From contig NZ_JAASQL010000001.1 in NCBI RefSeq assembly GCF_011762155.1, positions 1,954,251 to 2,018,250 on the forward strand: DNA of 64,000 nucleotides. Direction: 5' to 3'. Within the stretch, counting starts at the first letter, position 1. Each line of letters begins with the position of its first letter. This document shows, in pieces, positions 1 to 64,000 of this stretch. Position numbers and translations under genes: made by a program. This DNA is from Wenyingzhuangia heitensis (GTDB taxonomy: Bacteria > Bacteroidota > Bacteroidia > Flavobacteriales > Flavobacteriaceae). The notes below the pieces were generated by a model that was given only the letters and a program-made list of their open reading frames with translations, made no database searches and was not told the DNA's origin.

Positions 1-19
1 TAGATACATATTAAATCAA

Positions 20-115
20 CATAAAACAACCTTCAGTTGGGGAACTGAAGGTTGTTTCAAACTAACTAAACTTAAACTATACTAAATTCGAAAAAATTAT
101 TTTTCTAACTAACTA
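20..115 (-). ncRNA. candidate small RNA, copy A
   Basis: Tandem twin of the candidate RNA at 203-299. It runs on the minus strand from the predicted start near 115 to the hairpin at 24-57. The two RNAs would differ by only one or two nucleotides, an arrangement known for sibling small RNAs in other bacteria. No expression evidence is available from sequence. Confidence 0.42.
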
Positions 116-125
116 TAATAGTATT

Positions 126-142
126 TACAAGTACTGTGCCAA
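126..142 (-). promoter_or_regulatory. sigma54-like promoter, copy A
   Basis: Same 17-base minus-strand motif (TGGCAC, 5 bp, TTGT) as at 310-326, in the first repeat copy. The predicted transcription start is near position 115. Conservation in both copies fits a functional element, although the duplication may simply be recent. Confidence 0.5.
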
Positions 143-202
143 AAACTATTGCTGAGTTTATAATTTTAAGAAAGTATTTATTTTAGATACATATTAAATC
201 AA

Positions 203-299
203 CATAAAACAACCTTCAGTTGGGGAACTGAAGGTTGTTTCAAACTAACTAAACTTAAACTATACTAAATTCGAAAAAAAATATTTTTCTAACTAACTA
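203..299 (-). ncRNA. candidate small RNA, copy B
   Basis: Putative transcript of about 97 nt between the sigma54-like promoter (310-326) and the hairpin at 207-240 on the minus strand. The hairpin has a 15-bp perfect stem with a CCCC loop, followed by a short U-rich stretch. The body is AU-rich with repeated UUAGUUAG-type motifs and no ORF. The same arrangement is present in copy A. An alternative is that the hairpins are only duplicated terminators of lipA. Confidence 0.45.
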
Positions 300-309
300 T
301 AATAGTATT

Positions 310-326
310 TACAAGTACTGTGCCAA
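310..326 (-). promoter_or_regulatory. sigma54-like promoter, copy B
   Basis: On the minus strand the sequence TTGGCACAGTACTTGTA matches the RpoN consensus YTGGCACGRNNNTTGCW. It has TGGCAC at -24, TTG at -12 and exactly the canonical spacing; the usual C of the -12 GC is a T. The predicted start is near position 299, reading away from lipA into the repeat. The motif is directly visible; RpoN dependence is inferred. Confidence 0.55.
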
Positions 327-331
327 AAGTA

Positions 332-1252
332 TTAGTTAACGTGTTTTTTTGCATGATAAGAGGATCTAACAAGGGCAGAACTTTCTACATGTTTAAAACC
401 TAGTTTTTTAGCGTATATTTCATACTCTTTAAACAACTCAGGAGTTATAAACTCTTTTACCGGCAAATGTTTTTTACTAGGTTGTAAGTATTGTCCTAAA
501 GTAACAACGTCAACATTTGCATTGGCTAAATCTCTTAAGCTTTCAAAAACCTCTTCTTTAGTTTCTCCTAAGCCTAACATAATTCCTGATTTGGTTCTGC
601 GTTGTCCTTGTTCTTTTAAATATCTTAAGACCTCTAAACTTCTGTCATATTGTGCTTGTATACGTACTTCCCTGGTTAAACGTCTTACCGTTTCTAAATT
701 ATGAGAAATTACTTCTGGGGCAGCTTTAATCAACCTGTCTATATTAGCTGTGTTTCCTTGAAAGTCTGGAATCAATGTTTCCATTGTTGTGTTTGGGTTA
801 GCTCTACGTACAGCAGCAATTGTTTCTGCCCAAATAATAGAACCACCATCTTTTAAATCATCTCTATCTACAGAGGTTAACACGGCATGCTCAATTTTCA
901 TAATTTTAATAGATCGGGCAACCTTTTCAGGTTCATCCCATTCTACAGTTTCTGGTTTTCCTGTTTTTACACCGCAAAATCCACAAGAACGTGTACAAAT
1001 GTTTCCTAAAATCATAAAAGTAGCAGTACCATCACCCCAACATTCTCCCATATTTGGGCAACTACCACTTGTACAAATTGTATTTAACTTGTACTTGTCT
1101 ACTAAACCTCTTAGCTCGGTGTATTTTTTACCTACAGGTAATTTTACACGCAACCAATCTGGTTTTTTCTTTCCTACAGGAATTGTTCCAGGGTTTGTTG
1201 TATTTGTTTTGCTTGGTAATACAGATTTAAATGTGGATGTTTCCGTACTCAT
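332..1252 (-). CDS. lipA: lipoyl synthase
   Basis: Radical SAM enzyme that inserts two sulfurs into octanoyl groups on the lipoyl domains of 2-oxoacid dehydrogenases and glycine cleavage H protein. At 306 aa it has the family's usual length. Both clusters are visible: the auxiliary motif CTSGSCPNMGEC near residues 60-71 and the radical SAM motif CTRSCGFC near 86-93. GLGETKEE and a C-terminal arginine/serine tail (SSALVRSSYHA) are also typical. A Bacteroidota -7 box (TATCTTTG) at 1273-1280 gives it its own promoter. Downstream lies the duplicated hairpin element. lipB is not adjacent. The assignment is secure. Confidence 0.96.
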   Translation of the reverse strand: MSTETSTFKSVLPSKTNTTNPGTIPVGKKKPDWLRVKLPVGKKYTELRGLVDKYKLNTICTSGSCPNMGECWGDGTATFMILGNICTRSCGFCGVKTGKPETVEWDEPEKVARSIKIMKIEHAVLTSVDRDDLKDGGSIIWAETIAAVRRANPNTTMETLIPDFQGNTANIDRLIKAAPEVISHNLETVRRLTREVRIQAQYDRSLEVLRYLKEQGQRRTKSGIMLGLGETKEEVFESLRDLANANVDVVTLGQYLQPSKKHLPVKEFITPELFKEYEIYAKKLGFKHVESSALVRSSYHAKKHVN

Positions 1253-1272
1253 GTGCTTTCTTTTTAGACTAA

Positions 1273-1280
1273 CAAAGATA
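1273..1280 (-). promoter_or_regulatory. -7 box of lipA
   Basis: TATCTTTG on the minus strand matches the Bacteroidota primary-sigma -7 consensus TAnnTTTG. It is 20 bp upstream of the lipA start, which gives a short leader. No clear -33 TTG is seen. Confidence 0.6.
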
Positions 1281-1318
1281 CAAAACGCAAGTGGATTGAA
1301 TGAGTGGCTATTTAATTA

Positions 1319-1893
1319 TTACGCAAAAAGTGTAGATACATACCAGATACTAAAACCTGTTAAAAATACAAGACCAATCCAAGAAAGTATTTTTGAACTT
1401 AATTTGGGTTGATGAGATTTAGGAGTGTGTTTACTCGTAATTAATTTATAGTTTAAAATAGCAAAAAAAGAGTGGTTAAAAAACCTATAACCGTTGCAAT
1501 TTTAACTAAGGTTAACATTTGATTTGTAAAAAAAGAAATAATTAAAATGGTCCCTATTGTCAAAGAGGCTAGCCAGTAAGTGTATGTTTTTTTTAAAGAT
1601 GTTTTACAGAGCAAGTTTATGGTAGTATCCATAGTTCTAGCAGATGCATCTAAAGCGGTTAGAGTAGCACTAAGCATAGTGGTAAAGGCGGCTATAGCAA
1701 TAAATATAAAAGCAGATCCACCAATGTTTTTAGTATACATTTCTATTAATTGTTTGCTAAAAGCTAAAGCTCCGTTGTTAAAAACGGTTCCGCTATTAAA
1801 CATAACAAGTACTCCCATTGCTAAAAAGCAAAGCCCTAAAAGAAGGGTGAAAAAGTAGCCAACATTAAAATCAAACAAAACAGACTTTAAATT
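1319..1893 (-). pseudogene. NRAMP metal-transporter remnant (C-terminal part)
   Basis: The open part (1453 to about 1893) encodes a sequence starting KINLKSVLFDFNVGYFF and containing GVLVMFNSG, AFTTMLSATLTALDASARTM and several membrane spans. This is the C-terminal half of an NRAMP-type Mn/Fe transporter. After FLTTLFLLF the frame stops. Shifting by one base at a run of seven T gives a natural C-terminus (AILNYKLIT ... SWIGLVFLTGF ... YVSTLFA, stop at 1319-1321). One T has therefore probably been lost from an eight-T run. The N-terminal half is missing and the remnant abuts the sigma factor stop codon. It has no credible ATG. A homopolymer sequencing error could explain the frameshift but not the missing N-terminus. 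Confidence 0.8.
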
Positions 1894-1898
1894 GATCT

Positions 1899-2468
1899 TT
1901 ATTTTTTAACATTTGGGTTGGTAATAATTTCAGCCAATAGTTTTTTTGCTCTTAATAATTTTACTTTAACGTTATTAATAGGTTCGCTAAGAGCCGTTGC
2001 AATTTCTTGATAAGACATTTCTTGAAAATATCTAAAATTTATAACCTGTTGGTATTTAGGTTTTAATTGTTTGATATTTCTTTTTAATTCCGCTAAATTT
2101 TGTTCTATAATAATTTTATCTTCAGGGGAAGGATTGTTATCAAACAATTGATAGACTTCTTTATTATTACTGCCTATAGATATGGTTGGATTCTTTTTTT
2201 TTCGAAATTCATCAATTAATAAATTTTTAGCAATGGTAAACAACCAGGTTTTAAAGCTAAAAGTGTCGTCGTAAGATTCTATTTTATCAAAAGCTTTAGA
2301 AAAAGTAATAATGGTAATGTCTTCAGCATCTATACTATCGTTACTAATTTTAGATTGTAAAAATAGATATACATCGTTCCAATATAAATTTAACAAGTAG
2401 TGGTATGCAGTTTGATCTCCTTTTTGAGCTGCTTTAATATGTGTAAAAAGAATGTCTTTAGAGGTCAT
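1899..2468 (-). CDS. ECF-type RNA polymerase sigma factor
   Basis: 189-aa sigma-70 family protein of the extracytoplasmic-function class. Region 2 includes DAEDITIITFSKAFDKI and SFKTWLFTIAKNLLIDEFR (about residues 47-90). Region 4 is a helix-turn-helix, QLKPKYQQVINFRYFQEMSYQEIA followed by VKVKLLRAKKLL. I place the start at ATG 2468 because it overlaps the stop of the upstream glycosyltransferase as ATGA, a sign of translational coupling; a GTG two codons earlier is possible. No anti-sigma gene is next to it. The gene directly downstream is the NRAMP remnant. The target regulon cannot be inferred. Confidence 0.88.
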   Translation of the reverse strand: MTSKDILFTHIKAAQKGDQTAYHYLLNLYWNDVYLFLQSKISNDSIDAEDITIITFSKAFDKIESYDDTFSFKTWLFTIAKNLLIDEFRKKKNPTISIGSNNKEVYQLFDNNPSPEDKIIIEQNLAELKRNIKQLKPKYQQVINFRYFQEMSYQEIATALSEPINNVKVKLLRAKKLLAEIITNPNVKK

Positions 2469-3580
2469 GACCACTTTTTGGGTTTAGATAAAGAATTGCA
2501 ACTAAAAATATAAATTTGAAATAATAATAACACAAAATCTAGAATAGGAATAAAAGCAAGTAATTTTTTTTCTTTTAGTTTGTGTGAAGCAATTCCAACA
2601 ACAATATATTCACTTATCCATTTAAAAACAATTAAAGATCCAATAAAAATTTGATTTTTAGGGGTTTGAACATATAGTAGAGTAAATGGAAGTACACCCC
2701 AGAATAAGAATCTATTAAAAGCATATACCCCTAGTAGGTACTTGTGTTTTTTTTGGTAATAATCTACAGTACTTATGTGTCTTCTTTTTTGTGTGACTAA
2801 TTGTTTAAATGTTGTTTTAGGATTAGAGGTCATATGACTTTGTTCTTCAAAACAAATTTCTGTATTTGTAGAATTGGCTATTTGATTGATGAGTAAATCA
2901 TCATCACCAGACATAATTTTAACATACTGATTGTATCCTTTATTTTTAAGAAATACTTGTTTGCTATACATTAAATTTCTACCTACTCCCATATAAGGGC
3001 TCCCCATTTTTGCAAGAGAAAAGTATTGCAATGCTGTAATTACGGTTTCGTATCTAATTAATTTGTTTAAAAATTGGTTAGCAATGGTTTCATAAGGTCC
3101 GTAACCTAACACAATTTTAGTTTCTCCGTTAAAATGATTTGCCATTTCCTGAATCCAAAAATTACTTTTTGGCAAACAATCAGCATCTGTAAATAACAAA
3201 CAATCATTAGTAGCGGCTTTAATACCTAATGTAAGTGCATATTTTTTGTTTCCGTAAAAATGATCAGATTCTTGGACAGTTACAATTTTTATGAAAGAAT
3301 ATTTTTCTGCAAATTCACTATATATATCTTCTGTTTCATCATAAGAACGATCGTTAATTAAAACAATTTCAAAGTCTGAATATTGCTGTTTTACTAATAC
3401 AGGCAATAGTGTTTTTAAATTTTCGGCCTCATTTTTTGCACACACAATTACAGATATAGGAATTGTGTTTTTAGGAAGTTCTTTCTTTTTTGTAAAATTA
3501 AAAAAGTTAAAAACAACAAGATAAAAAATAAGATGTATTGTAATAATAACAATACATAGCACTAAAAGAAAAAAAGTCAT
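2465..3580 (-). CDS. membrane-bound family 2 glycosyltransferase
   Basis: 371-aa inverting GT-A glycosyltransferase with one N-terminal membrane helix (about residues 3-28) and three or four helices near the C-terminus. The catalytic domain shows ISVIVCAKNEAENL, the UDP-sugar-binding VLINDRSYDET, the DxD-type TDADC, SGDDDLL as probable catalytic acids, and QKRRH in the position of the QxxRW motif. The order is like that of polysaccharide or glycolipid synthases. It lies 24 bp after the small membrane gene 3605-3790 and overlaps the sigma factor gene by 4 bp, so the three are probably one transcript. Acceptor and sugar are unknown. Confidence 0.85.
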   Translation of the reverse strand: MTFFLLVLCIVIITIHLIFYLVVFNFFNFTKKKELPKNTIPISVIVCAKNEAENLKTLLPVLVKQQYSDFEIVLINDRSYDETEDIYSEFAEKYSFIKIVTVQESDHFYGNKKYALTLGIKAATNDCLLFTDADCLPKSNFWIQEMANHFNGETKIVLGYGPYETIANQFLNKLIRYETVITALQYFSLAKMGSPYMGVGRNLMYSKQVFLKNKGYNQYVKIMSGDDDLLINQIANSTNTEICFEEQSHMTSNPKTTFKQLVTQKRRHISTVDYYQKKHKYLLGVYAFNRFLFWGVLPFTLLYVQTPKNQIFIGSLIVFKWISEYIVVGIASHKLKEKKLLAFIPILDFVLLLFQIYIFSCNSLSKPKKWS

Positions 3581-3604
3581 ATACAGGTAAAAAGTGAAGA
3601 AGTG

Positions 3605-3790
3605 TTATTTGTTTTCGCAGTCTTCGGGCATTTTACCACAAAAACCACAAGGCTCACCAGATTCGTTAAAATTGCTATTTTGACTAGCACAAGTACCAGA
3701 AAATTCTCCGTCTTTTTTACCCCATATTTTAATTGCAATTCCTGCAAAAGCTAACGCTAATAAACCTAATGAAATAAGAAATAGTTTCAT
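3605..3790 (-). CDS. small single-pass membrane protein with cysteine-rich tail
   Basis: About 61 aa, starting MKLFLISLGLLALAFAGIAI (one membrane helix or signal anchor). A short tail follows with Cys at three places: GTCASQ, EPCGFCGK and a final EDCENK. The CGFC pair resembles a metal or redox CxxC site. I prefer the ATG at 3790 over one nine codons upstream because it places the hydrophobic helix at the N-terminus. Proteins of this shape are common in Flavobacteriia and have no assigned function. It heads the glycosyltransferase/sigma operon. Confidence 0.65.
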   Translation of the reverse strand: MKLFLISLGLLALAFAGIAIKIWGKKDGEFSGTCASQNSNFNESGEPCGFCGKMPEDCENK

Positions 3791-4055
3791 ATAAAAATAT
3801 TTTTGGTAAAGATACATTTTTTAGAAACACAAGTAAAATATTAAGGTACTAAGTGCGTATCTATAATTGCTGTTTTTTAATAGTAGAAATAGTGCTAAAA
3901 AGGTTACAAAATAGATCCACTATTTTTTTTTGCATAAAATTAAGAACAACTAAGAATGGCCTTTTTTATTGTCTACTTTCGCTTAGATAAAATTGTTTTT
4001 AATCAACTTTTGTTAAGTTTTTAAGGAATGAAAGGTTTATAGCACAAGGTTTTTG

Positions 4056-4063
4056 TATTTTTG
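4056..4063 (+). promoter_or_regulatory. -7 box of proB
   Basis: TATTTTTG fits TAnnTTTG and ends 27 bp before the proB start. The rest of the 300-bp gap 3791-4090 is AT-rich. It includes an imperfect FNR-like sequence at 3991-4004 (TTGTT-TTTA-ATCAA, one mismatch), which I do not consider reliable. Confidence 0.5.
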
Positions 4064-4090
4064 TGTAAAATTTAACAAAAATAAAATTTT

Positions 4091-4873
4091 ATGTACGATC
4101 AATTAATAGTTGTAAAAGTAGGAACTAATGTAATGAAGAATAAAAACAATAGAATTGTTAGACCTGTTCTTCAAAACTTGGTGTCTCAAATTGCTGATTT
4201 ATATGAACGTAATATTATGACCATTTTAGTTTCTTCGGGATCTGCAATTGCAGGTAAAGAAGTATTAGGGCCTTCTATTATTAAAGATCCATCTATCAGA
4301 AGACAAGTTTACTCTTCTATAGGTCAACCAAGAATGATGCGTTTGTATTATAATATTTTTCATGATTATGGAATTAATTGTGCTCAGGTATTGCCTACTA
4401 AAAGAGATTTTCAACCAGGGGTACACCGTGATAATATGGTAAACTGTTATAAAGGTTTGTTAGAAGAGGGAGTAATTCCTGTAGCAAACGAAGATGATAC
4501 CGTTTCATTAACATCAACTATGTTTACAGACAACGATGAAATGGCAAGTTTAATTGCTGAATTGGTTGAGGCTGATAAATTGATTATTTTAACAGATATT
4601 GATGGGGTTTACACAGGGAATCCTAGTGATGAAGGAACTGAATTAATTGAAGAAGTAACCTCTACAGAAAACTTAGACCAATACATTCAGCCTAATAAAA
4701 AAGGTGAAGGTGAAGGTAGAGGAGGAATGAGATCTAAAATTAGTGTGGCTCAAAAATCAGCTAAAAACAACATTCCAACTTATATTGTAAATGGTAAAAC
4801 AGAAAATATCATTTTAGATATTATAGATGATGAGTATGTTGGAACAAGAATTTCTAATGATTTAGAAAGATAA
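4091..4873 (+). CDS. proB: glutamate 5-kinase
   Basis: 260-aa amino-acid kinase that phosphorylates the gamma-carboxylate of glutamate, the first step of proline synthesis. Visible motifs are VVKVGTNVM at the N-terminus, ILVSSGSAIAGKEVL (glycine-rich, residues about 45-60), ANEDDTVS and FTDNDEMASLIAELVEADKLIILTDIDGVY (about 130-180), and GRGGMRSKISVAQKSAKN. It ends without the C-terminal PUA domain of the E. coli enzyme (367 aa); the PUA-less form is common in Bacteroidota. proA is not adjacent. It is convergent with murB, 6 bp away. Confidence 0.9.
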   Translation: MYDQLIVVKVGTNVMKNKNNRIVRPVLQNLVSQIADLYERNIMTILVSSGSAIAGKEVLGPSIIKDPSIRRQVYSSIGQPRMMRLYYNIFHDYGINCAQVLPTKRDFQPGVHRDNMVNCYKGLLEEGVIPVANEDDTVSLTSTMFTDNDEMASLIAELVEADKLIILTDIDGVYTGNPSDEGTELIEEVTSTENLDQYIQPNKKGEGEGRGGMRSKISVAQKSAKNNIPTYIVNGKTENIILDIIDDEYVGTRISNDLER

Positions 4874-4879
4874 TATTAC

Positions 4880-5881
4880 TTAATAAACATTGACTTCAAT
4901 TTCCAGAGGAATTTCAAATTCAGATTTGATTTTTCTCTGGATTTTTTTTGCAATTTCATATATTTCTTTACCTGTTGCATTTCCATAATTTACTAAGACC
5001 AAGGCTTGTTTACTATGTACTCCAGCTTTACCAAAACGTTTTCCTTTAAACCCTGCTTTTTCTATCAACCAACCTGCAGGAATTTTAATTGTTGTTTCTG
5101 AAACAGGATAGGACGGGATTTCTGGATGTTTCTTTTGTATTTCTGAAAATATACTTGTTGAAATTACGGGATTTTTAAAAAAACTACCACTATTACCAAT
5201 TTCTTTAGGGTTAGGTAATTTACTGTTTCTAATAGCAATAATTGCATTGCTAATATCTTTAATAGTAGGAGTAGAGATATTTTTTAACTCTTCTTGAATA
5301 GCTCCGTAAGACGTATTTGTTAAATGGTTTTTTGTGGTTAATTTAAAAGTAACACTTGTAATAACATATTGCCCTTTAGCGGTGTTTTTAAAAATTGAAT
5401 TACGATAGCCAAATTCACATTCACTATTGGTAAATGTCTCTGTTTTTAGTGTTTTGGTGTTTAAAACCTCAACACTAACAATTGTGTCTTTTACCTCAAA
5501 ACCATAAGCTCCAATATTCTGAATAGGACAGGTACCAACATTTCCTGGAATTAAAGATAGGTTTTCTATACCTCCAAAATTTTGATCTATACACCAAAGC
5601 ACAAACTCATGCCAATTCTCTCCAGCCATTGCTGTTACTTCTACATAGTTTTCTTTTTGATTATTAACAATAATACCTTGTAAATTTACATGTACTACAG
5701 TAGTATCAATATCTTTAGTTAGTAGCATATTACTACCACCACCCAATAAAAAATAGTCATTGTTATCTTGTAATACTTGTTTTAATTCTGATAATTTTTT
5801 AACAGAAATAAACTTTTTTGCTTTGGCATTTATACCAAAAGTATTATAATTTTTAAGAGAAAAGTTTGATGAATATTGCAT
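4880..5881 (-). CDS. murB: UDP-N-acetylenolpyruvoylglucosamine reductase
   Basis: 333-aa FAD enzyme that reduces UDP-GlcNAc-enolpyruvate to UDP-MurNAc in the cytoplasm. The N-terminal FAD-binding domain has NTFGINAKAK and LLGGGSNML (about residues 13-55), followed by LSLIPGNVGTCPIQNIGAYG. The substrate domain has ECEFGYRNSIFK, GNSGSFFKNP (serine proton donor, about residue 233) and a C-terminal glutamate in PLEIEVNVY. This is the type I layout as in E. coli. It follows the CBM9-like lipoprotein gene by 47 bp and may be its last co-transcribed gene. Confidence 0.95.
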   Translation of the reverse strand: MQYSSNFSLKNYNTFGINAKAKKFISVKKLSELKQVLQDNNDYFLLGGGSNMLLTKDIDTTVVHVNLQGIIVNNQKENYVEVTAMAGENWHEFVLWCIDQNFGGIENLSLIPGNVGTCPIQNIGAYGFEVKDTIVSVEVLNTKTLKTETFTNSECEFGYRNSIFKNTAKGQYVITSVTFKLTTKNHLTNTSYGAIQEELKNISTPTIKDISNAIIAIRNSKLPNPKEIGNSGSFFKNPVISTSIFSEIQKKHPEIPSYPVSETTIKIPAGWLIEKAGFKGKRFGKAGVHSKQALVLVNYGNATGKEIYEIAKKIQRKIKSEFEIPLEIEVNVY

Positions 5882-5928
5882 TAAAAATAAGGTAAGAAAT
5901 AGAATAATAAAGTAAAATAAAAAGAGTG

Positions 5929-6705
5929 TTATTTAACAAACTCTAACAAACCAAACATTTCTGGTTGATGAACATCTTTTTCTTTAATGTTGTCTACAGG
6001 AAAAATAGTAGATACAACTCTTCTTCCCACATTGTTGTCGTCTCTAATTTGTTTTAGTGCTAAAAAAGCCCATTGACTACCTAGTGCTACAGGATATTGA
6101 GTTGATACATTATTAAAAATACTATGTGGTATTGCCATCTCTAAAGTCCATCCTTCATCAATGTCGTTATTGTTGTTTAGTGTTCCTTTTATGGTTACCT
6201 CTAACTCAATATCAGGATTAAAAGTTCTAATAGCTGCATTTTTTCCTTGATGGAAATTGTTAACAAAAACTAAATCATTTACAGCTTTGTAAGGATTTAT
6301 TTCAAAACAATAATGAATATTTTCTCCATTAGGAGCGGGTGTTAAAAATAATTCTATACAATCATCTAAGTAAGGAGCACCGTCTCTTTTTGTTTCTTTG
6401 GCATTGATGAATTTATCTTCTAGATCGTAATGGACATAAATATTTTCTTCATCCCATAACATTCTAAAAGTAGTCTTTTGCTCTTCTTCTTTGCCATTGG
6501 TTAAATAAAAATAATCAAAATTAGTAGCTGTTGCCTGTTTCCATGCTTCGTCATCTAATTTTCCGTCAACCGTAATTTTAGAAGTAGCTTTGTGTACTTT
6601 GTAAACGGGTCTGTCTTTTAAAGATAGATTTGATGTATAACTAGGTTTGGTTTTACAACTGATTGCAATTGTACTAACTATTAAGAATGATATAAATTTA
6701 TTCAT
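5929..6705 (-). CDS. secreted lipoprotein with CBM9-like domain
   Basis: 258 aa. The N-terminus MNKFISFLIVSTIAISCKTK is a lipoprotein signal with the lipid cysteine at about residue 17. The rest is a single CBM9-like (DOMON-related) domain: KITVDGKLDDEAWKQA at the start, then FRMLWDEENIYVHYDLEDK, LDDCIELFLTP, YCFEINPYKAVND, GWTLEMAIPHSIF and a C-terminal HQPEMFGLLEFVK. Such stand-alone domains are found in Bacteroidota as surface proteins and are thought to bind sugars, though the ligand here is unknown. The gene lies between the DUF3817 gene and murB on the same strand. Confidence 0.8.
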   Translation of the reverse strand: MNKFISFLIVSTIAISCKTKPSYTSNLSLKDRPVYKVHKATSKITVDGKLDDEAWKQATATNFDYFYLTNGKEEEQKTTFRMLWDEENIYVHYDLEDKFINAKETKRDGAPYLDDCIELFLTPAPNGENIHYCFEINPYKAVNDLVFVNNFHQGKNAAIRTFNPDIELEVTIKGTLNNNNDIDEGWTLEMAIPHSIFNNVSTQYPVALGSQWAFLALKQIRDDNNVGRRVVSTIFPVDNIKEKDVHQPEMFGLLEFVK

Positions 6706-6717
6706 TAGATGTAGAAA

Positions 6718-7002
6718 TTATTTTGTTTGTAAATATTTTTTATCTGCATAAAAAGTACCGAAAGGCAAAATAGAACAAACTAAAATAATAGCAAATTCTT
6801 TTGTGTTCCATTTCTGTTCACTTTTTAATAAAAAGGCAAATAAAACATAAGTAACAAATAACAAACCATGAGGCATTCCTAAGGTTCTTACTAAAATATC
6901 GTTGCCTGTTAAATGTTTTAAAGGAGTTCCTATTCCTAAAAGTAGTAAGTAAGAAATACCTTCTAACAAGGCTATAATTTTAAAGTTTTTTAAAGTAATC
7001 AT
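6718..7002 (-). CDS. DUF3817 family integral membrane protein
   Basis: About 94 aa from the ATG at 7002 (MITLKNFKIIALLEGISYL). An upstream ATG at 7053 would add 17 residues and run into the terminator hairpin, so I reject it. Three membrane helices carry the family pattern LEGISYLLLLGIGTPLK, then GMPHGLLFVTYVLFAFLL and ILVCSILPFGTFYADK. Function is unknown for the family. It is 12 bp upstream of the CBM9-like lipoprotein gene. Confidence 0.78.
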   Translation of the reverse strand: MITLKNFKIIALLEGISYLLLLGIGTPLKHLTGNDILVRTLGMPHGLLFVTYVLFAFLLKSEQKWNTKEFAIILVCSILPFGTFYADKKYLQTK

Positions 7003-7042
7003 AAAGTATATAGATTGATGCTTTAAAAGTACTATTAAAACT

Positions 7043-7073
7043 AAAAAACTCAATCAGAATGATTGAGTTTTTT
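7043..7073. terminator. bidirectional-type hairpin terminator
   Basis: Perfect 14-bp stem (arms 7043-7056 and 7060-7073) with a 3-nt loop, A-run on one side and T-run on the other. It sits 11 bp after the stop of the minus-strand gene 7084-7530 and should end its transcript, separating it from the DUF3817 gene. Confidence 0.85.
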
Positions 7074-7083
7074 AATGAATTAT

Positions 7084-7530
7084 TTATGCATAGGAGTTAA
7101 TGTTCTGTTTTTTCCAATATTGCATTAAGCCAAAAGAACTTATGACACAGGATGCAGTGGCTTCAATTGTCATAGAAAATACAATTTTAGGTAAATTTAA
7201 ATGATTACCCCAGAAAGATGACTTTTGTAGCATAACTAGTAAAGAGTCGTCTATAAAACTAACATAGATAATCATAGAGATAATAGTAGCTACAATAGCA
7301 AATAATCCTGTAGAAAACCCTGTAAAGAGATTGTTTAGATAATTATTGTGATCTTGTTGTTGGATATTTGTTTTAATGGCAGTATTTATTCCCCATAAAA
7401 CAAATAGGATGTTTAAAAAACGCAATTCTATAACGTGTGTCAATCCTATTAGTTTGATTAGAAAATAAAAACCTACGATGGCTGCATAAATTTTGGCAGC
7501 ATTCTGAAAAATTATTTTTCTTGTGTTCAT
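7084..7530 (-). CDS. four-helix membrane protein of unknown function
   Basis: 148 aa with four predicted membrane helices: AAKIYAAIVGFYFLIKLIGL, LRFLNILFVLWGINTAI, GFSTGLFAIVATIISMIIYV, and IVFSMTIEATASCVISSFGL. Between helices 2 and 3 is a polar loop with a NIQQQDHNNYLNNLFTGFST segment. The arrangement resembles DUF4199-type Bacteroidota membrane proteins, but I cannot confirm the family. It is a single-gene unit ended by the hairpin at 7043-7073. Confidence 0.7.
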   Translation of the reverse strand: MNTRKIIFQNAAKIYAAIVGFYFLIKLIGLTHVIELRFLNILFVLWGINTAIKTNIQQQDHNNYLNNLFTGFSTGLFAIVATIISMIIYVSFIDDSLLVMLQKSSFWGNHLNLPKIVFSMTIEATASCVISSFGLMQYWKKQNINSYA

Positions 7531-7608
7531 AATTTAAAGGTTCTTGTGTTGATTTCCTTTAAGTTACTGAAAAATAGTAGCTTTTAAAAGTTATTAGAGA
7601 AGAGATCT

Positions 7609-7962
7609 TTATTTAGATTTGTTCTTAAAGTTAGAAGGCATTAAATCTATATTTCTTTTTTCTGCTGCTTTAATTACAAAAGGGATAATAATACTGGCTC
7701 CTGGTAGTAGCACAAAAGGGATTCCAATTCCTGCTATTTTAAGCATATCAAAAGCATAAAATTTTATAAATTTTTCTTCTTCTTTGGTAATTTTACCTGT
7801 GGTTACATAGGCTTGTATAATCAGTCTGGTTTTTTTGGTGTCACTTGCACCTGTTTTTAAACCATTAAAAAAAATGTCTAATGCATGAGTTACCATTACA
7901 CGATTTTTTTCTATGAAAAGTTTAAAAATTCGGTAGGATCTAGATGCTTTTTTTTCGTTCAT
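7609..7962 (-). CDS. small protein with LETM1-like segment
   Basis: 117 aa. The N-terminal 80 residues are polar and helical (RIFKLFIEKNRVMVTHALDIF ... TTGKITKEEEKFIKFYAFDML). One hydrophobic segment, IAGIGIPFVLLPGASIIIPFV, is followed by IKAAEKRNIDLMPSNF. The hydrophobic core ending in LMPSNF resembles the inner-membrane core of LETM1 proteins (IP...LP...FP..LPS.F), which I take as weak evidence. It starts 4 bp after the DUF423 gene, so it is the third gene of that operon. Function unknown. Confidence 0.65.
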   Translation of the reverse strand: MNEKKASRSYRIFKLFIEKNRVMVTHALDIFFNGLKTGASDTKKTRLIIQAYVTTGKITKEEEKFIKFYAFDMLKIAGIGIPFVLLPGASIIIPFVIKAAEKRNIDLMPSNFKNKSK

Positions 7963-7966
7963 GGGT

Positions 7967-8341
7967 TTATAGCAATGCCATTATAAAAAATAACCAAGCT
8001 AAAAGTAAACATAATCCTCCTAATGGAGTTAAGGGACCTATAAATTTAACAGGAAGTTTACGACTTTTTAAAATACAAATTCCATAAATGCTCCCAGAGA
8101 ATAAAAACACACCTATAATAGTACATATAACAGCTAAATTGCTGGTTGTGTTGTTAAAAGGTAAGGAGATTTGTAACAAAATTAAAAATAAGGCATGATA
8201 CATTTGGTATTTTACACCAATTTCAAAACTATCTAAAATTTCTTTAGACCATTTCTTTTTTAGTAAATGGCTACCAAATGCACCTAGTATAATTGCGCTA
8301 GCACCAAAGAGTCCTCCAAAAATAAAAGCTAAATTCTGCAT
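7967..8341 (-). CDS. DUF423 family membrane protein
   Basis: 124 aa with four membrane helices and the family features IFGGLFGASAIILGAFGSHLLKK at the N-terminus, FEIGVKYQMYHALFL (Tyr-His near residue 48), FLFSGSIYGICIL and IGPLTPLGGLCLLLAWLFF. DUF423 (YgdD-type) proteins are widespread inner-membrane proteins of unknown function. Its start codon shares one base with the stop of the DUF4494 gene (TAATG), indicating co-translation. Confidence 0.88.
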   Translation of the reverse strand: MQNLAFIFGGLFGASAIILGAFGSHLLKKKWSKEILDSFEIGVKYQMYHALFLILLQISLPFNNTTSNLAVICTIIGVFLFSGSIYGICILKSRKLPVKFIGPLTPLGGLCLLLAWLFFIMALL

Positions 8342-8898
8342 TATTCTTCCTCTGAAGTCTCTTCTTCAGTTTCATCAACAAATTCATCTTGGTTATCTGC
8401 TTCATCTTCTTCTGTAATAGAAGCTTCTGTATAAACATTTTCTGTTTTAACAGGTTCCGCTATAGGCTCTTCCTCTCCATCAAAAAACGGAAAAATATCT
8501 ATAATAGGAGATTCTGTAATACTTGGAATAGAGAAATCTGAAACAGAGTCTGCAAATTGCTCTAATAAATATTCGTACGCATCTTTTACATCATTAGCTT
8601 GTACCAAAACATATGTGTTTGTTCTACGCTCTAAACCTTTATCCTCGTCTAAAGTAACCAAAGAAACTTTACACTTAAACCAACGATCACCGTGTTCACT
8701 AGGGAAAATTTCGGAAAAATTAGCCACCTTAATATTGGTGATTTTAAAACCTTCAGAAAGGTATTTTCCCATTTCTTCTGTAGCACGTGCTTCTGCTTCT
8801 GTAAAAGTTAAAGCATCAAATAAATAAGGCTGATTGAATGTTTTAATTTTTTCGTTGTCGTCTATTTTGCTGTATTTAACTTTTACTTCGTACCACAT
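8341..8898 (-). CDS. DUF4494 domain protein with acidic tail
   Basis: 185 aa. The first 150 residues match DUF4494: MWYEVKVKYSKIDDNEKIK, YLFDALTFTEAEARATEEM, DRWFKCKVSLVTLDE and YVLVQANDVKDAYEYL. After the domain the last 40 residues are very acidic (runs such as EEDEADNQDEF and EETEEETSEEE), like a nucleic-acid-mimic or disordered tail. The family is confined to Bacteroidota and has no known function. A -7 box (TATTTTTG) is 21 bp upstream at 8920-8927. First gene of an operon with DUF423 and the LETM1-like gene. Confidence 0.85.
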   Translation of the reverse strand: MWYEVKVKYSKIDDNEKIKTFNQPYLFDALTFTEAEARATEEMGKYLSEGFKITNIKVANFSEIFPSEHGDRWFKCKVSLVTLDEDKGLERRTNTYVLVQANDVKDAYEYLLEQFADSVSDFSIPSITESPIIDIFPFFDGEEEPIAEPVKTENVYTEASITEEDEADNQDEFVDETEEETSEEE

Positions 8899-8919
8899 AT
8901 ATTATAAAAATTTAGATGT

Positions 8920-8927
8920 CAAAAATA
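8920..8927 (-). promoter_or_regulatory. -7 box of the DUF4494 operon
   Basis: TATTTTTG on the minus strand fits TAnnTTTG, 21 bp upstream of the DUF4494 start. I see no gene or repeat in the rest of the gap 8928-9128. Confidence 0.55.
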
Positions 8928-9128
8928 AGCAAACAATTGTAATTCGCTATAAAATTAGTAAGAAAGATTCATCATGCTTTTATATTCTAATGTATGGTAG
9001 GTACTATTTGTTTTTTTTAGGTATTTAACTTTAATATGATAAGGTTTCTCGTTGTGTTTATAGGTAGATTCTAGTACAAATTAAAGTATGTTGGGATCCC
9101 TGAAATTCAGTTGTTTTAGAGTGTTTTA

Positions 9129-9581
9129 TTATATTCTTTTTTCAAAGCAAATACTGTTTTCAGCATTTATATATTCTCCAAAATTTGGAATTATTTTGTA
9201 ATCGTTTTTTTTATAAAATTCAATAGCATATGGTTTTTCTTTGAGTGTTTCTAAAATACATTTTTCAAAATTCAATTCACTACTCCAGTTCTCTAATCCT
9301 TTCAGAATTATTGTTGCAATACCTTTCTTTCTGTAATTATTAGGAACATACATTCGTTTGATTTCCATTTTATTTTGAGAAAATTCTTTTATTCCTCCAC
9401 AACCTATGGCATTTTTATGTTCATCATAAGCAACAATTACATGTTTTATTTTGTCAATATTATTTAATTTTCCATAAAATGACTTTTCCTCTTTATAATA
9501 GAATTTTAAATCAGCATCTAATTCTATAACTAAATTTTTAAAGTCTGGATTGTCAGAATTTGTTTTTTTGATCGTTATCAA
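9129..9581 (-). CDS. GNAT family N-acetyltransferase
   Basis: 150 aa with the GNAT acetyl-CoA fold: HVIVAYDEHKNAIGCGGIKEF (beta 2-3), MEIKRMYVPNNYRKKGIATIIL (motif A, R-K-K-G-I-A pyrophosphate loop near residues 90-95) and CILETLKEKPYAIEFYKKNDYK (motif B). Single-domain enzyme of the type that acetylates small amines; substrate unknown. It lies 57 bp downstream of uvrB on the same strand, beyond a long hairpin. Confidence 0.88.
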   Translation of the reverse strand: MITIKKTNSDNPDFKNLVIELDADLKFYYKEEKSFYGKLNNIDKIKHVIVAYDEHKNAIGCGGIKEFSQNKMEIKRMYVPNNYRKKGIATIILKGLENWSSELNFEKCILETLKEKPYAIEFYKKNDYKIIPNFGEYINAENSICFEKRI

Positions 9582-9610
9582 ATCGTTGTTTTAGGATTGT
9601 TTTTTTTATA

Positions 9611-9645
9611 ATTGTAAATAACATTTTTGAAATGTTATTTACAAT
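9611..9645. other. 16-bp hairpin overlapping the uvrB stop codon
   Basis: Arms 9611-9626 and 9630-9645 with a TTG loop form a perfect 16-bp stem that includes the last codons and stop of uvrB (9639-9641). In the uvrB direction it is followed by an A-run rather than a U-run, so it is not a standard intrinsic terminator for uvrB. It may act as an mRNA 3'-end stabiliser. Confidence 0.6.
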
Positions 9646-11624
9646 TTCGTTTTTAACAACTTAATTTCATCTCTAAATTGGGCAGCAGCCATAAAATCTA
9701 AATTTTTAGCGGCTTTTTCCATCGCTCTCTGTTTTTCTCTAATACGTTCTTCTATTACAGGTTTAGATAAGTAATCTAAATCTTCTTCGGCAGCTAAATT
9801 GTGCTGAATTTCCTCATAATTGGTTCCTTGGTTGTCTGTTAAATTATTACCAAAGTCTTTTTTAATTTGAGTAGGAGTAATTCCATTAGCTTCGTTATAT
9901 GCAATTTGTTTTTCTCTTCTTCTAGCAGTTTCATCAATGGTTAATTGCATACTTTTTGTAATTTTATCACCATACAAAATAGCCATTCCGTTTACGTTTC
10001 TTGCTGCTCTACCTACGGTTTGAGTAATAGATCTGTGAGAACGTAAAAAACCTTCTTTGTCTGCATCAATAATTGCAACTAAAGAAACTTCGGGTAAATC
10101 CAATCCTTCACGTAACAGGTTTACTCCAATCAAAACATCAAACAAACCTTTACGCAAATCTTGCATAATTTCTACACGTTCCAAAGTATCTACATCGGAA
10201 TGTATGTAACGACAACGAACCTGAATTCTAGTTAAATATTTAGCCAATTCTTCTGCCATACGTTTGGTTAAGGTAGTTACCAAAACTCGTTCATCTACTT
10301 CAATACGTTTGTGTATTTCCTCAATCAAATCATCAATTTGATTTTTACTAGGACGAACTTCTATAATAGGATCTAACAATCCGGTAGGTCGAATAACTTG
10401 TTCTACAACCACACCGTCAGATTTTTCTAATTCATAATCTGCAGGAGTTGCAGTTACATATATTACTTGATTTTGTATGGCTTCAAATTCTTCAAATTTT
10501 AACGGACGATTGTCCATAGCAGCAGGCAATCTAAATCCAAATTCTACTAAATTTTCTTTACGAGAACGGTCTCCGCCATACATGGCATGGGTTTGCGGAA
10601 CGGTAACATGACTTTCATCAATCACCATTAAAAAATCTTCGGGAAAATAGTCTATCAAACAGAAAGGTCTTGTTCCGGGTTCACGACCATCTAAATATCT
10701 AGAGTAGTTTTCAATTCCGCTACAATATCCCAATTCACGAATCATTTCTAAATCAAACTCAGTACGTTCTTTTAAACGTTTCGCTTCTAAGTTTTTCCCA
10801 ATTTCATTAAAATAATCGTGTTGTTTCATCAAATCGTCTTGAATTTGATGAATGGCTGTTTGTAAAACATCTGGAGAGGTTACAAATAAATTGGCAGGAT
10901 ATATGTCTAAATTGTCATAACGTTCTATAACTTGTTTGTTTTCTAAATCGTAAGATTCAATATCTTCAATCTCATCACCAAAAAAATGGATTCTATAGGC
11001 ATATTCTCCATAAGAAGGAAAAATAGTAACGGTATCTCCTTTTACTTTAAAGTTACCACTTTTCATATCGGCCTCTGTACGGGCATACAGACTTTGTACC
11101 AACATGTGTAAAAATTTGGTTCTGCTAAGTGTTTGATCTACTTGTATGTTGATTACATTTTTTTTGAATTCTACTGGATTTCCTATTCCATACAGACAAG
11201 AAACAGAAGCTACCACCAAAACATCTTTTCTACCAGAAAGTAGGGCAGATGAAGTACTAATACGCAAACGTTCAATTTCTTCGTTAATAGATAAATCTTT
11301 TTCTATATATACTCCAGTACTTGGAATAAAAGCTTCGGGTTGATAATAGTCGTAATAAGACACAAAATATTCTACAGCATTGTCTGGAAAAAAATTCTTA
11401 AACTCAGAATACAATTGTGCTGCTAAGGTTTTATTATGTGCCAAGACTAACGTGGGTCTTTTTACTTGTTCTATAACATTGGCAACGGTAAATGTTTTAC
11501 CAGACCCTGTAACTCCTAATAGGGTTTGATATTTATCTCCATTGTTAACACCTGCTACCAATTCTTTAATAGCAGTAGGTTGATCACCCGTAGGTTGGTA
11601 TTTAGAAACGACTTTAAAATCCAT
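9639..11624 (-). CDS. uvrB: excinuclease ABC subunit B
   Basis: 661-aa helicase-like subunit that verifies DNA damage with UvrA and recruits UvrC in nucleotide excision repair. Visible are the Q-like start (YQPTGDQPTAIKEL), Walker A LGVTGSGKTFTVAN (about residue 39), the beta-hairpin region YDYYQPEAFIPSTGVYIEKD, the DESH box in MVIDESHVTVP, helicase motifs VTATPADYE, VLIGVNLLREGLDLPEVSLV and QTVGRAARN, and a C-terminal UVR domain (ending AAAQFRDEIKLLKTKL). Full length and intact. It is divergent from the MerC-like gene. I see no LexA-type site. Confidence 0.97.
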   Translation of the reverse strand: MDFKVVSKYQPTGDQPTAIKELVAGVNNGDKYQTLLGVTGSGKTFTVANVIEQVKRPTLVLAHNKTLAAQLYSEFKNFFPDNAVEYFVSYYDYYQPEAFIPSTGVYIEKDLSINEEIERLRISTSSALLSGRKDVLVVASVSCLYGIGNPVEFKKNVINIQVDQTLSRTKFLHMLVQSLYARTEADMKSGNFKVKGDTVTIFPSYGEYAYRIHFFGDEIEDIESYDLENKQVIERYDNLDIYPANLFVTSPDVLQTAIHQIQDDLMKQHDYFNEIGKNLEAKRLKERTEFDLEMIRELGYCSGIENYSRYLDGREPGTRPFCLIDYFPEDFLMVIDESHVTVPQTHAMYGGDRSRKENLVEFGFRLPAAMDNRPLKFEEFEAIQNQVIYVTATPADYELEKSDGVVVEQVIRPTGLLDPIIEVRPSKNQIDDLIEEIHKRIEVDERVLVTTLTKRMAEELAKYLTRIQVRCRYIHSDVDTLERVEIMQDLRKGLFDVLIGVNLLREGLDLPEVSLVAIIDADKEGFLRSHRSITQTVGRAARNVNGMAILYGDKITKSMQLTIDETARRREKQIAYNEANGITPTQIKKDFGNNLTDNQGTNYEEIQHNLAAEEDLDYLSKPVIEERIREKQRAMEKAAKNLDFMAAAQFRDEIKLLKTKL

Positions 11625-11677
11625 TTGGTAAAATTATGGAATGTATTTTATAGCATTGTAATTTATTTAAAATAATT

Positions 11678-11698
11678 AAATGCATCAATGTTGCATTT
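11678..11698. promoter_or_regulatory. Zur/Fur-type palindromic operator
   Basis: AAATGCATCA-A-TGTTGCATTT is a 21-bp palindrome with one mismatch pair, in the uvrB/merC-like divergent gap. It covers the expected -33 region of the plus-strand promoter whose -7 is TATATTCG at 11715-11722. Its size, odd symmetry and TGCA...TGCA arms are like operators of Fur-family regulators, Zur in particular. The palindrome is observed; the regulator is inferred. Confidence 0.5.
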
Positions 11699-11739
11699 AA
11701 GTGTTTTATTTATCTATATTCGCACCGAAATTAGAATAG

Positions 11740-12144
11740 ATGATGATATTAACAAAAGAAAAATCGGATACTTTAGGGGCATTGGCCAGTAGCTTATGTT
11801 TAATACACTGTGTAGCTACTCCTTTTCTTTTTATTGCTCAAACTTGTGCTACAACTTGTAATGGGGCAGTACCACATTGGTGGAGTTTTATTGATTATAT
11901 ATTTTTAGTTATTTCTTTTTTTGCGGTTTATAAATCGACACAAGAAACCTCTATTTCTTTTATAAAACCTTTGCTATGGTTTAGCTGGTTTGTATTATTT
12001 TTAATAATTGCAAATGAAAAATTAGAGTTAATTATTTTAAACGAAGCAACTATTTATATTCCTGCATTAGCCTTAATAGGATTGCATTTATACAATAAAA
12101 AATATTGTAAATGTAATGTTACTAAGTGTTGTACAAATTCATAA
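11740..12144 (+). CDS. MerC-domain membrane protein
   Basis: 134 aa, four membrane helices. The N-terminal helix has SLCLIHCVATPFLF, the cysteine pair typical of MerC proteins (about residues 20-23). A second Cys pair is in QTCATTCNGAVPHWW. The C-terminus is cysteine-rich (KKYCKCNVTKCCTNS), suited to metal handover. MerC was defined as an inner-membrane mercury carrier. The Bacteroidota homologues are often found with Fur-family genes, and the Zur-type palindrome ahead of this one suggests a zinc or other divalent-metal role rather than mercury. No other mer genes are present. Confidence 0.8.
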   Translation: MMILTKEKSDTLGALASSLCLIHCVATPFLFIAQTCATTCNGAVPHWWSFIDYIFLVISFFAVYKSTQETSISFIKPLLWFSWFVLFLIIANEKLELIILNEATIYIPALALIGLHLYNKKYCKCNVTKCCTNS

Positions 12145-12191
12145 CAACGATTAAAATTAATTAATAGAATTTTATGAAATAGTTTTTAAGA

Positions 12192-12440
12192 CTAGCCAAA
12201 AATCCTGTTAAGCATTTGTTTGTTCGCATTTTTAATACTCCAGTCACAAGAGGGGTAGTTAATTTCTAAACAAACTCCCTTGTCGTTCATATCTTCAATT
12301 AAATTTTTGTCTTTACGATTTAACAAACTATTTATTTTTAATAATTTTTGAGTTAAAATAGAGCGTTTGTTTTGTAATACTCTGTGGATCATTACACTTC
12401 TGTCATTAGATTTTATTACTACGTTTTTAATGTATTTCAT
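12192..12440 (-). CDS. 82-aa orphan protein behind an FNR-type box
   Basis: 82 aa, basic, soluble, starting MKYIKNVVIKSNDRSVMIHRVL and ending in an INYPSCDWSIKNANKQMLNRIFG segment with two cysteines in the C-terminal half (GVCLE and PSCDW). I do not recognise a family. A good -7 box (TATATTTG, minus strand) is at 12496-12503. A perfect TTGAT-N4-ATCAA palindrome lies at 12520-12533, so it appears to be a genuine Crp/Fnr-controlled gene. It follows hxlR-type gene 12530-12841 on the same strand. Confidence 0.6.
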   Translation of the reverse strand: MKYIKNVVIKSNDRSVMIHRVLQNKRSILTQKLLKINSLLNRKDKNLIEDMNDKGVCLEINYPSCDWSIKNANKQMLNRIFG

Positions 12441-12495
12441 GTGAATATTGTTTTATAAGTTCCTTATTAAAATACAAAAAACAAATAGTGTAATC

Positions 12496-12503
12496 CAAAT
12501 ATA
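12496..12503 (-). promoter_or_regulatory. -7 box of the 82-aa orphan
   Basis: TATATTTG on the minus strand is a full match to TAnnTTTG. It predicts a start near 12489 and a leader of about 50 nt. It lies one to two helical turns downstream of the FNR-type palindrome at 12520-12533. Confidence 0.55.
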
Positions 12504-12519
12504 ATCAAGTCTTTAAGTG

Positions 12520-12533
12520 TTGATATCAATCAA
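12520..12533. promoter_or_regulatory. FNR-type box
   Basis: TTGATATCAATCAA is a perfect TTGAT-N4-ATCAA site, the consensus of FNR and relatives. It overlaps the last bases of the HxlR gene and is centred about 38-41 bp upstream of the predicted start of the 82-aa gene, close to a class II activator position. Confidence 0.6.
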
Positions 12534-12841
12534 CTTTTACAATCTTCTATTCCCCAAGTATCTAAACTTTTTAAAATAGACTCTAGAGATTTTCCTCTTT
12601 TGGTCAATTCATACTCAACTTTTGGAGGGACTACCGGAAATACTTTTCTAGAAATAAGCTTGTCTTTTTCTAACTCTCTTACAGTTTGAGTAAACATTTT
12701 ATTGGAGATTCCAAGGATTTTCTTTTGTAAAACTCCCGAGCGTAAGTTACCTTCTAGTAAATGAAATAAAATCAATGGTTTCCATTTTGTACCTATCAAA
12801 TTCATAGTGTAATGCAAAGGACAGCTAATTTCTTTTTCCAA
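12530..12841 (-). CDS. HxlR family transcriptional regulator
   Basis: 103-aa winged-helix regulator: CPLHYTMNLIGTKWKPLILFHLLEG (conserved N-terminal Cys at residue 7 and K-W motif), LRSGVLQKKILGISNKMFTQTVRELEKDKLI (recognition helix) and VPPKVEYELTKRGKSLESIL (wing). The only workable start is TTG at 12841, because an in-frame stop lies just upstream and the next ATG would remove the conserved cysteine. It is divergent from the VOC gene, and the pair resembles known HxlR/target pairs that respond to electrophiles or quinones. Confidence 0.9.
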   Translation of the reverse strand: MEKEISCPLHYTMNLIGTKWKPLILFHLLEGNLRSGVLQKKILGISNKMFTQTVRELEKDKLISRKVFPVVPPKVEYELTKRGKSLESILKSLDTWGIEDCKS

Positions 12842-12887
12842 ATTTTAAGTTTTAGATTGTTGATAATCATTAATTTACCCATTTAGG

Positions 12888-12913
12888 TAACTATGCAACT
12901 TTTAAGTAAGTTA
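12888..12913. promoter_or_regulatory. possible HxlR operator
   Basis: In the gap between the HxlR and VOC genes there are nested dyads: TAACT ... AGTTA (12888-12892 and 12909-12913) and AACTT-N6-AAGTT (12897-12912). HxlR proteins bind such AT-rich dyads in their divergent promoters. The match is only suggestive. Confidence 0.3.
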
Positions 12914-12962
12914 TTGTAGTAGAATCAAATATAAAGTAATTTTACAGTCTAAATTGTAAGTT

Positions 12963-13481
12963 ATGACAGCAAATAAAAATTATCCTAAAGCATTTTCTCA
13001 TATTGGTTTAACTGTACCTAATATAAAAGAAGCTGTTAAATTCTATTCAGAAGTAATGGGTTGGTATATAATTATGGAACCATCAACCGTAAAGAAAGAA
13101 AAAGAAACAGCTATTGGTCAAATGTGTATTGATGTTTTTGGAAATGATTGGACAGAGTTTGAAATTGCACATTTGGCAACTTCAGATGGAATAGGAGTGG
13201 AGTTGTTCTGTTTTCCTAACGGAGTAAAAGAAGCACCAGAATTTAATCCTTTTAACACAGGTCTCTTTCATTTTTGTATACAAGATCCAAATATTGAAGA
13301 ATTGGTAGAGAAAATTGTTTCCTACGGAGGAAAACAAAGAATGCCTATAAGAGAATATTATCCTAAAGACAAACCTTTTAGAATGTGTTATGTAGAAGAT
13401 CCGTTTGGGATTGTTTTTGAAGTTTATACGCATAGTTATGAATTGACCTATTCTTCGGGAGCGTATCAGCACAACAATTAA
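12963..13481 (+). CDS. VOC family (glyoxalase/bleomycin-resistance-like) protein
   Basis: 172 aa containing one vicinal-oxygen-chelate module: FSHIGLTVPNIKEAVKFYSEVMGW at the N-terminus with a metal-type His, FEIAHLATSDGIGVELFCFPNG, and the second half FHFCIQDPNIEELVEKI ... KPFRMCYVEDPFGIVFEVYTHSYE, giving His and Glu ligands. Such proteins are lyases, dioxygenases or resistance proteins depending on the member. The divergent HxlR regulator suggests a role in removing a reactive carbonyl or aromatic compound. Substrate unknown. Confidence 0.88.
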   Translation: MTANKNYPKAFSHIGLTVPNIKEAVKFYSEVMGWYIIMEPSTVKKEKETAIGQMCIDVFGNDWTEFEIAHLATSDGIGVELFCFPNGVKEAPEFNPFNTGLFHFCIQDPNIEELVEKIVSYGGKQRMPIREYYPKDKPFRMCYVEDPFGIVFEVYTHSYELTYSSGAYQHNN

Positions 13482-13491
13482 TTATCTAAAA

Positions 13492-13525
13492 AAAAAAGAG
13501 AAGCTAATGTTAGCTTCTCTTTTTT
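13492..13525. terminator. bidirectional hairpin terminator
   Basis: AGAGAAGCTAA / TTAGCTTCTCT stem flanked by an A-run and a T-run, between the convergent VOC gene (ends 13481) and phoD-like gene (ends 13544). It can serve both. Confidence 0.85.
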
Positions 13526-13543
13526 AGTTGGTTGTAAATTCTC

Positions 13544-15238
13544 TTATGAAAACGTAACTGTGTGTGCTGTTTCTGTAGTGTAAGAAGAGGATAAAAGAGT
13601 GTCTACATAAATCCATTCAGAGGTTACTTCTGTATTGGTAAATGTAGTCATCACAAAACCTCTTTTAGAAGAGTTAAAGTATGTTAAATCATCAATTAAA
13701 GTTGTCAGAGCACCTTCAAAAGCAGTTAAGGTTTCTGCACTAGGATTTCCTCCTAAATATTCTTCAAAACCAGGAGAGCTAATACTTGCAGTGGCAATTT
13801 CTATACCCACTTCGGTTTTGTCTTGTTTAACCAATTTACTGCTCCATCCGTTGTGAGTGTCTCCAGCAAGGGTAACTATTTTTTTACTACCCAAAGTATT
13901 GTAAATAAGTTCTCGCTCTGCATAATAACCATCCCAAGCATCTAAATTATAAGGTAGTATTGAATTGATTCTTGTTAATTCTTCTGTAGTTAACGTTGGA
14001 TCATTTTGTTGTAATCTTACTTTTAACGTAACCAATTCAGCTAAAATATCATTAAAATCAGCAGTTCCAAAAGCCATTAACAAATCTGCCGGAATGTTCA
14101 TTTTTCCCATTAAAACTTGTTGTCCTAATACTTGCCATTTGTTTGTGTTAGCGCTTAATTGATTGAACAACCAATCACGTTGTGTAGTTCCCAATAATGT
14201 TCTGTTACTATCTGTAACTGCTGCTTCAAAAGCTGTCCCGTCTAATCCTGTAGCAGTAAAATAATCAGCAATATTTAATTGTTTGTCACGTCCAATAACA
14301 CGAGTGTCTAACATAATTAGGTTGACCAAATTACCAATGTTAAAAGTTCTGTAGATTAAACTCTCGTTGTCTGCTTCTAATTTGGTAAAAGGCAAATATT
14401 CACTGTAGGCTTTTAAAGCTGCGTTTTTTCTAGTTTCAAAAGGCCCTTCACTAGCCGAATGATTTTCAGCTCCATCTTTGTAAGTATCGTTTGCTACTTC
14501 ATGATCATCCCAAACACAAATAAAAGGTTTTTTTTGATGAGCCAATTGCAAGTCAGCATCTGTTTTGTATTGTTTATAGCGAGTTCTATAATCTTCTAAA
14601 GAAACAATTTCGTGTTCTGGTTCGTGAAAACGATTTAAAAAAGCATTCTCATCATTAGCTCCATAACCACCTGCTTGGTATTCATAAAAATAATCTCCTA
14701 AATGTACAATAATATCAGCTTCTGATTTTGCCATGGCATTGTATACGTTAAACAAACCTGCCTGGTAGTTTGAGCAAGAACAAACAGCTAATTTTATACT
14801 ACTTGCATTTTCTGGTAACGTAATGGTTTCTCCAACAACAGATATTTGTTGGTCTTCTTCATTTATAAAACGATAATAAAGTTTTAATCCTTCAGTAAGT
14901 TCTGTCAATTCAATAGCAAGAGTGTTGTCTCTTTCTGCATCTGTAACAATAGCACCATTTCTAATAATATCATTAAATTGAGAGTCTGTAGCAACTTCCC
15001 ATAAAATTTCTTTGTTAGCTTGGCTGTATCTTGTCCAAATAATCACTTTTGATGATGTAGGATCAAAACTACCTACACCGTGTTGAAAGTTGTTATTGGT
15101 AAAGTTGCTGGTATCAATTGTATTATTGGTCAAATCATCATCACTACAACTAATAAAGTTGGGAGCTAGAATAATACCTCCTGTAGCCATTAACGCATTC
15201 TGAATAAACTGTCTTCTACTTTTGTTTGGGGTTGCCAT
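13544..15238 (-). CDS. PhoD-like phosphodiesterase/alkaline phosphatase, Tat-exported
   Basis: 564 aa. The N-terminus SRRQFIQNALMATGG is a twin-arginine signal, followed by NFISCSDDD, which looks like a lipid-attachment cysteine (Tat lipoprotein). An N-terminal beta domain (about 50-145) precedes the metallophosphatase domain with VHLGDYFYEYQ, CVWDDHEVANDTYKDG (metal ligands), VLGQQVLMGK and VTLAGDTHNGW. PhoD enzymes are Ca/Fe-dependent phosphodiesterases and phosphatases used for phosphorus scavenging. Single-gene unit; no Pho-box-like repeat was noticed upstream. Confidence 0.92.
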   Translation of the reverse strand: MATPNKSRRQFIQNALMATGGIILAPNFISCSDDDLTNNTIDTSNFTNNNFQHGVGSFDPTSSKVIIWTRYSQANKEILWEVATDSQFNDIIRNGAIVTDAERDNTLAIELTELTEGLKLYYRFINEEDQQISVVGETITLPENASSIKLAVCSCSNYQAGLFNVYNAMAKSEADIIVHLGDYFYEYQAGGYGANDENAFLNRFHEPEHEIVSLEDYRTRYKQYKTDADLQLAHQKKPFICVWDDHEVANDTYKDGAENHSASEGPFETRKNAALKAYSEYLPFTKLEADNESLIYRTFNIGNLVNLIMLDTRVIGRDKQLNIADYFTATGLDGTAFEAAVTDSNRTLLGTTQRDWLFNQLSANTNKWQVLGQQVLMGKMNIPADLLMAFGTADFNDILAELVTLKVRLQQNDPTLTTEELTRINSILPYNLDAWDGYYAERELIYNTLGSKKIVTLAGDTHNGWSSKLVKQDKTEVGIEIATASISSPGFEEYLGGNPSAETLTAFEGALTTLIDDLTYFNSSKRGFVMTTFTNTEVTSEWIYVDTLLSSSYTTETAHTVTFS

Positions 15239-15374
15239 AAAATTTTAGTTTGATTTTTTACGAAGATGAGACAATAGCTAAAAGTAGAGGTTAGTAGATT
15301 CTTATGATTATATTACGTGATGAAGTTAAATGTTAATAAAAAGAGCGATTGATTTTAAGTTGTTTACAAAAAAA

Positions 15375-15409
15375 AACCAGGATTTCCGATAAAATCAGAA
15401 ATCCTGGTT
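15375..15409 (-). terminator. terminator of the propeller/Dabb gene
   Basis: 12-bp stem (arms 15375-15386 and 15398-15409) followed in the minus-strand direction by a U-run, 39 bp after the stop at 15449. Nothing else is seen in the 210-bp gap 15239-15448. Confidence 0.85.
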
Positions 15410-15448
15410 AACATTTGTTTTTGCTAAAGGGTAGGTTGTGTAAATAAG

Positions 15449-16972
15449 TTATTCAGTCCAATAATCTATTACAAAAACATCAGCCAATAAAGGTCCTACA
15501 ATGTTAACTAATTTTAAATGTTCAGGATGGAACAAATAAATCTCTCTTGCATTGTCATCTTTAAAAGTGATGCTGTAAGAATGAGTAAAACCTTTGCTGT
15601 GTCCTTCGGTACTATCATTCAAACCACCTTCCATATGGGTTACTGATGGAACTTTGGTTGCCAAGCCTTCAAAAACAGCAATGGCATGATCTATTTTTTC
15701 TTGTGGAGTTCCTTCTTTAAACTTTAGGTTCACCAAATGTTTTAATACTTTTCCTTCTCTTTCTTTTTTCTTAGGTGCTACTTGGTAGCTTGCCATTTTT
15801 TGGAAACCCCATTGTTGAGAACCTGCTACAAGAAAGTTTTTGTTGTCAATGTTTAAGGCTTCTAATCCGTAGTAAATAGAGAATCCTGTTTCTAAATAGT
15901 TTACAGGAGTTAAGATTCCGTTTTTATTTAGTTTGCATAACTGAATACTAGCATCGTCTCTAGTTCCAACAGCAATAATAGCTTCGTTTTCGTTTGCTGA
16001 TACAATTTCAATTCTTGTTTGTCCAGATAACTTTGTGTTTTCATCATCTTTTAAAATAGAGTGGGGAACTAACTTACCTCTTTTACTAACTTTAAAAACA
16101 CTTACAGCATCACCATGGTATACAAAATCAGGTCTTTTGATAAAGCTTTTGTTGGTGTAGTATTTATGATGCCTGTGACCTACAATTACATAATGATCAT
16201 CTCCAAAAGTAACTCCTGTTACGGGATATGCCCCTGTTAGATATCTATCCGTTGTATTGTCATCAATATTGTTGATGTTTTTAAAAGTTCCATTTTCATA
16301 GACTCTAAAACTGCTGATACCATTGTCTTGAAAACCACCCGTAAATAAAAAGGTTTTTCCTTTTATTTTGTGTGTAAACATTCCAATAACCCCATCGGTA
16401 TGAATTTTTTCGTCATCCTTCATAGATTGTACATGCGTTAATTTTCCGTCATTATGAATTTTAAAACAAGTTAACCCAGGAGTGTCTTCCAATCCTCCTA
16501 CAAATAAATAAGAAGCTTTTTTCATGTGAACAACTTCTATGGTAATTACGGTTCCTAAATGTGTTTCATCTGTATCTTCTATTAAAAATACACGTTCTAA
16601 AGATCCGTTGTCTAATATTTTAAAAACCTCTACAGCATTTCCGTATTTGTTACCTACAAATAAAAAATCGGTTCCGTTAATGTTATCGGCAACCAAACCT
16701 CTACCAGGTCCTTTTTTCTTGTACAATTCATGCGTGCTTACAGCGGTTAGTAAACCAGATTTGTCTACACTAAAAACATCAATATTTCCTGCTCCACCAG
16801 TGTATACATAATTAGTTCCGTTTTTTTGATAGCTAGTAACACTCACTGTATTTTTAGCATTAACACCTTTAAAGTCTTTTCTGTACAGTGTTAGATCGTT
16901 AGTAGTTTGTGACAAACAAATTTGAGACAAACACAAAACAGCAATAAAAAGGTAATTCTTTATAAAATTCAT
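15449..16972 (-). CDS. secreted beta-propeller fused to a C-terminal Dabb domain
   Basis: 507 aa. The signal peptide (FLFIAVLCLSQICLSQ) is cut near residue 21. Residues about 25-400 are six or seven repeats of a lactonase-like or quinoprotein-like propeller, with recurring patterns such as NYVYTGGAGNIDVF, DFLFVGNKYGNAVEVF, SYLFVGGLEDTPGLTCF, TFLFTGGFQDNGISSF and HYVIVGHRHH. Residues about 410-507 are a Dabb (stress-responsive A/B barrel) domain: LKHLVNLKFKEGTPQEKI through HSYSITFKDDNAREIYLFHPEH. No catalytic site is assignable. It is 13 bp downstream of the GlcG-like gene, so the two exported proteins are co-transcribed. The fusion is unusual. Confidence 0.75.
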   Translation of the reverse strand: MNFIKNYLFIAVLCLSQICLSQTTNDLTLYRKDFKGVNAKNTVSVTSYQKNGTNYVYTGGAGNIDVFSVDKSGLLTAVSTHELYKKKGPGRGLVADNINGTDFLFVGNKYGNAVEVFKILDNGSLERVFLIEDTDETHLGTVITIEVVHMKKASYLFVGGLEDTPGLTCFKIHNDGKLTHVQSMKDDEKIHTDGVIGMFTHKIKGKTFLFTGGFQDNGISSFRVYENGTFKNINNIDDNTTDRYLTGAYPVTGVTFGDDHYVIVGHRHHKYYTNKSFIKRPDFVYHGDAVSVFKVSKRGKLVPHSILKDDENTKLSGQTRIEIVSANENEAIIAVGTRDDASIQLCKLNKNGILTPVNYLETGFSIYYGLEALNIDNKNFLVAGSQQWGFQKMASYQVAPKKKEREGKVLKHLVNLKFKEGTPQEKIDHAIAVFEGLATKVPSVTHMEGGLNDSTEGHSKGFTHSYSITFKDDNAREIYLFHPEHLKLVNIVGPLLADVFVIDYWTE

Positions 16973-16985
16973 AATTTATATTTTT

Positions 16986-17477
16986 TTAACGATTTTTAGT
17001 AATAGATTTTGCGGCTGCAATGGCAATTGCTCTGTCTTGTTTTATGGTTCCGCCACTCACTCCTACAGCTCCTATAATATTACCATTTTTATCTTTTACA
17101 GGCACACCTCCAGGAAAAGTAATCAATCCTCCGTTAGAATGCTCAATATTATAAATAATTCCTCCAGGTTGTGTTAGTTCTCCTAATTTACCTGTATCTA
17201 TATTAAAATATCTAGCAGTTTCTGCTTTTTTTATGGCAACATCTATACTTCCTAAATAAGATTTGTCCATTCTTACAAAAGCCACCAAATTAGCTCCAGA
17301 ATCTACCACTGCAATATTAACCAAAGCCTCTAACTCTACTGCTTTTTGTTTGGCAATTGTAATTGCGTTTTCGGCTTCTTTTAATATTAGTTCACTAGAG
17401 GTTTGTGCGTTTGTAATGGCAAATGATAATACGGTAAAAAGTAACAAAAAATACTTTGTTTTGTAAGGTGATAACAT
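16986..17477 (-). CDS. secreted GlcG/HbpS family protein
   Basis: 163 aa with a Sec signal (YFLLLFTVLSFAITNAQ) and a single HbpS/GlcG domain: ITIAKQKAVELEALVNIAVVDSGANLVAFVRMDKSYLGSIDVAIKKAETA and the C-terminal GGIIYNIEHSNGGLITFPGGVPVKDKNGNIIGAVGVSGG. Members bind heme or small cofactors. HbpS of Streptomyces is extracellular and senses heme and redox stress, and others sit in glycolate and diol utilisation loci. It is followed by the propeller/Dabb gene, and a Crp/Fnr regulator gene lies directly upstream. A Crp/Fnr-type palindrome and a -7-like box (near 17507-17515) stand between them. Confidence 0.85.
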   Translation of the reverse strand: MLSPYKTKYFLLLFTVLSFAITNAQTSSELILKEAENAITIAKQKAVELEALVNIAVVDSGANLVAFVRMDKSYLGSIDVAIKKAETARYFNIDTGKLGELTQPGGIIYNIEHSNGGLITFPGGVPVKDKNGNIIGAVGVSGGTIKQDRAIAIAAAKSITKNR

Positions 17478-17530
17478 AGTTGATATGGATTTGTAAAATT
17501 GAAATACAAATTTTAGAAACCCAAAAGGAA

Positions 17531-17556
17531 AAATAGTTGAACTTGTTCAACTATTT
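17531..17556. promoter_or_regulatory. 26-bp palindrome with Crp/Fnr-type core
   Basis: Perfect 12-bp arms (17531-17542 and 17545-17556) around TT. The core TTGAACTTGTTCAA (17537-17550) has the TTGA-N6-TCAA layout of FNR-family sites. Its centre is about 41-42 bp upstream of the start predicted from the -7-like TAAAATTTG at 17507-17515. It could alternatively be the terminator of the Crp/Fnr gene, as a U-rich stretch follows on the minus strand. Confidence 0.55.
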
Positions 17557-17564
17557 GTAAATAA

Positions 17565-18146
17565 TTATTGGTCTGCTGGTTGTTTTTTTAGTTTGCTAAG
17601 AAATTCATGTGTAATTCCTACATAACTGGCAATTTGCTTGTCTGTTAGTTTTAAAGAAATATCTGGATAGGTTTTTAAAAAATAATGATAACGTTCTTTG
17701 GCTGTGTAACAATGATTTCTAATCAAACGTCTTTGCCAAGCCACCAATGCTTTTTGAGACATAATTCTAAATAACTTTTCTACTACGGGTAAAGATTGGT
17801 ACAAAGCAAGTTTATCAGATTTATCTATCATTAAAATTTTGCTATCTTCTAAAGCTTGTATGTTTATGCTAGAAGGAGTTTTATTTAAAAAACTATCAAC
17901 ATCCATTAACCACCAGTCTTTTACAGCAAAATAGAGCGTAATTTCATTTCCTTTGTTATCAATCGTAAAAAGTCTAAAACAACCTTCTAATACAAAACCT
18001 TCAAACTTACAAATTTCTCCTTGCGATAATAAAATCTCTTTTTTAGGAATGATTTTAGGATGAAAGTGTTTGCAAAAAGTATCCAATTCAGATTTAGAAA
18101 ATTGAACGTTTTTTAGAATATTTTGTTTTAGTAAGTCGTATATCAT
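17565..18146 (-). CDS. Crp/Fnr family transcriptional regulator
   Basis: 193 aa. Cyclic-nucleotide-type beta roll at residues about 25-115 (PKKEILLSQGEICKFEGFVLEGCFRL, GNEITLYFAVKDWW, SINIQALEDSKILMI) and a C-terminal helix-turn-helix, LTDKQIASYVGITHEFLSKLKK. It lacks the FNR N-terminal cysteine cluster, so it is not an iron-sulfur sensor, and it does not show a clear cAMP pocket. The recognition helix has Glu, Ser and Lys spaced like the FNR residues that read TTGA. Gene order suggests it controls the downstream glcG-like/propeller genes through the palindrome at 17531-17556. Start taken at ATG 18146. Confidence 0.88.
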   Translation of the reverse strand: MIYDLLKQNILKNVQFSKSELDTFCKHFHPKIIPKKEILLSQGEICKFEGFVLEGCFRLFTIDNKGNEITLYFAVKDWWLMDVDSFLNKTPSSINIQALEDSKILMIDKSDKLALYQSLPVVEKLFRIMSQKALVAWQRRLIRNHCYTAKERYHYFLKTYPDISLKLTDKQIASYVGITHEFLSKLKKQPADQ

Positions 18147-18162
18147 CAGGAAAAATAGGAAG

Positions 18163-19545
18163 CTATTCTTTAATTATTTTAATACTAATTTCTTTAGGTT
18201 CTGATTTTATTTTTAGAATATAAAAACCAGGTTTTAATTTTTCTAAATTAATATTTTGATCTTTAGATTTACCATAATATACAAGCTCATTTAAATAATC
18301 GTACACATAAAAATCAAAGTCATGCAAATCACTATCCAATAAATACGTATCGGTCTGAATAGGGTTTAAAGCCAAGCTAGGAGCAATGACTTTGGCTGGT
18401 AAATTTTCTTTTTCTTTGATGCAACCAATACTCAAATAATAATCAATACTAGTGTCATAATGTTTTTTATCGTAACCAAGTTTTTTTGCTTTGGTCATCC
18501 ATTTTTTTGCCTTTTTTTCATTTCCTGTTTTGTAATACAACAATCCAAGTTGAAACATTGCATAAGAGTTGTCTTGTTTTAAATCAATGGCATCAATTAA
18601 GTCTTTTTTAGCTTCTTTAACTTTTCCTAAGTTGGCATAAGCGGTTCCTCTTAAAGCTCTAATCCCTTCATCAGCAGCACCCGTAGTTAATCTGTGTAAA
18701 GATTCTTCGTTGCTAAAGCAAATGTTTAAATGCTCTATGGCTTTTTCATAATTGCCAAGTTTTATGTGTGCCATACCCAATCCCCAGTTGGCAAAAGGGT
18801 GTCTAGGTGCTTTGTTAGTTGTTTTATACAAATAATGCAAAGCCAAATCTAATTGGTTTACATAATTAAAATAAGCTCCTAAATTATAGTTTAATCTATT
18901 TTCTGTAGGGTTGGTTCTAATGGCTTTTAGTTTGTAGTGTATGCCAATATCTACAATGTCTAATTTAGCGTAAAACCCTGCAATTTCATCATACAAATGA
19001 GATAGCATTTTTTTGGTACCAGGAGTCTCTTTTTTTAATTCCCATTCTTTTATTATGAGAATGTAATCGTGTAGGGCTAAGGTATTTTCATTAAGTTGCC
19101 CTCTTAGTTTGGCTCTTTTAAAAACTAAACCTTTATAGTAGGTGTTTTTTTTGTTTTCATAAAGCTTAATGTCCATGTTTATTTGTTCTAGAGAAGAAAT
19201 TTTATTTAGAATATAAACTTTGTTTTTATCGGTGTATTTAATGTTATCATCAACTCTTTTAATCATTTCTCCATGTTCAAACAACCATTTCGTTTTAACA
19301 GAACCATCTTCATTGTATTGAGAACATCTACCATTAAATTCACTTTTTGCATCGTAATAAAAAGATTCGTTTAACTGTCCTGTTCTGTAGTAAGTTTTTA
19401 AACTGTCTAATTTTTGATGGTTATTGTACCAACTCACACAAGAAACTTGTCCATTTCTAAAATACAAAGTTGTTTGGGTTTGAGCTTTTGCACATACAGT
19501 ACTAAATAAAATGCCTATAGCAATTAGGTAATTTTTCTTTTTCAT
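18163..19545 (-). CDS. secreted TPR protein with YwqK-like start and type IX C-terminus
   Basis: About 460 aa from ATG 19545, which puts a signal peptide (NYLIAIGILFSTVCAKAQ) at the N-terminus. Residues 25-90 resemble MORN/YwqK repeats (YFRNGQVSCVSWYNN, YYRTGQLNESFYYD, YNEDGSVKTKWLFEHGEM). The middle (about 140-370) is a TPR array (YNLGAYFNYVNQLDLALHYLY, NWGLGMAHIKLGNYEKAIEHL, AYANLGKVKEAKKDLIDAI, MFQLGLLYYKTGNEKKAKKW). The last 75 residues look like a type IX secretion type A sorting domain (FDFYVYDYLNELVYYG ... LKPGFYILKIKSEP). Probably a surface or periplasmic scaffold; function unknown. Confidence 0.78.
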   Translation of the reverse strand: MKKKNYLIAIGILFSTVCAKAQTQTTLYFRNGQVSCVSWYNNHQKLDSLKTYYRTGQLNESFYYDAKSEFNGRCSQYNEDGSVKTKWLFEHGEMIKRVDDNIKYTDKNKVYILNKISSLEQINMDIKLYENKKNTYYKGLVFKRAKLRGQLNENTLALHDYILIIKEWELKKETPGTKKMLSHLYDEIAGFYAKLDIVDIGIHYKLKAIRTNPTENRLNYNLGAYFNYVNQLDLALHYLYKTTNKAPRHPFANWGLGMAHIKLGNYEKAIEHLNICFSNEESLHRLTTGAADEGIRALRGTAYANLGKVKEAKKDLIDAIDLKQDNSYAMFQLGLLYYKTGNEKKAKKWMTKAKKLGYDKKHYDTSIDYYLSIGCIKEKENLPAKVIAPSLALNPIQTDTYLLDSDLHDFDFYVYDYLNELVYYGKSKDQNINLEKLKPGFYILKIKSEPKEISIKIIKE

Positions 19546-19570
19546 AACTCTAAAAATAAAAATTAATAAC

Positions 19571-19600
19571 ACAAAAAGAAGAATTAATTCTTCTTTTTGT
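19571..19600. other. perfect 30-bp palindrome in a divergent promoter gap
   Basis: Both arms are 15 bp (19571-19585 and 19586-19600) with no loop. It looks like an intrinsic terminator, yet it lies between divergently transcribed genes (TPR protein from 19545, oxidase from 19705), where no transcript should end. It may be a regulatory site, a 5'-leader hairpin or a relic of rearrangement. Confidence 0.6.
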
Positions 19601-19704
19601 AATGTATTCTTAATTAGAACTACTACAGTTTACAGTATATGTGCATATTTGTAAGCGCTGCTTATAAATATGTTTTATTTTCGTTTAAAATAACAACCCA
19701 CAAA

Positions 19705-21021
19705 ATGTCTAAAGTGATACAATGGATAAACTGGTCTGGTTCGTATGTTTCTACTCCAGATTTTATAGAATATCCTAGCTCAGAAAAAGAGCTTTTAGAA
19801 ATTATAGATAAAGCAAAAACGGAGAATACTACGGTTAAGGTAGTAGGATCTGGACATTCTTGCTCTCTTGTAGGAGCTACCAAAAAAGGGTATTTGATTG
19901 ATTTAAAAGGATACAATCAAATTTTAGAAATTAATACCTCTTTAAAAACAATAAAAGTAGCGGGAGGTGTTTCTTTAGAAAAAATATGCAATACTGCGTT
20001 AGAAAATAAATTGGCTTTGCCCAATTTAGGAACTATTGTAGAGCAGAGTATTGCTGGGGCTATTAGCACAGGTACCCATGGTTCTGGTTTTAAAAGAGAA
20101 GCTTTAGATCAATCTGTAATAGCCTTTACTATTTTAACGGCTAACGGAGAAAAAAAGGTGTTTGATAAGTATATAAATTCAGAAGAATTTTATACGGCTG
20201 TGGTAGGAATTGGAGCGTTGGGAATTATATCTACAGTTACCTTACAGTTGGTTGATGATTTTAATTTAGCCATTCAAACAAAAAGTATCAGTTTTGATGA
20301 AATGATAGCCAATGTGGATTGTTATAAAACTAACGATTATATGCGGTTTTGGTGGGCTCCACACACCAACAGAGTTCAGTTTTGGACAGCACATCAAACC
20401 AATCAAAAAACAACCAAAGCTTCTACAATACTAAGTTGGTATCAAGATATTTTTAAAGGAAATATAATGCATGAATTCGGTTTGTGGATAACGTCTTTCT
20501 TTCCAAATTTAATTCCGCAACTTAATCGTTTTATGTTTGCTAGCTTGTTGAGTAAGGAAAACAAACAAATTACTAATTTTTTAGACGGATTTACTTTGCC
20601 TATTCACGTTAAACAAAGTGTTATGGAGTATGGGATTCCTATAGAAAACACAGAAGAGGTACTTGTAAAAATAAAAGCTCTTTTAGATCAAAAAAAGTAC
20701 AAAGTACACATGCCTATAGAGGTTCGTTTTGCTCCCAAAAACAAAGCTAATCTAAGTATGGCTTATAATAGAGATACTTGTTATATTGGAATTATAGCTT
20801 ACAAGCCCTATGGTAAAACAATGGATTATGATGCTTATTTTAAAGATGTACATGATTTGTTTGCAGTATACAAAGGTAGACCTCATTGGGCAAAAGTAAC
20901 GTATTACAATAAAGCAGAATTGAATAGTTTATATCCTAATTGGAAAGCATTTAAAGATCTGTCAGAAAAATTAGATCCAAATAAAATGTTTGTAAATAAT
21001 TTTTTAAAAAGAATTTTATAA
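19705..21021 (+). CDS. FAD-linked sugar-lactone oxidase family protein
   Basis: About 438 aa from ATG 19705. A longer frame to 19639 lacks support and I reject it. The N-terminal PCMH-type FAD domain shows VKVVGSGHSCSLVGATKKG (His likely carries covalent FAD) and LPNLGTIVEQSIAGAISTGTHGSG. The C-terminal half is the D-arabinono-lactone oxidase (ALO) domain, ending RPHWAKVTYY, the family HWxK active-site motif, and FVNNFLKRIL. Relatives oxidise L-gulono-, L-galactono- or D-arabinono-1,4-lactone or alditols. Substrate is not predictable. The ABC exporter gene follows after 35 bp, so they are likely co-transcribed. Confidence 0.85.
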   Translation: MSKVIQWINWSGSYVSTPDFIEYPSSEKELLEIIDKAKTENTTVKVVGSGHSCSLVGATKKGYLIDLKGYNQILEINTSLKTIKVAGGVSLEKICNTALENKLALPNLGTIVEQSIAGAISTGTHGSGFKREALDQSVIAFTILTANGEKKVFDKYINSEEFYTAVVGIGALGIISTVTLQLVDDFNLAIQTKSISFDEMIANVDCYKTNDYMRFWWAPHTNRVQFWTAHQTNQKTTKASTILSWYQDIFKGNIMHEFGLWITSFFPNLIPQLNRFMFASLLSKENKQITNFLDGFTLPIHVKQSVMEYGIPIENTEEVLVKIKALLDQKKYKVHMPIEVRFAPKNKANLSMAYNRDTCYIGIIAYKPYGKTMDYDAYFKDVHDLFAVYKGRPHWAKVTYYNKAELNSLYPNWKAFKDLSEKLDPNKMFVNNFLKRIL

Positions 21022-21056
21022 ACAATAGTTACATATTTATCCTCTAAATAAAAAGA

Positions 21057-22829
21057 ATGAAATCTTATCAGCACACAGGTGAAAAGCCAAAAAATAAGAA
21101 AACAAAAATCACCATGGTTTCCGCTTTTAAAAGCATTATTTGGCCAAGAAGAAAACTCGTTTTTATTGGGTTGATATTAATTGTTTTTAGTCGTTTGGCT
21201 AGTTTGGTACTGCCCTGGAAAACAAAGGTTTTGTTAGATGAAGTAATTCCAAACAAAGACTTTGATGAACTTTATAATTTGTTAGGTTTGGTTGCAGGTG
21301 CTATTTTAATACAAGCAGTAACGTCTTATTTATTAACAAAAATATTAAGTGTACAGGCTCAGTTTTTAATATCAGAATTAAGAGCACAGGTACAAAAAAA
21401 AGTATTGTCTTTGCCTATTAGCTTTTTTGATAACACCAAATCTGGAGCTTTGGTCTCAAGAATTATGAATGATGTGGAAGGGGTTCGTAATTTAATAGGA
21501 ACAGGATTGGTACAATTGGTAGGGGGAACTATTACAGCTGTAATATCTTTAATCCTTTTGCTAAAAATTAGCTGGTCTATGACTCTTTTTGTTTTAGTCC
21601 CTGTAGCTGTTTTTGGTTTTATTGCTTTAAAAGCGTTCTCTTATATAAGGCCTATTTTTAAGTTAAGAGGAAAAATAAATGCAGAAGTCAATGGTCGTTT
21701 AACTGAAACCTTAGCAGGTGTAAGAGTGATAAAAGCTTTTAATGCCGAGGAGCAAGAGAATAAAGTCTTTGAAAAAGGAGTTGATAAAATGTTTCAGAAC
21801 GTAAAAAAGAGTTTAACTGCAACTTCAATCATGACGAGTACTTCTACTTTTTTGTTGGGAATAGCTTCTACAGGAATTATGGGGATTGGTGGTTATAAAA
21901 TCATTCAAGGAGATTTAACAGTAGGAGATTTTTTATCATTTACCTTATTGCTAGGTTTTATGATTGCACCCATTGTACAAATGAGTAATATTGGGAGCCA
22001 ATTAACCGAAGCTTTGGCAGGTTTGGATAGAACAGAGGAGTTGATGAATATGCAAGCTGAGGATGAAGATGAAAATAGAACGATTGAGTTAGAAAGTCTT
22101 AAAGGGGATTTGGAGTTTAACAATGTTTCTTTTGCTTATGAAGAAAACAAGAATGTATTGCACAATATTAGTTTTAACGCACCCTCTGGTTCTGTAGTGG
22201 CTTTGGTAGGGAGTTCAGGATCTGGAAAATCAACCATTGCGGGTTTATCAGCTACATTTTTAAATCCAAAATCTGGAGTTGTTACCGTTGATGGACAAGA
22301 TTTATCTAAAATAAAATTGAATAGTTTTAGAAAGCATTTAGGAGTGGTTTTACAAGATGAGTTTTTGTTTGAAGGAACTATTAAAGAAAACATATTATTC
22401 CCAAGACCCAATGCTACTGATGAACAATTACAGAATGCAGTAAATGCAGCTTATGTAAACGAGTTTACAGATCGGTTTGAATTAGGATTAGATACATTGA
22501 TAGGAGAACGTGGTGTAAAATTATCGGGAGGGCAAAGACAACGAATAGCCATTGCTAGAGCTATATTGGCAGATCCTAAAGTGATAATTTTAGATGAAGC
22601 AACCTCTAACTTAGATACGGAAAGTGAAGTGTTGATCCAGAAAAGTTTGACAAAATTAACCAATAATAGAACTACTATTGTAATTGCTCACCGTTTGAGT
22701 ACCATTAGAAAAGCAGATCAAATTTTAGTGATAGAAGGAGGGAAAATTGCAGAGCGTGGTAACCACGATGAGTTAATAGCAGCTAAAGGCCGTTACTTTG
22801 ATTTGTATACGTATCAAGGGAAAATTTAG
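21057..22829 (+). CDS. ABC exporter, fused membrane and ATPase domains
   Basis: 590-aa half-transporter of the MsbA/multidrug type. The membrane domain (about residues 25-320) has six helices and the coupling region SLPISFFDNTKSGALVSRIMND. The ATPase domain has Walker A LVGSSGSGKSTIAG (about 380), the Q-loop LGVVLQDEFLFEGT, signature KLSGGQRQRIAIARA, Walker B KVIILDEATSNLD and H-loop IVIAHRLSTI. It is expected to act as a homodimer in the inner membrane exporting lipid or drug-like molecules. Its last 35 codons are found again as a decayed copy at 23686-23799, showing that a paralogue once followed it. Confidence 0.93.
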   Translation: MKSYQHTGEKPKNKKTKITMVSAFKSIIWPRRKLVFIGLILIVFSRLASLVLPWKTKVLLDEVIPNKDFDELYNLLGLVAGAILIQAVTSYLLTKILSVQAQFLISELRAQVQKKVLSLPISFFDNTKSGALVSRIMNDVEGVRNLIGTGLVQLVGGTITAVISLILLLKISWSMTLFVLVPVAVFGFIALKAFSYIRPIFKLRGKINAEVNGRLTETLAGVRVIKAFNAEEQENKVFEKGVDKMFQNVKKSLTATSIMTSTSTFLLGIASTGIMGIGGYKIIQGDLTVGDFLSFTLLLGFMIAPIVQMSNIGSQLTEALAGLDRTEELMNMQAEDEDENRTIELESLKGDLEFNNVSFAYEENKNVLHNISFNAPSGSVVALVGSSGSGKSTIAGLSATFLNPKSGVVTVDGQDLSKIKLNSFRKHLGVVLQDEFLFEGTIKENILFPRPNATDEQLQNAVNAAYVNEFTDRFELGLDTLIGERGVKLSGGQRQRIAIARAILADPKVIILDEATSNLDTESEVLIQKSLTKLTNNRTTIVIAHRLSTIRKADQILVIEGGKIAERGNHDELIAAKGRYFDLYTYQGKI

Positions 22830-22840
22830 AATTACGCAAA

Positions 22841-22872
22841 AAATAAAAGAGCCTGTACAGGCTCTTTTATTT
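22841..22872. terminator. bidirectional hairpin terminator
   Basis: Perfect 32-bp palindrome (16-bp arms, self-complementary centre GTAC) ending in T-rich sequence on both strands. It separates the convergent ABC exporter (stop 22829) and the type IX cargo gene (stop 22887). Confidence 0.88.
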
Positions 22873-22886
22873 TTGAATTAAAAAAA

Positions 22887-23552
22887 TTATTTTTTAATTA
22901 TTTTTTTAGTTGAAGTATTGTCCTTAGTTATGATTTTAAAGAAATATGTACCAGGATTTAAATTACTTAAATCAGTTGAGTGACCAACTAATTCTCCAAG
23001 AGTATTGTAAATATTAATACCCTGTATTAAGTCTTTATCCACACCTGTAAGTTGAACTATTCCCGTAGTTGGGTTAGGTGTTATTCCAAACTCACTTAAA
23101 CTATTTGTGTTATTATTACTTAGTGTAGGTGCTGTTGAAGCTATAAACTTACTTTTACCAGCACCACCTCCAGAAGTACTAAACTTAATGGTTTCTCCTA
23201 CAGCAACTCTACCAGAAGGCCAATAACTAAATACAATATTTCCTGTAGAAGCATCTCCATTAATATCTGTGGTAATTGATTTTGTGACACCTGCTATTTG
23301 TTGTTGTGGGTCTTCACTGTTATATAATTGACAGAATAAATTAAATGTCGTTTCAGCAGCAAATCCAGTAAGTTCTGCAGAGAAGTTAACATCGGGAGTT
23401 CCAGAAGTGGGTTTGGCTCTTCCGTTTTCATCAATTTCGTCAAATCCTGAAAATTCAATTGTTGTAACTTCTGACAATGTAATTATTTGAGCAAATACGC
23501 TAGCTCCAAATAAGAAAAACAATGTAGATAAAGTAAAATAGTTTTTTTTCAT
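22887..23552 (-). CDS. type IX-secreted protein of unknown function
   Basis: 221 aa. A signal peptide (FTLSTLFFLFGASVFAQ) is followed by about 120 residues predicted to be beta-rich (VTTIEFSGFDEIDENGRAK, DVNFSAELTGFAAETTFNLF, GNIVFSYWPSGRVAVGETIKF). The C-terminal type A sorting domain (FGITPNPTTGIVQLTG, IYNTLGELVGHSTDLSNL, PGTYFFKIITKD, ending STKKIIKK) marks it for export by the Por system and surface anchoring. The central domain is not recognised. The gene was inserted between the ABC exporter and the remnant of its paralogue, with its own -7 box (TAATTTTG, 23580-23587). Confidence 0.78.
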   Translation of the reverse strand: MKKNYFTLSTLFFLFGASVFAQIITLSEVTTIEFSGFDEIDENGRAKPTSGTPDVNFSAELTGFAAETTFNLFCQLYNSEDPQQQIAGVTKSITTDINGDASTGNIVFSYWPSGRVAVGETIKFSTSGGGAGKSKFIASTAPTLSNNNTNSLSEFGITPNPTTGIVQLTGVDKDLIQGINIYNTLGELVGHSTDLSNLNPGTYFFKIITKDNTSTKKIIKK

Positions 23553-23579
23553 AAAATTATGTTTTTATAGTTTGTTGCT

Positions 23580-23587
23580 CAAAATTA
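23580..23587 (-). promoter_or_regulatory. -7 box of the type IX cargo gene
   Basis: TAATTTTG on the minus strand is a full TAnnTTTG match, 28 bp upstream of the start at 23552. Confidence 0.55.
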
Positions 23588-23685
23588 TATTTATTTTATT
23601 TTTTATGTTAGAACGAATATTCTTATTTGTATGTCAGATGAATAATGTATAAATATTAAACATATGTTCTATTAAATAACTCATA

Positions 23686-23799
23686 GATTAAATTTTGGTA
23701 ATAGAAGGCGGACAAATAGCAGAACGAGGTAATCACGATGAATTAATAAATGCTAAAGGCCGTTACTTTGATTTGTATACGTATCAAGGAAAAATTTAA
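23686..23799 (+). pseudogene. remnant of a second ABC exporter (last ~35 codons)
   Basis: Reads in frame as ILVIEGGQIAERGNHDEL, then INAKGRYFDLY and TYQGKI plus a stop at 23797-23799. It differs from the end of the intact exporter (about 22722-22829) by only two residues (K to Q, A to N) and a changed upstream codon (CAA to TAA). The last 38 bp of near-identity are almost unbroken. Most base changes are synonymous, so the paralogue was under selection before it was lost. It has no start and no upstream domains. The kinase gene ends 4 bp away on the other strand. Confidence 0.88.
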
Positions 23800-23802
23800 G
23801 AA

Positions 23803-25299
23803 CTAGTTTGCTATAGGTAAGGTAAAGTAGAAAGTAGTTCCTACACCTAGTTCACTTTCCACCCATATTTTACCTTTATTTTTTTCTACAAACTCTTTGC
23901 AAAGGAGTAGTCCTAGTCCAAAACCTTTTTCATTTTCGGTTCCCGATGTAGTTTCATTTGTTTGGGTAGTAAATAATTGAGTTAACGTTTTTTTACTCAT
24001 TCCAATTCCGTTGTCAGAAATAGTAACCTTAACATAGTTGTTTTCTTGAGTTGTATTTATAGAAATAGTCCCATTAGATTTGGTGAATTTCACAGCATTT
24101 GTTACAAGGTTTCTTATTATAATTTTGACCATATAATTGTCTGTAAAAACATAAAAATCTTTAGGTTGTATATAATTCAAAATGATGTTTTTAAGCTTTG
24201 CACTTTGGTGTAAAATATCTATTGAGTTTTTTATAATTGAGGATAGGTTTAATTTTTCGGGTTTAAATGTAATTTGACCCGTTTGTGATTTTGCCCAATT
24301 TAATAAATTATCTAACAGAGCGAGTGTGTTTACTGCTGTTGTATTTATATAACTGTTAAAATTTATAATATCAGTGGTGTTAAAATCATGTATGTTGTTG
24401 GCTAACAAATCAGAATAACCAATAATAGTAGCAAAAGGATTTCTTAAGTCGTGTGCTATAATAGACAATAACTTATCTTTGGTAGCATTTAATTCTTTAA
24501 GTTGCTGTTCACTCTTTCTTAATTTTTCGTCTTTTAATTTTCTTTGATTGATGTCTTGAAAAGAACCTTGAATTTTAACAATAGTTCCTTGTTCATCTCT
24601 AACAGCTTCTCCAATAGTTCTTACCCATATTTTTTTTCCTTTGGCGGTAATAATTCTCATTTCTTCATCATAAGAAATACCGTTCTCTAAACAGTTTTTA
24701 AAAACTTTAGCAATTTTATTACGAAACTCTGGAGTATAAGCGGATATTCCGGTATGTAGATCTGGAGAATACCCTATAGGTTCTTCTCGCATAATGGCAA
24801 TTTCATCACTCCATGTAAGTTTTTTTGAGGCTATATCGTAATTCCATCCTCCAAATTTTGCTGTTTCTCCTGCAATTCTAAGTAGTGAATAATTAGATTT
24901 TAAGGTGCTTTCTGTTTTTTTGCGTTCGGTAATATCACGAATATTAAGAACTACAGATTTTATAGCAGGATTGTTTAGTTGGTTGGTTCCAAAAATTTCT
25001 AAATAAACCCAGTTTCCGTTTTTATGACGATGCCTACATTGTTGTCCTCCATTGGTATTGTGTTTTATAATGTCTAAAAAACCTTTAATAACAGATTTTT
25101 TATCATCCGGATGAATCATGTTTTCTATGATAGAAATATCCATCAACTCATCTTGTTTGAAACCCAAAATTCTTTCACAAGATTCGCTAATATAATGCTG
25201 AATTCCTTTTTCATCCCACAAAACAACTAAATCAAAAGAATTTTTAATCAATTGTTTAAACCTATTATGATCTTCAATTAGGGAGTTTTTATTTAGCAT
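23803..25299 (-). CDS. orphan PAS-domain histidine kinase
   Basis: 498 aa, no membrane segment, so cytoplasmic. PAS domain 1 at about 10-130 (LVVLWDEKGIQHYISESCERILGF, with a PAC-like end RDITERK), PAS domain 2 at about 135-260 (TWSDEIAIMREEPIGY, RIITAKGKKIWVRTIGEAV). HisKA has the H-box IIAHDLRNPFATIIGYSDLL (phospho-His near residue 285). The ATPase domain has N-box IIIRNLVTNAVKFT, DNGIGMSKKTL and GFGLGLLLCKEFVEKNKG. No response regulator gene is adjacent. The signal is unknown. Confidence 0.92.
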   Translation of the reverse strand: MLNKNSLIEDHNRFKQLIKNSFDLVVLWDEKGIQHYISESCERILGFKQDELMDISIIENMIHPDDKKSVIKGFLDIIKHNTNGGQQCRHRHKNGNWVYLEIFGTNQLNNPAIKSVVLNIRDITERKKTESTLKSNYSLLRIAGETAKFGGWNYDIASKKLTWSDEIAIMREEPIGYSPDLHTGISAYTPEFRNKIAKVFKNCLENGISYDEEMRIITAKGKKIWVRTIGEAVRDEQGTIVKIQGSFQDINQRKLKDEKLRKSEQQLKELNATKDKLLSIIAHDLRNPFATIIGYSDLLANNIHDFNTTDIINFNSYINTTAVNTLALLDNLLNWAKSQTGQITFKPEKLNLSSIIKNSIDILHQSAKLKNIILNYIQPKDFYVFTDNYMVKIIIRNLVTNAVKFTKSNGTISINTTQENNYVKVTISDNGIGMSKKTLTQLFTTQTNETTSGTENEKGFGLGLLLCKEFVEKNKGKIWVESELGVGTTFYFTLPIAN

Positions 25300-25499
25300 T
25301 TAAATTTTTGTGTAAGTAGTTTGTTTTAGTAAGTAGCTAATTTTTATAAAATTAATTTACAAAAATTATAGTGATGTTGTGATGTAAAATAATAAATATA
25401 TATATAGAGGATATATATCCTATGTTTTTTGTTACAAAAGACTATTTTTTAGTGATGATATGATTCGTTTATAAGTGAAGTTATAGCAAGATAGTTTGT

Positions 25500-25507
25500 T
25501 ATCTTTG
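25500..25507 (+). promoter_or_regulatory. -7 box of the DEAD-box helicase gene
   Basis: TATCTTTG fully matches TAnnTTTG and ends 15 bp before the ATG at 25523. This short spacing supports that start over a frame-extending ATG at 25496, which would lie upstream of the transcription start. No gene is seen in the gap 25300-25499. Confidence 0.65.
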
Positions 25508-25522
25508 CCCAAATTATTTTTT

Positions 25523-26869
25523 ATGACAAAACAATTTTCAGCTTTAGGATTATCTAGTACTCTTACCAATACATTAGTAAGTTTAGGAATAACGGAACCT
25601 ACAGAAATTCAAACACAGGCAATTCCAGTTATTTTAAATCAGACAGATGATTTTGTAGGATTAGCGAATACAGGTACAGGAAAAACTGCTGCTTTTGGTT
25701 TACCATTGTTACAATTGGTAGACACGTCTAGTAAATTTATTCAGGTAGTTGTTTTAGCACCTACCAGAGAATTAGGAAAACAAATCCATAGTAACTTAAT
25801 GGAGTTTTCTGCAGATATTTCAGAATTGTCTATCGCAGAAATTTGTGGGGGTACTCCTGTAAAACCTCAAATAGAATTGTTAGAAAACACAACACATGTT
25901 GTAGTGGCTACTCCGGGGCGTTTGATTGATTTGATTCAGAGGGGTAAAATAGATGTAAGCCAAGTAAAATATTTTGTTTTAGATGAAGCTGATGAAATGG
26001 TTTTATCTTTAAAAGAAGGTTTAGATAAAATAGTTGACGTAATGCCAAAGCAAAAGCGTACACTATTATTTTCTGCAACTTTGCCAGGATCTGTAAAACA
26101 ATTGGTGCAAAATTATTTGTCTAAACACGTTACCCAAATTGGTACAGAAACTACAAATACGGCTCATAAAGATGTAGCACATCATTATGTGGTGGTAGAA
26201 CCTATAGAAAAGCTAAATGTATTGTTACATTTTTTAGCAAGTAAAGAAGGTGAGCAAGGAATTATATTCTGTAAAACCAAAGCAGCTGTAAATAAATTAG
26301 CTAAAAATTTAGCAATTAATAAAATATCTTCAGGAGCTATTCATGGTAGTTTAACGCAAGGGATTCGTGATCGTATTATGGAACAATTCCGAGAAGGATA
26401 TATTAATACATTAGTAGCAACAGATGTAGCTGCTAGAGGTATAGATATTAAGAATGTTTCTTATGTGGTGCACTATCATTTGCCAGATGCTATGGAAACT
26501 TACATTCATCGTAGTGGTAGAACTGCAAGGGCAGGAGCTAAGGGAATGTCTTTAGCTGTTTTACAAGCCGATGAAATTGAGAAAATAAAGTTTTTAGGGG
26601 AAGAGTATGAAATTGACTTGCATACGTATGCCAAACCTACGGCAGTTAGTATAGAAGAAAACAACACTATTTTATGGGCTAAAAAAATATTTAAAACCAA
26701 ACCTAATAGAGGAGTTTCTCAAGATGTAAAAGCAGCGGTTAAAGATGTTTTTCATCATTTGACCAAAGAAGAATTAGTAGATAAAATTTTAGCTAATTAT
26801 TTGTTAGAAAATAACAAAACAGATTTACTAACTACCAATAAACCCATCAAAAAGAAAAAACAACAATAG
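25523..26869 (+). CDS. DEAD-box ATP-dependent RNA helicase
   Basis: About 448 aa. Motifs in order: Q motif FSALGLSSTL ... TEPTEIQTQAIP, Walker A GLANTGTGKTAAF (about residue 48), PTRELGKQIH, TPGRLIDL, DEAD in VLDEADEMV, SAT in LLFSATLPG, then domain 2 with IIFCKTKAAVNKLAKNL, ATDVAARGIDI and HRSGRTARAG. The basic tail (NKPIKKKKQQ) is typical for RNA contact. Probably in RNA turnover or ribosome assembly; it cannot be matched to one E. coli helicase. The AstE/AspA-like gene follows after 21 bp. Confidence 0.93.
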   Translation: MTKQFSALGLSSTLTNTLVSLGITEPTEIQTQAIPVILNQTDDFVGLANTGTGKTAAFGLPLLQLVDTSSKFIQVVVLAPTRELGKQIHSNLMEFSADISELSIAEICGGTPVKPQIELLENTTHVVVATPGRLIDLIQRGKIDVSQVKYFVLDEADEMVLSLKEGLDKIVDVMPKQKRTLLFSATLPGSVKQLVQNYLSKHVTQIGTETTNTAHKDVAHHYVVVEPIEKLNVLLHFLASKEGEQGIIFCKTKAAVNKLAKNLAINKISSGAIHGSLTQGIRDRIMEQFREGYINTLVATDVAARGIDIKNVSYVVHYHLPDAMETYIHRSGRTARAGAKGMSLAVLQADEIEKIKFLGEEYEIDLHTYAKPTAVSIEENNTILWAKKIFKTKPNRGVSQDVKAAVKDVFHHLTKEELVDKILANYLLENNKTDLLTTNKPIKKKKQQ

Positions 26870-26890
26870 TCTTATTACTATTTTATAAAA

Positions 26891-27859
26891 ATGCCTAAAA
26901 AAATAACCATACTTGGAGAGAAAATTTTACCAGGTAAAACGTATCAGATTAAAACGGATATTGCCCGTTTACATACAAGAACAAAAATAGAAGTACCTGT
27001 AATTGTAAGTAGAGCCAAAATTGATGGCCCTTGTGTTTTAATAAGTGCAGGAATTCATGGTGATGAGGTAAACGGAGTAGAGATTGTTAGGCAAATTGTA
27101 GCTGACAAATACAATATTCCAGATGCAGGAATTATTATTTGTGTACCTGTAGTAAATGTTTTTGGGTTTTTAATTAAAACGAGAGAATTTCCTGATGGAA
27201 AAGATTTAAACAGAAGTTTTCCGGGAGCTAAAAATGGATCGTTGGCTAGTAAATTTGCTCATTTTTTTATGACTGAAATTGTAGACCATGCAGATTACTG
27301 TATAGATTTTCATACAGGTGGAGATACACGATTTAATTATCCGCAAGTAAGAATTTCAGATGAGGATACTAAGACTTTTAATTTGGCTAAAATATTTGGT
27401 GCTAAATTTGTAAAATACTCCTCACAAAGAGAAAAATCTTACAGAGCTTCTGCTGTAGCTTGTGGTAAAAAGGTATTGTTGTACGAAGGTGGAAAATCTT
27501 TAGACATAAATACTCAAGTGACCAATGCTGGAGTTACTGGAATTTTAAATGTTTTAAATGCTTTGGGAGTAAAAGAATTTCCAAGTTCTTACAATCCTTT
27601 TATAGAAGAAGAACAGGTAATATTTAACGAGTCTAAGTGGATAAGAGCCAATGCATCTGGAATGTACAGATCTGTAGTAAATAACGGAGAACCTATTGCT
27701 AAAGGAGATGTAATTGGTTTGATTACGGATCCTTATGGTTTTTTTGAAAGAAAGATAAAATCTCCTGTATCAGGTTATATAATCTGTTTAAACCATTCTC
27801 CTATTGTAAATCAAGGAGATGCCATTGCTCATATTGCAATTCAAAATGAAGATTCTTAG
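26891..27859 (+). CDS. succinylglutamate desuccinylase/aspartoacylase family protein
   Basis: 322 aa zinc hydrolase of the M14-like AstE/AspA group. Zinc ligands are visible in VLISAGIHGDEVNGVE (HxxE, about residues 54-57) and YCIDFHTGG (about 135-143). DLNRSFPG is the conserved substrate-binding segment. The C-terminal part (GMYRSVVNNGEPIAKGDVIGLI ... SPVSGYIICLNHSPIVNQGDAIAHI) is a barrel-sandwich domain. Members remove acyl groups from acyl-amino acids. A role next to the helicase is unclear; they probably share a transcript that ends at the hairpin 27881-27909. Confidence 0.9.
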   Translation: MPKKITILGEKILPGKTYQIKTDIARLHTRTKIEVPVIVSRAKIDGPCVLISAGIHGDEVNGVEIVRQIVADKYNIPDAGIIICVPVVNVFGFLIKTREFPDGKDLNRSFPGAKNGSLASKFAHFFMTEIVDHADYCIDFHTGGDTRFNYPQVRISDEDTKTFNLAKIFGAKFVKYSSQREKSYRASAVACGKKVLLYEGGKSLDINTQVTNAGVTGILNVLNALGVKEFPSSYNPFIEEEQVIFNESKWIRANASGMYRSVVNNGEPIAKGDVIGLITDPYGFFERKIKSPVSGYIICLNHSPIVNQGDAIAHIAIQNEDS

Positions 27860-27880
27860 AAAAGAGTTCTATAAATTTTA

Positions 27881-27912
27881 AAAACCGATGAAATTATTTC
27901 ATCGGTTTTTTT
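27881..27912 (+). terminator. terminator of the helicase/deacylase operon
   Basis: 13-bp stem (27881-27893 and 27897-27909) with a TTA loop, followed by a T-run. It lies 21 bp after the stop at 27859 and before the convergent GNAT gene. Confidence 0.87.
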
Positions 27913-27928
27913 GTTTTAATAAACTAAG

Positions 27929-28669
27929 TTATTGATCTAGAATATAGTTTTTGATGAGAAATTGTTCCTTAAATCCTAGATTTAAATAGATGTTTTTTCC
28001 CATGTTAGAGGCTTGTAATGTAATAAGTTCTGCTTGATTTTTAATGGCTTTGTTTATCAGTAATTTCATAATTTGGGCAGCATAACCCTTTCTTCTCATT
28101 GCTGGAGGAATTCCTACAGAATGAATACCAGCTACGTTATTTGTGTTGAATATAATAGCAGTTCCTACAGCTATATTATTATGGTATGCCAAGTAGTAAT
28201 CTACGTTTTTAAGTGTTTTGTTTATGGTTTCTGTACTTATGGTGTATTTAAAAGATTGTAAAAATATATCAGACCACAATGTTGCCTGATTTTGGTTGGT
28301 TACCAATTCAATTTTTACTGTATTTTCTACCTCAAATAAATCATTTGGTTTTAAACACATTGCTATTTGTTCAAACTTAAGTTTAAAACCATTTTGTTCT
28401 AAAAGAGCTTGTTGGTCTTTGTTGTTTAAATTCCAAATAGGGAACGTTATTTTAGCCTCAGTAGTTGCGGCTTTATTTTTAAGGACATCAATAATTTTTT
28501 GATTTGTAGGCTGATTAAACCAAAGCCTGTTGGGCCATTCAGAATTTTTAATTTCACAATATTCAAAATCAGCTGATTTAAAATATGCATTAAAAGGGGT
28601 TCCAACGGTTTTCCAAAGAGTTGTTAGATTGTTGATGTTTTCTGTGATAAAATTTGTTTTTTCTTTCAT
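27929..28669 (-). CDS. GNAT family N-acetyltransferase
   Basis: About 246 aa from ATG 28669, chosen because it overlaps the stop of the DMT transporter gene as ATGA; a TTG two codons earlier is less likely. The C-terminal GNAT fold shows NIAVGTAIIFNTNNVAGIHSVGIPPAMRRKGYAAQIMKLLINKAI (R-R-K-G-Y-A acetyl-CoA loop) and LQASNMGKNIYLNLGFKEQ. The N-terminal 100 residues are a second, degenerate GNAT-like half (FKSADFEYCEIKNSEWPNRLWF). Substrate unknown. Translational coupling to the transporter suggests a shared small-molecule role. Confidence 0.87.
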   Translation of the reverse strand: MKEKTNFITENINNLTTLWKTVGTPFNAYFKSADFEYCEIKNSEWPNRLWFNQPTNQKIIDVLKNKAATTEAKITFPIWNLNNKDQQALLEQNGFKLKFEQIAMCLKPNDLFEVENTVKIELVTNQNQATLWSDIFLQSFKYTISTETINKTLKNVDYYLAYHNNIAVGTAIIFNTNNVAGIHSVGIPPAMRRKGYAAQIMKLLINKAIKNQAELITLQASNMGKNIYLNLGFKEQFLIKNYILDQ

Positions 28670-29115
28670 TTCCAATTGATGATAAAAATTCCACTAATCA
28701 TTGCTATTATTCCTATTGTTCGTTTTAAAGTAATGGGTTCTGTAGGTAAGTTTAACCATCCAAAATGTCCTGCTATTACAGCAAAAATTAATTGTCCACA
28801 AAGGCCAAAAGAGATCATGGTAGCCACTCCTAACTTTGGAATGGTGTAATAATACAAACTAATTCCAATAACGCTAAAAAAACCACCTGTAAACCATAAG
28901 TAAAATGGAATTTGATGTAACTGATTGTTACTAGGGAATGATTTTACACGGATTAAAACAAATAGTAAAGCAAAAACACAGCTACTAAAAAAAGCAACCA
29001 CAGAGGCTAAAAATGGATTTTTAAGCAAAACACCTAATTGTGCATTTAAGCCACCTTGTGCTGCTAAAAAAATACCTCCTACAAATGCGAGTATTGATAA
29101 TATATATTGATTCAT
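28666..29115 (-). CDS. DMT-type transporter, DUF606/YdcZ family
   Basis: About 149 aa from ATG 29115 (MNQYILSILAFVGGIFLAAQGGLNAQLGVLL). An ATG five codons earlier is possible. Five membrane helices with the YdcZ hallmarks: the N-terminal GGIFLAAQGGLNAQLG and the C-terminal MISFGLCGQLIFAVIAGHFGW and RTIGIIAMISGIFIIN. Family members are small inner-membrane proteins expected to act as dimers. It heads a two-gene operon with the GNAT gene. Confidence 0.88.
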   Translation of the reverse strand: MNQYILSILAFVGGIFLAAQGGLNAQLGVLLKNPFLASVVAFFSSCVFALLFVLIRVKSFPSNNQLHQIPFYLWFTGGFFSVIGISLYYYTIPKLGVATMISFGLCGQLIFAVIAGHFGWLNLPTEPITLKRTIGIIAMISGIFIINWK

Positions 29116-29164
29116 AATGCAAATTTGCACCTATAGATTGGTATTTGCATTTACATATGTTGAT

Positions 29165-29761
29165 TTAGTTATTTTTTAATGCTTTTCTAATTCTACTTAA
29201 TTGTGTTGGTGTTATTCCTAAGTGAGAAGCGATATGTTGTTGAGAAACACGTTGATCTATATTGGGGTGTTTTTTTAGCAATTTTAAATAACGCTCACTT
29301 GCGTTGTCCATTACCAAAGAAATTTCTCTTTGTTCTTTTTCTACAATCCAATTGTGTTCTATATAGGCAATGTAAAAATCTTTTAAATCGTTGTTTTTAG
29401 CAATTAGTTTTTTGTATTCTTTAAAACTAAAGTTGATTAAAATACAATCCTCTAAAGCTTCTATAGAAAAATAAGAAGGAGTGTTTAGTAATAATGAAAC
29501 TTTGGTGGCCGCAAAATTGTTCTCTAAAAATATATTTTTACTATACACACTTCCTTCATCATCTGTAATAAAAGAACGTAAAATGCCTTTGCAAATAAAA
29601 TGAATATGTTTTGCTGTTTGTCCAGCCTTAATAAGTGTTTCTCCTTTTTTAAGTGATTGATATTTTAATAGGGGTAAAATAAGTAACCATGTTTTTTCTG
29701 AAAGGGGAGTATAGCCATTAAAAGCTTTTTTTAGTTGATTAATATATTGTTCCTTATCCAT
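29165..29761 (-). CDS. Crp/Fnr family transcriptional regulator
   Basis: 198 aa: cNMP-binding-like beta roll at about 30-120 (LKKGETLIKAGQTAKHIHFICKGILR, FSIEALEDCILINFSF) and a C-terminal helix-turn-helix QQHIASHLGITPTQLSRIRKAL. The recognition helix has Gln-Leu-Ser-Arg instead of the Glu-xx-Ser-Arg of FNR, so its site may differ from TTGA. No N-terminal cysteine cluster. It overlaps the DUF1275 gene by 8 bp, so the two are co-translated. Confidence 0.88.
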   Translation of the reverse strand: MDKEQYINQLKKAFNGYTPLSEKTWLLILPLLKYQSLKKGETLIKAGQTAKHIHFICKGILRSFITDDEGSVYSKNIFLENNFAATKVSLLLNTPSYFSIEALEDCILINFSFKEYKKLIAKNNDLKDFYIAYIEHNWIVEKEQREISLVMDNASERYLKLLKKHPNIDQRVSQQHIASHLGITPTQLSRIRKALKNN

Positions 29762-30500
29762 TTTGTAGATTTCTATGTGTATACTTTCTTTTTGTTATTA
29801 AAAATCGATATCTAAAATCATCATAAAATAAACTAAGAAGTAAAATAAGAGCAGCAAAAATTAAGGTATATAGTTTCCAATTGAATATAGAATAGCAATA
29901 GCCACCTATTAAACCTCCTGAAAAAAAGAATGAAATAATATAAATACGCAATTTTATATTTGCTTTTAAAAGGTCTCTTTTGGGGTATGAATTTGGAAAA
30001 AACAAATGAGAAAGATCAATTCTTAAATCTGTAAAAAGTCCTGTTAAATGTGTTGTTCTTACAATAGAATTAGAAATTTTTGTAACAAAAGAGTTTTGTA
30101 GTCCCATAGTAAAAAGGAGCATACAAACAATTACATTAGGATAGGTTGTTTGTGTGTAACTAATTAGCATAGCTATAGATATTAGAACCAAAACCTCAAG
30201 AATAGTTGGTAATAAAAAAATATTAAGTAGTTTGTTTTGTTTAAGTTTTTCAATTAAAAAACTAGAAAAGAAAGATCCAAAAAGGAAAGAAAATATATAG
30301 AGAAAATAAATGGTTCCTTTCCAAAATTCAAAATCGGCAACATCATTAATAAACAACGCAAAATGACCTGTTACATTTGTCGTTAACTTTTTAAATGATA
30401 AAAATCCAGTAACATTTACAATTCCAGCAACAAAAGACAAAACAGAAGCTATTTGAAGATTGTGTTTTAGAGTTCTTTTTTTGCCTTGATGTCTAAACAT
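29754..30500 (-). CDS. DUF1275 (YoaK) family membrane protein
   Basis: 248 aa with six membrane helices. The family signatures are near the N-terminus, ASVLSFVAGIVNVTGFLSFKKLTTNVTGHF, and in the middle, CMLLFTMGLQNSFVTKISNSIVRTTHLTGLFTDL. Function unknown for the family. It is the first gene of a unit with the Crp/Fnr regulator, which starts inside its 3' end. A 9-bp hairpin lies just upstream of its start. Confidence 0.88.
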   Translation of the reverse strand: MFRHQGKKRTLKHNLQIASVLSFVAGIVNVTGFLSFKKLTTNVTGHFALFINDVADFEFWKGTIYFLYIFSFLFGSFFSSFLIEKLKQNKLLNIFLLPTILEVLVLISIAMLISYTQTTYPNVIVCMLLFTMGLQNSFVTKISNSIVRTTHLTGLFTDLRIDLSHLFFPNSYPKRDLLKANIKLRIYIISFFFSGGLIGGYCYSIFNWKLYTLIFAALILLLSLFYDDFRYRFLITKRKYTHRNLQNG

Positions 30501-30518
30501 ACCGGAATTATTTAGAGT

Positions 30519-30542
30519 GTGTAATTTTTAGTGAAATTACAC
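30519..30542. other. 9-bp inverted repeat upstream of the DUF1275/crp operon
   Basis: GTGTAATTT and AAATTACAC (arms 30519-30527 and 30534-30542) with a 6-nt spacer, 19 bp before the DUF1275 start. It is either a leader hairpin or a regulator site, possibly for the Crp/Fnr protein encoded in this operon. Nothing else is seen in the gap to 30747. Confidence 0.4.
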
Positions 30543-30747
30543 AATAGTGATAGAGTATCATAGTTTTTTGGACTTATAAAAACAGATAGACTGATGTAAA
30601 TACAGTTCCCTTAATCTAGTTGTATTGCTATAAAATTACAGTTTTCTATTTGCCGTAATTTTTAAAAAATAGTTTACTAAGTTAGTAGGTTTGGAGTTGT
30701 AATTGTTCTAATATATACAGTAGTCTCTTGTTTATAAATTTAAATAT

Positions 30748-31497
30748 TTACACACTAAGTAGTCGTATTTTCTTTAATCTTTTCCAGGCGGCTTTATGTC
30801 TTCTTTTGTAAAAAGACATGGTCCCTCTGTCCAATCCAAAATAAAACAAGCTAATTCCTATTGGTGGATTTGCACTTGGTAAAAATTCAAATTTACCAAA
30901 AGCAATAGATGGCCATTTCCAGCAGTTTAAAGCTGTACCTATTAATTCTGTATATACAATTACACTATACATTGTTAAATAAAACAATTTTTCTTTAGGA
31001 TATTTTCTTAAGAAATAAAACACCATTAGTGTTAACAAAAAACCATAAACGTCTTGTTTAAAAATTAAGTAATATAATGAGATGGCAACAATAGCGATGG
31101 TTAATGTTTTTTCAATATTTTTTCTGTAGGCTCTAACTTTTGATTTTTTGCAAAAATTATATACATATAAAAATAAAATAGCATGCCCCACAGGTATGTA
31201 GTGAGGAATATTACCTAGTCTATATGCATACATTCCTAATAAAATAGAAAATAGATACTCACCAATTATAGCAATTAAAACAGCATAAATAAGTTGTTCC
31301 TTAGTTCTTGATGGAGCCTTTAAGTACAAGCTAATAAAAAGTGAAACAACACCTATATTGTTAATCCATTGAGCGTTTTTAAAATAATGCTGAGCAATAA
31401 ATTCACTATCTATTAGTAAACCAACAAGTATAATTAGCATTAAAACTCCAATGGTTTTTAAGGTTTGAGAAATAAAAGAACTGGAAGATAAATACAT
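30748..31497 (-). CDS. polytopic membrane protein of unknown function
   Basis: About 249 aa from ATG 31497 (MYLSSSSFISQTLKTIGVLM). An upstream ATG at 31545 adds 16 residues without clear support. Seven or eight membrane helices. A distinctive conserved-looking stretch near the C-terminus reads TALNCWKWPSIAFGKFEF, LPSANPPIGISLFYFGLDRG, followed by a basic tail RRHKAAWKRLKKIRL. A central loop has HYIPVGHAILFLYVYNFCKK. No family recognised. Single-gene unit. Confidence 0.7.
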   Translation of the reverse strand: MYLSSSSFISQTLKTIGVLMLIILVGLLIDSEFIAQHYFKNAQWINNIGVVSLFISLYLKAPSRTKEQLIYAVLIAIIGEYLFSILLGMYAYRLGNIPHYIPVGHAILFLYVYNFCKKSKVRAYRKNIEKTLTIAIVAISLYYLIFKQDVYGFLLTLMVFYFLRKYPKEKLFYLTMYSVIVYTELIGTALNCWKWPSIAFGKFEFLPSANPPIGISLFYFGLDRGTMSFYKRRHKAAWKRLKKIRLLSV

Positions 31498-31590
31498 AGT
31501 AATATGTTGATTTTTTATAAAGAGTAAGATGTTATAAAAATACAATATAAAGAGCAGTTGTTTTTAAGAACTACTCTTTGTGTAATAAAT

Positions 31591-31914
31591 TTATCTGCTT
31601 AGTAATTTTTTAGAAACTTTGTAGGTGGCAGCATATAAATATCCCTTTTGATCATTTTTAAAGGATTTAAAGACACCTCTATACCAAGTTGAATCTGTAG
31701 CTTTTTTCTTATAGCGTTCGTGATTTGCCGATTTACCAGCTTCTCCGTTTAAAGTAGATTTAATGTCATAGATAGAAACTCCGTAATGTTCCGCTTTGTT
31801 TAAGATTTCAGCAAATGCTTCCTCAGAAAAATATAAGGTCGTCGTATCGTTGTTAATGGTGGTTCCAGATTCTGTTATAAAAACGTTTTCATCTAAAAAT
31901 TCTTGTTGTGTCAT
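31591..31914 (-). CDS. conserved small soluble protein
   Basis: 107 aa starting MTQQEFLDENVFITESGTTI. The centre is an acidic helix-rich part (EEAFAEILNKAEHYGVSIYDIKSTLN) and the C-terminus is basic (RYKKKATDSTWYRGVFKSFKNDQKGYLYAATYKVSKKLLSR). No membrane segment or signal peptide. I do not recognise a domain. It is 33 bp after the DHH phosphoesterase gene on the same strand and probably shares its transcript. Confidence 0.65.
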   Translation of the reverse strand: MTQQEFLDENVFITESGTTINNDTTTLYFSEEAFAEILNKAEHYGVSIYDIKSTLNGEAGKSANHERYKKKATDSTWYRGVFKSFKNDQKGYLYAATYKVSKKLLSR

Positions 31915-31947
31915 AATTTTGTCTGTTTAAATTTGTGTAGCTGTAAG

Positions 31948-32961
31948 CTAGTTTTGTTGTTCGTTAGAAAAATATTGTGGAATCAATTCTTTTAATTTTT
32001 CTACAGTTTCAGTAACGGTTAAATCACTCATTCCTCCCGATGCATTTGCATGTCCACCACCATTAAAATGTTCTGTAGCCAATACATTTACAGGATTTTC
32101 TGCCCCTTTAGAACGGAAAGAAATTTTCATGATTCCGTCTCTTTCTGTAAAAACAATAGCAGCTTTCATTCCTTTAATAGATAATACCAAATTAGCCAAA
32201 CTATCGGTATCACCTTTTTTATAATTATAGGTAGCTAGTTCTTCTTTTGATAAAGAAATAATTGCCACGTTATAGTCGTACAGAATCTCTAATTTTTCAC
32301 TCATAGCATACCCTTGTAAGCGTAACCTACTTTCGGTATTATTATCACTTAATTTTTCGTGAATTATGTGGTGTTGTACACCAGATGCTAATAATTTAGC
32401 TAATATTTCATGTGTTCTGGGTTGTACAGAATTAAACCTAAAACTTCCTGTATCGGTTAAAATTCCTAAGTATAGTGGAGTTCCAATTGTTTCGTCTAAC
32501 AAATCAATATGTCCAGATTGTTCTATCAATTCTACAATTAGTTGAGAAGTAGAGCATACAGCGGTTTCAGACACTGTTATAAAAGGAAATTCTTCGGGGT
32601 TTAAATGATGATCTATCATTATTTTTTTAGAAGTGCTTTCTTCTAACAAGCTCTGCATTTCTGGCCCTACACGGTTGGTGGCATTGTAGTCCAAGCAAAA
32701 GATTAAATCAGCTTGTTTAAAAGCTTCAGTAACTTTTTCTGGAGATTCTTCCATCAATAAAATGTTAGAAGTATCTAACCAATATAAAAAATCTGGTGCC
32801 TTGTCCGGATGACAAATAATGGCTTTTTTTCCTAGTTTTTTTATAAAATGTAACAGCCCTAAAGAAGATCCTATAGAGTCTCCATCGGCAGATTTATGTG
32901 AGGTAATAACGATGTGTGAAGCAGCTTTAATTTCCGATTCAATTTGTTGATATATATTCAT
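31948..32961 (-). CDS. DHH/DHHA1 phosphoesterase (NrnA-like)
   Basis: 337 aa. DHH domain: ASHIVITSHKSADGDSIGSSLGLLHFI (metal-binding D-x-D near residue 26), LIFCLDYNATNRVG and the DHH motif in KIMIDHHLNPEEFP. DHHA1 domain at the C-terminus: ISFRSKGAENPVNVLATEHFNGGGHANASGG with the GGGHxxASG substrate motif. Relatives degrade oligoribonucleotides (nanoRNA), pAp or cyclic dinucleotides. Cytoplasmic, full length. Confidence 0.92.
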   Translation of the reverse strand: MNIYQQIESEIKAASHIVITSHKSADGDSIGSSLGLLHFIKKLGKKAIICHPDKAPDFLYWLDTSNILLMEESPEKVTEAFKQADLIFCLDYNATNRVGPEMQSLLEESTSKKIMIDHHLNPEEFPFITVSETAVCSTSQLIVELIEQSGHIDLLDETIGTPLYLGILTDTGSFRFNSVQPRTHEILAKLLASGVQHHIIHEKLSDNNTESRLRLQGYAMSEKLEILYDYNVAIISLSKEELATYNYKKGDTDSLANLVLSIKGMKAAIVFTERDGIMKISFRSKGAENPVNVLATEHFNGGGHANASGGMSDLTVTETVEKLKELIPQYFSNEQQN

Positions 32962-33010
32962 GTAGTTGTATGACTAAATTCTTTTTATAAAAAGTGTAAA
33001 TCTACGTTTA

Positions 33011-33964
33011 TTATAAAGAGGAGTTGTTTTTTTTAGTTTCCCATCTTAGTTTTTTCCAATCTATCTGTTCTTTTTTAGATAGAAAAGACCAAGCTATAAT
33101 TTGACTAGATTTATTTCCAACACCCATAGGAATCACTTTTGTTTGTGTAGCTCCTATTTCTTTTAGGAAACCTAGCATCCCTTTTTGATTGGATTGTTTG
33201 CTAACCAAGGCAGAAAACCAAAAACAGTTTTCTGAGAATTTTTTACTCTCTTTTACATAATTTTGTAAAAAAGCAGTTTCTCCACCATCATAAATAATTT
33301 CATTTTTTATTTCGGTACTATTGTAGGGAGCATTTTTTTTGTGACTTGCTGTTTTGGCATCTTCTAAAGAAGTGTATAACGGAGGATTACAAATGGCAAT
33401 ATCCACTTTTTCCTGTTTGTCAATTACTCCGTAAAAAAAGTCTTTAGGGTTTACTTGTATTCTACAATCAATTTTGTTTTTTAAAGAACTGTTTGTGTTA
33501 ACAATTGTTTGGGCTGTTATTATAGCTTCCTCATCAATTTCTGAGGCTATAAAATTCCAATTGTATTCTGTAACTCCAATAATGGGATAAATACAAGTAG
33601 CCCCCATACCAATATTATAACAAGTTATTTTAGCACCTAAAGGAAAACTACCAAAATTGCTTTCCATTAAAAGATCTGCTATATGATGAATATAATCAGC
33701 TTTGTTAGGAATGGATGGGCATATATAAGCATCTGAGAAATTCCAGTTTTTGATTCCATAATAATACTGTAACAATGTTTGATTAAGCGTTTTTATGGCT
33801 ATAGGATTGGTAAAATCTATAGTGTCTTCTCCTTCAAAATTGGGTTTTATATAATTGGTTAAATTGGAGTTAAGAGCCTCTAAAGCTTTTAAATCATATC
33901 GATCTTTATTTTTATTACGAGAATGAATTTTATATTTAACAAGTTTCTTTTTCTCTTTAGGCAT
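33011..33964 (-). CDS. rlmF: 23S rRNA (adenine-1618 N6) methyltransferase family
   Basis: 317 aa. It shows the family start HSRNKNKDRYDLKALEALNSNL, the substrate-side block WNFSDAYICPSIPNKADYIHHIADLL, a SAM-binding region CYNIGMGATCIYPIIG, and CFWFSALVSKQSN ... IAWSFL. The expected catalytic motif is NPPF, but here it reads NPPLYTS (Leu codon TTA, one base from Phe). The family modifies A1618 of 23S rRNA before ribosome assembly. The odd residue may alter activity or be tolerated. It has its own -7 box at 34025-34032. Confidence 0.88.
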   Translation of the reverse strand: MPKEKKKLVKYKIHSRNKNKDRYDLKALEALNSNLTNYIKPNFEGEDTIDFTNPIAIKTLNQTLLQYYYGIKNWNFSDAYICPSIPNKADYIHHIADLLMESNFGSFPLGAKITCYNIGMGATCIYPIIGVTEYNWNFIASEIDEEAIITAQTIVNTNSSLKNKIDCRIQVNPKDFFYGVIDKQEKVDIAICNPPLYTSLEDAKTASHKKNAPYNSTEIKNEIIYDGGETAFLQNYVKESKKFSENCFWFSALVSKQSNQKGMLGFLKEIGATQTKVIPMGVGNKSSQIIAWSFLSKKEQIDWKKLRWETKKNNSSL

Positions 33965-34024
33965 GGTTTGTTTTTTGGAAAAGGTTATAGATTCTATCGT
34001 TGGTTATTAATAGAATATTGTGAG

Positions 34025-34032
34025 CAAAGATA
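34025..34032 (-). promoter_or_regulatory. -7 box of rlmF
   Basis: TATCTTTG on the minus strand fully matches TAnnTTTG, 60 bp upstream of the rlmF start. Confidence 0.55.
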
Positions 34033-34085
34033 CGTAAAGAAGCGGAGCTATAAGTTTCTCTTTTTAGACTGTTTTTAATTTAGAA

Positions 34086-35855
34086 TTAGAAAGAAGTTGA
34101 AGTGTGTTTTTGGGGTAAAGAAAAGTAGAATTCACTCCCTACACCTAATTTACTTTTAACTCCTATTTTTCCTTTATGATAGTCAATAAAATCTTTACAG
34201 AGTATAAGGCCTAAACCAGTTCCTCTTTCATTGTTAGTCCCTTCGGTTGTGTATGTGCTATCAATTCTAAATAATTTATCAATATGTTTTTCATCAATTC
34301 CAATACCAGTATCAATAATAGAAAACACATAACAATCGTTGTTTTCTTTGCTATAAATATGAATGGTTCCTTTGTTTGGGGTGAATTTTATAGCGTTAGA
34401 AATAAGATTTCTTAAAACTACTTCTATCATTACTTTGTCTACATACAAAATTTGATTGGTAGGCATGTCTAATTGTATATTGATTGATTTTTGATTGGAA
34501 GATATTTTTAATAAATCCAATGTAGATTTTATCATTAGTACAATATCAACATATTCAGGATAAAACTCCATTTTACCTGTCTGAGACATAGACCATTCCA
34601 TTAAATTAGATAATAAGTTAACTGAATGATGTGAAGATGTGTTTATAATTTCTGCATATTCCTCAATACTTTCATAATCCTTATTTTTTACTTGCTCACT
34701 AAGTAGTTGACTAAAACCTAGAATACCATTAAATGGGCTTTTTAAATCGTGAGCAATAATAGAAAAAAACTTGTCTTTTGTAGAGTTTAATTCTCTTAAA
34801 GAAGCTTCACTTTTTTTTAGATTTCGTTCTGCATTTTTTCTAATAGTAATATCGTTTATAACAGAAATAATACATTGCTCCCCATTTATATTAATAATTT
34901 TAGCGGAGATTAATCCTGAAAATAATTCTCCAGATTTTTTACGGAATTGATATTCTTGTTCTACTATTTTTTTGTTTTTTTTTAGGAGAGCTATAAACTT
35001 AAATCTATCATTTGGTTGTTTCCACATTCCCAAATCAACAGTGGTTAAACCAAATAATTCATTGGGCAAGTAGCCACAAATAGATTGGATTTTTTTATTG
35101 ACTTCAAAAATTTCTCCTGTACTAAGTTTAGATAATAAAATAACAAAAGGAGCTGCATGAAATGCTTTAGAAAATTTTTCTTCTTGATTATTTACATCAA
35201 TAATCAATCGTTCATTGTACATTAAAGAAAGACTATATGCAAGTAATATAACGATAAGCTCCCAAAATAAAACAAATAAAGATTCTATAGAATCTGATTT
35301 AGGAGTGTTTGTTATTGCAAGTTGATTTTGCGTAAGATATATAAGTCTAAAAACTTGAGAAATAAAAATAATTAAAAATACATAACCCAATGGACGAGTT
35401 ATTTTACGCATTTTTAAAGGAGTTCTTACCAACATTAAATAAACAACTTGTAAACTAAGTAGTAAAAAAGCAATCGTAATATTAATATGCCTAGTTTTTA
35501 AATTGGGATTGATGTATGTAAAGTAGGTGTGAACTAAAAAAAATACACTTATTAAGATATAATTTATAAGTTTGGTTTCTTTCTTTTTTAAAAAACGCTC
35601 AAATCCAATAAGCAAAGCAATCATAGAAGATACAATGAGTACATTGGCTATGGGAATAGAAAGCCAGTTAGGTATTGAGTTTCTAAAAAATACCAACACA
35701 TTTCCTAAAGTAGTCATAAACATACCCACTACTATTAATAATGTACCTGGAAACCTTTTTTTTATTTGAAAATATAAGGAAATACTTAAAATTAGATTAA
35801 TAATATTTACCAAAATATAACTAAAGTAAATTGTTTGAAGATCAATGTAAGGCAT
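34086..35855 (-). CDS. 7TM-PAS histidine kinase, paralogue 1
   Basis: 589 aa. Seven membrane helices fill residues 1-215. A PAS domain follows (about 225-345: HAAPFVILLSKLSTGEIFEVNKKIQSICGYLPNELFG to CIISVINDITIRKNAE). HisKA has FFSIIAHDLKSPFNGILGFSQLL (phospho-His near 370). HATPase has VVLRNLISNAIKFTP, SIIDTGIGIDEKH and RGTGLGLILCKDFIDYHKGKIG. Tandem paralogue of 36185-37942: the cytoplasmic part is nearly the same while the membrane sensor is only about half identical by eye. No response regulator is nearby. Confidence 0.92.
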   Translation of the reverse strand: MPYIDLQTIYFSYILVNIINLILSISLYFQIKKRFPGTLLIVVGMFMTTLGNVLVFFRNSIPNWLSIPIANVLIVSSMIALLIGFERFLKKKETKLINYILISVFFLVHTYFTYINPNLKTRHINITIAFLLLSLQVVYLMLVRTPLKMRKITRPLGYVFLIIFISQVFRLIYLTQNQLAITNTPKSDSIESLFVLFWELIVILLAYSLSLMYNERLIIDVNNQEEKFSKAFHAAPFVILLSKLSTGEIFEVNKKIQSICGYLPNELFGLTTVDLGMWKQPNDRFKFIALLKKNKKIVEQEYQFRKKSGELFSGLISAKIININGEQCIISVINDITIRKNAERNLKKSEASLRELNSTKDKFFSIIAHDLKSPFNGILGFSQLLSEQVKNKDYESIEEYAEIINTSSHHSVNLLSNLMEWSMSQTGKMEFYPEYVDIVLMIKSTLDLLKISSNQKSINIQLDMPTNQILYVDKVMIEVVLRNLISNAIKFTPNKGTIHIYSKENNDCYVFSIIDTGIGIDEKHIDKLFRIDSTYTTEGTNNERGTGLGLILCKDFIDYHKGKIGVKSKLGVGSEFYFSLPQKHTSTSF

Positions 35856-36184
35856 CTGTTTTGTTATTTTACTTAGGATCTGTTTACTTTAAAATTGAAA
35901 TAAATATCATTGGTTTTAATATTCTTTAAGATCTTATTTTTTATGCTTAAAAGTTATGTCTTGTAAGTATAGTTTAATATTTTTTTTTATTTCGGATTTG
36001 ATATGACTAAATATAAAGATATTTAATCGTATTAGAAAATTTAAACATTAGCAAGCACCTATTAATTTACATACCTAATTTAAATTTGTTTTTTATAGGA
36101 ACCCCTTTTTTTATCTTTTTTTTTACTAAAAACTATTTAATTTTTAAGAACCTATTTAGGTGTGTTGTCACTGTTTTAAAAGTT
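35856..36184. other. 329-bp gap between the two kinases
   Basis: AT-rich, without ORFs, strong hairpins or a clear promoter box. It must hold the promoter of kinase paralogue 1 and the transcript end of paralogue 2. I see no recognisable element beyond T-rich runs near 36090-36130. Confidence 0.5.
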
Positions 36185-37942
36185 TTAATGATAGTCTTTT
36201 GTCAAAGAAAAATAAAATTCACTACCTATGTTAGGTTTGCTTTCTACCCATATTTTTCCTTTGTGATAATCAATAAAATCTTTACAAAGTATAAGGCCTA
36301 AACCAGTTCCTCTTTCGTTGTTAGTTCCTTCGGTTGTGTAGGTGCTATCAATTCTAAATAATTTATCAATATGTTTTTCATCAATACCAACACCAGTGTC
36401 TATAATAGAAAATAGATACTCTTTGTTTTTTTCTAGAACATTAATATAAATACTTCCTTTTTGTGGTGTAAACTTTATAGCGTTAGAAATAAGATTTCTT
36501 AAAATAACTTCTATCATTATTTTATCTACATACAAAATTAGGTTTGTGGGGAGGTTTAGGTTAATGTGAATGTTTTTTTGATCAGAAGATATTTTTAACA
36601 ATTCTAGTGTAGATTTTATTACGATCACTATGTCAACATACTCAGGACTAAACTCCATTTTACCTGTTTGAGACATGGACCATTCTGTTAAATTAGAAAG
36701 TAAATCTACCGCATGTTGAGAGGATGTATTTATGATTTCTGCATAATCCTCAATACTTTCATAATCCTTGTTTTTTACTTGTTCACTAAGTAATTGACTA
36801 AAACCTAAAATACCATTAAAAGGACTTTTTAAATCGTGGGCAATAATAGAAAAAAACTTGTCTTTTGTAGAGTTAGATAGCCTTAAAGAAGTTTCACTTT
36901 TTTTTAGATTAAGTTCAGCTGTTTTTCTAATCGTAATATCATTTATAATAGAAATAATACATTGCTCTCCATTAATGTTAATTATTTTAGCAGAGAGTAG
37001 CCCAAAAAACAATTCCCCAGATTTTTTTCTAAATTGATACTCTTTTTCCACAACAGAGCCTTCAGACTTTAATAAGGTTGTAAATTTTAAGCGATCCTTT
37101 GATGAGCCCCAAAGTTTTAAATCTATGGTATTAAAGCCAATTAATTCACTAGGTAAATAACCACAAATAGATTGAATTTTGTGATTGACTTCAAAAATTT
37201 CCCCAGTGCTAAGTTTAGATAATAAAATAACAAAAGGAGCTGCATAAAAGGATTTAGAAAACTTTTCTTCTTGATTGTTTACATCAATAATTAATCGTTT
37301 TATATACATTAAGAAAAGGCTACAAATAGCAAGTATAAGAACCAATTCCCATACTATTAAAAACATAGCTTCTATGGATTTAGATTCTACAGTATTAGTT
37401 AATGCATCATTGTTTTGGGCAAGGTATATAATACGAACAACATGAAAGATAGAAATGATTATAAAAACATATCCTACTGGGCGAGTAAATTTCCGCATAA
37501 CTATAGGAACTCTTCTTAACATTAGATAGGCTACTTGTATTCCGGTAAAAATAAAAGGAATTGAAAAATTAATATGTCTATGTCTTATATCAGGAACAAC
37601 ATAGGTAATATACATGTGTATGATAAAATAAATACCTATTAAAAGATAGTTTTGAATTTGAGTTCCTTTTTTCTTTAAAAATTTTTCAAGTCCTACAAAC
37701 AGAAGTACTAATCCAATAACAATAATCATATTGGCTAGAGTTATTGAAATCCAATCAGGAATAATATTTCGTAAGAATGCTAAAATATTTCCTGTGGAAC
37801 TCATGTAAATACTAAATACAATTAAAAGAGTTCCCGGATATCTTTTTTTTATTTGAAAATATAAAACACTAATTAGTAGTAGGTTTATAATTAATATTAA
37901 AATGTAACTAATATAGACAGAGATAAGGTCAATAGTAAACAT
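36185..37942 (-). CDS. 7TM-PAS histidine kinase, paralogue 2
   Basis: 585 aa with the same order as its neighbour: seven membrane helices (1-215), PAS (about 225-340), HisKA with FFSIIAHDLKSPFNGILGFS, and HATPase with VILRNLISNAIKFTP, IIDTGVGIDEKH and RGTGLGLILCKDF. The PAS region IIDVNNQEEKFSKSFYAAPF is shared with paralogue 1. The membrane part has changed much more, for example HMYITYVVPDIRHRHINFS against HTYFTYINPNLKTRHINIT. It ends in YFSLTKDYH. Orphan kinase; signal unknown. Confidence 0.92.
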   Translation of the reverse strand: MFTIDLISVYISYILILIINLLLISVLYFQIKKRYPGTLLIVFSIYMSSTGNILAFLRNIIPDWISITLANMIIVIGLVLLFVGLEKFLKKKGTQIQNYLLIGIYFIIHMYITYVVPDIRHRHINFSIPFIFTGIQVAYLMLRRVPIVMRKFTRPVGYVFIIISIFHVVRIIYLAQNNDALTNTVESKSIEAMFLIVWELVLILAICSLFLMYIKRLIIDVNNQEEKFSKSFYAAPFVILLSKLSTGEIFEVNHKIQSICGYLPSELIGFNTIDLKLWGSSKDRLKFTTLLKSEGSVVEKEYQFRKKSGELFFGLLSAKIININGEQCIISIINDITIRKTAELNLKKSETSLRLSNSTKDKFFSIIAHDLKSPFNGILGFSQLLSEQVKNKDYESIEDYAEIINTSSQHAVDLLSNLTEWSMSQTGKMEFSPEYVDIVIVIKSTLELLKISSDQKNIHINLNLPTNLILYVDKIMIEVILRNLISNAIKFTPQKGSIYINVLEKNKEYLFSIIDTGVGIDEKHIDKLFRIDSTYTTEGTNNERGTGLGLILCKDFIDYHKGKIWVESKPNIGSEFYFSLTKDYH

Positions 37943-38290
37943 GCGTTCTGTTGTAATAATACTAGAATTTAACTAGTTGTTTTAAAATTATAATGAAGAA
38001 ATTAACCTTAAAAAAAGACTGATAGAGCTATTATTTCTTGCTTTACTAAATAAATAATATAAAATTATTCGCTAAATATAAGCTTTTTTACTAGTAAATG
38101 GTTTTTTGTGTTAGAAATGAATAAATAGAATTTTTATTTTAGGAATGGCCTTTTATCAATTATACATTTTAATGATGAAATCACATTGTAATTCATAAAA
38201 ATAACAGTGTTTATTGTGAAAAATAAATAAAAATTATCAAAGGAAATATTTTTTATTTTTTGTAAAATTAACAGAAACTTATCCCTCAAA
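37943..38290. other. AT-rich upstream gap
   Basis: 348 bp between the divergent kinase and the 28-codon ORF. I see no gene. A -7-like TATTTTTTG (one extra base) near 38256-38264 is a plausible promoter for the following pair. Confidence 0.4.
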
Positions 38291-38377
38291 ATGAGAGAAT
38301 TACCTTTCTTAAAAGACTACCTTGCCCTTAATAATTGTTATGAAAATATTTTAGACCCAAACAAGAAAATACTATGA
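38291..38377 (+). CDS. 28-codon ORF coupled to the SHOCT gene
   Basis: ATG at 38291 opens a frame of 28 codons (begins MRELPFLKDY, ends ILDPNKKIL). Its TGA stop overlaps the ATG of the next gene as ATGA (38374-38377). This perfect stop/start overlap is the usual sign of translational coupling, so the peptide is probably made, either as a short protein or as a leader that sets translation of the SHOCT gene. No family recognised. Confidence 0.5.
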   Translation: MRELPFLKDYLALNNCYENILDPNKKIL

Positions 38378-39147
38378 ATGCAATATTTACCGATGCTAGT
38401 TTTCAGAACATGCTGAATGTGGCAAATCGTTACGGAATAAGTGTAAATGCGGTTACTGATTTAACAAATGCGTTAATGAGAAGTAATGGAACTATGGCAC
38501 AATTTAACATTCCCGAATTAGGAGGTGGTGGTCAGTGGATGCAAGGGGGTATGACTATGGTAGGAGATATGTTTAACAACCAGCTTAAGTATACTGTAGA
38601 TGGACTTTGTATGGAATTGTCAAATTTAATAAATCAAGGAGGTATACAGTACAAACCATTACCTCAAAACCAAGGAGGTTTTAATGGTAATTGGTGGGGA
38701 GATTTAGGGATTCCAAACTCTACAGGAAGCCAAAATGATACCAGTTATGCCATTTTTTCTAACATTGGTAGATTGGCTATTAAACAAAACGGAAAAGTGA
38801 CTGTTTTTGATACGTTGGACAATCAGATTGGTGGAGTAGGACAACAACAAGGAGGGAATTATTCGGTTTCTTTTACAAGTCAATATGGAAATGTAGACTT
38901 AAACTCTTTGCCTATTGTTTTTGGAGACGATAACAGACCCAAACCACAACCACAACCACAGCAAATAGTAAATGATTTTGTACATAATGAACCAGCACCA
39001 ATTGCTGAAGTAGTACCCAATAATACTAGCGAATTTGAAGAAGATATTTTTGCTAAAATAGAAAAGCTAGCAGGTTTAAAAGATAAAGGAATTCTTTCAT
39101 CAGAAGAGTTTAACAATAAAAAAACAGATTTACTAAGCAGATTGTAA
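38374..39147 (+). CDS. SHOCT-domain protein of unknown function
   Basis: 257 aa. The last 30 residues are a SHOCT domain (IEKLAGLKDKGILSSEEFNNKK ... LLSRL), a short helical module often at the ends of oligomeric or membrane-associated proteins. The first 180 residues are Gly/Asn/Gln-rich and unlike anything I recognise (QFNIPELGGGGQWMQGGM, QNQGGFNGNWWGDLG). A Pro/Gln-rich linker (RPKPQPQPQQ) joins the two. No signal peptide. It is coupled to the 28-codon ORF and ended by the hairpin at 39183-39217. Confidence 0.75.
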   Translation: MNAIFTDASFQNMLNVANRYGISVNAVTDLTNALMRSNGTMAQFNIPELGGGGQWMQGGMTMVGDMFNNQLKYTVDGLCMELSNLINQGGIQYKPLPQNQGGFNGNWWGDLGIPNSTGSQNDTSYAIFSNIGRLAIKQNGKVTVFDTLDNQIGGVGQQQGGNYSVSFTSQYGNVDLNSLPIVFGDDNRPKPQPQPQQIVNDFVHNEPAPIAEVVPNNTSEFEEDIFAKIEKLAGLKDKGILSSEEFNNKKTDLLSRL

Positions 39148-39182
39148 ATCAGTTTTTATAGCAAAAGGTATATTTTACATAT

Positions 39183-39217
39183 AAAAAATCCTACTAGAAT
39201 TTCTAGTAGGATTTTTT
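39183..39217 (+). terminator. terminator of the SHOCT gene
   Basis: 17-bp stem (39183-39199 and 39201-39217) with a T-run, 36 bp after the stop at 39147. Confidence 0.88.
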
Positions 39218-39281
39218 TATTAAAAAGAGTGTTGTTTTTATAATATTATAAAAATAAAAGAAAGAATAAAAAAGGAGTCTC

Positions 39282-39295
39282 TTGATATTCATCAA
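39282..39295. promoter_or_regulatory. FNR-type box upstream of the DUF2383 gene
   Basis: TTGATATTCATCAA is a perfect TTGAT-N4-ATCAA site. It is centred about 65 bp upstream of the start predicted from the -7 box at 39340-39347, near the class I activator position (-61/-71). The site is directly visible; the binding protein is inferred. Confidence 0.62.
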
Positions 39296-39339
39296 CCCTT
39301 ACATTGATTGGCATTAGCTTAATAAACAACATATCTATT

Positions 39340-39347
39340 TACTTTTG
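39340..39347 (+). promoter_or_regulatory. -7 box of the DUF2383 gene
   Basis: TACTTTTG fully matches TAnnTTTG, 34 bp upstream of the ATG at 39382. Confidence 0.6.
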
Positions 39348-39381
39348 AAGTAAGTATTAATCAAAAAAAAACAAATAGAAT

Positions 39382-39831
39382 ATGGAAACGTACACAGACA
39401 AAGTAGGAGCAAAGTTAAACTCATTATTAGAAAAAAACTATGATGCCGAAAAAGGATACAGAAATGCAGCAGAGAATGTTAAAAATGATGAGTTGAAAAA
39501 ATTCTTTATTAAGAAATCTACAGAAAGACACGATTTTGCTCTTGACTTAAAAACAGAAATAGCTTCTTTTAATCAAGATGCAGATAAATATGGAAGTGTT
39601 GCAGGTGATTTACACAGAACTTGGATGGATTTGAAATCAATCTTATCGGTAAATAATGATGAGGCTGTATTAGAAGAAGCCATTAGAGGAGAAAAAGCAT
39701 CTGTAGAAGAATATAATGAGGTTTTAAGTGAAACAGCATTGCCTAAGAGTACAAAATCAGTTTTAGAAACTCAAAAAACAAAAATAGAAGCAGATTTAGC
39801 TTCTGTAAAAGTGTTAGAGTTTTTACATTAA
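39382..39831 (+). CDS. DUF2383/PA2169-type four-helix-bundle protein
   Basis: 149 aa, all helical, with the ferritin-like pattern of the PA2169 group: LEKNYDAEKGYRNAAENVKNDELKKFF, ERHDFALDLKTEIASF, LHRTWMDLKSIL and EEAIRGEKASVEEYNEVL. Helices rich in Glu and His could hold a di-metal site, as in ferritin-like proteins, but this is not proven for the family. An FNR-type box and a good -7 box precede it, which suggests control by oxygen or redox state. Single gene, ended by the hairpin 39851-39889. Confidence 0.87.
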   Translation: METYTDKVGAKLNSLLEKNYDAEKGYRNAAENVKNDELKKFFIKKSTERHDFALDLKTEIASFNQDADKYGSVAGDLHRTWMDLKSILSVNNDEAVLEEAIRGEKASVEEYNEVLSETALPKSTKSVLETQKTKIEADLASVKVLEFLH

Positions 39832-39850
39832 TATACAAACACCACCCTAT

Positions 39851-39889
39851 AAAAAATGCTTTAAGGAACAGTGCCTTAAAGCATTTTTT
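39851..39889 (+). terminator. terminator of the DUF2383 gene
   Basis: 16-bp stem (39851-39866 and 39874-39889) with a 7-nt loop and a T-run, 20 bp after the stop at 39831. Confidence 0.87.
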
Positions 39890-39967
39890 ATTTTAATATA
39901 AATCTGTGTTATTTGCAGATTTGTGAATTTATTTACTTTGATTAACATTCGTGTTCTATCACGTTAT

Positions 39968-40726
39968 TTAACGTTTTCTAATTCTTTTTTTTAGTTTTAT
40001 AATTCCACCTGTAATTAATGCAGGAATAGTCATTAATACAGCTACTTTAACAAAAGGTAAAATGTATCTTAATCCATTTTTTGGCAAATTATTCTCTTTT
40101 TTTACCGTTTCAGTTTCTAAATTTATTCTAAATCCATTTGCCCATTCACTATCATCCAAAGCCCAAAAAGCAAAAGCTATAACAATACTTATAAATACTA
40201 AAAACAATAGCGATTTAGCTTTTGTAATAAGTATGGTTTTAATTTCACTAAGGTGATGTAAGTCGGTTTTAAATTTTAGTTTTTTAATAGCACCAAGAAT
40301 CCATTTCCAATGCAAACAAATATGCACCCCTAATACAACCATTAACAAGGTAGCACTTAGGTTATGAATTTTAGACCAAAAGGGATCAGGTTCAAAATAA
40401 ATACCGAAAAAGGGCAATGCAGCTTCAGAAATAACAATTCCAGAAACGGTTACCACAATCATAAATAAATATAATATCCAATTTAAAATATAATCAAAAC
40501 GAGATTTATGTTGCTTTTTTAATAGTTTGCTAGAGTTGGTTACAATCCAACTCCAATTGATGATAATATGTAAAAAGAAAGGTAGTAGAATCAAAAAACT
40601 AAACCATTCGTGAATAGGTATACCGGTAGTTTGTGGAACCAGTACTAAAATCATAAGAGCAAAAAAGAAAATATCTGTATAAATTCTAACTTTAGAAGTT
40701 TTCTTTTTATTAGGTGTTGTATTCAT
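39968..40726 (-). CDS. DUF4405 / cytochrome b-like membrane protein
   Basis: 252 aa. Four membrane helices in the N-terminal two-thirds contain histidines placed as heme b ligands: IPIHEWFSFLILLPFFLHIIINW, then WSKIHNLSATLLMVVLGVHICLHWKW. This is the DUF4405 arrangement, related to the cytochrome b561-type subunits. Two more helices follow, the last in LPFVKVAVLMTIPALITGGII. It probably takes part in electron transfer at the inner membrane. The Nudix gene is 17 bp upstream on the same strand. Confidence 0.82.
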   Translation of the reverse strand: MNTTPNKKKTSKVRIYTDIFFFALMILVLVPQTTGIPIHEWFSFLILLPFFLHIIINWSWIVTNSSKLLKKQHKSRFDYILNWILYLFMIVVTVSGIVISEAALPFFGIYFEPDPFWSKIHNLSATLLMVVLGVHICLHWKWILGAIKKLKFKTDLHHLSEIKTILITKAKSLLFLVFISIVIAFAFWALDDSEWANGFRINLETETVKKENNLPKNGLRYILPFVKVAVLMTIPALITGGIIKLKKRIRKR

Positions 40727-40743
40727 TAAAATATAGAATTTTA

Positions 40744-41217
40744 TTAGTAATTACTAAAAGGTTTAAAACCGTTAAAATAATTTTTAGTGTTTGTGTGAAC
40801 GTCTTTGTGAGCCAACAATTCCTCTTTAGTAGCCCACCAATATTCTGAGTGTTGTGCTTTGGGAAGTTCCATTGCTTTTTGTTTGATGTTTACAGAAAAA
40901 GCATTGACAACATAATGTGTACCAAAGTTAGGATCATTCGCAAAATTAGTAGGATACATATGTTCATAAAGCCCAACGTAGGTAGCTTCTGAAAAATTGA
41001 TTGCAAAGCCTAGTTCTGCTTCACAAATGCGTGTAAAAGCCTCTAAAAAAGATTCGTTTTTTCTGATCACTCCACCAGGTACAAACCAAGTATGCTGTGC
41101 AGGTTTGTTTAATCTGTATCCTAGTAAAATCTTACCATCAGCATCTGTAATCACCAAATCAATAGATATTAGGGGAGTGTTTTTAACAACTTCTGTATAT
41201 TCTTTTTCAGGGAGCAT
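40744..41217 (-). CDS. Nudix hydrolase, GDP-mannose mannosyl hydrolase-like
   Basis: 157 aa. N-terminal VKNTPLISIDLVITDADGKILLGYRLNKPAQHTWFVPGGVIRKNESFLEAFTRICEAELG is the part typical of GDP-sugar Nudix enzymes (R-xN-P-A, WFVPGG). The Nudix box GGVIRKNESFLEAFTRICEAELG is loose, with Cys-Glu in place of the usual Arg-Glu, as in Gmm enzymes. It ends YFNGFKPFSNY. Expected to hydrolyse GDP-mannose or GDP-glucose. It precedes the DUF4405 gene in one unit. Confidence 0.87.
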   Translation of the reverse strand: MLPEKEYTEVVKNTPLISIDLVITDADGKILLGYRLNKPAQHTWFVPGGVIRKNESFLEAFTRICEAELGFAINFSEATYVGLYEHMYPTNFANDPNFGTHYVVNAFSVNIKQKAMELPKAQHSEYWWATKEELLAHKDVHTNTKNYFNGFKPFSNY

Positions 41218-41253
41218 ATTTATGGTTTTAAGCTGTTGTAAATATAAAATTAA

Positions 41254-41873
41254 TCTTGTGACTTCAAGTCATTCACGGAGAGTAATAGAGGGGGAATTGA
41301 GAAGTAGATTTATGTTAGTAAGCCCTGTTCTCGATACTTCTTTTACTTGCGTTTTACTACAGCAAAAGAAACTCGAACTGACACTTTGTTTTAGAAGAAC
41401 TTTATTATTCTGTCACTTCAAGTGATTTTTGAAGTGTAACGGAAAAAATTGTATCGAGAAGTAGGTTTTAAATAGGAATGCTGTTTTCTATAGTTAAAAC
41501 CACAACTAAGGTAAAAGAAACTCGAACTGACACTTTGTTTTAGAAGAACTTTATTACTCTGTCACTTCGAGTGATTTTTGAAGTGCAACGGAAAGAATTG
41601 TATCGAGAAGTAGGTTTTAAATAGGAATGCTGTTTTCTATAGTTAAAACCACAACTAAGGCAAAAGAAACTCGAACTGATATTTTGTTTTTAGAAGAACT
41701 TTATTACTCTGTCATTTCGAGTGATTTTTGAAGTGTAACGGAAAAAATTGTATCGAGAAGTAGATTTGAAATAGTAATGCTACTATTGATACGCTATTAC
41801 TACTCGAACTGACAAGGTTTTCAAGACAAATTCCTTTCATTGTCATTTTAGAAATTTACTCGAACAGACATTA
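41254..41873. repeat. 149-bp-period tandem repeat array
   Basis: Three clear units begin AAAAGAAACTCGAACTGA at 41364, 41513 and 41662, giving an exact period of 149 bp. Each holds TTAGAAGAACTTTATTA, the small dyad TCACTTC(G/A)AGTGA, GAAGTG(T/C)AACGGAAA and TTGTATCGAGAAGTAG. A degenerate unit precedes them (about 41254-41363) and half-units with CTCGAACTGACA follow to 41873. No ORF. The GTATCGAGAAG and TTCGAGTGA motifs resemble intergenic repeats of Flavobacteriaceae. The units fill almost the whole 665-bp gap. Confidence 0.88.
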
Positions 41874-41882
41874 ATATTCTAA

Positions 41883-42575
41883 CTAATTACTAGCTTTTAC
41901 ATCTCCCATATGGATGTCCATGCCAATTAATTTTAGCGTATGATTAGTTGGTAATTTACAACCTGCTTTGGTAGTAATCCAATCTTCCCAAGTAGTTTTT
42001 AAACCACCAATAGGTATAATAGTAACCCACATTTTAAAAGATATTGGAATGAAATTGTCATCTAGAATCCATAAATAAGAATCTCCAGGTGTAGAACCTC
42101 CAGAGGTATAAGTAACTAGCAAGGAATTTTTACCATTGTGCTTAACAATACTTCTTTCTGCTCCAGAGTCTTTAACTTTATAAGGAGCTACCAACCAAAA
42201 AGAATCGTTATTAAAGTATTTTATCGCTTTTTTAATTAGTTCTGGAGCATTCACTTCTTTTCCATCAACATAAACTTTTGATTTTTTAGGTTGTTTGGTA
42301 AATAAAATAACTTTGTTATCAGCCCAAGCTACTTCAACCTTATCTTCTTTTTTGTACCATTTGTAATCATGCCCTCCTATAAAACTCCATTCTAATAGTG
42401 TTATATTATCATATGCGTTTTTGTTTAATGCTGTTAACATCCTGGTGGCTAACAATTCTGCTCGGTCTCCTTTTTCTCCTTTTGGTAACGATTCATTATT
42501 GATGATTCCAATCATAAAAAGAGAAGTAAACAATACAACTAAAACTAATGCTGAAATTTTTAAAAACTTTTTCAT
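41883..42575 (-). CDS. exported protein of unknown function
   Basis: 230 aa. The N-terminus KFLKISALVLVVLFTSLFMIGIIN is a signal peptide or anchor. The mature part is soluble: RAELLATRMLTALNKNAYDNIT, LEWSFIGGHDYKWYKKEDKVEVAW, KKAIKYFNNDSFWLVAPYKVKD and YLWILDDNFIPISFKMWV. The pattern of alternating strands recalls outer-membrane lipoprotein-sorting or LolA-like folds, but I cannot assign a family. It lies between the repeat array and the purL terminator. Confidence 0.68.
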   Translation of the reverse strand: MKKFLKISALVLVVLFTSLFMIGIINNESLPKGEKGDRAELLATRMLTALNKNAYDNITLLEWSFIGGHDYKWYKKEDKVEVAWADNKVILFTKQPKKSKVYVDGKEVNAPELIKKAIKYFNNDSFWLVAPYKVKDSGAERSIVKHNGKNSLLVTYTSGGSTPGDSYLWILDDNFIPISFKMWVTIIPIGGLKTTWEDWITTKAGCKLPTNHTLKLIGMDIHMGDVKASN

Positions 42576-42633
42576 AAGTGATCTGTTTAGAAGTGATAAT
42601 AGTAAAAGAGTTTGTCAACGTGTTTATATAAAT

Positions 42634-42667
42634 AAAAAAAACTCGCTAAATTTAGCGAGTTTTTTTT
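42634..42667 (-). terminator. terminator of purL
   Basis: Perfect 34-bp palindrome (17-bp arms, 42634-42650 and 42651-42667) with an A-run and a T-run, 7 bp after the purL stop in the minus direction. Confidence 0.9.
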
Positions 42668-42673
42668 AAATTA

Positions 42674-45600
42674 TTATTTTGTCAACCAATCTTTAGCGTT
42701 TACAAAAGCTTCTAGCCAAGGAGAAACTTCATCGTTTCTATCGGTAGGGTAGTTAGCCCAGTTCCATTGAAAAATAGAACGTTCAATATGTGGCATCATT
42801 ACCAAGTGACGACCATCTTCAGAACTCATCATAGCCGTATTGTAGCTAGATCCGTTAGGGTTGGCAGGATATCCTTTGTAACCGTATTTAGCTACCAAAT
42901 TATATTGATCTTCTGCGTAAGGCAAGTTAAACTTTCCTTCTCCATGAGAAATCCAAACTCCTAATTTGCTTCCTGTTAAGGTGCTTAACATTACCGAGTT
43001 GTTTTCTTGAATTTCTACAGAAGTAAATCCAGATTCGTGCTTGTGAGAATCGTTGTGTTCCATAACAGGCTTTTCTGCGTGTTCTGGGTTAATCAATCCT
43101 AATTCTATCAATAACTGACATCCGTTACAAATTCCTAAAGACAACGTGTCTTTACGAGCGTAGAAGTTGTCTAAAGCTGCTTTTGCTTTTGGGTTGTATA
43201 AGAAAGCACCAGCCCATCCTTTAGCAGAACCTAATACATCTGAGTTAGAGAAACCTCCAACAGCTGCTAAAAAGTTTACATCTTCTAAAGTTTCACGACC
43301 AGAAATTAAATCTGTCATGTGTACATCTTTTACATCAAAACCAGCTAAGTACAATGCGTTAGCCATTTCACGTTCTGAGTTAGATCCTTTTTCACGTAAC
43401 ACAGCTGCCACAGGTTTGTTACCTGCTTCTATCTTAGGTAATTTTCCTGTAAAGTTACTAGGGAATGTAAAGTCTAAAGCTTGATTTTTATAATTGTCAA
43501 ATCTTTCCGTAGCTTTTGCTTCTCCAGATTGTTTTTTGTCTAATAAGTAAGAAGTCTTAAACCAAACATCACGTAAATCTGCAATGTTAAATACTTCTGT
43601 AGTGTTTCCGTTTACTAAGGTTACTACTTCAGTTTCTACCGTAGTACCAATGTTTGCGAATTTCAATCCAGCTTCTGTTAAAGCAGCTTCCACTTCTGTA
43701 GCGTTTAAGGTCTGAATTACAACTCCTGCGTTTTCTGCAAACAATACTTTGGTCGTGTCCGCTTCATCTAAAGTAGAAATGTTAATGTTGGCACCTAAGT
43801 TTACATCTGCAAAACACATTTCTAAAATAGTGGTAATCAATCCACCTGCAGAAATATCGTGACCTGCTGTAATTAATCCTTTTTCTATTAAAGTTTGTAC
43901 GGTGTTAAAAGCCGTTTTAAATTTAGCGGAGTCTTTAATATCTGGAGTTTCTGTTCCAATTTTATTTAAAGCTTGTGCAAATGATGATCCTCCTAATTTA
44001 AATGCATCAGAAGAAAAATCTATATAATAAATAGTGTTTCCTTCTTTTTTAGAAAAAACAGGTTCTACTACTTTTTTAAGATCATTACAATGTCCTACAC
44101 CAGAAATAATAACCGTTCCTGGAGCAATTACATCTTTGTTTGGATATTTTTGTTTCATAGACAAAGAATCTTTTCCTGTTGGAATATTGATTCCTAAATC
44201 AATCGCAAAATCAGAAACAGCTTTTACAGCATTAAACAAACGAGCATCTTCTCCTTCGTTTTTACAAGGCCACATCCAGTTCGCAGATAAAGAAACAGAA
44301 GACAATTGATCTTCTAATGGAGCCCAAACTAAGTTGGTTAAACATTCTGCAATCGCGTTACGAGAACCTGCAGCTTCATTAATTAAAGCCGAAATAGGAG
44401 CGTGACCAATAGAAGTGGCAATTCCTTCTTTACCATTGTAGTCTAAAGCCATTACAGCTACATCATTTAAAGGCAATTGTAAAGGACCTGCACATTGTTG
44501 TTTGGCAACTTTACCACCCACACAACGGTCTACTTTGTTTGTTAACCAATCTTTACAAGCCACAGCCTCTAACTGTAAAACAGTTTGTACGTTTTGTTGA
44601 ATGTCTTTGTTATCATAAACAACTTCTTCGTATTTACGAGCAGTTGTTTTGTCATTTAAAATTGTTTTTGGAGATGATCCAAACATATCATTTAAATCTA
44701 AATCCATAGGAGCTTCTCCTGTAGTACTAGATCTAAATGTAAAGCGATTGTCGTTGGTTACATCACCAACTGTATACATTGGAGAACGTTCACGAGCGGC
44801 AACACGCTCTAAATAATCTATATCTTTTTGGTTGATGACCAATCCCATTCTTTCTTGAGATTCGTTCCCAATTGTTTCTTTGGCAGACAATGTAGGGTCT
44901 CCAATAGGTAATTTATCAGTATCAATCAATCCACCTGTTTCTTCTACTAACTCAGACAAACAGTTCATGTGTCCACCTGCACCGTGATCGTGAATAGACA
45001 CAATAGGGTTGATGTCACTTTCTACCATACCACGAATGGCATTGGCAGCACGTTTTTGCATTTCTGGGTTAGAACGTTGTACAGCGTTTAATTCAATTCC
45101 AGAATCCATAGCACCAGTATCTGCAGAAGATACCGCAGCACCTCCCATACCAATACGGTAATTATCTCCACCAAGAATTACAATTTTATCACCTGCTTTA
45201 GGTTCGTCTTTTAACGCTTGTTCTGCTTTACCATAACCTACACCACCAGCTTGCATAATTACTTTATCAAACCCTAAAGTTCTTAAATCTGCATCTGATA
45301 AATTTTTATTTAACTCTTCGTGTTCAAATGTTAATAAGGAACCAGAAATTAAAGGTTGACCAAATTTGTTTCCAAAATCAGAAGCACCGTTAGAAGCTTT
45401 GATTAAGATATCCATTGGAGTTTGGTATAACCACTTTCTTTCTTCTAAATTTTCCCAAGGTCTGTTTTCTTCTAGTCTTGAATAAGAAGTCATGTAAACA
45501 GCTGTTCCTGCTAAGGGTAAAGAACCTTTACCACCTGCCAAACGGTCTCTAATTTCTCCACCTGCACCGGTTGCAGCTCCGTTAAAAGGCTCTACAGTGG

Positions 45601-46351
45601 TAGGGAAGTTGTGTGTTTCTGCTTTTAAAGAAATTACAGATTGATATTCTTTGTTTTCGTAAAAGTCAGGTTTGTCTGCTGTTTTTGGAGCAAATTGAAC
45701 TGCTTTTGGTCCCTTTACAAAGGCAACGTTGTCTTTATATGCGGATACAATTCCGTTCGGAAATTCGTTAGATGTTTTACGAATCATTTTAAATAAAGAA
45801 GTATCTTTTTCTTCTCCATCAATCACAAATGTTCCGTTAAATATTTTGTGTCTACAGTGTTCTGAATTGATTTGAGAAAAACCAAAGACTTCAGAATCTG
45901 TTAATTTACGTCCAATACGCTTAGACATGTCTTCTAAATACTCAATTTCATCATCACTTAAAGACAACCCTTCTTGCGCATCAAAAGCTTTAATGTCTTC
46001 AATTTCTAAAATTGGTTCTGGTTGTACATTAATGGTATAAGAGTCTTGATTTAACCCTTCGTACATTTTTTGTAACATAGGGTCTATTGCAGTTTCTTTT
46101 GAATCTGCTTTAGTAAACTCTTCTATTCTTTCAATTCCAGAAATACTCATATTCTGAGTAATTTCTACTGCGTTGGTACTCCAAGGAGTAATCATTTCTC
46201 TACGAGGTCCAATATAAAAACCTTCTAAAGCATCAGCGTTTATTTGTGTAGCATTTCCAAATAACCATTCTAATTTTTGAATGTTTTCAGCCGATTGTGC
46301 TGATGTTTGTACTGCAAAAACAGTCGTATTTTTTTGAAAGAATAATATCAT
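42674..46351 (-). CDS. purL: phosphoribosylformylglycinamidine synthase, large single-chain form
   Basis: 1225-aa enzyme of purine synthesis converting FGAR and glutamine to FGAM. It has the single-chain layout of E. coli PurL. The N-terminal domain is followed by the linker (GFSQINSEHCRHKIFNG), two AIR-synthase-like halves (SLKAETHNFPTTVEPFNGAATGAGGEIRD; LSANWMWPCKNEGEDARLF, PTGKDSLSMKQKYP) and a C-terminal glutaminase (GICNGCQLLIELGL with nucleophile Cys; SHGEGKF; MMPHIERSIFQWN). Full length and intact. It has a -7 box at 46388-46395. Single-gene unit, as is common in Bacteroidota. Confidence 0.97.
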   Translation of the reverse strand: MILFFQKNTTVFAVQTSAQSAENIQKLEWLFGNATQINADALEGFYIGPRREMITPWSTNAVEITQNMSISGIERIEEFTKADSKETAIDPMLQKMYEGLNQDSYTINVQPEPILEIEDIKAFDAQEGLSLSDDEIEYLEDMSKRIGRKLTDSEVFGFSQINSEHCRHKIFNGTFVIDGEEKDTSLFKMIRKTSNEFPNGIVSAYKDNVAFVKGPKAVQFAPKTADKPDFYENKEYQSVISLKAETHNFPTTVEPFNGAATGAGGEIRDRLAGGKGSLPLAGTAVYMTSYSRLEENRPWENLEERKWLYQTPMDILIKASNGASDFGNKFGQPLISGSLLTFEHEELNKNLSDADLRTLGFDKVIMQAGGVGYGKAEQALKDEPKAGDKIVILGGDNYRIGMGGAAVSSADTGAMDSGIELNAVQRSNPEMQKRAANAIRGMVESDINPIVSIHDHGAGGHMNCLSELVEETGGLIDTDKLPIGDPTLSAKETIGNESQERMGLVINQKDIDYLERVAARERSPMYTVGDVTNDNRFTFRSSTTGEAPMDLDLNDMFGSSPKTILNDKTTARKYEEVVYDNKDIQQNVQTVLQLEAVACKDWLTNKVDRCVGGKVAKQQCAGPLQLPLNDVAVMALDYNGKEGIATSIGHAPISALINEAAGSRNAIAECLTNLVWAPLEDQLSSVSLSANWMWPCKNEGEDARLFNAVKAVSDFAIDLGINIPTGKDSLSMKQKYPNKDVIAPGTVIISGVGHCNDLKKVVEPVFSKKEGNTIYYIDFSSDAFKLGGSSFAQALNKIGTETPDIKDSAKFKTAFNTVQTLIEKGLITAGHDISAGGLITTILEMCFADVNLGANINISTLDEADTTKVLFAENAGVVIQTLNATEVEAALTEAGLKFANIGTTVETEVVTLVNGNTTEVFNIADLRDVWFKTSYLLDKKQSGEAKATERFDNYKNQALDFTFPSNFTGKLPKIEAGNKPVAAVLREKGSNSEREMANALYLAGFDVKDVHMTDLISGRETLEDVNFLAAVGGFSNSDVLGSAKGWAGAFLYNPKAKAALDNFYARKDTLSLGICNGCQLLIELGLINPEHAEKPVMEHNDSHKHESGFTSVEIQENNSVMLSTLTGSKLGVWISHGEGKFNLPYAEDQYNLVAKYGYKGYPANPNGSSYNTAMMSSEDGRHLVMMPHIERSIFQWNWANYPTDRNDEVSPWLEAFVNAKDWLTK

Positions 46352-46387
46352 TATGAATGAAGTTTGTTCAAGTTTAACTTAAAAGCG

Positions 46388-46395
46388 CAAATTTA
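46388..46395 (-). promoter_or_regulatory. -7 box of purL
   Basis: TAAATTTG on the minus strand fully matches TAnnTTTG, 36 bp upstream of the purL ATG. No purine riboswitch is visible in the leader. Confidence 0.55.
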
Positions 46396-46453
46396 GATAA
46401 AATAGTGGACTTTAAGGAGTGTATTATTTAAAGATTTTTTAATTATAAAAAAC

Positions 46454-47773
46454 TTAAATAGTGCTTGTTCTGTATTGTACTTTTCGTTTGATGATTTTGT
46501 ATCTAACTTTTATACGATGTAGTATTTGAATTAAAACAGGCTCATATTGTGTATATGCTAAAAAGAAAAAAATAAATAATATGGCTCCAGAAATAGAAAA
46601 AAATGGAGTTAGTTTATTTTTGATCAAGATATCTAATCTAAAACCAAAAAAACCTTGGTATAATAGAATTACGTGAAGTACGTATACTGACAAAGTATTT
46701 TGTCCAATTTTAATAAATGTTTGATAATTCCAGTTTGATAATTTCCACATTCCTAAAACAATAGGGATAAAAAATAAGCTATAAGCTACAATGTTTTGTA
46801 AAGGTGTTTCTAATGGTGTTGTAAATAAATAACAACCCAATCCAAAACTGATACCTATCAGATTACGAACCACTATTTTAGGAACATCAAATAGAGTTTG
46901 TGTTCTAAGTGTTGTAATTCCTTTTTGAAGTAATATAATCAACCCAATAAAAATTAATACCTGACAAAAGCGAACAGGTTCGTAACCATATTTAAAAGAT
47001 TTAAGCAGGTTAAAAAGTGGTAGTTTTTGTATGCCTGCCAATAAAGGGTAGGTAAGTAATTGTACTAGAACTCCTGAAACTATTAATCCGAAAGGGAATA
47101 AAAAATGATTGGCTTTGTGTTTTAAGGTATAAATAACACTACCCAAAGCACCTCCCAAAAACACATAACCAGACCAAGGGAATAATGGAAAAACAGATGT
47201 TTTTAAAGTAGTGTCTTTACTTGTTATTAAAATGTTTTCTATAAATCGAGGTAGGTAGGTGTATTCCATAGCATACAATGTAGGACTTATAATAACAACT
47301 AATAAACCCATTATTCCCAACAAAAATCCTAAAGGAATTTTAAGTATATAGGTTTTAATTAAGTAAATAGTTATTAATAAAATAAGTGAGGTTCCTATGC
47401 ATTGCAATACATGAAATATTTGAGTAAGACTTGTAAATAAAGGTCTTTCTGAAAAAAAGTGGGTATACAAATTAAATTGTAAAAAATAACCTATTGCAAT
47501 TAAAGTGATCCCTCTTTTTAATCCTTTTTGTACTCTAGGATTAGACCAGCCTTGCGTACTACTTTGTAATAATAAATAGGTGAAAATCAATCCAGAAACA
47601 GATAAAAACAAAGGAGCAGTAAGTCCTCTTGTAAATTTCCAAACAGCATAAATAGGATTTAAAGGGTCACGAAAAACGGGTAATAGGCTATGGGTCATAA
47701 AATGACCTTCCAGCATCATTAGTATGGCTACAGATCTAAGAATGTCAATGTATTCTAATCTTTTTGTTTTCAA
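46454..47773 (-). CDS. heparan-glucosaminide-type membrane acyltransferase family protein
   Basis: About 439 aa and about ten membrane helices. The start is unusual: no suitable ATG precedes the conserved KRLEYIDILRSVAILMMLEGHFMTH, so TTG at 47773 (LKTKRLEYID) is the likely start, placed 25 bp after a -7 box (47798-47805). A TTG at 47818 lies upstream of the predicted transcript start. The helix 1 motif RSVAILMMLEGHF is typical of DUF1624/YeiB-type acyltransferases, whose histidine takes the acyl group. Substrate unknown. It is divergent from the methyltransferase gene. Confidence 0.75.
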   Translation of the reverse strand: MKTKRLEYIDILRSVAILMMLEGHFMTHSLLPVFRDPLNPIYAVWKFTRGLTAPLFLSVSGLIFTYLLLQSSTQGWSNPRVQKGLKRGITLIAIGYFLQFNLYTHFFSERPLFTSLTQIFHVLQCIGTSLILLITIYLIKTYILKIPLGFLLGIMGLLVVIISPTLYAMEYTYLPRFIENILITSKDTTLKTSVFPLFPWSGYVFLGGALGSVIYTLKHKANHFLFPFGLIVSGVLVQLLTYPLLAGIQKLPLFNLLKSFKYGYEPVRFCQVLIFIGLIILLQKGITTLRTQTLFDVPKIVVRNLIGISFGLGCYLFTTPLETPLQNIVAYSLFFIPIVLGMWKLSNWNYQTFIKIGQNTLSVYVLHVILLYQGFFGFRLDILIKNKLTPFFSISGAILFIFFFLAYTQYEPVLIQILHRIKVRYKIIKRKVQYRTSTI

Positions 47774-47797
47774 TGTTTTAGGCTCGTTAATTTTGCG

Positions 47798-47805
47798 CGA
47801 ATGTA
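47798..47805 (-). promoter_or_regulatory. -7 box of the acyltransferase gene
   Basis: TACATTCG on the minus strand matches TAnnTTTG except for one base. It predicts a transcription start near 47791 and supports the TTG start at 47773. Confidence 0.45.
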
Positions 47806-47890
47806 AACAAAAAAACAATAGGTTATTTAATTATTTACATTCGATTTCTATCCGTGACCTATATCTATTTTTTTATCCATTAATAAAGAC

Positions 47891-47898
47891 TAATTTTG
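47891..47898 (+). promoter_or_regulatory. -7 box of the methyltransferase gene (leaderless candidate)
   Basis: TAATTTTG fully matches TAnnTTTG and ends only 4 bp before the ATG at 47903. The usual 5-7-bp distance to the start places transcription at or next to the A of the ATG, so the mRNA may be leaderless. Confidence 0.5.
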
Positions 47899-47902
47899 CA
47901 GT

Positions 47903-49054
47903 ATGGATGAATTTAAACCTCTTTTTGAAGAAATTCAAAATAGCCTTGTAGCAGACACTTTTGTGAAAATGACATTTAGTAAACCTATCAGAAAAAATGA
48001 TGGATTACGTAATGTATATGTAAGATTAGTAACAATACAAAATCAACAAAAATTTCAGTTTACCTATCGTAATAAAACCAACGATGTCGTAAAAAACTAC
48101 ACACTAGAAGAAGCTTTTGAAGAAGTTGAAACGTTGTTAACTAATACGTTTCGTTCTGCTGTAGTGTTTACATTGCCAGATGATATTCAAGTATTTGTTT
48201 CTAAAAAGAAAGTAGTAACTCTTAAAAAAGTGGCTCCTAGTTTTACCAACAAGTTACCAGAAACTCACGATAGACCTAAAGAAAAACGTGCAGCCAATAA
48301 AGATTATTTGTTTTACTTAGGGGTAACAGATAAAGAGGGAAATGTAATTCCTAAAATGGCAGATAAATATCGTCAGATAAACAAGTATTTAGAAATAATA
48401 GAAAGTTTAATTAATGGAATTAAGTTACCAAAACACATTCAGATTGTAGATATGGGTTCTGGAAAAGGGTATTTAACTTTTGCCTTGTATGATTATTTAA
48501 AAAACGATAGACATAAAGAGGTTTCTGTTACAGGAATTGAGTTACGAGATGGTTTGGTTACGTATTGTAATGATGTTGCTGAAAAATGTGGTTTTGAGGG
48601 GTTGAATTTTGAAAACAAATTAATTCAGGATTACGACAACAAAAAAATAGACATTTTAATTGCTTTGCATGCTTGTGATACCGCCACAGATGATGCGATT
48701 GCTAAAGGAATTGTAGCCAATGCTGGTTTGGTTATTTGTGCACCTTGTTGTCATAAACAAGTTCGTCAACAAGTAAAAGGAGTGGAGCAGGAGAGTCCTT
48801 TGTTAAAATATGGAATTTTTAAAGAACGTCAGTTTGAAATGATTACAGATACTATTAGAGCTTTAATTTTAGAAAAGCATCAATATAGTACTAAGGTATT
48901 TGAGTTTATTTCTAATGAACATACTCGTAAAAATGTAATGTTGGTGGGATCTAAAACAAATAAAAAGGCAGATACTAAAGACATAAATGATAAAATAAAG
49001 GATTTAAAAAGTCAGTACCAAATAGATTTTCATTATTTAGAAAAGCAAGTTTAA
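47903..49054 (+). CDS. SAM-dependent methyltransferase, Methyltransf_32-like
   Basis: 383 aa. The N-terminal 150 residues form an unidentified domain (FVKMTFSKPIRKNDGLRNVYVRLV, FQFTYRNKTNDVVKNYTLEEA). The C-terminal class I methyltransferase shows IQIVDMGSGKGYLTFALYDYL (SAM loop, about residues 185-205), VTGIELRDGLV, LIALHACDTATDDAI and VICAPCCHKQVRQQ. The ALHACD/APCCHK pair is characteristic of the METTL25-related PF13679 group, some of which modify RNA. Substrate unknown. The hairpin at 49057-49088 ends the transcript. Confidence 0.87.
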   Translation: MDEFKPLFEEIQNSLVADTFVKMTFSKPIRKNDGLRNVYVRLVTIQNQQKFQFTYRNKTNDVVKNYTLEEAFEEVETLLTNTFRSAVVFTLPDDIQVFVSKKKVVTLKKVAPSFTNKLPETHDRPKEKRAANKDYLFYLGVTDKEGNVIPKMADKYRQINKYLEIIESLINGIKLPKHIQIVDMGSGKGYLTFALYDYLKNDRHKEVSVTGIELRDGLVTYCNDVAEKCGFEGLNFENKLIQDYDNKKIDILIALHACDTATDDAIAKGIVANAGLVICAPCCHKQVRQQVKGVEQESPLLKYGIFKERQFEMITDTIRALILEKHQYSTKVFEFISNEHTRKNVMLVGSKTNKKADTKDINDKIKDLKSQYQIDFHYLEKQV

Positions 49055-49056
49055 CT

Positions 49057-49088
49057 AAAAAAGCTCTGAAGAAATTCAGAGCTTTTTT
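49057..49088 (+). terminator. terminator of the methyltransferase gene
   Basis: 14-bp stem (49057-49070 and 49075-49088), GAAA loop and T-run, 3 bp after the stop at 49054. Confidence 0.88.
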
Positions 49089-49140
49089 TATGTTTATAAC
49101 TGAGGTAAGTTCGGTTTTAAAAGAAAACTTTTACCAGTGT

Positions 49141-51036
49141 TTACTCTTTATCTTGACGATTGATATTTACATTAAAACTAGGAGCTTTGTAATCTTTGTC
49201 TAAATAATCTTTAGGAATAGTGGTCATGTTTCCATCTCTAGCAGCACGGTAATGTGGTGATAGTATTTCAATACCATTTTCATTACAAACATCTTGTATG
49301 TTTTGATGTAGATCAGAATAAATAATTGCTTGTTTGGCCACAACAGTGGTGTAAGCATTCAATTCATAAGAAACATAATAATCATCTAAACTAGTTTGTA
49401 AAACAAAAGGTTTGGGTACGTTAGAAACAGCTTCTGTTCTAATAGCAGCTTCTATTAAACTTTCGTGAACTAATTTCCATGGCACATCATAACCCAAAGT
49501 AACTGTGGTGTGTAAAATCAATCCATTCTCATCTGCAATACTAGTATAGTTGATAATATTACTTGCTAAAATAGTAGAGTTAGGAACCGTAATAATTTCA
49601 TTTTTCACGGTTTTTAAACGCGTAATCAACAGTGTTTTTTCTACCACATCTCCTTTAATATCTCCAAATTTAATTCGATCGCCTAGTTTAAAAGAACGCA
49701 TGTAGGTAATTACCAATCCGGCAACCATATTGGATATTGCTGTAGAAGAACCTAAAGAAAATAAAATACCTACAAATACAGAGACTCCTTGAAAAACTTT
49801 GGAATCATTTCCTGGTAAATGTGGGAATATTAAAACGATGGTAAACGCATATAACAAAACCTTAGCAATTCCAAAAGTAGGCATTGCCCAATCTGGATGA
49901 AATCCATTGATTTTTAATTTTTCGTTTTTAATTTCGCTAAAAATATATTTTACAAATCTTATAAAATAACGCATCACAATATAAATAACAGCAATACTAA
50001 ACAGGTTGGGTAAAAAACCGATAATATCCATTAAAACCCCTTTAAAAGGATTCCAAATAAGGTTAAATAATGTATCAGCCCAATCTCTAGTAAAAGGAAA
50101 GATGCTAAACAAAATAGGCAATGTTATGTATAAAATAACAACATATACAATAATTTTTAAGGCTTTTATAATATAGGATACTAATACCAATGCTTGTTCT
50201 GTAGACACAATAACATAGTCGTTGTATTTTACATCTTTTAACCAAGACTCTTGCTTTAAATCAATAATTGCATCAAGTTTTATAAATAATTTTTTAACCA
50301 ATTTAATAATCAATACCAGGATTATGATGGCTAATAAAACAAGTCCTACTCTCAGTAATATTTTTTGCAGACTATTTTCTTTTTTAGCGGTAACTATAGC
50401 GGTTTTGATAGTGTCTTTAAAAAGATTGGCACTGCTTTCTAAAGATTGATTGTACCAAATGGCATCGGCCTCAGAAATACTCATAATAATAAGTTCATTA
50501 TAAACAATATCATAAGTGTTCTCAAAAGGATTTACTTTGATTAAATCAATTTTTAAGAAATCATCATTGTATAATTTTTCTATTTTTTTAGAAATATTTT
50601 TAGCTCTTTCTGCAGCAGTAGAAGAGCCTATTTTGGCATAAATTAAAAATAGAGTGTCTTTCATAACCCCAACTACAGGATGCCCTTTTGCGGTGTTTCT
50701 TAGTGCATCAATTCTATTTTTCTTATCAGAAATTCTATTTTTTTCGGCTTCTTCAATCTGTTTTAGTTGATTTAAAAGTTCTTCTTTTTTTAAATTATCT
50801 GTGGTTTTTAAAGATTGTAATGTTTTTTCTAATTCTAATTTTTTAATAGAATCTAGTTTGCGTTGTTCTTTAATTTCAAAAAGTTTTTGATTAAAATCCT
50901 TTAACAAGCTATTGTTAATACTGTCTTTTTGAACGCTAAGACTATCAGTAGGTTGATTTTCTGTTGTTTGAGAAAAGGCAATTGTGTAAGTAAGAACAGT
51001 ACATAGTACTAAAAGAATAAAACCAGATTTTTTCAT
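49141..51036 (-). CDS. MscS-family mechanosensitive channel with long N-terminal region
   Basis: 631 aa. A signal peptide (LLVLCTVLTYTIAFSQ) is followed by a periplasmic part with coiled coil (about residues 45-110: KEQRKLDSIKKLELEKTL) and a small alpha/beta domain (TLFLIYAKIGSSTAAERAKNI). Four or five membrane helices follow, then the MscS core: SLGSSTAISNMVAGLVITYMRSFKLGDRIKFGDIKGDVVEKTLLITRLKTVKNEIITVPNSTIL (pore helix and beta domain) and a C-terminal alpha/beta domain. Inner-membrane pressure valve. Longer than E. coli MscS (286 aa), like the MscK/YbdG group. Confidence 0.9.
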   Translation of the reverse strand: MKKSGFILLVLCTVLTYTIAFSQTTENQPTDSLSVQKDSINNSLLKDFNQKLFEIKEQRKLDSIKKLELEKTLQSLKTTDNLKKEELLNQLKQIEEAEKNRISDKKNRIDALRNTAKGHPVVGVMKDTLFLIYAKIGSSTAAERAKNISKKIEKLYNDDFLKIDLIKVNPFENTYDIVYNELIIMSISEADAIWYNQSLESSANLFKDTIKTAIVTAKKENSLQKILLRVGLVLLAIIILVLIIKLVKKLFIKLDAIIDLKQESWLKDVKYNDYVIVSTEQALVLVSYIIKALKIIVYVVILYITLPILFSIFPFTRDWADTLFNLIWNPFKGVLMDIIGFLPNLFSIAVIYIVMRYFIRFVKYIFSEIKNEKLKINGFHPDWAMPTFGIAKVLLYAFTIVLIFPHLPGNDSKVFQGVSVFVGILFSLGSSTAISNMVAGLVITYMRSFKLGDRIKFGDIKGDVVEKTLLITRLKTVKNEIITVPNSTILASNIINYTSIADENGLILHTTVTLGYDVPWKLVHESLIEAAIRTEAVSNVPKPFVLQTSLDDYYVSYELNAYTTVVAKQAIIYSDLHQNIQDVCNENGIEILSPHYRAARDGNMTTIPKDYLDKDYKAPSFNVNINRQDKE

Positions 51037-51147
51037 AATTAAGTTATTAGAGTCCCAGGTATAAGTTAAGGTTTATTATACTAGAACAAAATAAATGTAA
51101 TTTAAAAAATAATTAAAACCTCTTATTATATTTAAAAATAGTGAGAT

Positions 51148-52296
51148 TTAGTAAATGTTTCCTCCAACAGGCAATTCACTTGGGACTTTTTTAGGAATAC
51201 TTTTATCGTAATCTTCGGAGTTTAGGCTATTAAAAAAGGAAAGTATTGGAGACATGTCTTTCCCTTTTAAATTTATTTGACTGACCAAACTATCAAGTTG
51301 ACTAATATTGGGGTTTTGAGATTTTCCGTTGGAAATATCTTCATAAAACTCCAATACTTTTTTTAAGCTGGTTAGTTTTCCATTGTGCATATAAGGTGCT
51401 GTGTGCCTTAAGTTTCGTAAGGATGGAGTTCTAAATCCATAGGTTTTGTTAAAACCATCGTCAGAAAAACCTAGTTTTTCATTGTCTATAACACCAAGTG
51501 CATGTATTTTAAAATCACTAAACATGGGACCTGAATGGCATTGATGACATTTTGCTTTTTTAAACAATTTAAATCCTTGTTTTTCTACTTCAGACAATGC
51601 GTTATTGTCTCCCGCTATAAATTTATCAAACCTAGAATTTGGTGTGGTAAGTGTTCTTTCAAAACTGGCAATGGCTTTAAGAATATTTGTGCTGTCTATT
51701 TTTTTATTTTCAGGAAAGGCTAAAGAAAATAAATTTTTGTACTCTTTTATTTTAGTTAATCTATTTACAATAGTATCTAAAGCATGGTCTTCTTTAATAG
51801 TTGTACCTCTCATTTCTTCCAAAGATAAAATAGGTAACAAAGCTTGTCCTTCTAAACTAACAGCTCTATTGTCCCAAAACATAGGAGATGTTTCGGCATT
51901 GTATGTTCCATTACTATTAATTCCGTTATAAGCAGTGTTTAAAATCGTATGAGCGTTTCGTTTTGTATGCGGAATATTGTTAGGGATTTTAAATCTTCTA
52001 TTTCTACCAATTCCGATACCATTAACACCAATAGAAAGGTCTAAAGGTTCTGCATAACCATAATCTGGATGATGACATGTAGCACAAGCCACATCTTTAT
52101 TTCCCGATAAAATAGGATCGTAAAAAAGAAGTTTCCCTAATTTTATTTTATCGGGAGTAGAAATGTTGTTACTAGGTTCTATAATTTTAGTAGGTAGAGC
52201 TCTATATTGGGCTACCGTTTCTTTTTGTTCCATTTTGGTGGTGCAACTCACACAAATTAAGAATATTATAAAATTATAGAATTTAATATGTTTCAT
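51148..52296 (-). CDS. di-heme cytochrome c peroxidase / MauG family lipoprotein
   Basis: 382 aa. The signal FIIFLICVSCTTK carries a lipid cysteine, so it is a periplasmic lipoprotein. Two heme c sites are visible: CATCHHPDYGYAEP (about residues 73-77) and KKAKCHQCHSGPMFSD (about 250). GFRTPSLRNLRHTAPYMHNGKLTSL is the C-terminal family signature. Members reduce H2O2 with c-type cytochromes or oxidise other substrates, as MauG does. It is the last gene of the DUF1553/DUF1501 operon, directly abutting the preceding stop codon. Confidence 0.9.
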   Translation of the reverse strand: MKHIKFYNFIIFLICVSCTTKMEQKETVAQYRALPTKIIEPSNNISTPDKIKLGKLLFYDPILSGNKDVACATCHHPDYGYAEPLDLSIGVNGIGIGRNRRFKIPNNIPHTKRNAHTILNTAYNGINSNGTYNAETSPMFWDNRAVSLEGQALLPILSLEEMRGTTIKEDHALDTIVNRLTKIKEYKNLFSLAFPENKKIDSTNILKAIASFERTLTTPNSRFDKFIAGDNNALSEVEKQGFKLFKKAKCHQCHSGPMFSDFKIHALGVIDNEKLGFSDDGFNKTYGFRTPSLRNLRHTAPYMHNGKLTSLKKVLEFYEDISNGKSQNPNISQLDSLVSQINLKGKDMSPILSFFNSLNSEDYDKSIPKKVPSELPVGGNIY

Positions 52297-53676
52297 TTAT
52301 TTAGTAACTCCTAAATGTAGTTTTACAGTAGCGTTTTTTTGTTTAAACTCTTCAATATCTTTGTCTGTTACTTTTGTTTTCCAAACATAAACATTTTGTA
52401 AACTTTTAAAGTTCAATAAAGAAGCAAAAGATTCTTTACTTACCTCAGTACCATAAAGATTTAAACTTTTAAGCGTTTCTATTGCTTTTAATTCTTCAAT
52501 TCCTTTATCTGTAATCGCATTTTTGTTTAAATACAACTGTCTTAAGTTTTTAAACTGAGCAATGGTTTTTAAATGTGTATCTGTTACTTGATTATCTTGT
52601 AAAGACAACCATAAAACATTGTCTTTAATCACAGCCAATTGTTCCAATAATTTTGTGGTTTCTTCTGATGTTTTTGAGGTTTTAGTAGGCAATACCACAT
52701 CATAAATTCCAGAATCATACACCAATTCTCTAATGGTAAAACCAGCATTAGCCAAACGAACTACAGCTGTACTATCTGCAGGTTGTACGGTAGGTAAGGT
52801 TTCTTTAGCATGTTCTCCTAAATTTAAATAAGCCAAGGCTGTTTTTAAAATTTCATCTTTTTCTTCTGAGGCTACTAACTTTACAGTAAAATCTGCTTTG
52901 GCACTTTTAATCCAAAAACTAAGCAGGCTAATTTCTTCTTCAGTTAATGGAGTTTTTCCATCTGGTGGCATAAATTCTTTATCATCATGAGCCAAAGTAA
53001 CTCTATGAAATACTCCTGATTCTTTTAGATCTCCCGGTACAATGGCCAATCCTTTTTTTCCTCCTTTTAAAATGTTTTCAGCATTGTTTAAAGACAAACC
53101 ACCTTTCTTTTTTGATGGATTGTGACAACTCATACATTTTTCTTCTAGAATAGGATAAATAACATGATCGAATAAAACGACATCATTTACAGTTTTAGGA
53201 GGAGCTGTTTTTTCTGGCTTTTCTCCAAAAGGAGCATATTTTGTTAAATAATCAGCACCGTGAGTCAAATTTCCTCCATAATGACCTGTAACACTAATTA
53301 AAACAACTAAAAAAGTAAGTGTTGCAATATTTGCTTTAAAACCTTTCAGTTTGATGAATTTAATTTTATCAATGCTAATTAACCAAGCAATTAAAGTAAA
53401 GGTAGTTGTTGCAATTCCAAACCAAAAGTGACCATCTAACATAGGTCCATCATACTCTCCGCTAGAGGCTAACATGTATCCTAACAAACAGGCTTTTGCA
53501 GCAGTAATTGCTCCAAACAAAAGAGCATAAGGAATAGCTGCTCTTAATTCTTTTAAATTTTTCCATTTGCTTAAAATTTCTAAAAGAAAAGCAAACATGA
53601 TAAATCCAATAGGTAAGTGGACAATTAATGGATGAAATCTTCCTAAAAAGAATACAATATCTGGTACTTCGTTCAT
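52297..53676 (-). CDS. DUF2231 membrane protein fused to cytochrome c and LRR domains
   Basis: 459 aa. Residues 1-140 are four membrane helices of a DUF2231-like domain (FHPLIVHLPIGFIMFAFLLEIL with two conserved histidines). A planctomycete-type cytochrome c domain follows (about 165-255: HVIYPILEEKCMSCHNPSKKKGGL, EFMPPDGKTPLTEEEI). The C-terminal 130 residues are leucine-rich repeats (LRQLYLNKNAITDKGIEELK, LKSLNLYGTEVSKESF). The combination joins a membrane anchor, an electron carrier and a protein-binding surface. It is the fourth gene of the DUF1553 operon and its stop abuts the peroxidase start. Confidence 0.82.
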   Translation of the reverse strand: MNEVPDIVFFLGRFHPLIVHLPIGFIMFAFLLEILSKWKNLKELRAAIPYALLFGAITAAKACLLGYMLASSGEYDGPMLDGHFWFGIATTTFTLIAWLISIDKIKFIKLKGFKANIATLTFLVVLISVTGHYGGNLTHGADYLTKYAPFGEKPEKTAPPKTVNDVVLFDHVIYPILEEKCMSCHNPSKKKGGLSLNNAENILKGGKKGLAIVPGDLKESGVFHRVTLAHDDKEFMPPDGKTPLTEEEISLLSFWIKSAKADFTVKLVASEEKDEILKTALAYLNLGEHAKETLPTVQPADSTAVVRLANAGFTIRELVYDSGIYDVVLPTKTSKTSEETTKLLEQLAVIKDNVLWLSLQDNQVTDTHLKTIAQFKNLRQLYLNKNAITDKGIEELKAIETLKSLNLYGTEVSKESFASLLNFKSLQNVYVWKTKVTDKDIEEFKQKNATVKLHLGVTK

Positions 53677-53745
53677 TTTGTTACAGTGTTTAACACCTCA
53701 CAAATTAGTTGCAAGGCATATAATAGTTTAGTTGTTTTAGTTTGT

Positions 53746-54855
53746 TTAGATTCTCTCTAATTTTAAAGGGGGAGTTTTGTCTGCTCTCCACTGGCATACA
53801 TACAGGTTTTTGTCGTTATCTACACAAACATCATGACCATGAGAAATAGGTCTGTCTGTCAATTGATACGATTTTTGCAATTCTCTACCTACATAAAGTG
53901 GAGCGGTAGCACCTGGGTTTGATACCACAGTATCTCCTTCTAAAATGGTAACAAAACCAGTAGGTTGTGTCCAGTTTGTTTTTCCTACTTCAGGTTGAGA
54001 CCAACATACACCTGCGTATAAGTTTTTATCATCAAAAACAGGTCTACAAACTTGCATGTTAGGTAAATGTAATGTTTTAATGTATTTCCCATCCAAAGTA
54101 AACCACTTAAAACAAGCTTGACTTCTAGAAGTAACCACCACCATTGGGTTTCCTTTTTCACGATAATCTATAGCCACACCGTGTGCACTTTTAATCAAGT
54201 AATTTTTATCAGGATTGTCGTGTCCTCCCCAATGTCTAATGTATCTTCCGTTGGCATCGTACTGAATAATTCTACTCATTCCATATCCATCGGCTACATA
54301 AATATCTCCGTTAGGTCCAATAGCAGTTTCGGTAGGGCAAAAAGATTCTCCCGGTTTGTAAACTCCAATAGTTTGCGGATGTCCTATGTCAAAAACCACA
54401 CGACCATCCATAGTTGTTTTGGTTATGCGACCGTTGTGTTTTGTCCATTTTCCTACTTTGTTTAAAAACCAACCAGAATCTGCTAAAAACAAAAATTCCT
54501 CACCACCTTCATCAGAAATGGTTAAACCATGACCTCCAGGATATGCAGTTCCCCAACTGTCTAATACATTACCAGATTTATCAAAAATAATAATGTTGTT
54601 TTGTGGATGGTCTCCAATCATAACCAACCTACCTTTGCTGTCCATTTGCATTTCATGACAGTTTAACAAAGGAGTTTCTATAGAACTCATTTGACCCCAT
54701 TCTCTTACTAACTTATATTGATAATCTCCATGACCTAAGATGATATCATCTTTGGTGGATTTTTTCATCATATGAAATCCAAAGTTTGGAGTAACGGCCA
54801 ATGCTGCACCTGCTAAGGTTGTTTTTTTGATAAAGCTTCTACGTGATTCTGACAT
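53746..54855 (-). CDS. Tat-exported NHL/6-bladed beta-propeller protein
   Basis: 369 aa. Twin-arginine signal SESRRSFIKKTTLAGAALAV. The mature part is an NHL-repeat propeller: MQMDSKGRLVMIGDHPQNNIIIFDKSGNVLDSWG, GPNGDIYVADGYGMSRIIQYDANGRYIRHWGG, AHGVAIDYR, FTLDGKYIKTLHLP, GHDVCVDNDKNLYVCQW. Propellers of this kind include peptidylglycine-alpha-hydroxyglycine lyase-like and other carbohydrate or lactone enzymes. The specific role is unknown. It ends 69 bp before the DUF2231 start and begins 10 bp after the DUF1501 gene. Confidence 0.85.
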   Translation of the reverse strand: MSESRRSFIKKTTLAGAALAVTPNFGFHMMKKSTKDDIILGHGDYQYKLVREWGQMSSIETPLLNCHEMQMDSKGRLVMIGDHPQNNIIIFDKSGNVLDSWGTAYPGGHGLTISDEGGEEFLFLADSGWFLNKVGKWTKHNGRITKTTMDGRVVFDIGHPQTIGVYKPGESFCPTETAIGPNGDIYVADGYGMSRIIQYDANGRYIRHWGGHDNPDKNYLIKSAHGVAIDYREKGNPMVVVTSRSQACFKWFTLDGKYIKTLHLPNMQVCRPVFDDKNLYAGVCWSQPEVGKTNWTQPTGFVTILEGDTVVSNPGATAPLYVGRELQKSYQLTDRPISHGHDVCVDNDKNLYVCQWRADKTPPLKLERI

Positions 54856-54865
54856 TGATTTTTTA

Positions 54866-56383
54866 TTAAGTTAATAGGTCTTTTACTACATGTCCGTGTA
54901 CATCTGTTAAACGATAACGTCTACCTTGATGTTTAAATGTAAGTTTTTCATGATCTACACCAAATAAATGGAGTAGGGTTGCATGAAAATCGTGAACATG
55001 CACAGGATCTTTTACTACGTTATAACTAAAGTCATCTGTTTCTCCAAAACTAAACCCTGGTTTTACTCCAGCACCTGCCATCCACATAGTAAAGGCTTTT
55101 GGGTGATGGTCTCTACCGTAATTTGTTTCTGTTAATTGCCCTTGTGAGTAAACTGTTCTACCAAATTCACCTCCCCAAACAACTAGCGTATCTTCTAACA
55201 TACCACGTTGCTTTAAATCTTTAATTAAAGCAGCTGTGGCTTGGTCTGTTTTTCTTGATTGACTTTTTACTCCTCCTGGACAATAGTTGTGTTGATCCCA
55301 ACCTTGGTGATACAATTGTACAAATTTAACTCCTTTTTCTAATAGCTTTCTGGCCATTAAACAGTTGGCTGCATACGTACCTGAATCTCTACTGTCTTTC
55401 CCATACATTTCAAAAATATGGTCTGGTTCATCGCTAATATCCGTTACCTCTGGTACGGATGTTTGCATTTTAAAAGCCATTTCGTACTGAGACATTCTTG
55501 CTTGTATTTCTGGATCTCCGTAAGAATCTGTTTGCAAATCATTTAAATGACTTAAATAATCTAACATATGTCTTCTGTCGTGTCCGTCATAATTTTCAGG
55601 ATCACTTAAATACAATACAGGGTCTTTTCCAGATCTAAACTGAACTCCTTGGTGTTCTGATGGCAAAAATCCATTTCCCCATAAACTTGCATTTAAAGGT
55701 TGACCTTTTCCATTTTTAGAGACTAGAGAAATAAAAGTAGGTAAGTTTTCATTGTCAGAACCCAATCCATAACTTAACCAAGATCCAATAGAAGGTCTAC
55801 CAGGTAATTGGTTTCCTGTTTGCATAAATGTAATGGCAGGAGTATGGTTAATTTGATCTGTTTGCATTCCTTTTATAAAGCACAAATCATCTACAACTTC
55901 TGATAAATACGGCATGGCATCACTAACCCACGCTCTAGATTCTCCATATTGTTTAAACTTAAAAGTAGAAGGAGCAATGGGTAGTGTACTTTGCGCACCA
56001 CTCATTCCTGTTAATCGTTGTCCTCCAATTACAGAGTCTGGTAACTCTTTACCAAACATGTCTGTTAATTTAGGTTTATAGTCAAACAAATCCATTTGTG
56101 AAGGTCCCCCGCTTTGAAACAAATAAATAACTCTTTTTGCTTTTGGTAGGTGGTGCGGTAATCCTAATCTATTTTTATTATATGCTTTTAGAATTTCTTC
56201 AGGACTACTTTGTGGTGTTACGTTAGCAAATAGTTTTTCAGCTCCCAAAAGATTACTTAGAGCCAAAGCTCCTAAACCTAAAGATGTTTTTTTTAAGAAA
56301 TGTCTTCTATCAATTTGCTTTTCAATTTCTTGCAAATCTCTATTATTAGACCTTAATTTTTTATGTTCATGATTATTGCACAT
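54866..56383 (-). CDS. Tat-exported DUF1501 protein
   Basis: About 505 aa from ATG 56383 (MCNNHEHKKLRSNN). An in-frame ATG at 56431 overlaps the DUF1553 gene by 23 bp and cannot be excluded. Tat signal DRRHFLKKTSLGLGALALSNLLG. The body is DUF1501, a family related to the alkaline-phosphatase/sulfatase fold: KRVIYLFQSGGPSQMDLFDYKPKL, FIKGMQTDQINHTPAITFMQTG, WGGEFGRTVYSQGQ and GRDHHPKAFTMWMAGAGVKPG. Family members act in the periplasm and are nearly always paired with DUF1553, as here. Enzymatic activity is undefined. Confidence 0.9.
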   Translation of the reverse strand: MCNNHEHKKLRSNNRDLQEIEKQIDRRHFLKKTSLGLGALALSNLLGAEKLFANVTPQSSPEEILKAYNKNRLGLPHHLPKAKRVIYLFQSGGPSQMDLFDYKPKLTDMFGKELPDSVIGGQRLTGMSGAQSTLPIAPSTFKFKQYGESRAWVSDAMPYLSEVVDDLCFIKGMQTDQINHTPAITFMQTGNQLPGRPSIGSWLSYGLGSDNENLPTFISLVSKNGKGQPLNASLWGNGFLPSEHQGVQFRSGKDPVLYLSDPENYDGHDRRHMLDYLSHLNDLQTDSYGDPEIQARMSQYEMAFKMQTSVPEVTDISDEPDHIFEMYGKDSRDSGTYAANCLMARKLLEKGVKFVQLYHQGWDQHNYCPGGVKSQSRKTDQATAALIKDLKQRGMLEDTLVVWGGEFGRTVYSQGQLTETNYGRDHHPKAFTMWMAGAGVKPGFSFGETDDFSYNVVKDPVHVHDFHATLLHLFGVDHEKLTFKHQGRRYRLTDVHGHVVKDLLT

Positions 56384-56408
56384 ACTGTTTTTATTTAGAG
56401 GTTCTAAA

Positions 56409-59400
56409 TTATCTTTTTGTAATGGTTGCATCAGAGTTTAATATTGTACTTGCGACCACAGCACCTGATGCAACTAATGCTTTGTCTTTTATTTCTTTTA
56501 TTTTAAATTCACCCGTATTTAACCAACCTTTTGTTTTTTCTGGGTACTTTTTAAATTTAGTGTATTCTGTTTCTTGAAGTTTGCTTAACAACTCCAGTTC
56601 TTTAGGAGAAATACTTCTACCTGTTAATCTTCTAAAGGCTTGTTTTATTCCTTCTGTTGTATTGGTAGCATCACTAATTTGTTTACCAATTAGTCTAGAA
56701 GCTTCTACATAAGTAGGATCATTTAAAATAACCAAAGCTTGCAATGGTGTGTTTGTATTTTGTCTTCTAGAAGAACATAATTCTCGGGTAGGAGCATCAA
56801 ACGTTGCAATGGTTGGGTTGGGTACACTACGTTTCCAAATAGTATACATACTTCTTCTAAACAAACCTTCCATACCATCTTGTACATACGTATCTCCATT
56901 TACTTTCCATAAACCTTTTGGTTGATAAGGTCTTACGCTTTCTCCTCCAATTTTATCATTTAATAAACCAGAAGCAAATAAAGCATTGTCTCTTAACATT
57001 TCTCCAGAAAGTCTTACAGAAGGTCCTCTTGCTAATAAAATATTATCTATGTCTATTTCAGCTAATTGCTTTGTAATAGAGGAACTTTGTTGATAGGTAT
57101 GAGACATCATAATGGTTTTGTGTAATTTTTTTATATCCCAACCAGACTCTATGAATGATGTTGCCAACCAATCTAACAATTTAGGGTGACTAGGAATTTC
57201 TCCTTGGTTTCCAAAATCTTCAGAAGTATTTACTATTCCTCTTCCAAAAAGGTTTTGCCAATATCTGTTAACAGCAACTCTAGCAGTTAAAGGATGTTTT
57301 TTATCAGTAATCCATTTGGCAAGTCCCAATCTGTTTTTAGGTAATTTATCATCTATTGGATAAATTCTTTCTGGTACGTTAGGGAAAACAGAATCTGCAG
57401 GAGAATCGTAATTTCCTCTTTCTAAAAGATAAGTTTGTCTGTTTAACTTACTTTCTTTCAAAACCATAATCTGCTGAATAGGATCTATACTATCTGCTAA
57501 TACAGTTCTTTCCTTTTCTAATTTGTGCAGTGTTTTGTTATACGTTTTAGAGTTAGAAGCAATGTAATAATCCGTTAAAGATTGTTTTTCGTCCTTATTT
57601 AAATCGGCATAAGATTTTGTTTTAAGTGCTTTTAATTTTTTAGGGTTAGCAATTTGTAAAACTTCAATTTCTGTTAACTCTTTATCAAAAACTAATAAAT
57701 CATCAACTACAGCACCTTTAATTCCTTTTCCTCTCCATACAGCTCCAATACGAAGTCCTGGTTCCAGTTTTGGACTATTTTCATACAGCCTTAATCCGTG
57801 AAAAATAATGTCTTTATATAGGTTATCAAAAATCGTTTTGGTTTCTTGTTTTTCACCTTCTACATATATAGAGACTCCATTAGCCTTACTAGAACCATCG
57901 TAAGTCATAGTTAACTGTATCCATTGTTCTTTAGGAACATCATTTAAAGATTGAACTACAATAGAATTGTCTGGGTATGCATGTGCTAACAAAGCTTCTA
58001 ACTTATTATCTTTTACTTTTAAGTGGTATCCTCTAAAACTGTGTAATTCTGGACTGTTCATTTTATGAAAAACAACACCCTCTTTTAAGTCTTTAGGAAT
58101 AAATACCTGGATACCAATACTAAATGCTTGACTTCTTTGAAAGATTCCAATTTTATCTAAATCTAACCAAGTATCTCCGTTCATAGTCAATCCTTTTCCA
58201 TTTTTACCTTTGGCTAAGACTACAGGCTCGTTTTTAGCAAACTGTTGTCTCATTTGGATTTTATTCTTTCCGTTTCCTCCAACTTTGTTTACAATTTTTT
58301 TGCTGTTAAAATCAAACTCGGCAATTAATCCTTTAGGTCTTGTTTGTGTAGAAATGGTTTTATATGCGTTTTTGACAATCCAGTTATTGGCTTTTTCACT
58401 TTCTTTAGAAACGGTTGTTTCTAATTCCTTTTCGGTAGTGTTTACAATTCCTTTTAAATAAGCCAAAACTTCTTCTTGTTGCTTGGTAGGTAACATCATG
58501 GCAGGGACTGGTGTTGCGTTGTCCCAAGGAATTAAACCTGTTTCATCAACATTGTTAAAAAAAGCATACAATTCAAAGTAATCTTTTTGAGAAATTGGAT
58601 CGTATTTGTGATCGTGACATTTTGCACATGCATAAGACAAACCTAAAATACCTTGACTTACGGTGGCTGTTCTATCTGCTACGTATTCAGATCTAAATTC
58701 TTCATCAATAATTCCCCCTTCAATATTTTGTGGGTGTAATCTGTTAAAGGTTGTTGCTAGTCTTTGTTCACGTGTTGCGTTAGGTATTAAGTCTCCCGCA
58801 ATTTGCCACTCTATAAACTGATCGTATGGCATGTTATTGTTAAAAGATTTAATCACCCAATCTCTCCAAGGAGAAGTATCTCTATATCTATCATTACTAT
58901 ATCCGTGAGTATCTGCGTATCTGGCAACATCCATCCAGTCCAAAGTCATTCTTTCTCCAAAATGAGGAGAATCCAATAAACGATCTATTTGTTTTTCAAA
59001 AGCATTTTCTGATTTGTCATTTACAAATGCATCTAATTCCTCTAATGTAGGAGGTAAGCCTGTTAAATCTAAAGAGGCTCTTCTTAACAACACTTCTTTG
59101 TCAGCTTGTTTAGATGGGGTTATTTTTTTGCGTTCTAATTTAGCAACTACAAAATTATCTATAGGGTTTTTTACCGATGTTGTATTTGTTACTTTAGGAA
59201 CTTCTGGTTTTTTTGGAGTTTCAAAAGCCCAGTGTTTTTTATATTCAGCACCTTGTTCTATCCATTTTATTAAAACAGCTTTTTCGTAATTGCTTAAGGA
59301 TAAGTGAGATTCGGGAGTTGGCATAATTGTTTTTTTATCTTCAGATAAAATCCTAATAACCAATTCAGATTCACCTATATCGCCAGGTTTGATAGCTACT

Positions 59401-59645
59401 TTTCCAGGGCTTTTTTCTAACTCACCATAAGCAGTTTCTGCTGTATGCAATTGTAATCCACCATATATTTTAGCTTTGTCGGGTCCGTGACATAAAAAAC
59501 ATTTATCCGAAAGAATGGGTTTAACATCTTGGTTAAAATCCATTTTTTTAGGTAGTTTTTTGTAAGCCATTTCTACTTCTTGTGGAATAGATGGTCCACA
59601 GGAAATAACTAAAAACGTGCTAATTGCGTATAGTAAATGTTTCAT
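56409..59645 (-). CDS. DUF1549/DUF1553 lipoprotein with cytochrome c and LamG domains
   Basis: 1078 aa. Lipoprotein signal STFLVISCGPS. Cytochrome-like domain at about 35-120 (DVKPILSDKCFLCHGPDKAKIYGGLQLH). DUF1549 follows (LRRASLDLTGLPPTLEELDAFV, ... WMDVARYADTHGYSNDRYRD, YACAKCHDHKYDPISQKDYYE-like motif with a second CxxCH). A LamG-type jelly roll sits at about 430-630 (WLDLDKIGIFQRSQAFSIG, EGEKQETKTIF). DUF1553 is C-terminal (RVAVNRYWQNLFGRGIVNTSEDFG, MMSHTYQQSS, FDAPTRELCSSRRQNTNTPLQALVILND). First gene of the operon, opposite the AraC gene. Probably binds a polymer and carries electrons; substrate unknown. Confidence 0.9.
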   Translation of the reverse strand: MKHLLYAISTFLVISCGPSIPQEVEMAYKKLPKKMDFNQDVKPILSDKCFLCHGPDKAKIYGGLQLHTAETAYGELEKSPGKVAIKPGDIGESELVIRILSEDKKTIMPTPESHLSLSNYEKAVLIKWIEQGAEYKKHWAFETPKKPEVPKVTNTTSVKNPIDNFVVAKLERKKITPSKQADKEVLLRRASLDLTGLPPTLEELDAFVNDKSENAFEKQIDRLLDSPHFGERMTLDWMDVARYADTHGYSNDRYRDTSPWRDWVIKSFNNNMPYDQFIEWQIAGDLIPNATREQRLATTFNRLHPQNIEGGIIDEEFRSEYVADRTATVSQGILGLSYACAKCHDHKYDPISQKDYFELYAFFNNVDETGLIPWDNATPVPAMMLPTKQQEEVLAYLKGIVNTTEKELETTVSKESEKANNWIVKNAYKTISTQTRPKGLIAEFDFNSKKIVNKVGGNGKNKIQMRQQFAKNEPVVLAKGKNGKGLTMNGDTWLDLDKIGIFQRSQAFSIGIQVFIPKDLKEGVVFHKMNSPELHSFRGYHLKVKDNKLEALLAHAYPDNSIVVQSLNDVPKEQWIQLTMTYDGSSKANGVSIYVEGEKQETKTIFDNLYKDIIFHGLRLYENSPKLEPGLRIGAVWRGKGIKGAVVDDLLVFDKELTEIEVLQIANPKKLKALKTKSYADLNKDEKQSLTDYYIASNSKTYNKTLHKLEKERTVLADSIDPIQQIMVLKESKLNRQTYLLERGNYDSPADSVFPNVPERIYPIDDKLPKNRLGLAKWITDKKHPLTARVAVNRYWQNLFGRGIVNTSEDFGNQGEIPSHPKLLDWLATSFIESGWDIKKLHKTIMMSHTYQQSSSITKQLAEIDIDNILLARGPSVRLSGEMLRDNALFASGLLNDKIGGESVRPYQPKGLWKVNGDTYVQDGMEGLFRRSMYTIWKRSVPNPTIATFDAPTRELCSSRRQNTNTPLQALVILNDPTYVEASRLIGKQISDATNTTEGIKQAFRRLTGRSISPKELELLSKLQETEYTKFKKYPEKTKGWLNTGEFKIKEIKDKALVASGAVVASTILNSDATITKR

Positions 59646-59670
59646 TTATTGATTGTTGTTTCGGTATTTA

Positions 59671-59678
59671 CAAAAATA
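59671..59678 (-). promoter_or_regulatory. -7 box of the DUF1553 operon
   Basis: TATTTTTG on the minus strand fully matches TAnnTTTG, 25 bp upstream of the DUF1553 start. Confidence 0.6.
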
Positions 59679-59701
59679 GCTTGGACTCTAATGCGTTTTA
59701 T

Positions 59702-59709
59702 TATATTTG
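59702..59709 (+). promoter_or_regulatory. -7 box of the AraC regulator gene
   Basis: TATATTTG fully matches TAnnTTTG and gives a leader of about 60 nt. It lies about 24 bp from the opposing -7 box of the DUF1553 operon, so the two promoters share their control region. Confidence 0.6.
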
Positions 59710-59773
59710 TCAGATATTTTTAGGCACAAATCCGACTTAATGGTTTCCTGTTGTATTAAAATATTAATAAATT

Positions 59774-60643
59774 ATGTATAAATCTATCGAAAACATAACA
59801 TTATCCTTATTAAATATGGGATATGTTAGTTTAAATGAAAAATGGAATTACGAAAATGTAATGAGTCCATTTTTTAGAATGTATTATATAACGGAGGGTA
59901 GTGCTAAAGTCTTTCATCATAATAAGGAATACATATTAAAACCAGGTTATATGTATTTAATACCAAGTTTTACTTATAGTCATTATAAGTGTGATGTTCA
60001 TATGAATCAATATCATATTAGTTGTGTAGAAGTTTCTGAAACGGGATATTCTGTTTTCTCAACGTTAAATTTTATGTATGAAGTAAAAGCAGATCATATA
60101 AGTTTACTTTATTTTAAAAGATTGCTAGAGTTAAATCCTAATAGAGGTATTGTTAGAGATGATCCTAAAGTATATGATAATGAAGAAGGGTTGAGAGCTT
60201 TTAGAACAGAAAATCAAAAATTGTCTGAAGGAGCTTATTTAGAAACTGCCGGTTTGTTAAAAAGTATTCTGTCTAAATTTGTGGTTGCTTATAAAAAGGA
60301 GCCTACAGATAAAGATGATAAGTCTAAACTAAAAGGAGTTATTAATTTTATAGAAATTAATTTACACACTAATATAACTGTTAAAGACTTGGCTGATTCA
60401 CAAAATTTAAACGTGGATTATTTTTCTAGATTGTTTAAAAAACTATATAAAATAAGACCTAATGAATATGTTCAGAAAAAAAGAGTAGAAAGAGCACAGT
60501 TGTTATTAATAGCTTCTTCAGGTTCTTTACAAGAAATTTCTGATACAGTGGGTTTTTCTAATATTTCTTATTTTTCTAGAGTCTTTAAAAAATACACTCA
60601 TTTAAGTCCTTTGCAGTATAGAAAGGAGAATTGGAAAATATAA
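59774..60643 (+). CDS. AraC family transcriptional regulator
   Basis: 289 aa. An N-terminal cupin sensor (about 1-165: FFRMYYITEGSAKVFHHNKEYILKPGYMYLIPSFTYSHYKC) and a C-terminal AraC DNA-binding domain with two helix-turn-helix units (ITVKDLADSQNLNVDYFSRLFKKLYKIRPNEYVQKKRVERAQLLL and SLQEISDTVGFSNISYFSRVFKKYTHLSPLQYR). Divergent to, and the obvious controller of, the DUF1553-DUF1501 operon. Cupin-type AraC proteins usually sense a small sugar or acid, which suggests the operon handles a carbohydrate-derived compound. Confidence 0.92.
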   Translation: MYKSIENITLSLLNMGYVSLNEKWNYENVMSPFFRMYYITEGSAKVFHHNKEYILKPGYMYLIPSFTYSHYKCDVHMNQYHISCVEVSETGYSVFSTLNFMYEVKADHISLLYFKRLLELNPNRGIVRDDPKVYDNEEGLRAFRTENQKLSEGAYLETAGLLKSILSKFVVAYKKEPTDKDDKSKLKGVINFIEINLHTNITVKDLADSQNLNVDYFSRLFKKLYKIRPNEYVQKKRVERAQLLLIASSGSLQEISDTVGFSNISYFSRVFKKYTHLSPLQYRKENWKI

Positions 60644-60862
60644 ACTATGATATGAAATAGAAAACTACGTCTTTACGCAGTTTTTGATTATTTTTCGATG
60701 AAATGTTTTTTTTAATCGATAAACTGTCGTTAATTTGAGGTAAGAGAACGAAATGTTATTAACCTTTTATTTCTGTTAAGGACTCTTTTTAATTTAGATG
60801 TTGTGGTTTAAATTAAAAAAACAAAGTGAAATTATTCAGAAATAATAAAATTATCTAATGCT

Positions 60863-61402
60863 ATGAAACAGATAAAATTATTTATAATCATGGGGATTGT
60901 TGTGGTCCTTGGGTTATGCAGTACAGCAGCAGTTGCTCAAAACGCAGTTATTCAATTTTCTTTAGACCCTACAATGTTAGCAAACGGTCCCTATGCTGAT
61001 AGTGATCATGGAGAGTTAGATTTTATGATTAAAGGATCAAAAATATTTAAAGAAAATAATGAAATAGGGATTTTTGTAGAGCAATTTTCAGCAATGAACT
61101 ACACAAGTGCAGGTTTTTTATACAATAGAAAAGTAAATATTTTTCCAGAAACATCTGCAATGTGCGAAAGTGTAGAGACATTGTTTGGAATAGATGCAGG
61201 AGCTATTAAAAGAGATGTAGAAGAAGAAGATGGTACTTATTTAACAGCAGGTTTAAATGCTGAGTTTAGATTTTTATTATCAGACAAATTTGGATTTAAC
61301 CTTACTTCTAACTATAGATATAGAGGAGATTTGGCAAACATATACAACGATAATTCACCATTTATATTCAGCGGTTACGTTGGGGTGTTTTATAAGCTAT
61401 AA
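60863..61402 (+). CDS. exported beta-barrel-like protein
   Basis: 179 aa with a clear signal peptide (KLFIIMGIVVVLGLCSTAAVAQ). The mature 150 residues alternate like outer-membrane strands (ELDFMIKGSKIFKENNEIGIFVEQFSAMNYTSAGFLYNRKVNIF, YLTAGLNAEFRFLLSDKFGFNLTSNYRYRGD) and end in an aromatic-terminated strand FIFSGYVGVFYKL, typical of outer-membrane barrels. No family assigned. A hairpin follows at 61445-61478. Confidence 0.72.
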   Translation: MKQIKLFIIMGIVVVLGLCSTAAVAQNAVIQFSLDPTMLANGPYADSDHGELDFMIKGSKIFKENNEIGIFVEQFSAMNYTSAGFLYNRKVNIFPETSAMCESVETLFGIDAGAIKRDVEEEDGTYLTAGLNAEFRFLLSDKFGFNLTSNYRYRGDLANIYNDNSPFIFSGYVGVFYKL

Positions 61403-61444
61403 TACATAGCGTTAATTAATTATTAGGGTTAATTAGTTAATTTT

Positions 61445-61487
61445 AGACCTACTTTGGCCACCCCGCCTTAGTAGGTCTTGCTATTTT
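61445..61487 (+). terminator. hairpin terminator with internal GGC/GCC stem
   Basis: Outer stem AGACCTACT / AGTAGGTCT (61445-61453 and 61470-61478), TT/TT internal loop, inner GGC/GCC stem (61456-61458 and 61465-61467), then TGCTATTTTT. It should end the transcript of the gene stopping at 61402. Its GC-rich core stands out in this AT-rich region. Confidence 0.65.
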
Positions 61488-61530
61488 TAAGATATACACT
61501 TTTATATATCAATATATTTTTAGTTAAGAT

Positions 61531-61538
61531 TATCTTTG
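61531..61538 (+). promoter_or_regulatory. -7 box of the radical SAM gene
   Basis: TATCTTTG fully matches TAnnTTTG, 18 bp before the ATG at 61557. Confidence 0.62.
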
Positions 61539-61556
61539 TAACCCTAAACAAACTTT

Positions 61557-63416
61557 ATGTCTGTAAACACATTATTAATTACTCCACCTTTTACTCAATT
61601 AAACACCGCTTATCCTGCTACTGCTTACCTAAAAGGTTTTTTAGAATCTAAAAAGGTATCTGTGTCTCAAATGGATTTAAGTATTGAGTTGTTTACAGCA
61701 ATTTTTACCAAAGAATTTATTGATGCTATTTTTAAACAAGCAGCAATGTTAGAAAATTATGATTATCCTTTGGTTTGGAAACAAAAAGAAGAGTATATAA
61801 ATAAGGTAGAAACAGTAATGAATTATTTAAGACAGCAAGAAGTAACTGCTGCTTATCAAATTGTTCATAAAGATTTTTTACCTCACGGACATAGAAGAAT
61901 TAAGTTAGATAAAGATTTAAGTACAGAATTTGGAAAGTTAGGAATTTTAGACAAAGCCAAACACATAGCTACTTTGTTTGTAGAAGAGCTAGGTGATTTT
62001 ATAAATTCTAATGTTGATGAGTTTTTTTCTTTTACAAGATATGCAGAACATATAGCTAGGGCAGCCTCTAGTTTTGATACGATTGATGAGTTTTTACAAT
62101 ACGAAACTACATTAATAGAAGATGAAATGTTGTATTTGTTAAACGAAAAATTGCAAGAACAAGAGTTTAATCTAATTTGTTTTACGGTTCCTTTTCCTGG
62201 GAATTTGTTTTCAGCTTTGCGATGTGCTCAGTTTATCAAAACAGAATATCCACATATTAAAATAGCCATGGGAGGTGGTTATCCAAATACAGAATTAAGA
62301 AAACTGTCTGACCCTAGGATTTTTGAATTTATAGATTTTATAACTCTAGATGATGGAGAAGCTCCGTTGTTAAAAGTTACAGAGTATATAGATAGAAAAA
62401 TAGACATTGATCAGCTAGAAAGAACTTATGTTTTGCAAAACAAAAAAGTTGTTTATATAAATAAAACTCCAAACACCATATTTCATCATAAAAATTTACC
62501 TGCACCTAGTTACATAGGTTTGCCTAATGGTAAATATTTGTCTTTTTTAGATGTGATGAATCCGATGCATCGAATGTGGTCTGATGGAAAATGGAACAAA
62601 TTAACCATATCTCACGGTTGTTATTGGAAACAATGTTCTTTTTGTGACGTAACCTTAGATTATATAGGAAATTACGAGAACACTACAGCAGATGATTTGG
62701 TCAATAAAATTGAAAAAATAATTTCGGAAACAGGAGTTACAGGTTTTCATTTTGTTGATGAAGCTGCTCCACCTAAAATGTTACGTGCTTTAGCTAATAA
62801 ACTACTAGAACGTAAAGTATATATTACGTGGTGGACAAACATTCGTTTTGAGAAAACATTTACAGCAGAATTATGCGCTCTTTTATCTAAATCAGGATGT
62901 ATTGCAGTTACTGGAGGTTTAGAAGTGGCTTCTGATAGATTATTATCTAAAATGAAAAAAGGAGTAGATATTAGGCAAGTTGCTAGAGTAACCAAAGCAT
63001 TTTCTAATGAAAATATTATGGTACATGCTTATTTAATGTTTGGTTTTCCTACAGAAACAGCTCAAGAAACGATAGATTCTTTAGAAGTTGTTCGTCAATT
63101 ATTTTATCATAATTGTATACAATCTGGATTTTGGCATCAGTTTGCGTGTACAGCTCATAGTCCCGTAGGTAAAAATCCTGATGAATTTGAAATTAAAATT
63201 GTAGGTCCTAAATTTAAAGGTTTTGCAGAAAACGATTTGTATCATGAAGATCCAAAAGGAGCAGAGCATCATTTGTTTAGTGAAGGTTTAAATAGGGGAT
63301 TGAATAACTATTTAAATCATAAAGGTTTTGAAATTCCTTTAGAGGATTATTTCGATTTTAAGGTGCCTAAAACAACCCTGTCAAAACAAATGATAGAAAA
63401 ATACTTAGAAGTGTAG
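61557..63416 (+). CDS. B12-binding-domain radical SAM protein with CX4CX2C motif
   Basis: 619 aa. The N-terminal part (1-330) resembles a cobalamin-binding Rossmann domain (LLITPPFTQLNTAYPATAYLKGFLESK; FTVPFPGNLFSALRCAQFIK; IKIAMGGGYPNTELRKL; FITLDDGEAPLLKVTEYI). The radical SAM barrel follows with CYWKQCSFC, which is CX4CX2C rather than the common CX3CX2C, then GFHFVDEAAPPKMLRALANKL and TGGLEVASDRLLSKMKKG and MVHAYLMFGFPTETAQE. Relatives methylate or rearrange natural products, lipids or peptides. No precursor gene is seen nearby, so the substrate is unknown. Confidence 0.85.
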   Translation: MSVNTLLITPPFTQLNTAYPATAYLKGFLESKKVSVSQMDLSIELFTAIFTKEFIDAIFKQAAMLENYDYPLVWKQKEEYINKVETVMNYLRQQEVTAAYQIVHKDFLPHGHRRIKLDKDLSTEFGKLGILDKAKHIATLFVEELGDFINSNVDEFFSFTRYAEHIARAASSFDTIDEFLQYETTLIEDEMLYLLNEKLQEQEFNLICFTVPFPGNLFSALRCAQFIKTEYPHIKIAMGGGYPNTELRKLSDPRIFEFIDFITLDDGEAPLLKVTEYIDRKIDIDQLERTYVLQNKKVVYINKTPNTIFHHKNLPAPSYIGLPNGKYLSFLDVMNPMHRMWSDGKWNKLTISHGCYWKQCSFCDVTLDYIGNYENTTADDLVNKIEKIISETGVTGFHFVDEAAPPKMLRALANKLLERKVYITWWTNIRFEKTFTAELCALLSKSGCIAVTGGLEVASDRLLSKMKKGVDIRQVARVTKAFSNENIMVHAYLMFGFPTETAQETIDSLEVVRQLFYHNCIQSGFWHQFACTAHSPVGKNPDEFEIKIVGPKFKGFAENDLYHEDPKGAEHHLFSEGLNRGLNNYLNHKGFEIPLEDYFDFKVPKTTLSKQMIEKYLEV

Positions 63417-63418
63417 TC

Positions 63419-64000
63419 TTAAGTTATATAATTAGCAAAACTAATAAGTGTTTCTTCATATCCTTTCTGAATCAAACGTTCTGTTTGTGAGGTATGAATT
63501 CTATCAAAAGAAGATAAATCTGGAGTAATTAATACATCGGCTCTTTTAGTTTGCGCTTTAACGGCAGATTCTAAAGTAAAGTGAAAGCTATTTTGTAAGA
63601 CCTCTATCATATTTTGAGGTTTGCCATACAAATGTTTTGCGTTTAAATCTACAGCTACAATATTTATAGCATTCATTTCTTCTAAAGCAGATATAGGTAC
63701 GTTTTCAGAAATAGCACCATCTACCAGCATGGTGTCGTTAATAATAATAGGATTAAAAATTCCTGGAATGCAAGAACTGGCCATTACGGCTTTAGATACA
63801 CTTCCTTTTCTTAAAATCACTTTTTCACCGTTAGCAATATCGGTAGCTAAAATGGCTAATGGTATTTTAGCATCTTCAATATTTACTTTGCCAATATTGG
63901 CTTCCATAAAATCGGCTATTTTGGTATTACTAAGCAAACCATATTTAGAAATTGAAAAAGCACTAATGTCTCTCCAACTAATTTCTAAGGCAATGTCTTT
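63419..64000 (-). CDS. patatin-like phospholipase, C-terminal part (cut by window edge)
   Basis: The frame stays open to base 64000, so only about 194 C-terminal residues are present. The catalytic aspartate is visible in VDGAISENVPISAL (D-G-A/G motif of the Ser-Asp dyad), and IPLAILATDIANGEKVIL ... SVSKAVMASSCIPGIFNPI is a typical patatin block. The GxSxG serine motif lies beyond the window. A TTG start at 63937 would be a false start. It is convergent with the radical SAM gene, 2 bp away. Confidence 0.88.
   Translation of the reverse strand, partial: KDIALEISWRDISAFSISKYGLLSNTKIADFMEANIGKVNIEDAKIPLAILATDIANGEKVILRKGSVSKAVMASSCIPGIFNPIIINDTMLVDGAISENVPISALEEMNAINIVAVDLNAKHLYGKPQNMIEVLQNSFHFTLESAVKAQTKRADVLITPDLSSFDRIHTSQTERLIQKGYEETLISFANYIT

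Follow-up and report, generated by a model that had tools for sequence, protein, structure and literature searches.

Downstream of the lipA gene of Wenyingzhuangia heitensis lies a run of nearly identical repeats, and the locus raises the question of whether each repeat specifies a small RNA (sRNA), from which promoter it would be transcribed, and which mRNAs it would act on. A preliminary description of the window (the whole 64-kb stretch of DNA analyzed here) had proposed a duplicated, sigma54-dependent sRNA lacking an open reading frame (ORF), and we followed up this proposal with genome comparisons, RNA folding, and searches for targets.

A tandem array between lipA and a convergent permease gene

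The window contains two tandem units with a start-to-start spacing of 183/184 bases (Table 1), identical over their initial 96 nt and 98% identical over the next 54-nt stretch. Both carry TGGCACAGTACTTGT as promoter motif and a stem of 15 perfect base pairs capped by a 4-nt loop (at 207-240 and 24-57; 17 pairs once the flanks are included), such that the coordinates, identity, and stems given in the preliminary description are all confirmed. Its portrayal of the sRNA as a pair of twins is right as to repetition and wrong as to number, which is one to five among the genomes below and at least three here, with a third copy at G000:C1:1953989-1954111 (G000 being the W. heitensis genome), to the left of the window. 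A run of 97 Ns (G000:C1:1954154-1954250) abuts window base 1 and lies within the repeat array; the actual copy number may therefore exceed three, and the assembly may have collapsed at this point.

The product of 332-1252 matches Pfam Radical_SAM above the cut-off and LIAS_N below it, and we take the gene to be lipA (lipoyl synthase), as the preliminary description did. The array is flanked by lipA, on the same strand, and by a convergent gene for an FtsX-family permease, so that its promoters point at the start of no neighboring gene; the final hairpin sits at the end of the permease gene.

Table 1. Array features in the W. heitensis window and the basis on which each was assigned.
Feature	Position	Strand	Basis or remark
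lipA (lipoyl synthase, presumed), syntenic upstream neighbor of array	332..1252	-	Pfam Radical_SAM
lipA-proximal array unit	184..328	-	repeat comparison
Sigma54-type promoter TGGCAC-AGTAC-TTGT, lipA-proximal unit	311..325	-	predicted start ~299, from spacing
Predicted sRNA, ~96 nt, lipA-proximal	203..299	-	fold z -8.08, without ATG ORF
5′ stem-loop, lipA-proximal unit	261..301	-	folding; first two bases may precede start
Single-stranded linker TAGTTTAAGTTTAGTTAG.., proposed seed	243..260	-	folding; complementarity to susC starts
Terminator hairpin, lipA-proximal unit	205..242	-	folding
Second array unit	1..144	-	repeat comparison
Sigma54-type promoter, second unit	127..141	-	predicted start ~115, from spacing
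Predicted sRNA, ~95 nt, second copy	20..115	-	folding, ORF scan
Single-stranded linker, second unit	60..77	-	folding
Terminator hairpin, second unit	22..59	-	folding

All seven genomes searched within the genus have the array, with one to five units each and 25 in total: three in W. heitensis, five in G001, four each in G002, G003, G004, and G006, and one in G005. In five of the other six genomes of the genus, related arrays were recovered with BLAST; the sixth, G004, has an array in its lipA stretch, the four units of which are cut by a contig end. Terminators are mostly alike within a genome, and between species their sequence differs while pairing is kept; the last unit deviates in G000, G001, and G006. 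Our hairpin finder missed G003_1, with a mismatched stem, and G004_4, at the contig end, and both rows were dropped. The search of family genomes that the preliminary description recommended is thus favorable to it, with a copy number of 1-5, stems re-paired between species, and relatives in other genera, described below.

Structure and coding capacity of the predicted RNA

In each predicted RNA, an exposed AU-rich linker of ~18-22 nt separates a 5′ stem-loop from a terminator hairpin, a layout found in all nine own-genus units folded singly; the 5′ stem also has equivalents in other genera. None of 200 shuffles equaled the fold z-score of the lipA-proximal RNA. The linker, in which UAGUU is repeated across the genus, is unpaired when the RNA is folded up to the terminator and partly paired when the 3′ flank is included. 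The short U-tract noted previously is real for the two window copies; the tract is longer in the third copy and in most own-genus units.

A peptide-coding repeat was ruled out, as 34 RNAs share no conserved ATG-initiated ORF, the longest being 23 amino acids and most RNAs having none in a scan that counted ATG starts and left out GTG and TTG. The linker motif was likewise dismissed as a general part of terminators, being missing from the nine other terminators found in the window. The Qrr and CrcZ families of sigma54-dependent RNAs are represented in Rfam, and a known Rfam RNA was also ruled out: all matches on the window, with the Qrr and CrcZ models included, fall below the gathering score. 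The highest-scoring of these is the match to BTnc049, an sRNA of Bacteroides, at 26.9 and 22.4 bits for the two copies relative to a cut-off of 81.9 (E 0.013 and 0.14 in a 420-nt search of window 1-420, minus strand), and probably reflects chance.

A conserved sigma54-type promoter motif

Two TGGCACNNNNNTTG sites (pattern TGGCAC-N5-TTG) occur in the 64-kb window, both within units, compared with an expected mean of 0.26, and two of 100 shuffled windows have at least two. The pattern TGGCNC-N5-TTGC with one mismatch allowed is not enriched across the window (3 observed vs 4.25 expected); the motif is therefore weak on the window alone, and the case depends on conservation. When own-genus copies were located by their linker alone, with the promoter unused, all 25 from the seven genomes proved to have TGGCA[C/T]-N5-TTG at most 90 nt upstream, the last base of the first element being C in 21 and T in four. 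The preliminary description had pointed out that the window promoters have T where the -12 element should have C; at this position T or A (once G) is usual in the genus, and C follows TTG in eight of 24 promoters outside it. Its central claim, a sigma54-type sRNA without an ORF, is supported by these promoters together with the ORF scan.

The sigma54 apparatus is present, with one strong match to RpoN (PF04552) in each of the 16 genomes tested, and we infer that the array is transcribed, by sigma54-RNA polymerase. W. heitensis has three high-scoring sigma54-activator genes (PF00158), the number also reported for Flavobacterium psychrophilum in PMC9723704, according to which the sigma54 regulon of that species takes in chaperones, proteases, and gliding and exported proteins along with a single putative sRNA, Rfp36. 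Chaperone and TonB genes have been reported as sigma54-linked in Flavobacteriia (PMC12316311).

Upstream of the -24 element, 13 of the 24 promoters from outside the genus have a direct repeat, TAAC-N6-9-TAAC (loci L111, L167, L178, L179, L183, L190-L192, and L203 among them), for which 500 shuffles averaged 0.36 and never exceeded 4. The repeat is a candidate activator site; it is absent from all 25 own-genus promoters.

Related units in other genera

Related units follow lipA in G008, G009, and G031, and a promoter-plus-terminator scan of both strands at 80 named lipA loci yielded ten matches that without exception share the strand of lipA and lie downstream of it, including those in Tenacibaculum agarivorans, Tenacibaculum aiptasiae, and a Lutibacter MAG. 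A core-motif scan ignoring the promoter gave nine matches, again all downstream of lipA, and all nine have the promoter, a result that is not independent, as the core motif was learnt partly from the same loci. The consensus across genera is GAAACAAAG-loop-CTTTGTTTTCATT..ATTATTTGAGTTAGTTAA-terminator. At 17 of 23 other-genus lipA loci, we saw no unit and found instead, at most 500 nt after lipA, a GFGRIGR-motif gene, which by eye is glyceraldehyde-3-phosphate-dehydrogenase-like.

For wider searches we built R1, an RNA-only covariance model of 12 sequences that excludes the promoter and does not draw on L155, L158, L172, G008, or the own-genus units. The stems were misplaced in MAFFT alignments A2-A4, the last of which gave no RNAalifold consensus, so alignment A5 was padded by hand with N in the variable loops; 98.4% of its cells are paired and 20 are double-change cells, compared with 4.9 in shuffles, counts that lean toward structure because of the manual alignment. 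In 299 family genomes, R1 gave at least 18 matches in at least 12 genomes at E≤0.01, which are lower bounds, since the best 14 of thousands of candidates per genome were scored and weak matches were lost. Twelve of these 18 have the promoter 26-28 nt upstream (four of the 12 are model members or lie on the same contig as one, and eight are new sequences), and in 13 of 18 lipA is inside the fetched locus. R1 has no match in the own-genus genomes G000 and G001, whose linker differs. Among 40 named genomes, at least ten have a match at E≤0.1, with at least 11 matches, of which L195-L197 and L203 are units by eye; three were already known from lipA loci.

Retention of the hairpin with loss of the promoter, which the preliminary description named as evidence against itself, is not the rule, and the exceptions are six R1 matches. 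L193 (G031) and L194 (G281) are third copies in which the RNA is kept and the sigma54 motif is missing at its usual place. At the position of a start, L193 has TAAATTTG, which fits TAnnTTTG, the box of the main sigma factor according to PMC9723704, and suggests a switch of sigma factor. The other four (L184 and L186-L188) are weak or at gene ends, and look like things other than the sRNA unit.

Linker complementarity at SusC translation starts

A search for TTGAGTTAGTTA in ten genomes found 16 sites, three of which (L227, L231, and L239) are antisense and just 5′ of start codons, with perfect 12-nt complements that start 23, 24, and 37 nt, respectively, before the starts of genes that by eye are SusC/RagA-type; the L239 gene is also among the TIGR04056 matches of its genome, G297 (L281). 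G297 carries an sRNA with the same core (L183/L233), and we found no lipA-linked unit in F. columnare (L227) or F. terrae (L231), both of which have the target-like site. The remaining sites comprise one in the sRNA itself (L233), four same-sense, two intergenic, and six coding or unclear.

In W. heitensis, 16 SusC genes score above the curated cut-off, and six have ACTAAC between -45 and +15 of the start, compared with none of 66 other genes and with five of 349 other genes from the window and a further 380 kb sampled (Fisher 1e-6); two of the six sites (L251 and L255) are just within the coding region. The mean longest complementary run is 7.38 at SusC starts vs 5.61 elsewhere, which none of 200 shuffled linkers matched, and duplex energies are -10.9 vs -8.6, with one of 200 shuffles as extreme. 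For G297, the longest run is 8.13 vs 6.18 (15 vs 11 genes; one of 200 shuffles) and TAACT is present at ten of 15 SusC starts and none of 11 others, with ACTAAC not significant (4/15 vs 0/11, p 0.09); for G031 the run is 7.40 vs 5.20 (five vs five genes; six of 200 shuffles), and ACTAAC is at none of the five SusC starts. Outside the family, ACTAAC is at none of 11 SusC starts in G053, a twelfth locus giving no start codon.

These comparisons are made on fetched loci, which represent 15 of the 18 genes above cut-off in G297 and a minority of the G027 genes, and on automatically chosen start codons, some of which (e.g., L246) are doubtful. Because the SusC genes are paralogous, their leaders cannot be counted as independent cases, which inflates the statistics. 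The reversed linker gives differences of the same sign and smaller size (0.62 vs 1.77 in G000, 1.24 vs 1.95 in G297, and 0.80 vs 2.20 in G031), such that part of the SusC signal is composition. Nor do linkers clearly fit their own genome's SusC set best: foreign linkers score below the native one in G000, but the G031 linker scores 8.27 on the G297 set (own, 8.13), and the G297 linker 8.80 on the five G031 genes (own, 7.40). Exact 12-mer complements of the linker are not enriched in number within the genus. We ruled out complementarity as a trait of all exported proteins, since 71 signal-peptide-like genes, unlike the SusC genes, do not stand apart from the 278 other genes compared (p 0.10, with a difference as large for 19 of 60 shuffled linkers). 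In the window, we note a 9-nt linker complement before the start codon of a minus-strand gene at 13543-15238, with start MATPNKSRRQFIQ..CSDDD.

Same-sense linker copies in 3′UTRs

Our first idea about targets, that they would be marked by exact AACTAACTAAAC sites, failed because same-sense copies prevail among the matches listed. At least 11 such sites lie outside the array in the genus, and seven of 11 fetched (L206-L210, L213, and L214) are same-sense, 19-143 nt past a stop codon and near a hairpin, whereas the other four follow a hairpin or are located in or at coding sequence; in G000, exact sites are fewer than in a reversed-pattern control (49 vs 127). The four same-sense TTGAGTTAGTTA sites (L228, L229, L238, and L242) are similarly placed, 13-54 nt past a stop codon with a hairpin nearby. 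By Pfam, same-sense GTTTAGTTAGTT or TTGAGTTAGTTA precedes hairpins after SusD genes at L206, L207, L228, and L229, and copies also follow genes for a TonB-receptor-type barrel (L208), an efflux protein (L238), and an MFS transporter (L209); the L242 product is barrel-like by eye and has no Pfam match. Same-sense linker copies near 3′UTR hairpins occur in several genera, and are also seen at L184 and L187. Antisense repression does not explain these copies, for which a different partner or additional siblings must be invoked. In two Flavobacterium genomes (L230 and L241), seemingly between the same pair of genes, an intergenic TTGAGTTAGTTA is followed by a hairpin; we noticed no sigma54 motif there by eye, and these loci may represent an additional sRNA that shares the seed.

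A proposed role and its alternatives

Starting from what was computed, an array that is conserved, structured, headed by a promoter motif, and free of a conserved ORF, we favor, with confidence somewhat above an even chance, the interpretation that it encodes sibling trans-acting sRNAs, each with its own RpoN promoter and intrinsic terminator, whose linker may block SusC/RagA-type mRNAs. A sigma54 signal, acting with one enhancer-binding activator, would fire every promoter of the array, RNAs of ~95 nt would accumulate, and tandem copies would raise both dose and speed. The open linker would then pair with the translation-initiation region of susC, at ACTAAC sites near the start codon, and hinder initiation; for this targeting step, judged from complementarity, we see the balance as close to even, tipping slightly in its favor. 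The outcome would be a lower load of large outer-membrane barrels in response to a signal that in F. psychrophilum may correspond to protein-quality and envelope stress and to growth on blood agar.

We speculate further that the lipA-linked sRNAs are a sigma54 envelope-stress arm silencing SusC importers as a class, a counterpart of sigmaE with RybB and MicA that relies on an unrelated sigma factor, and that the seed is re-used in the 3′UTRs of susD and other outer-membrane-protein mRNAs, which would release siblings or soak up the sRNA and so tie importer output to its brake; this broader scheme is tentative, and we think it rather less likely to be right than wrong.

The 3′UTR copies lend themselves to a different account, in which the UAGUU-rich linker of sigma54-driven RNAs is a sponge titrating an RNA-binding protein that recognizes the same 3′UTR motif. 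Same-sense copies before hairpins after outer-membrane and transport genes would fit, as would the several copies of the unit, the repeated UAGUU, and the lack of the motif in the nine other terminators found in the window; the enrichment of complements at SusC starts would be left unexplained, however, the 3′UTR cases are few and may not exceed chance, and the partner protein is hypothetical. We consider this account unlikely. Of low probability, too, is that the RNAs are sigma54-dependent sRNAs with other targets, and that the SusC complementarity is a translation-start element with a different purpose. G027 speaks for this, having ACTAAC at three of 15 SusC starts and no unit after lipA, no R1 match in the 94 kb searched, and no place among the R1 matches listed; its sRNA may have escaped detection, or else these ACTAAC sites have a different role. 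The SusC leaders may share descent, and the linkers show no clear preference for their own genome's set. Yet with 14 of thousands of candidates scored per genome, G027 may hold an undetected copy, and shuffled linkers seldom reach the difference seen with the real ones, doing so in 0, 1, and 6 of 200 cases in the three genomes compared.

It is far less probable that there are no independent transcripts, the array being a repeated lipA 3′ region with terminators and a coincidental sigma54 motif. The units do lie immediately after the stop codon of lipA and share its strand, and in W. heitensis the convergent permease gene does end at the last hairpin, but the promoter accompanies all 25 linker copies and, at a fixed distance, 12 of 18 matches to a model that excludes it, and between species the hairpin sequence is more variable than the promoter.

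Relation to known regulatory RNAs

Which polysaccharides flavobacteria can take up depends on their SusC/SusD importers, and a stress-controlled RNA brake on the SusC class, if real, would link envelope state to glycan uptake. The Flavobacteriaceae would also gain a tractable sRNA family, with a promoter, a structure, synteny, and candidate targets. Sigma54-type sibling sRNAs are best known from Proteobacteria, and the array extends them to Bacteroidota. The Qrr RNAs of Vibrio are several siblings with sigma54 promoters, like the lipA-linked units, but are Hfq-dependent, act in quorum sensing, and are encoded at separate loci in another phylum. CrcZ and CrcY of Azotobacter and Pseudomonas are likewise sigma54-dependent siblings with a repeated motif, and differ in being protein decoys, which in pseudomonads titrate Hfq/Crc. 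MicA and RybB, the sigmaE envelope-stress sRNAs of Escherichia coli that shut down porin and other outer-membrane-protein mRNAs, offer a parallel if, as we propose, an envelope-stress sigma factor drives sRNAs against outer-membrane-protein mRNAs, although the sigma factor, the porin targets, and the phylum differ.

Among the matches listed in a search of open-access titles and the starts of abstracts, subscription journals being outside its scope, we found no description of the lipA-linked family. The main text of PMC12316311 does not mention sRNA or small RNA, and that of PMC9723704 does not mention lipA or lipoyl. The latter does describe Rfp36 of F. psychrophilum, a putative regulatory RNA with sigma54 motif SM4 in the same bacterial family, which we liken to the array sRNAs by description only. 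The nearest functional parallel is FopS of Bacteroides thetaiotaomicron, with RbpB: according to PMC11697453, FopS is also a set of multicopy paralogous Bacteroidota sRNAs with a single-stranded part and a terminator, and it reportedly represses the mRNAs of SusC-like transporters close to their start codons. Its 14 copies are spread over several loci and have sigmaABfr or PM2 promoters (PMC11697453), whereas the units linked to lipA are arranged in tandem and have sigma54-type promoters as well as a 5′ stem-loop.
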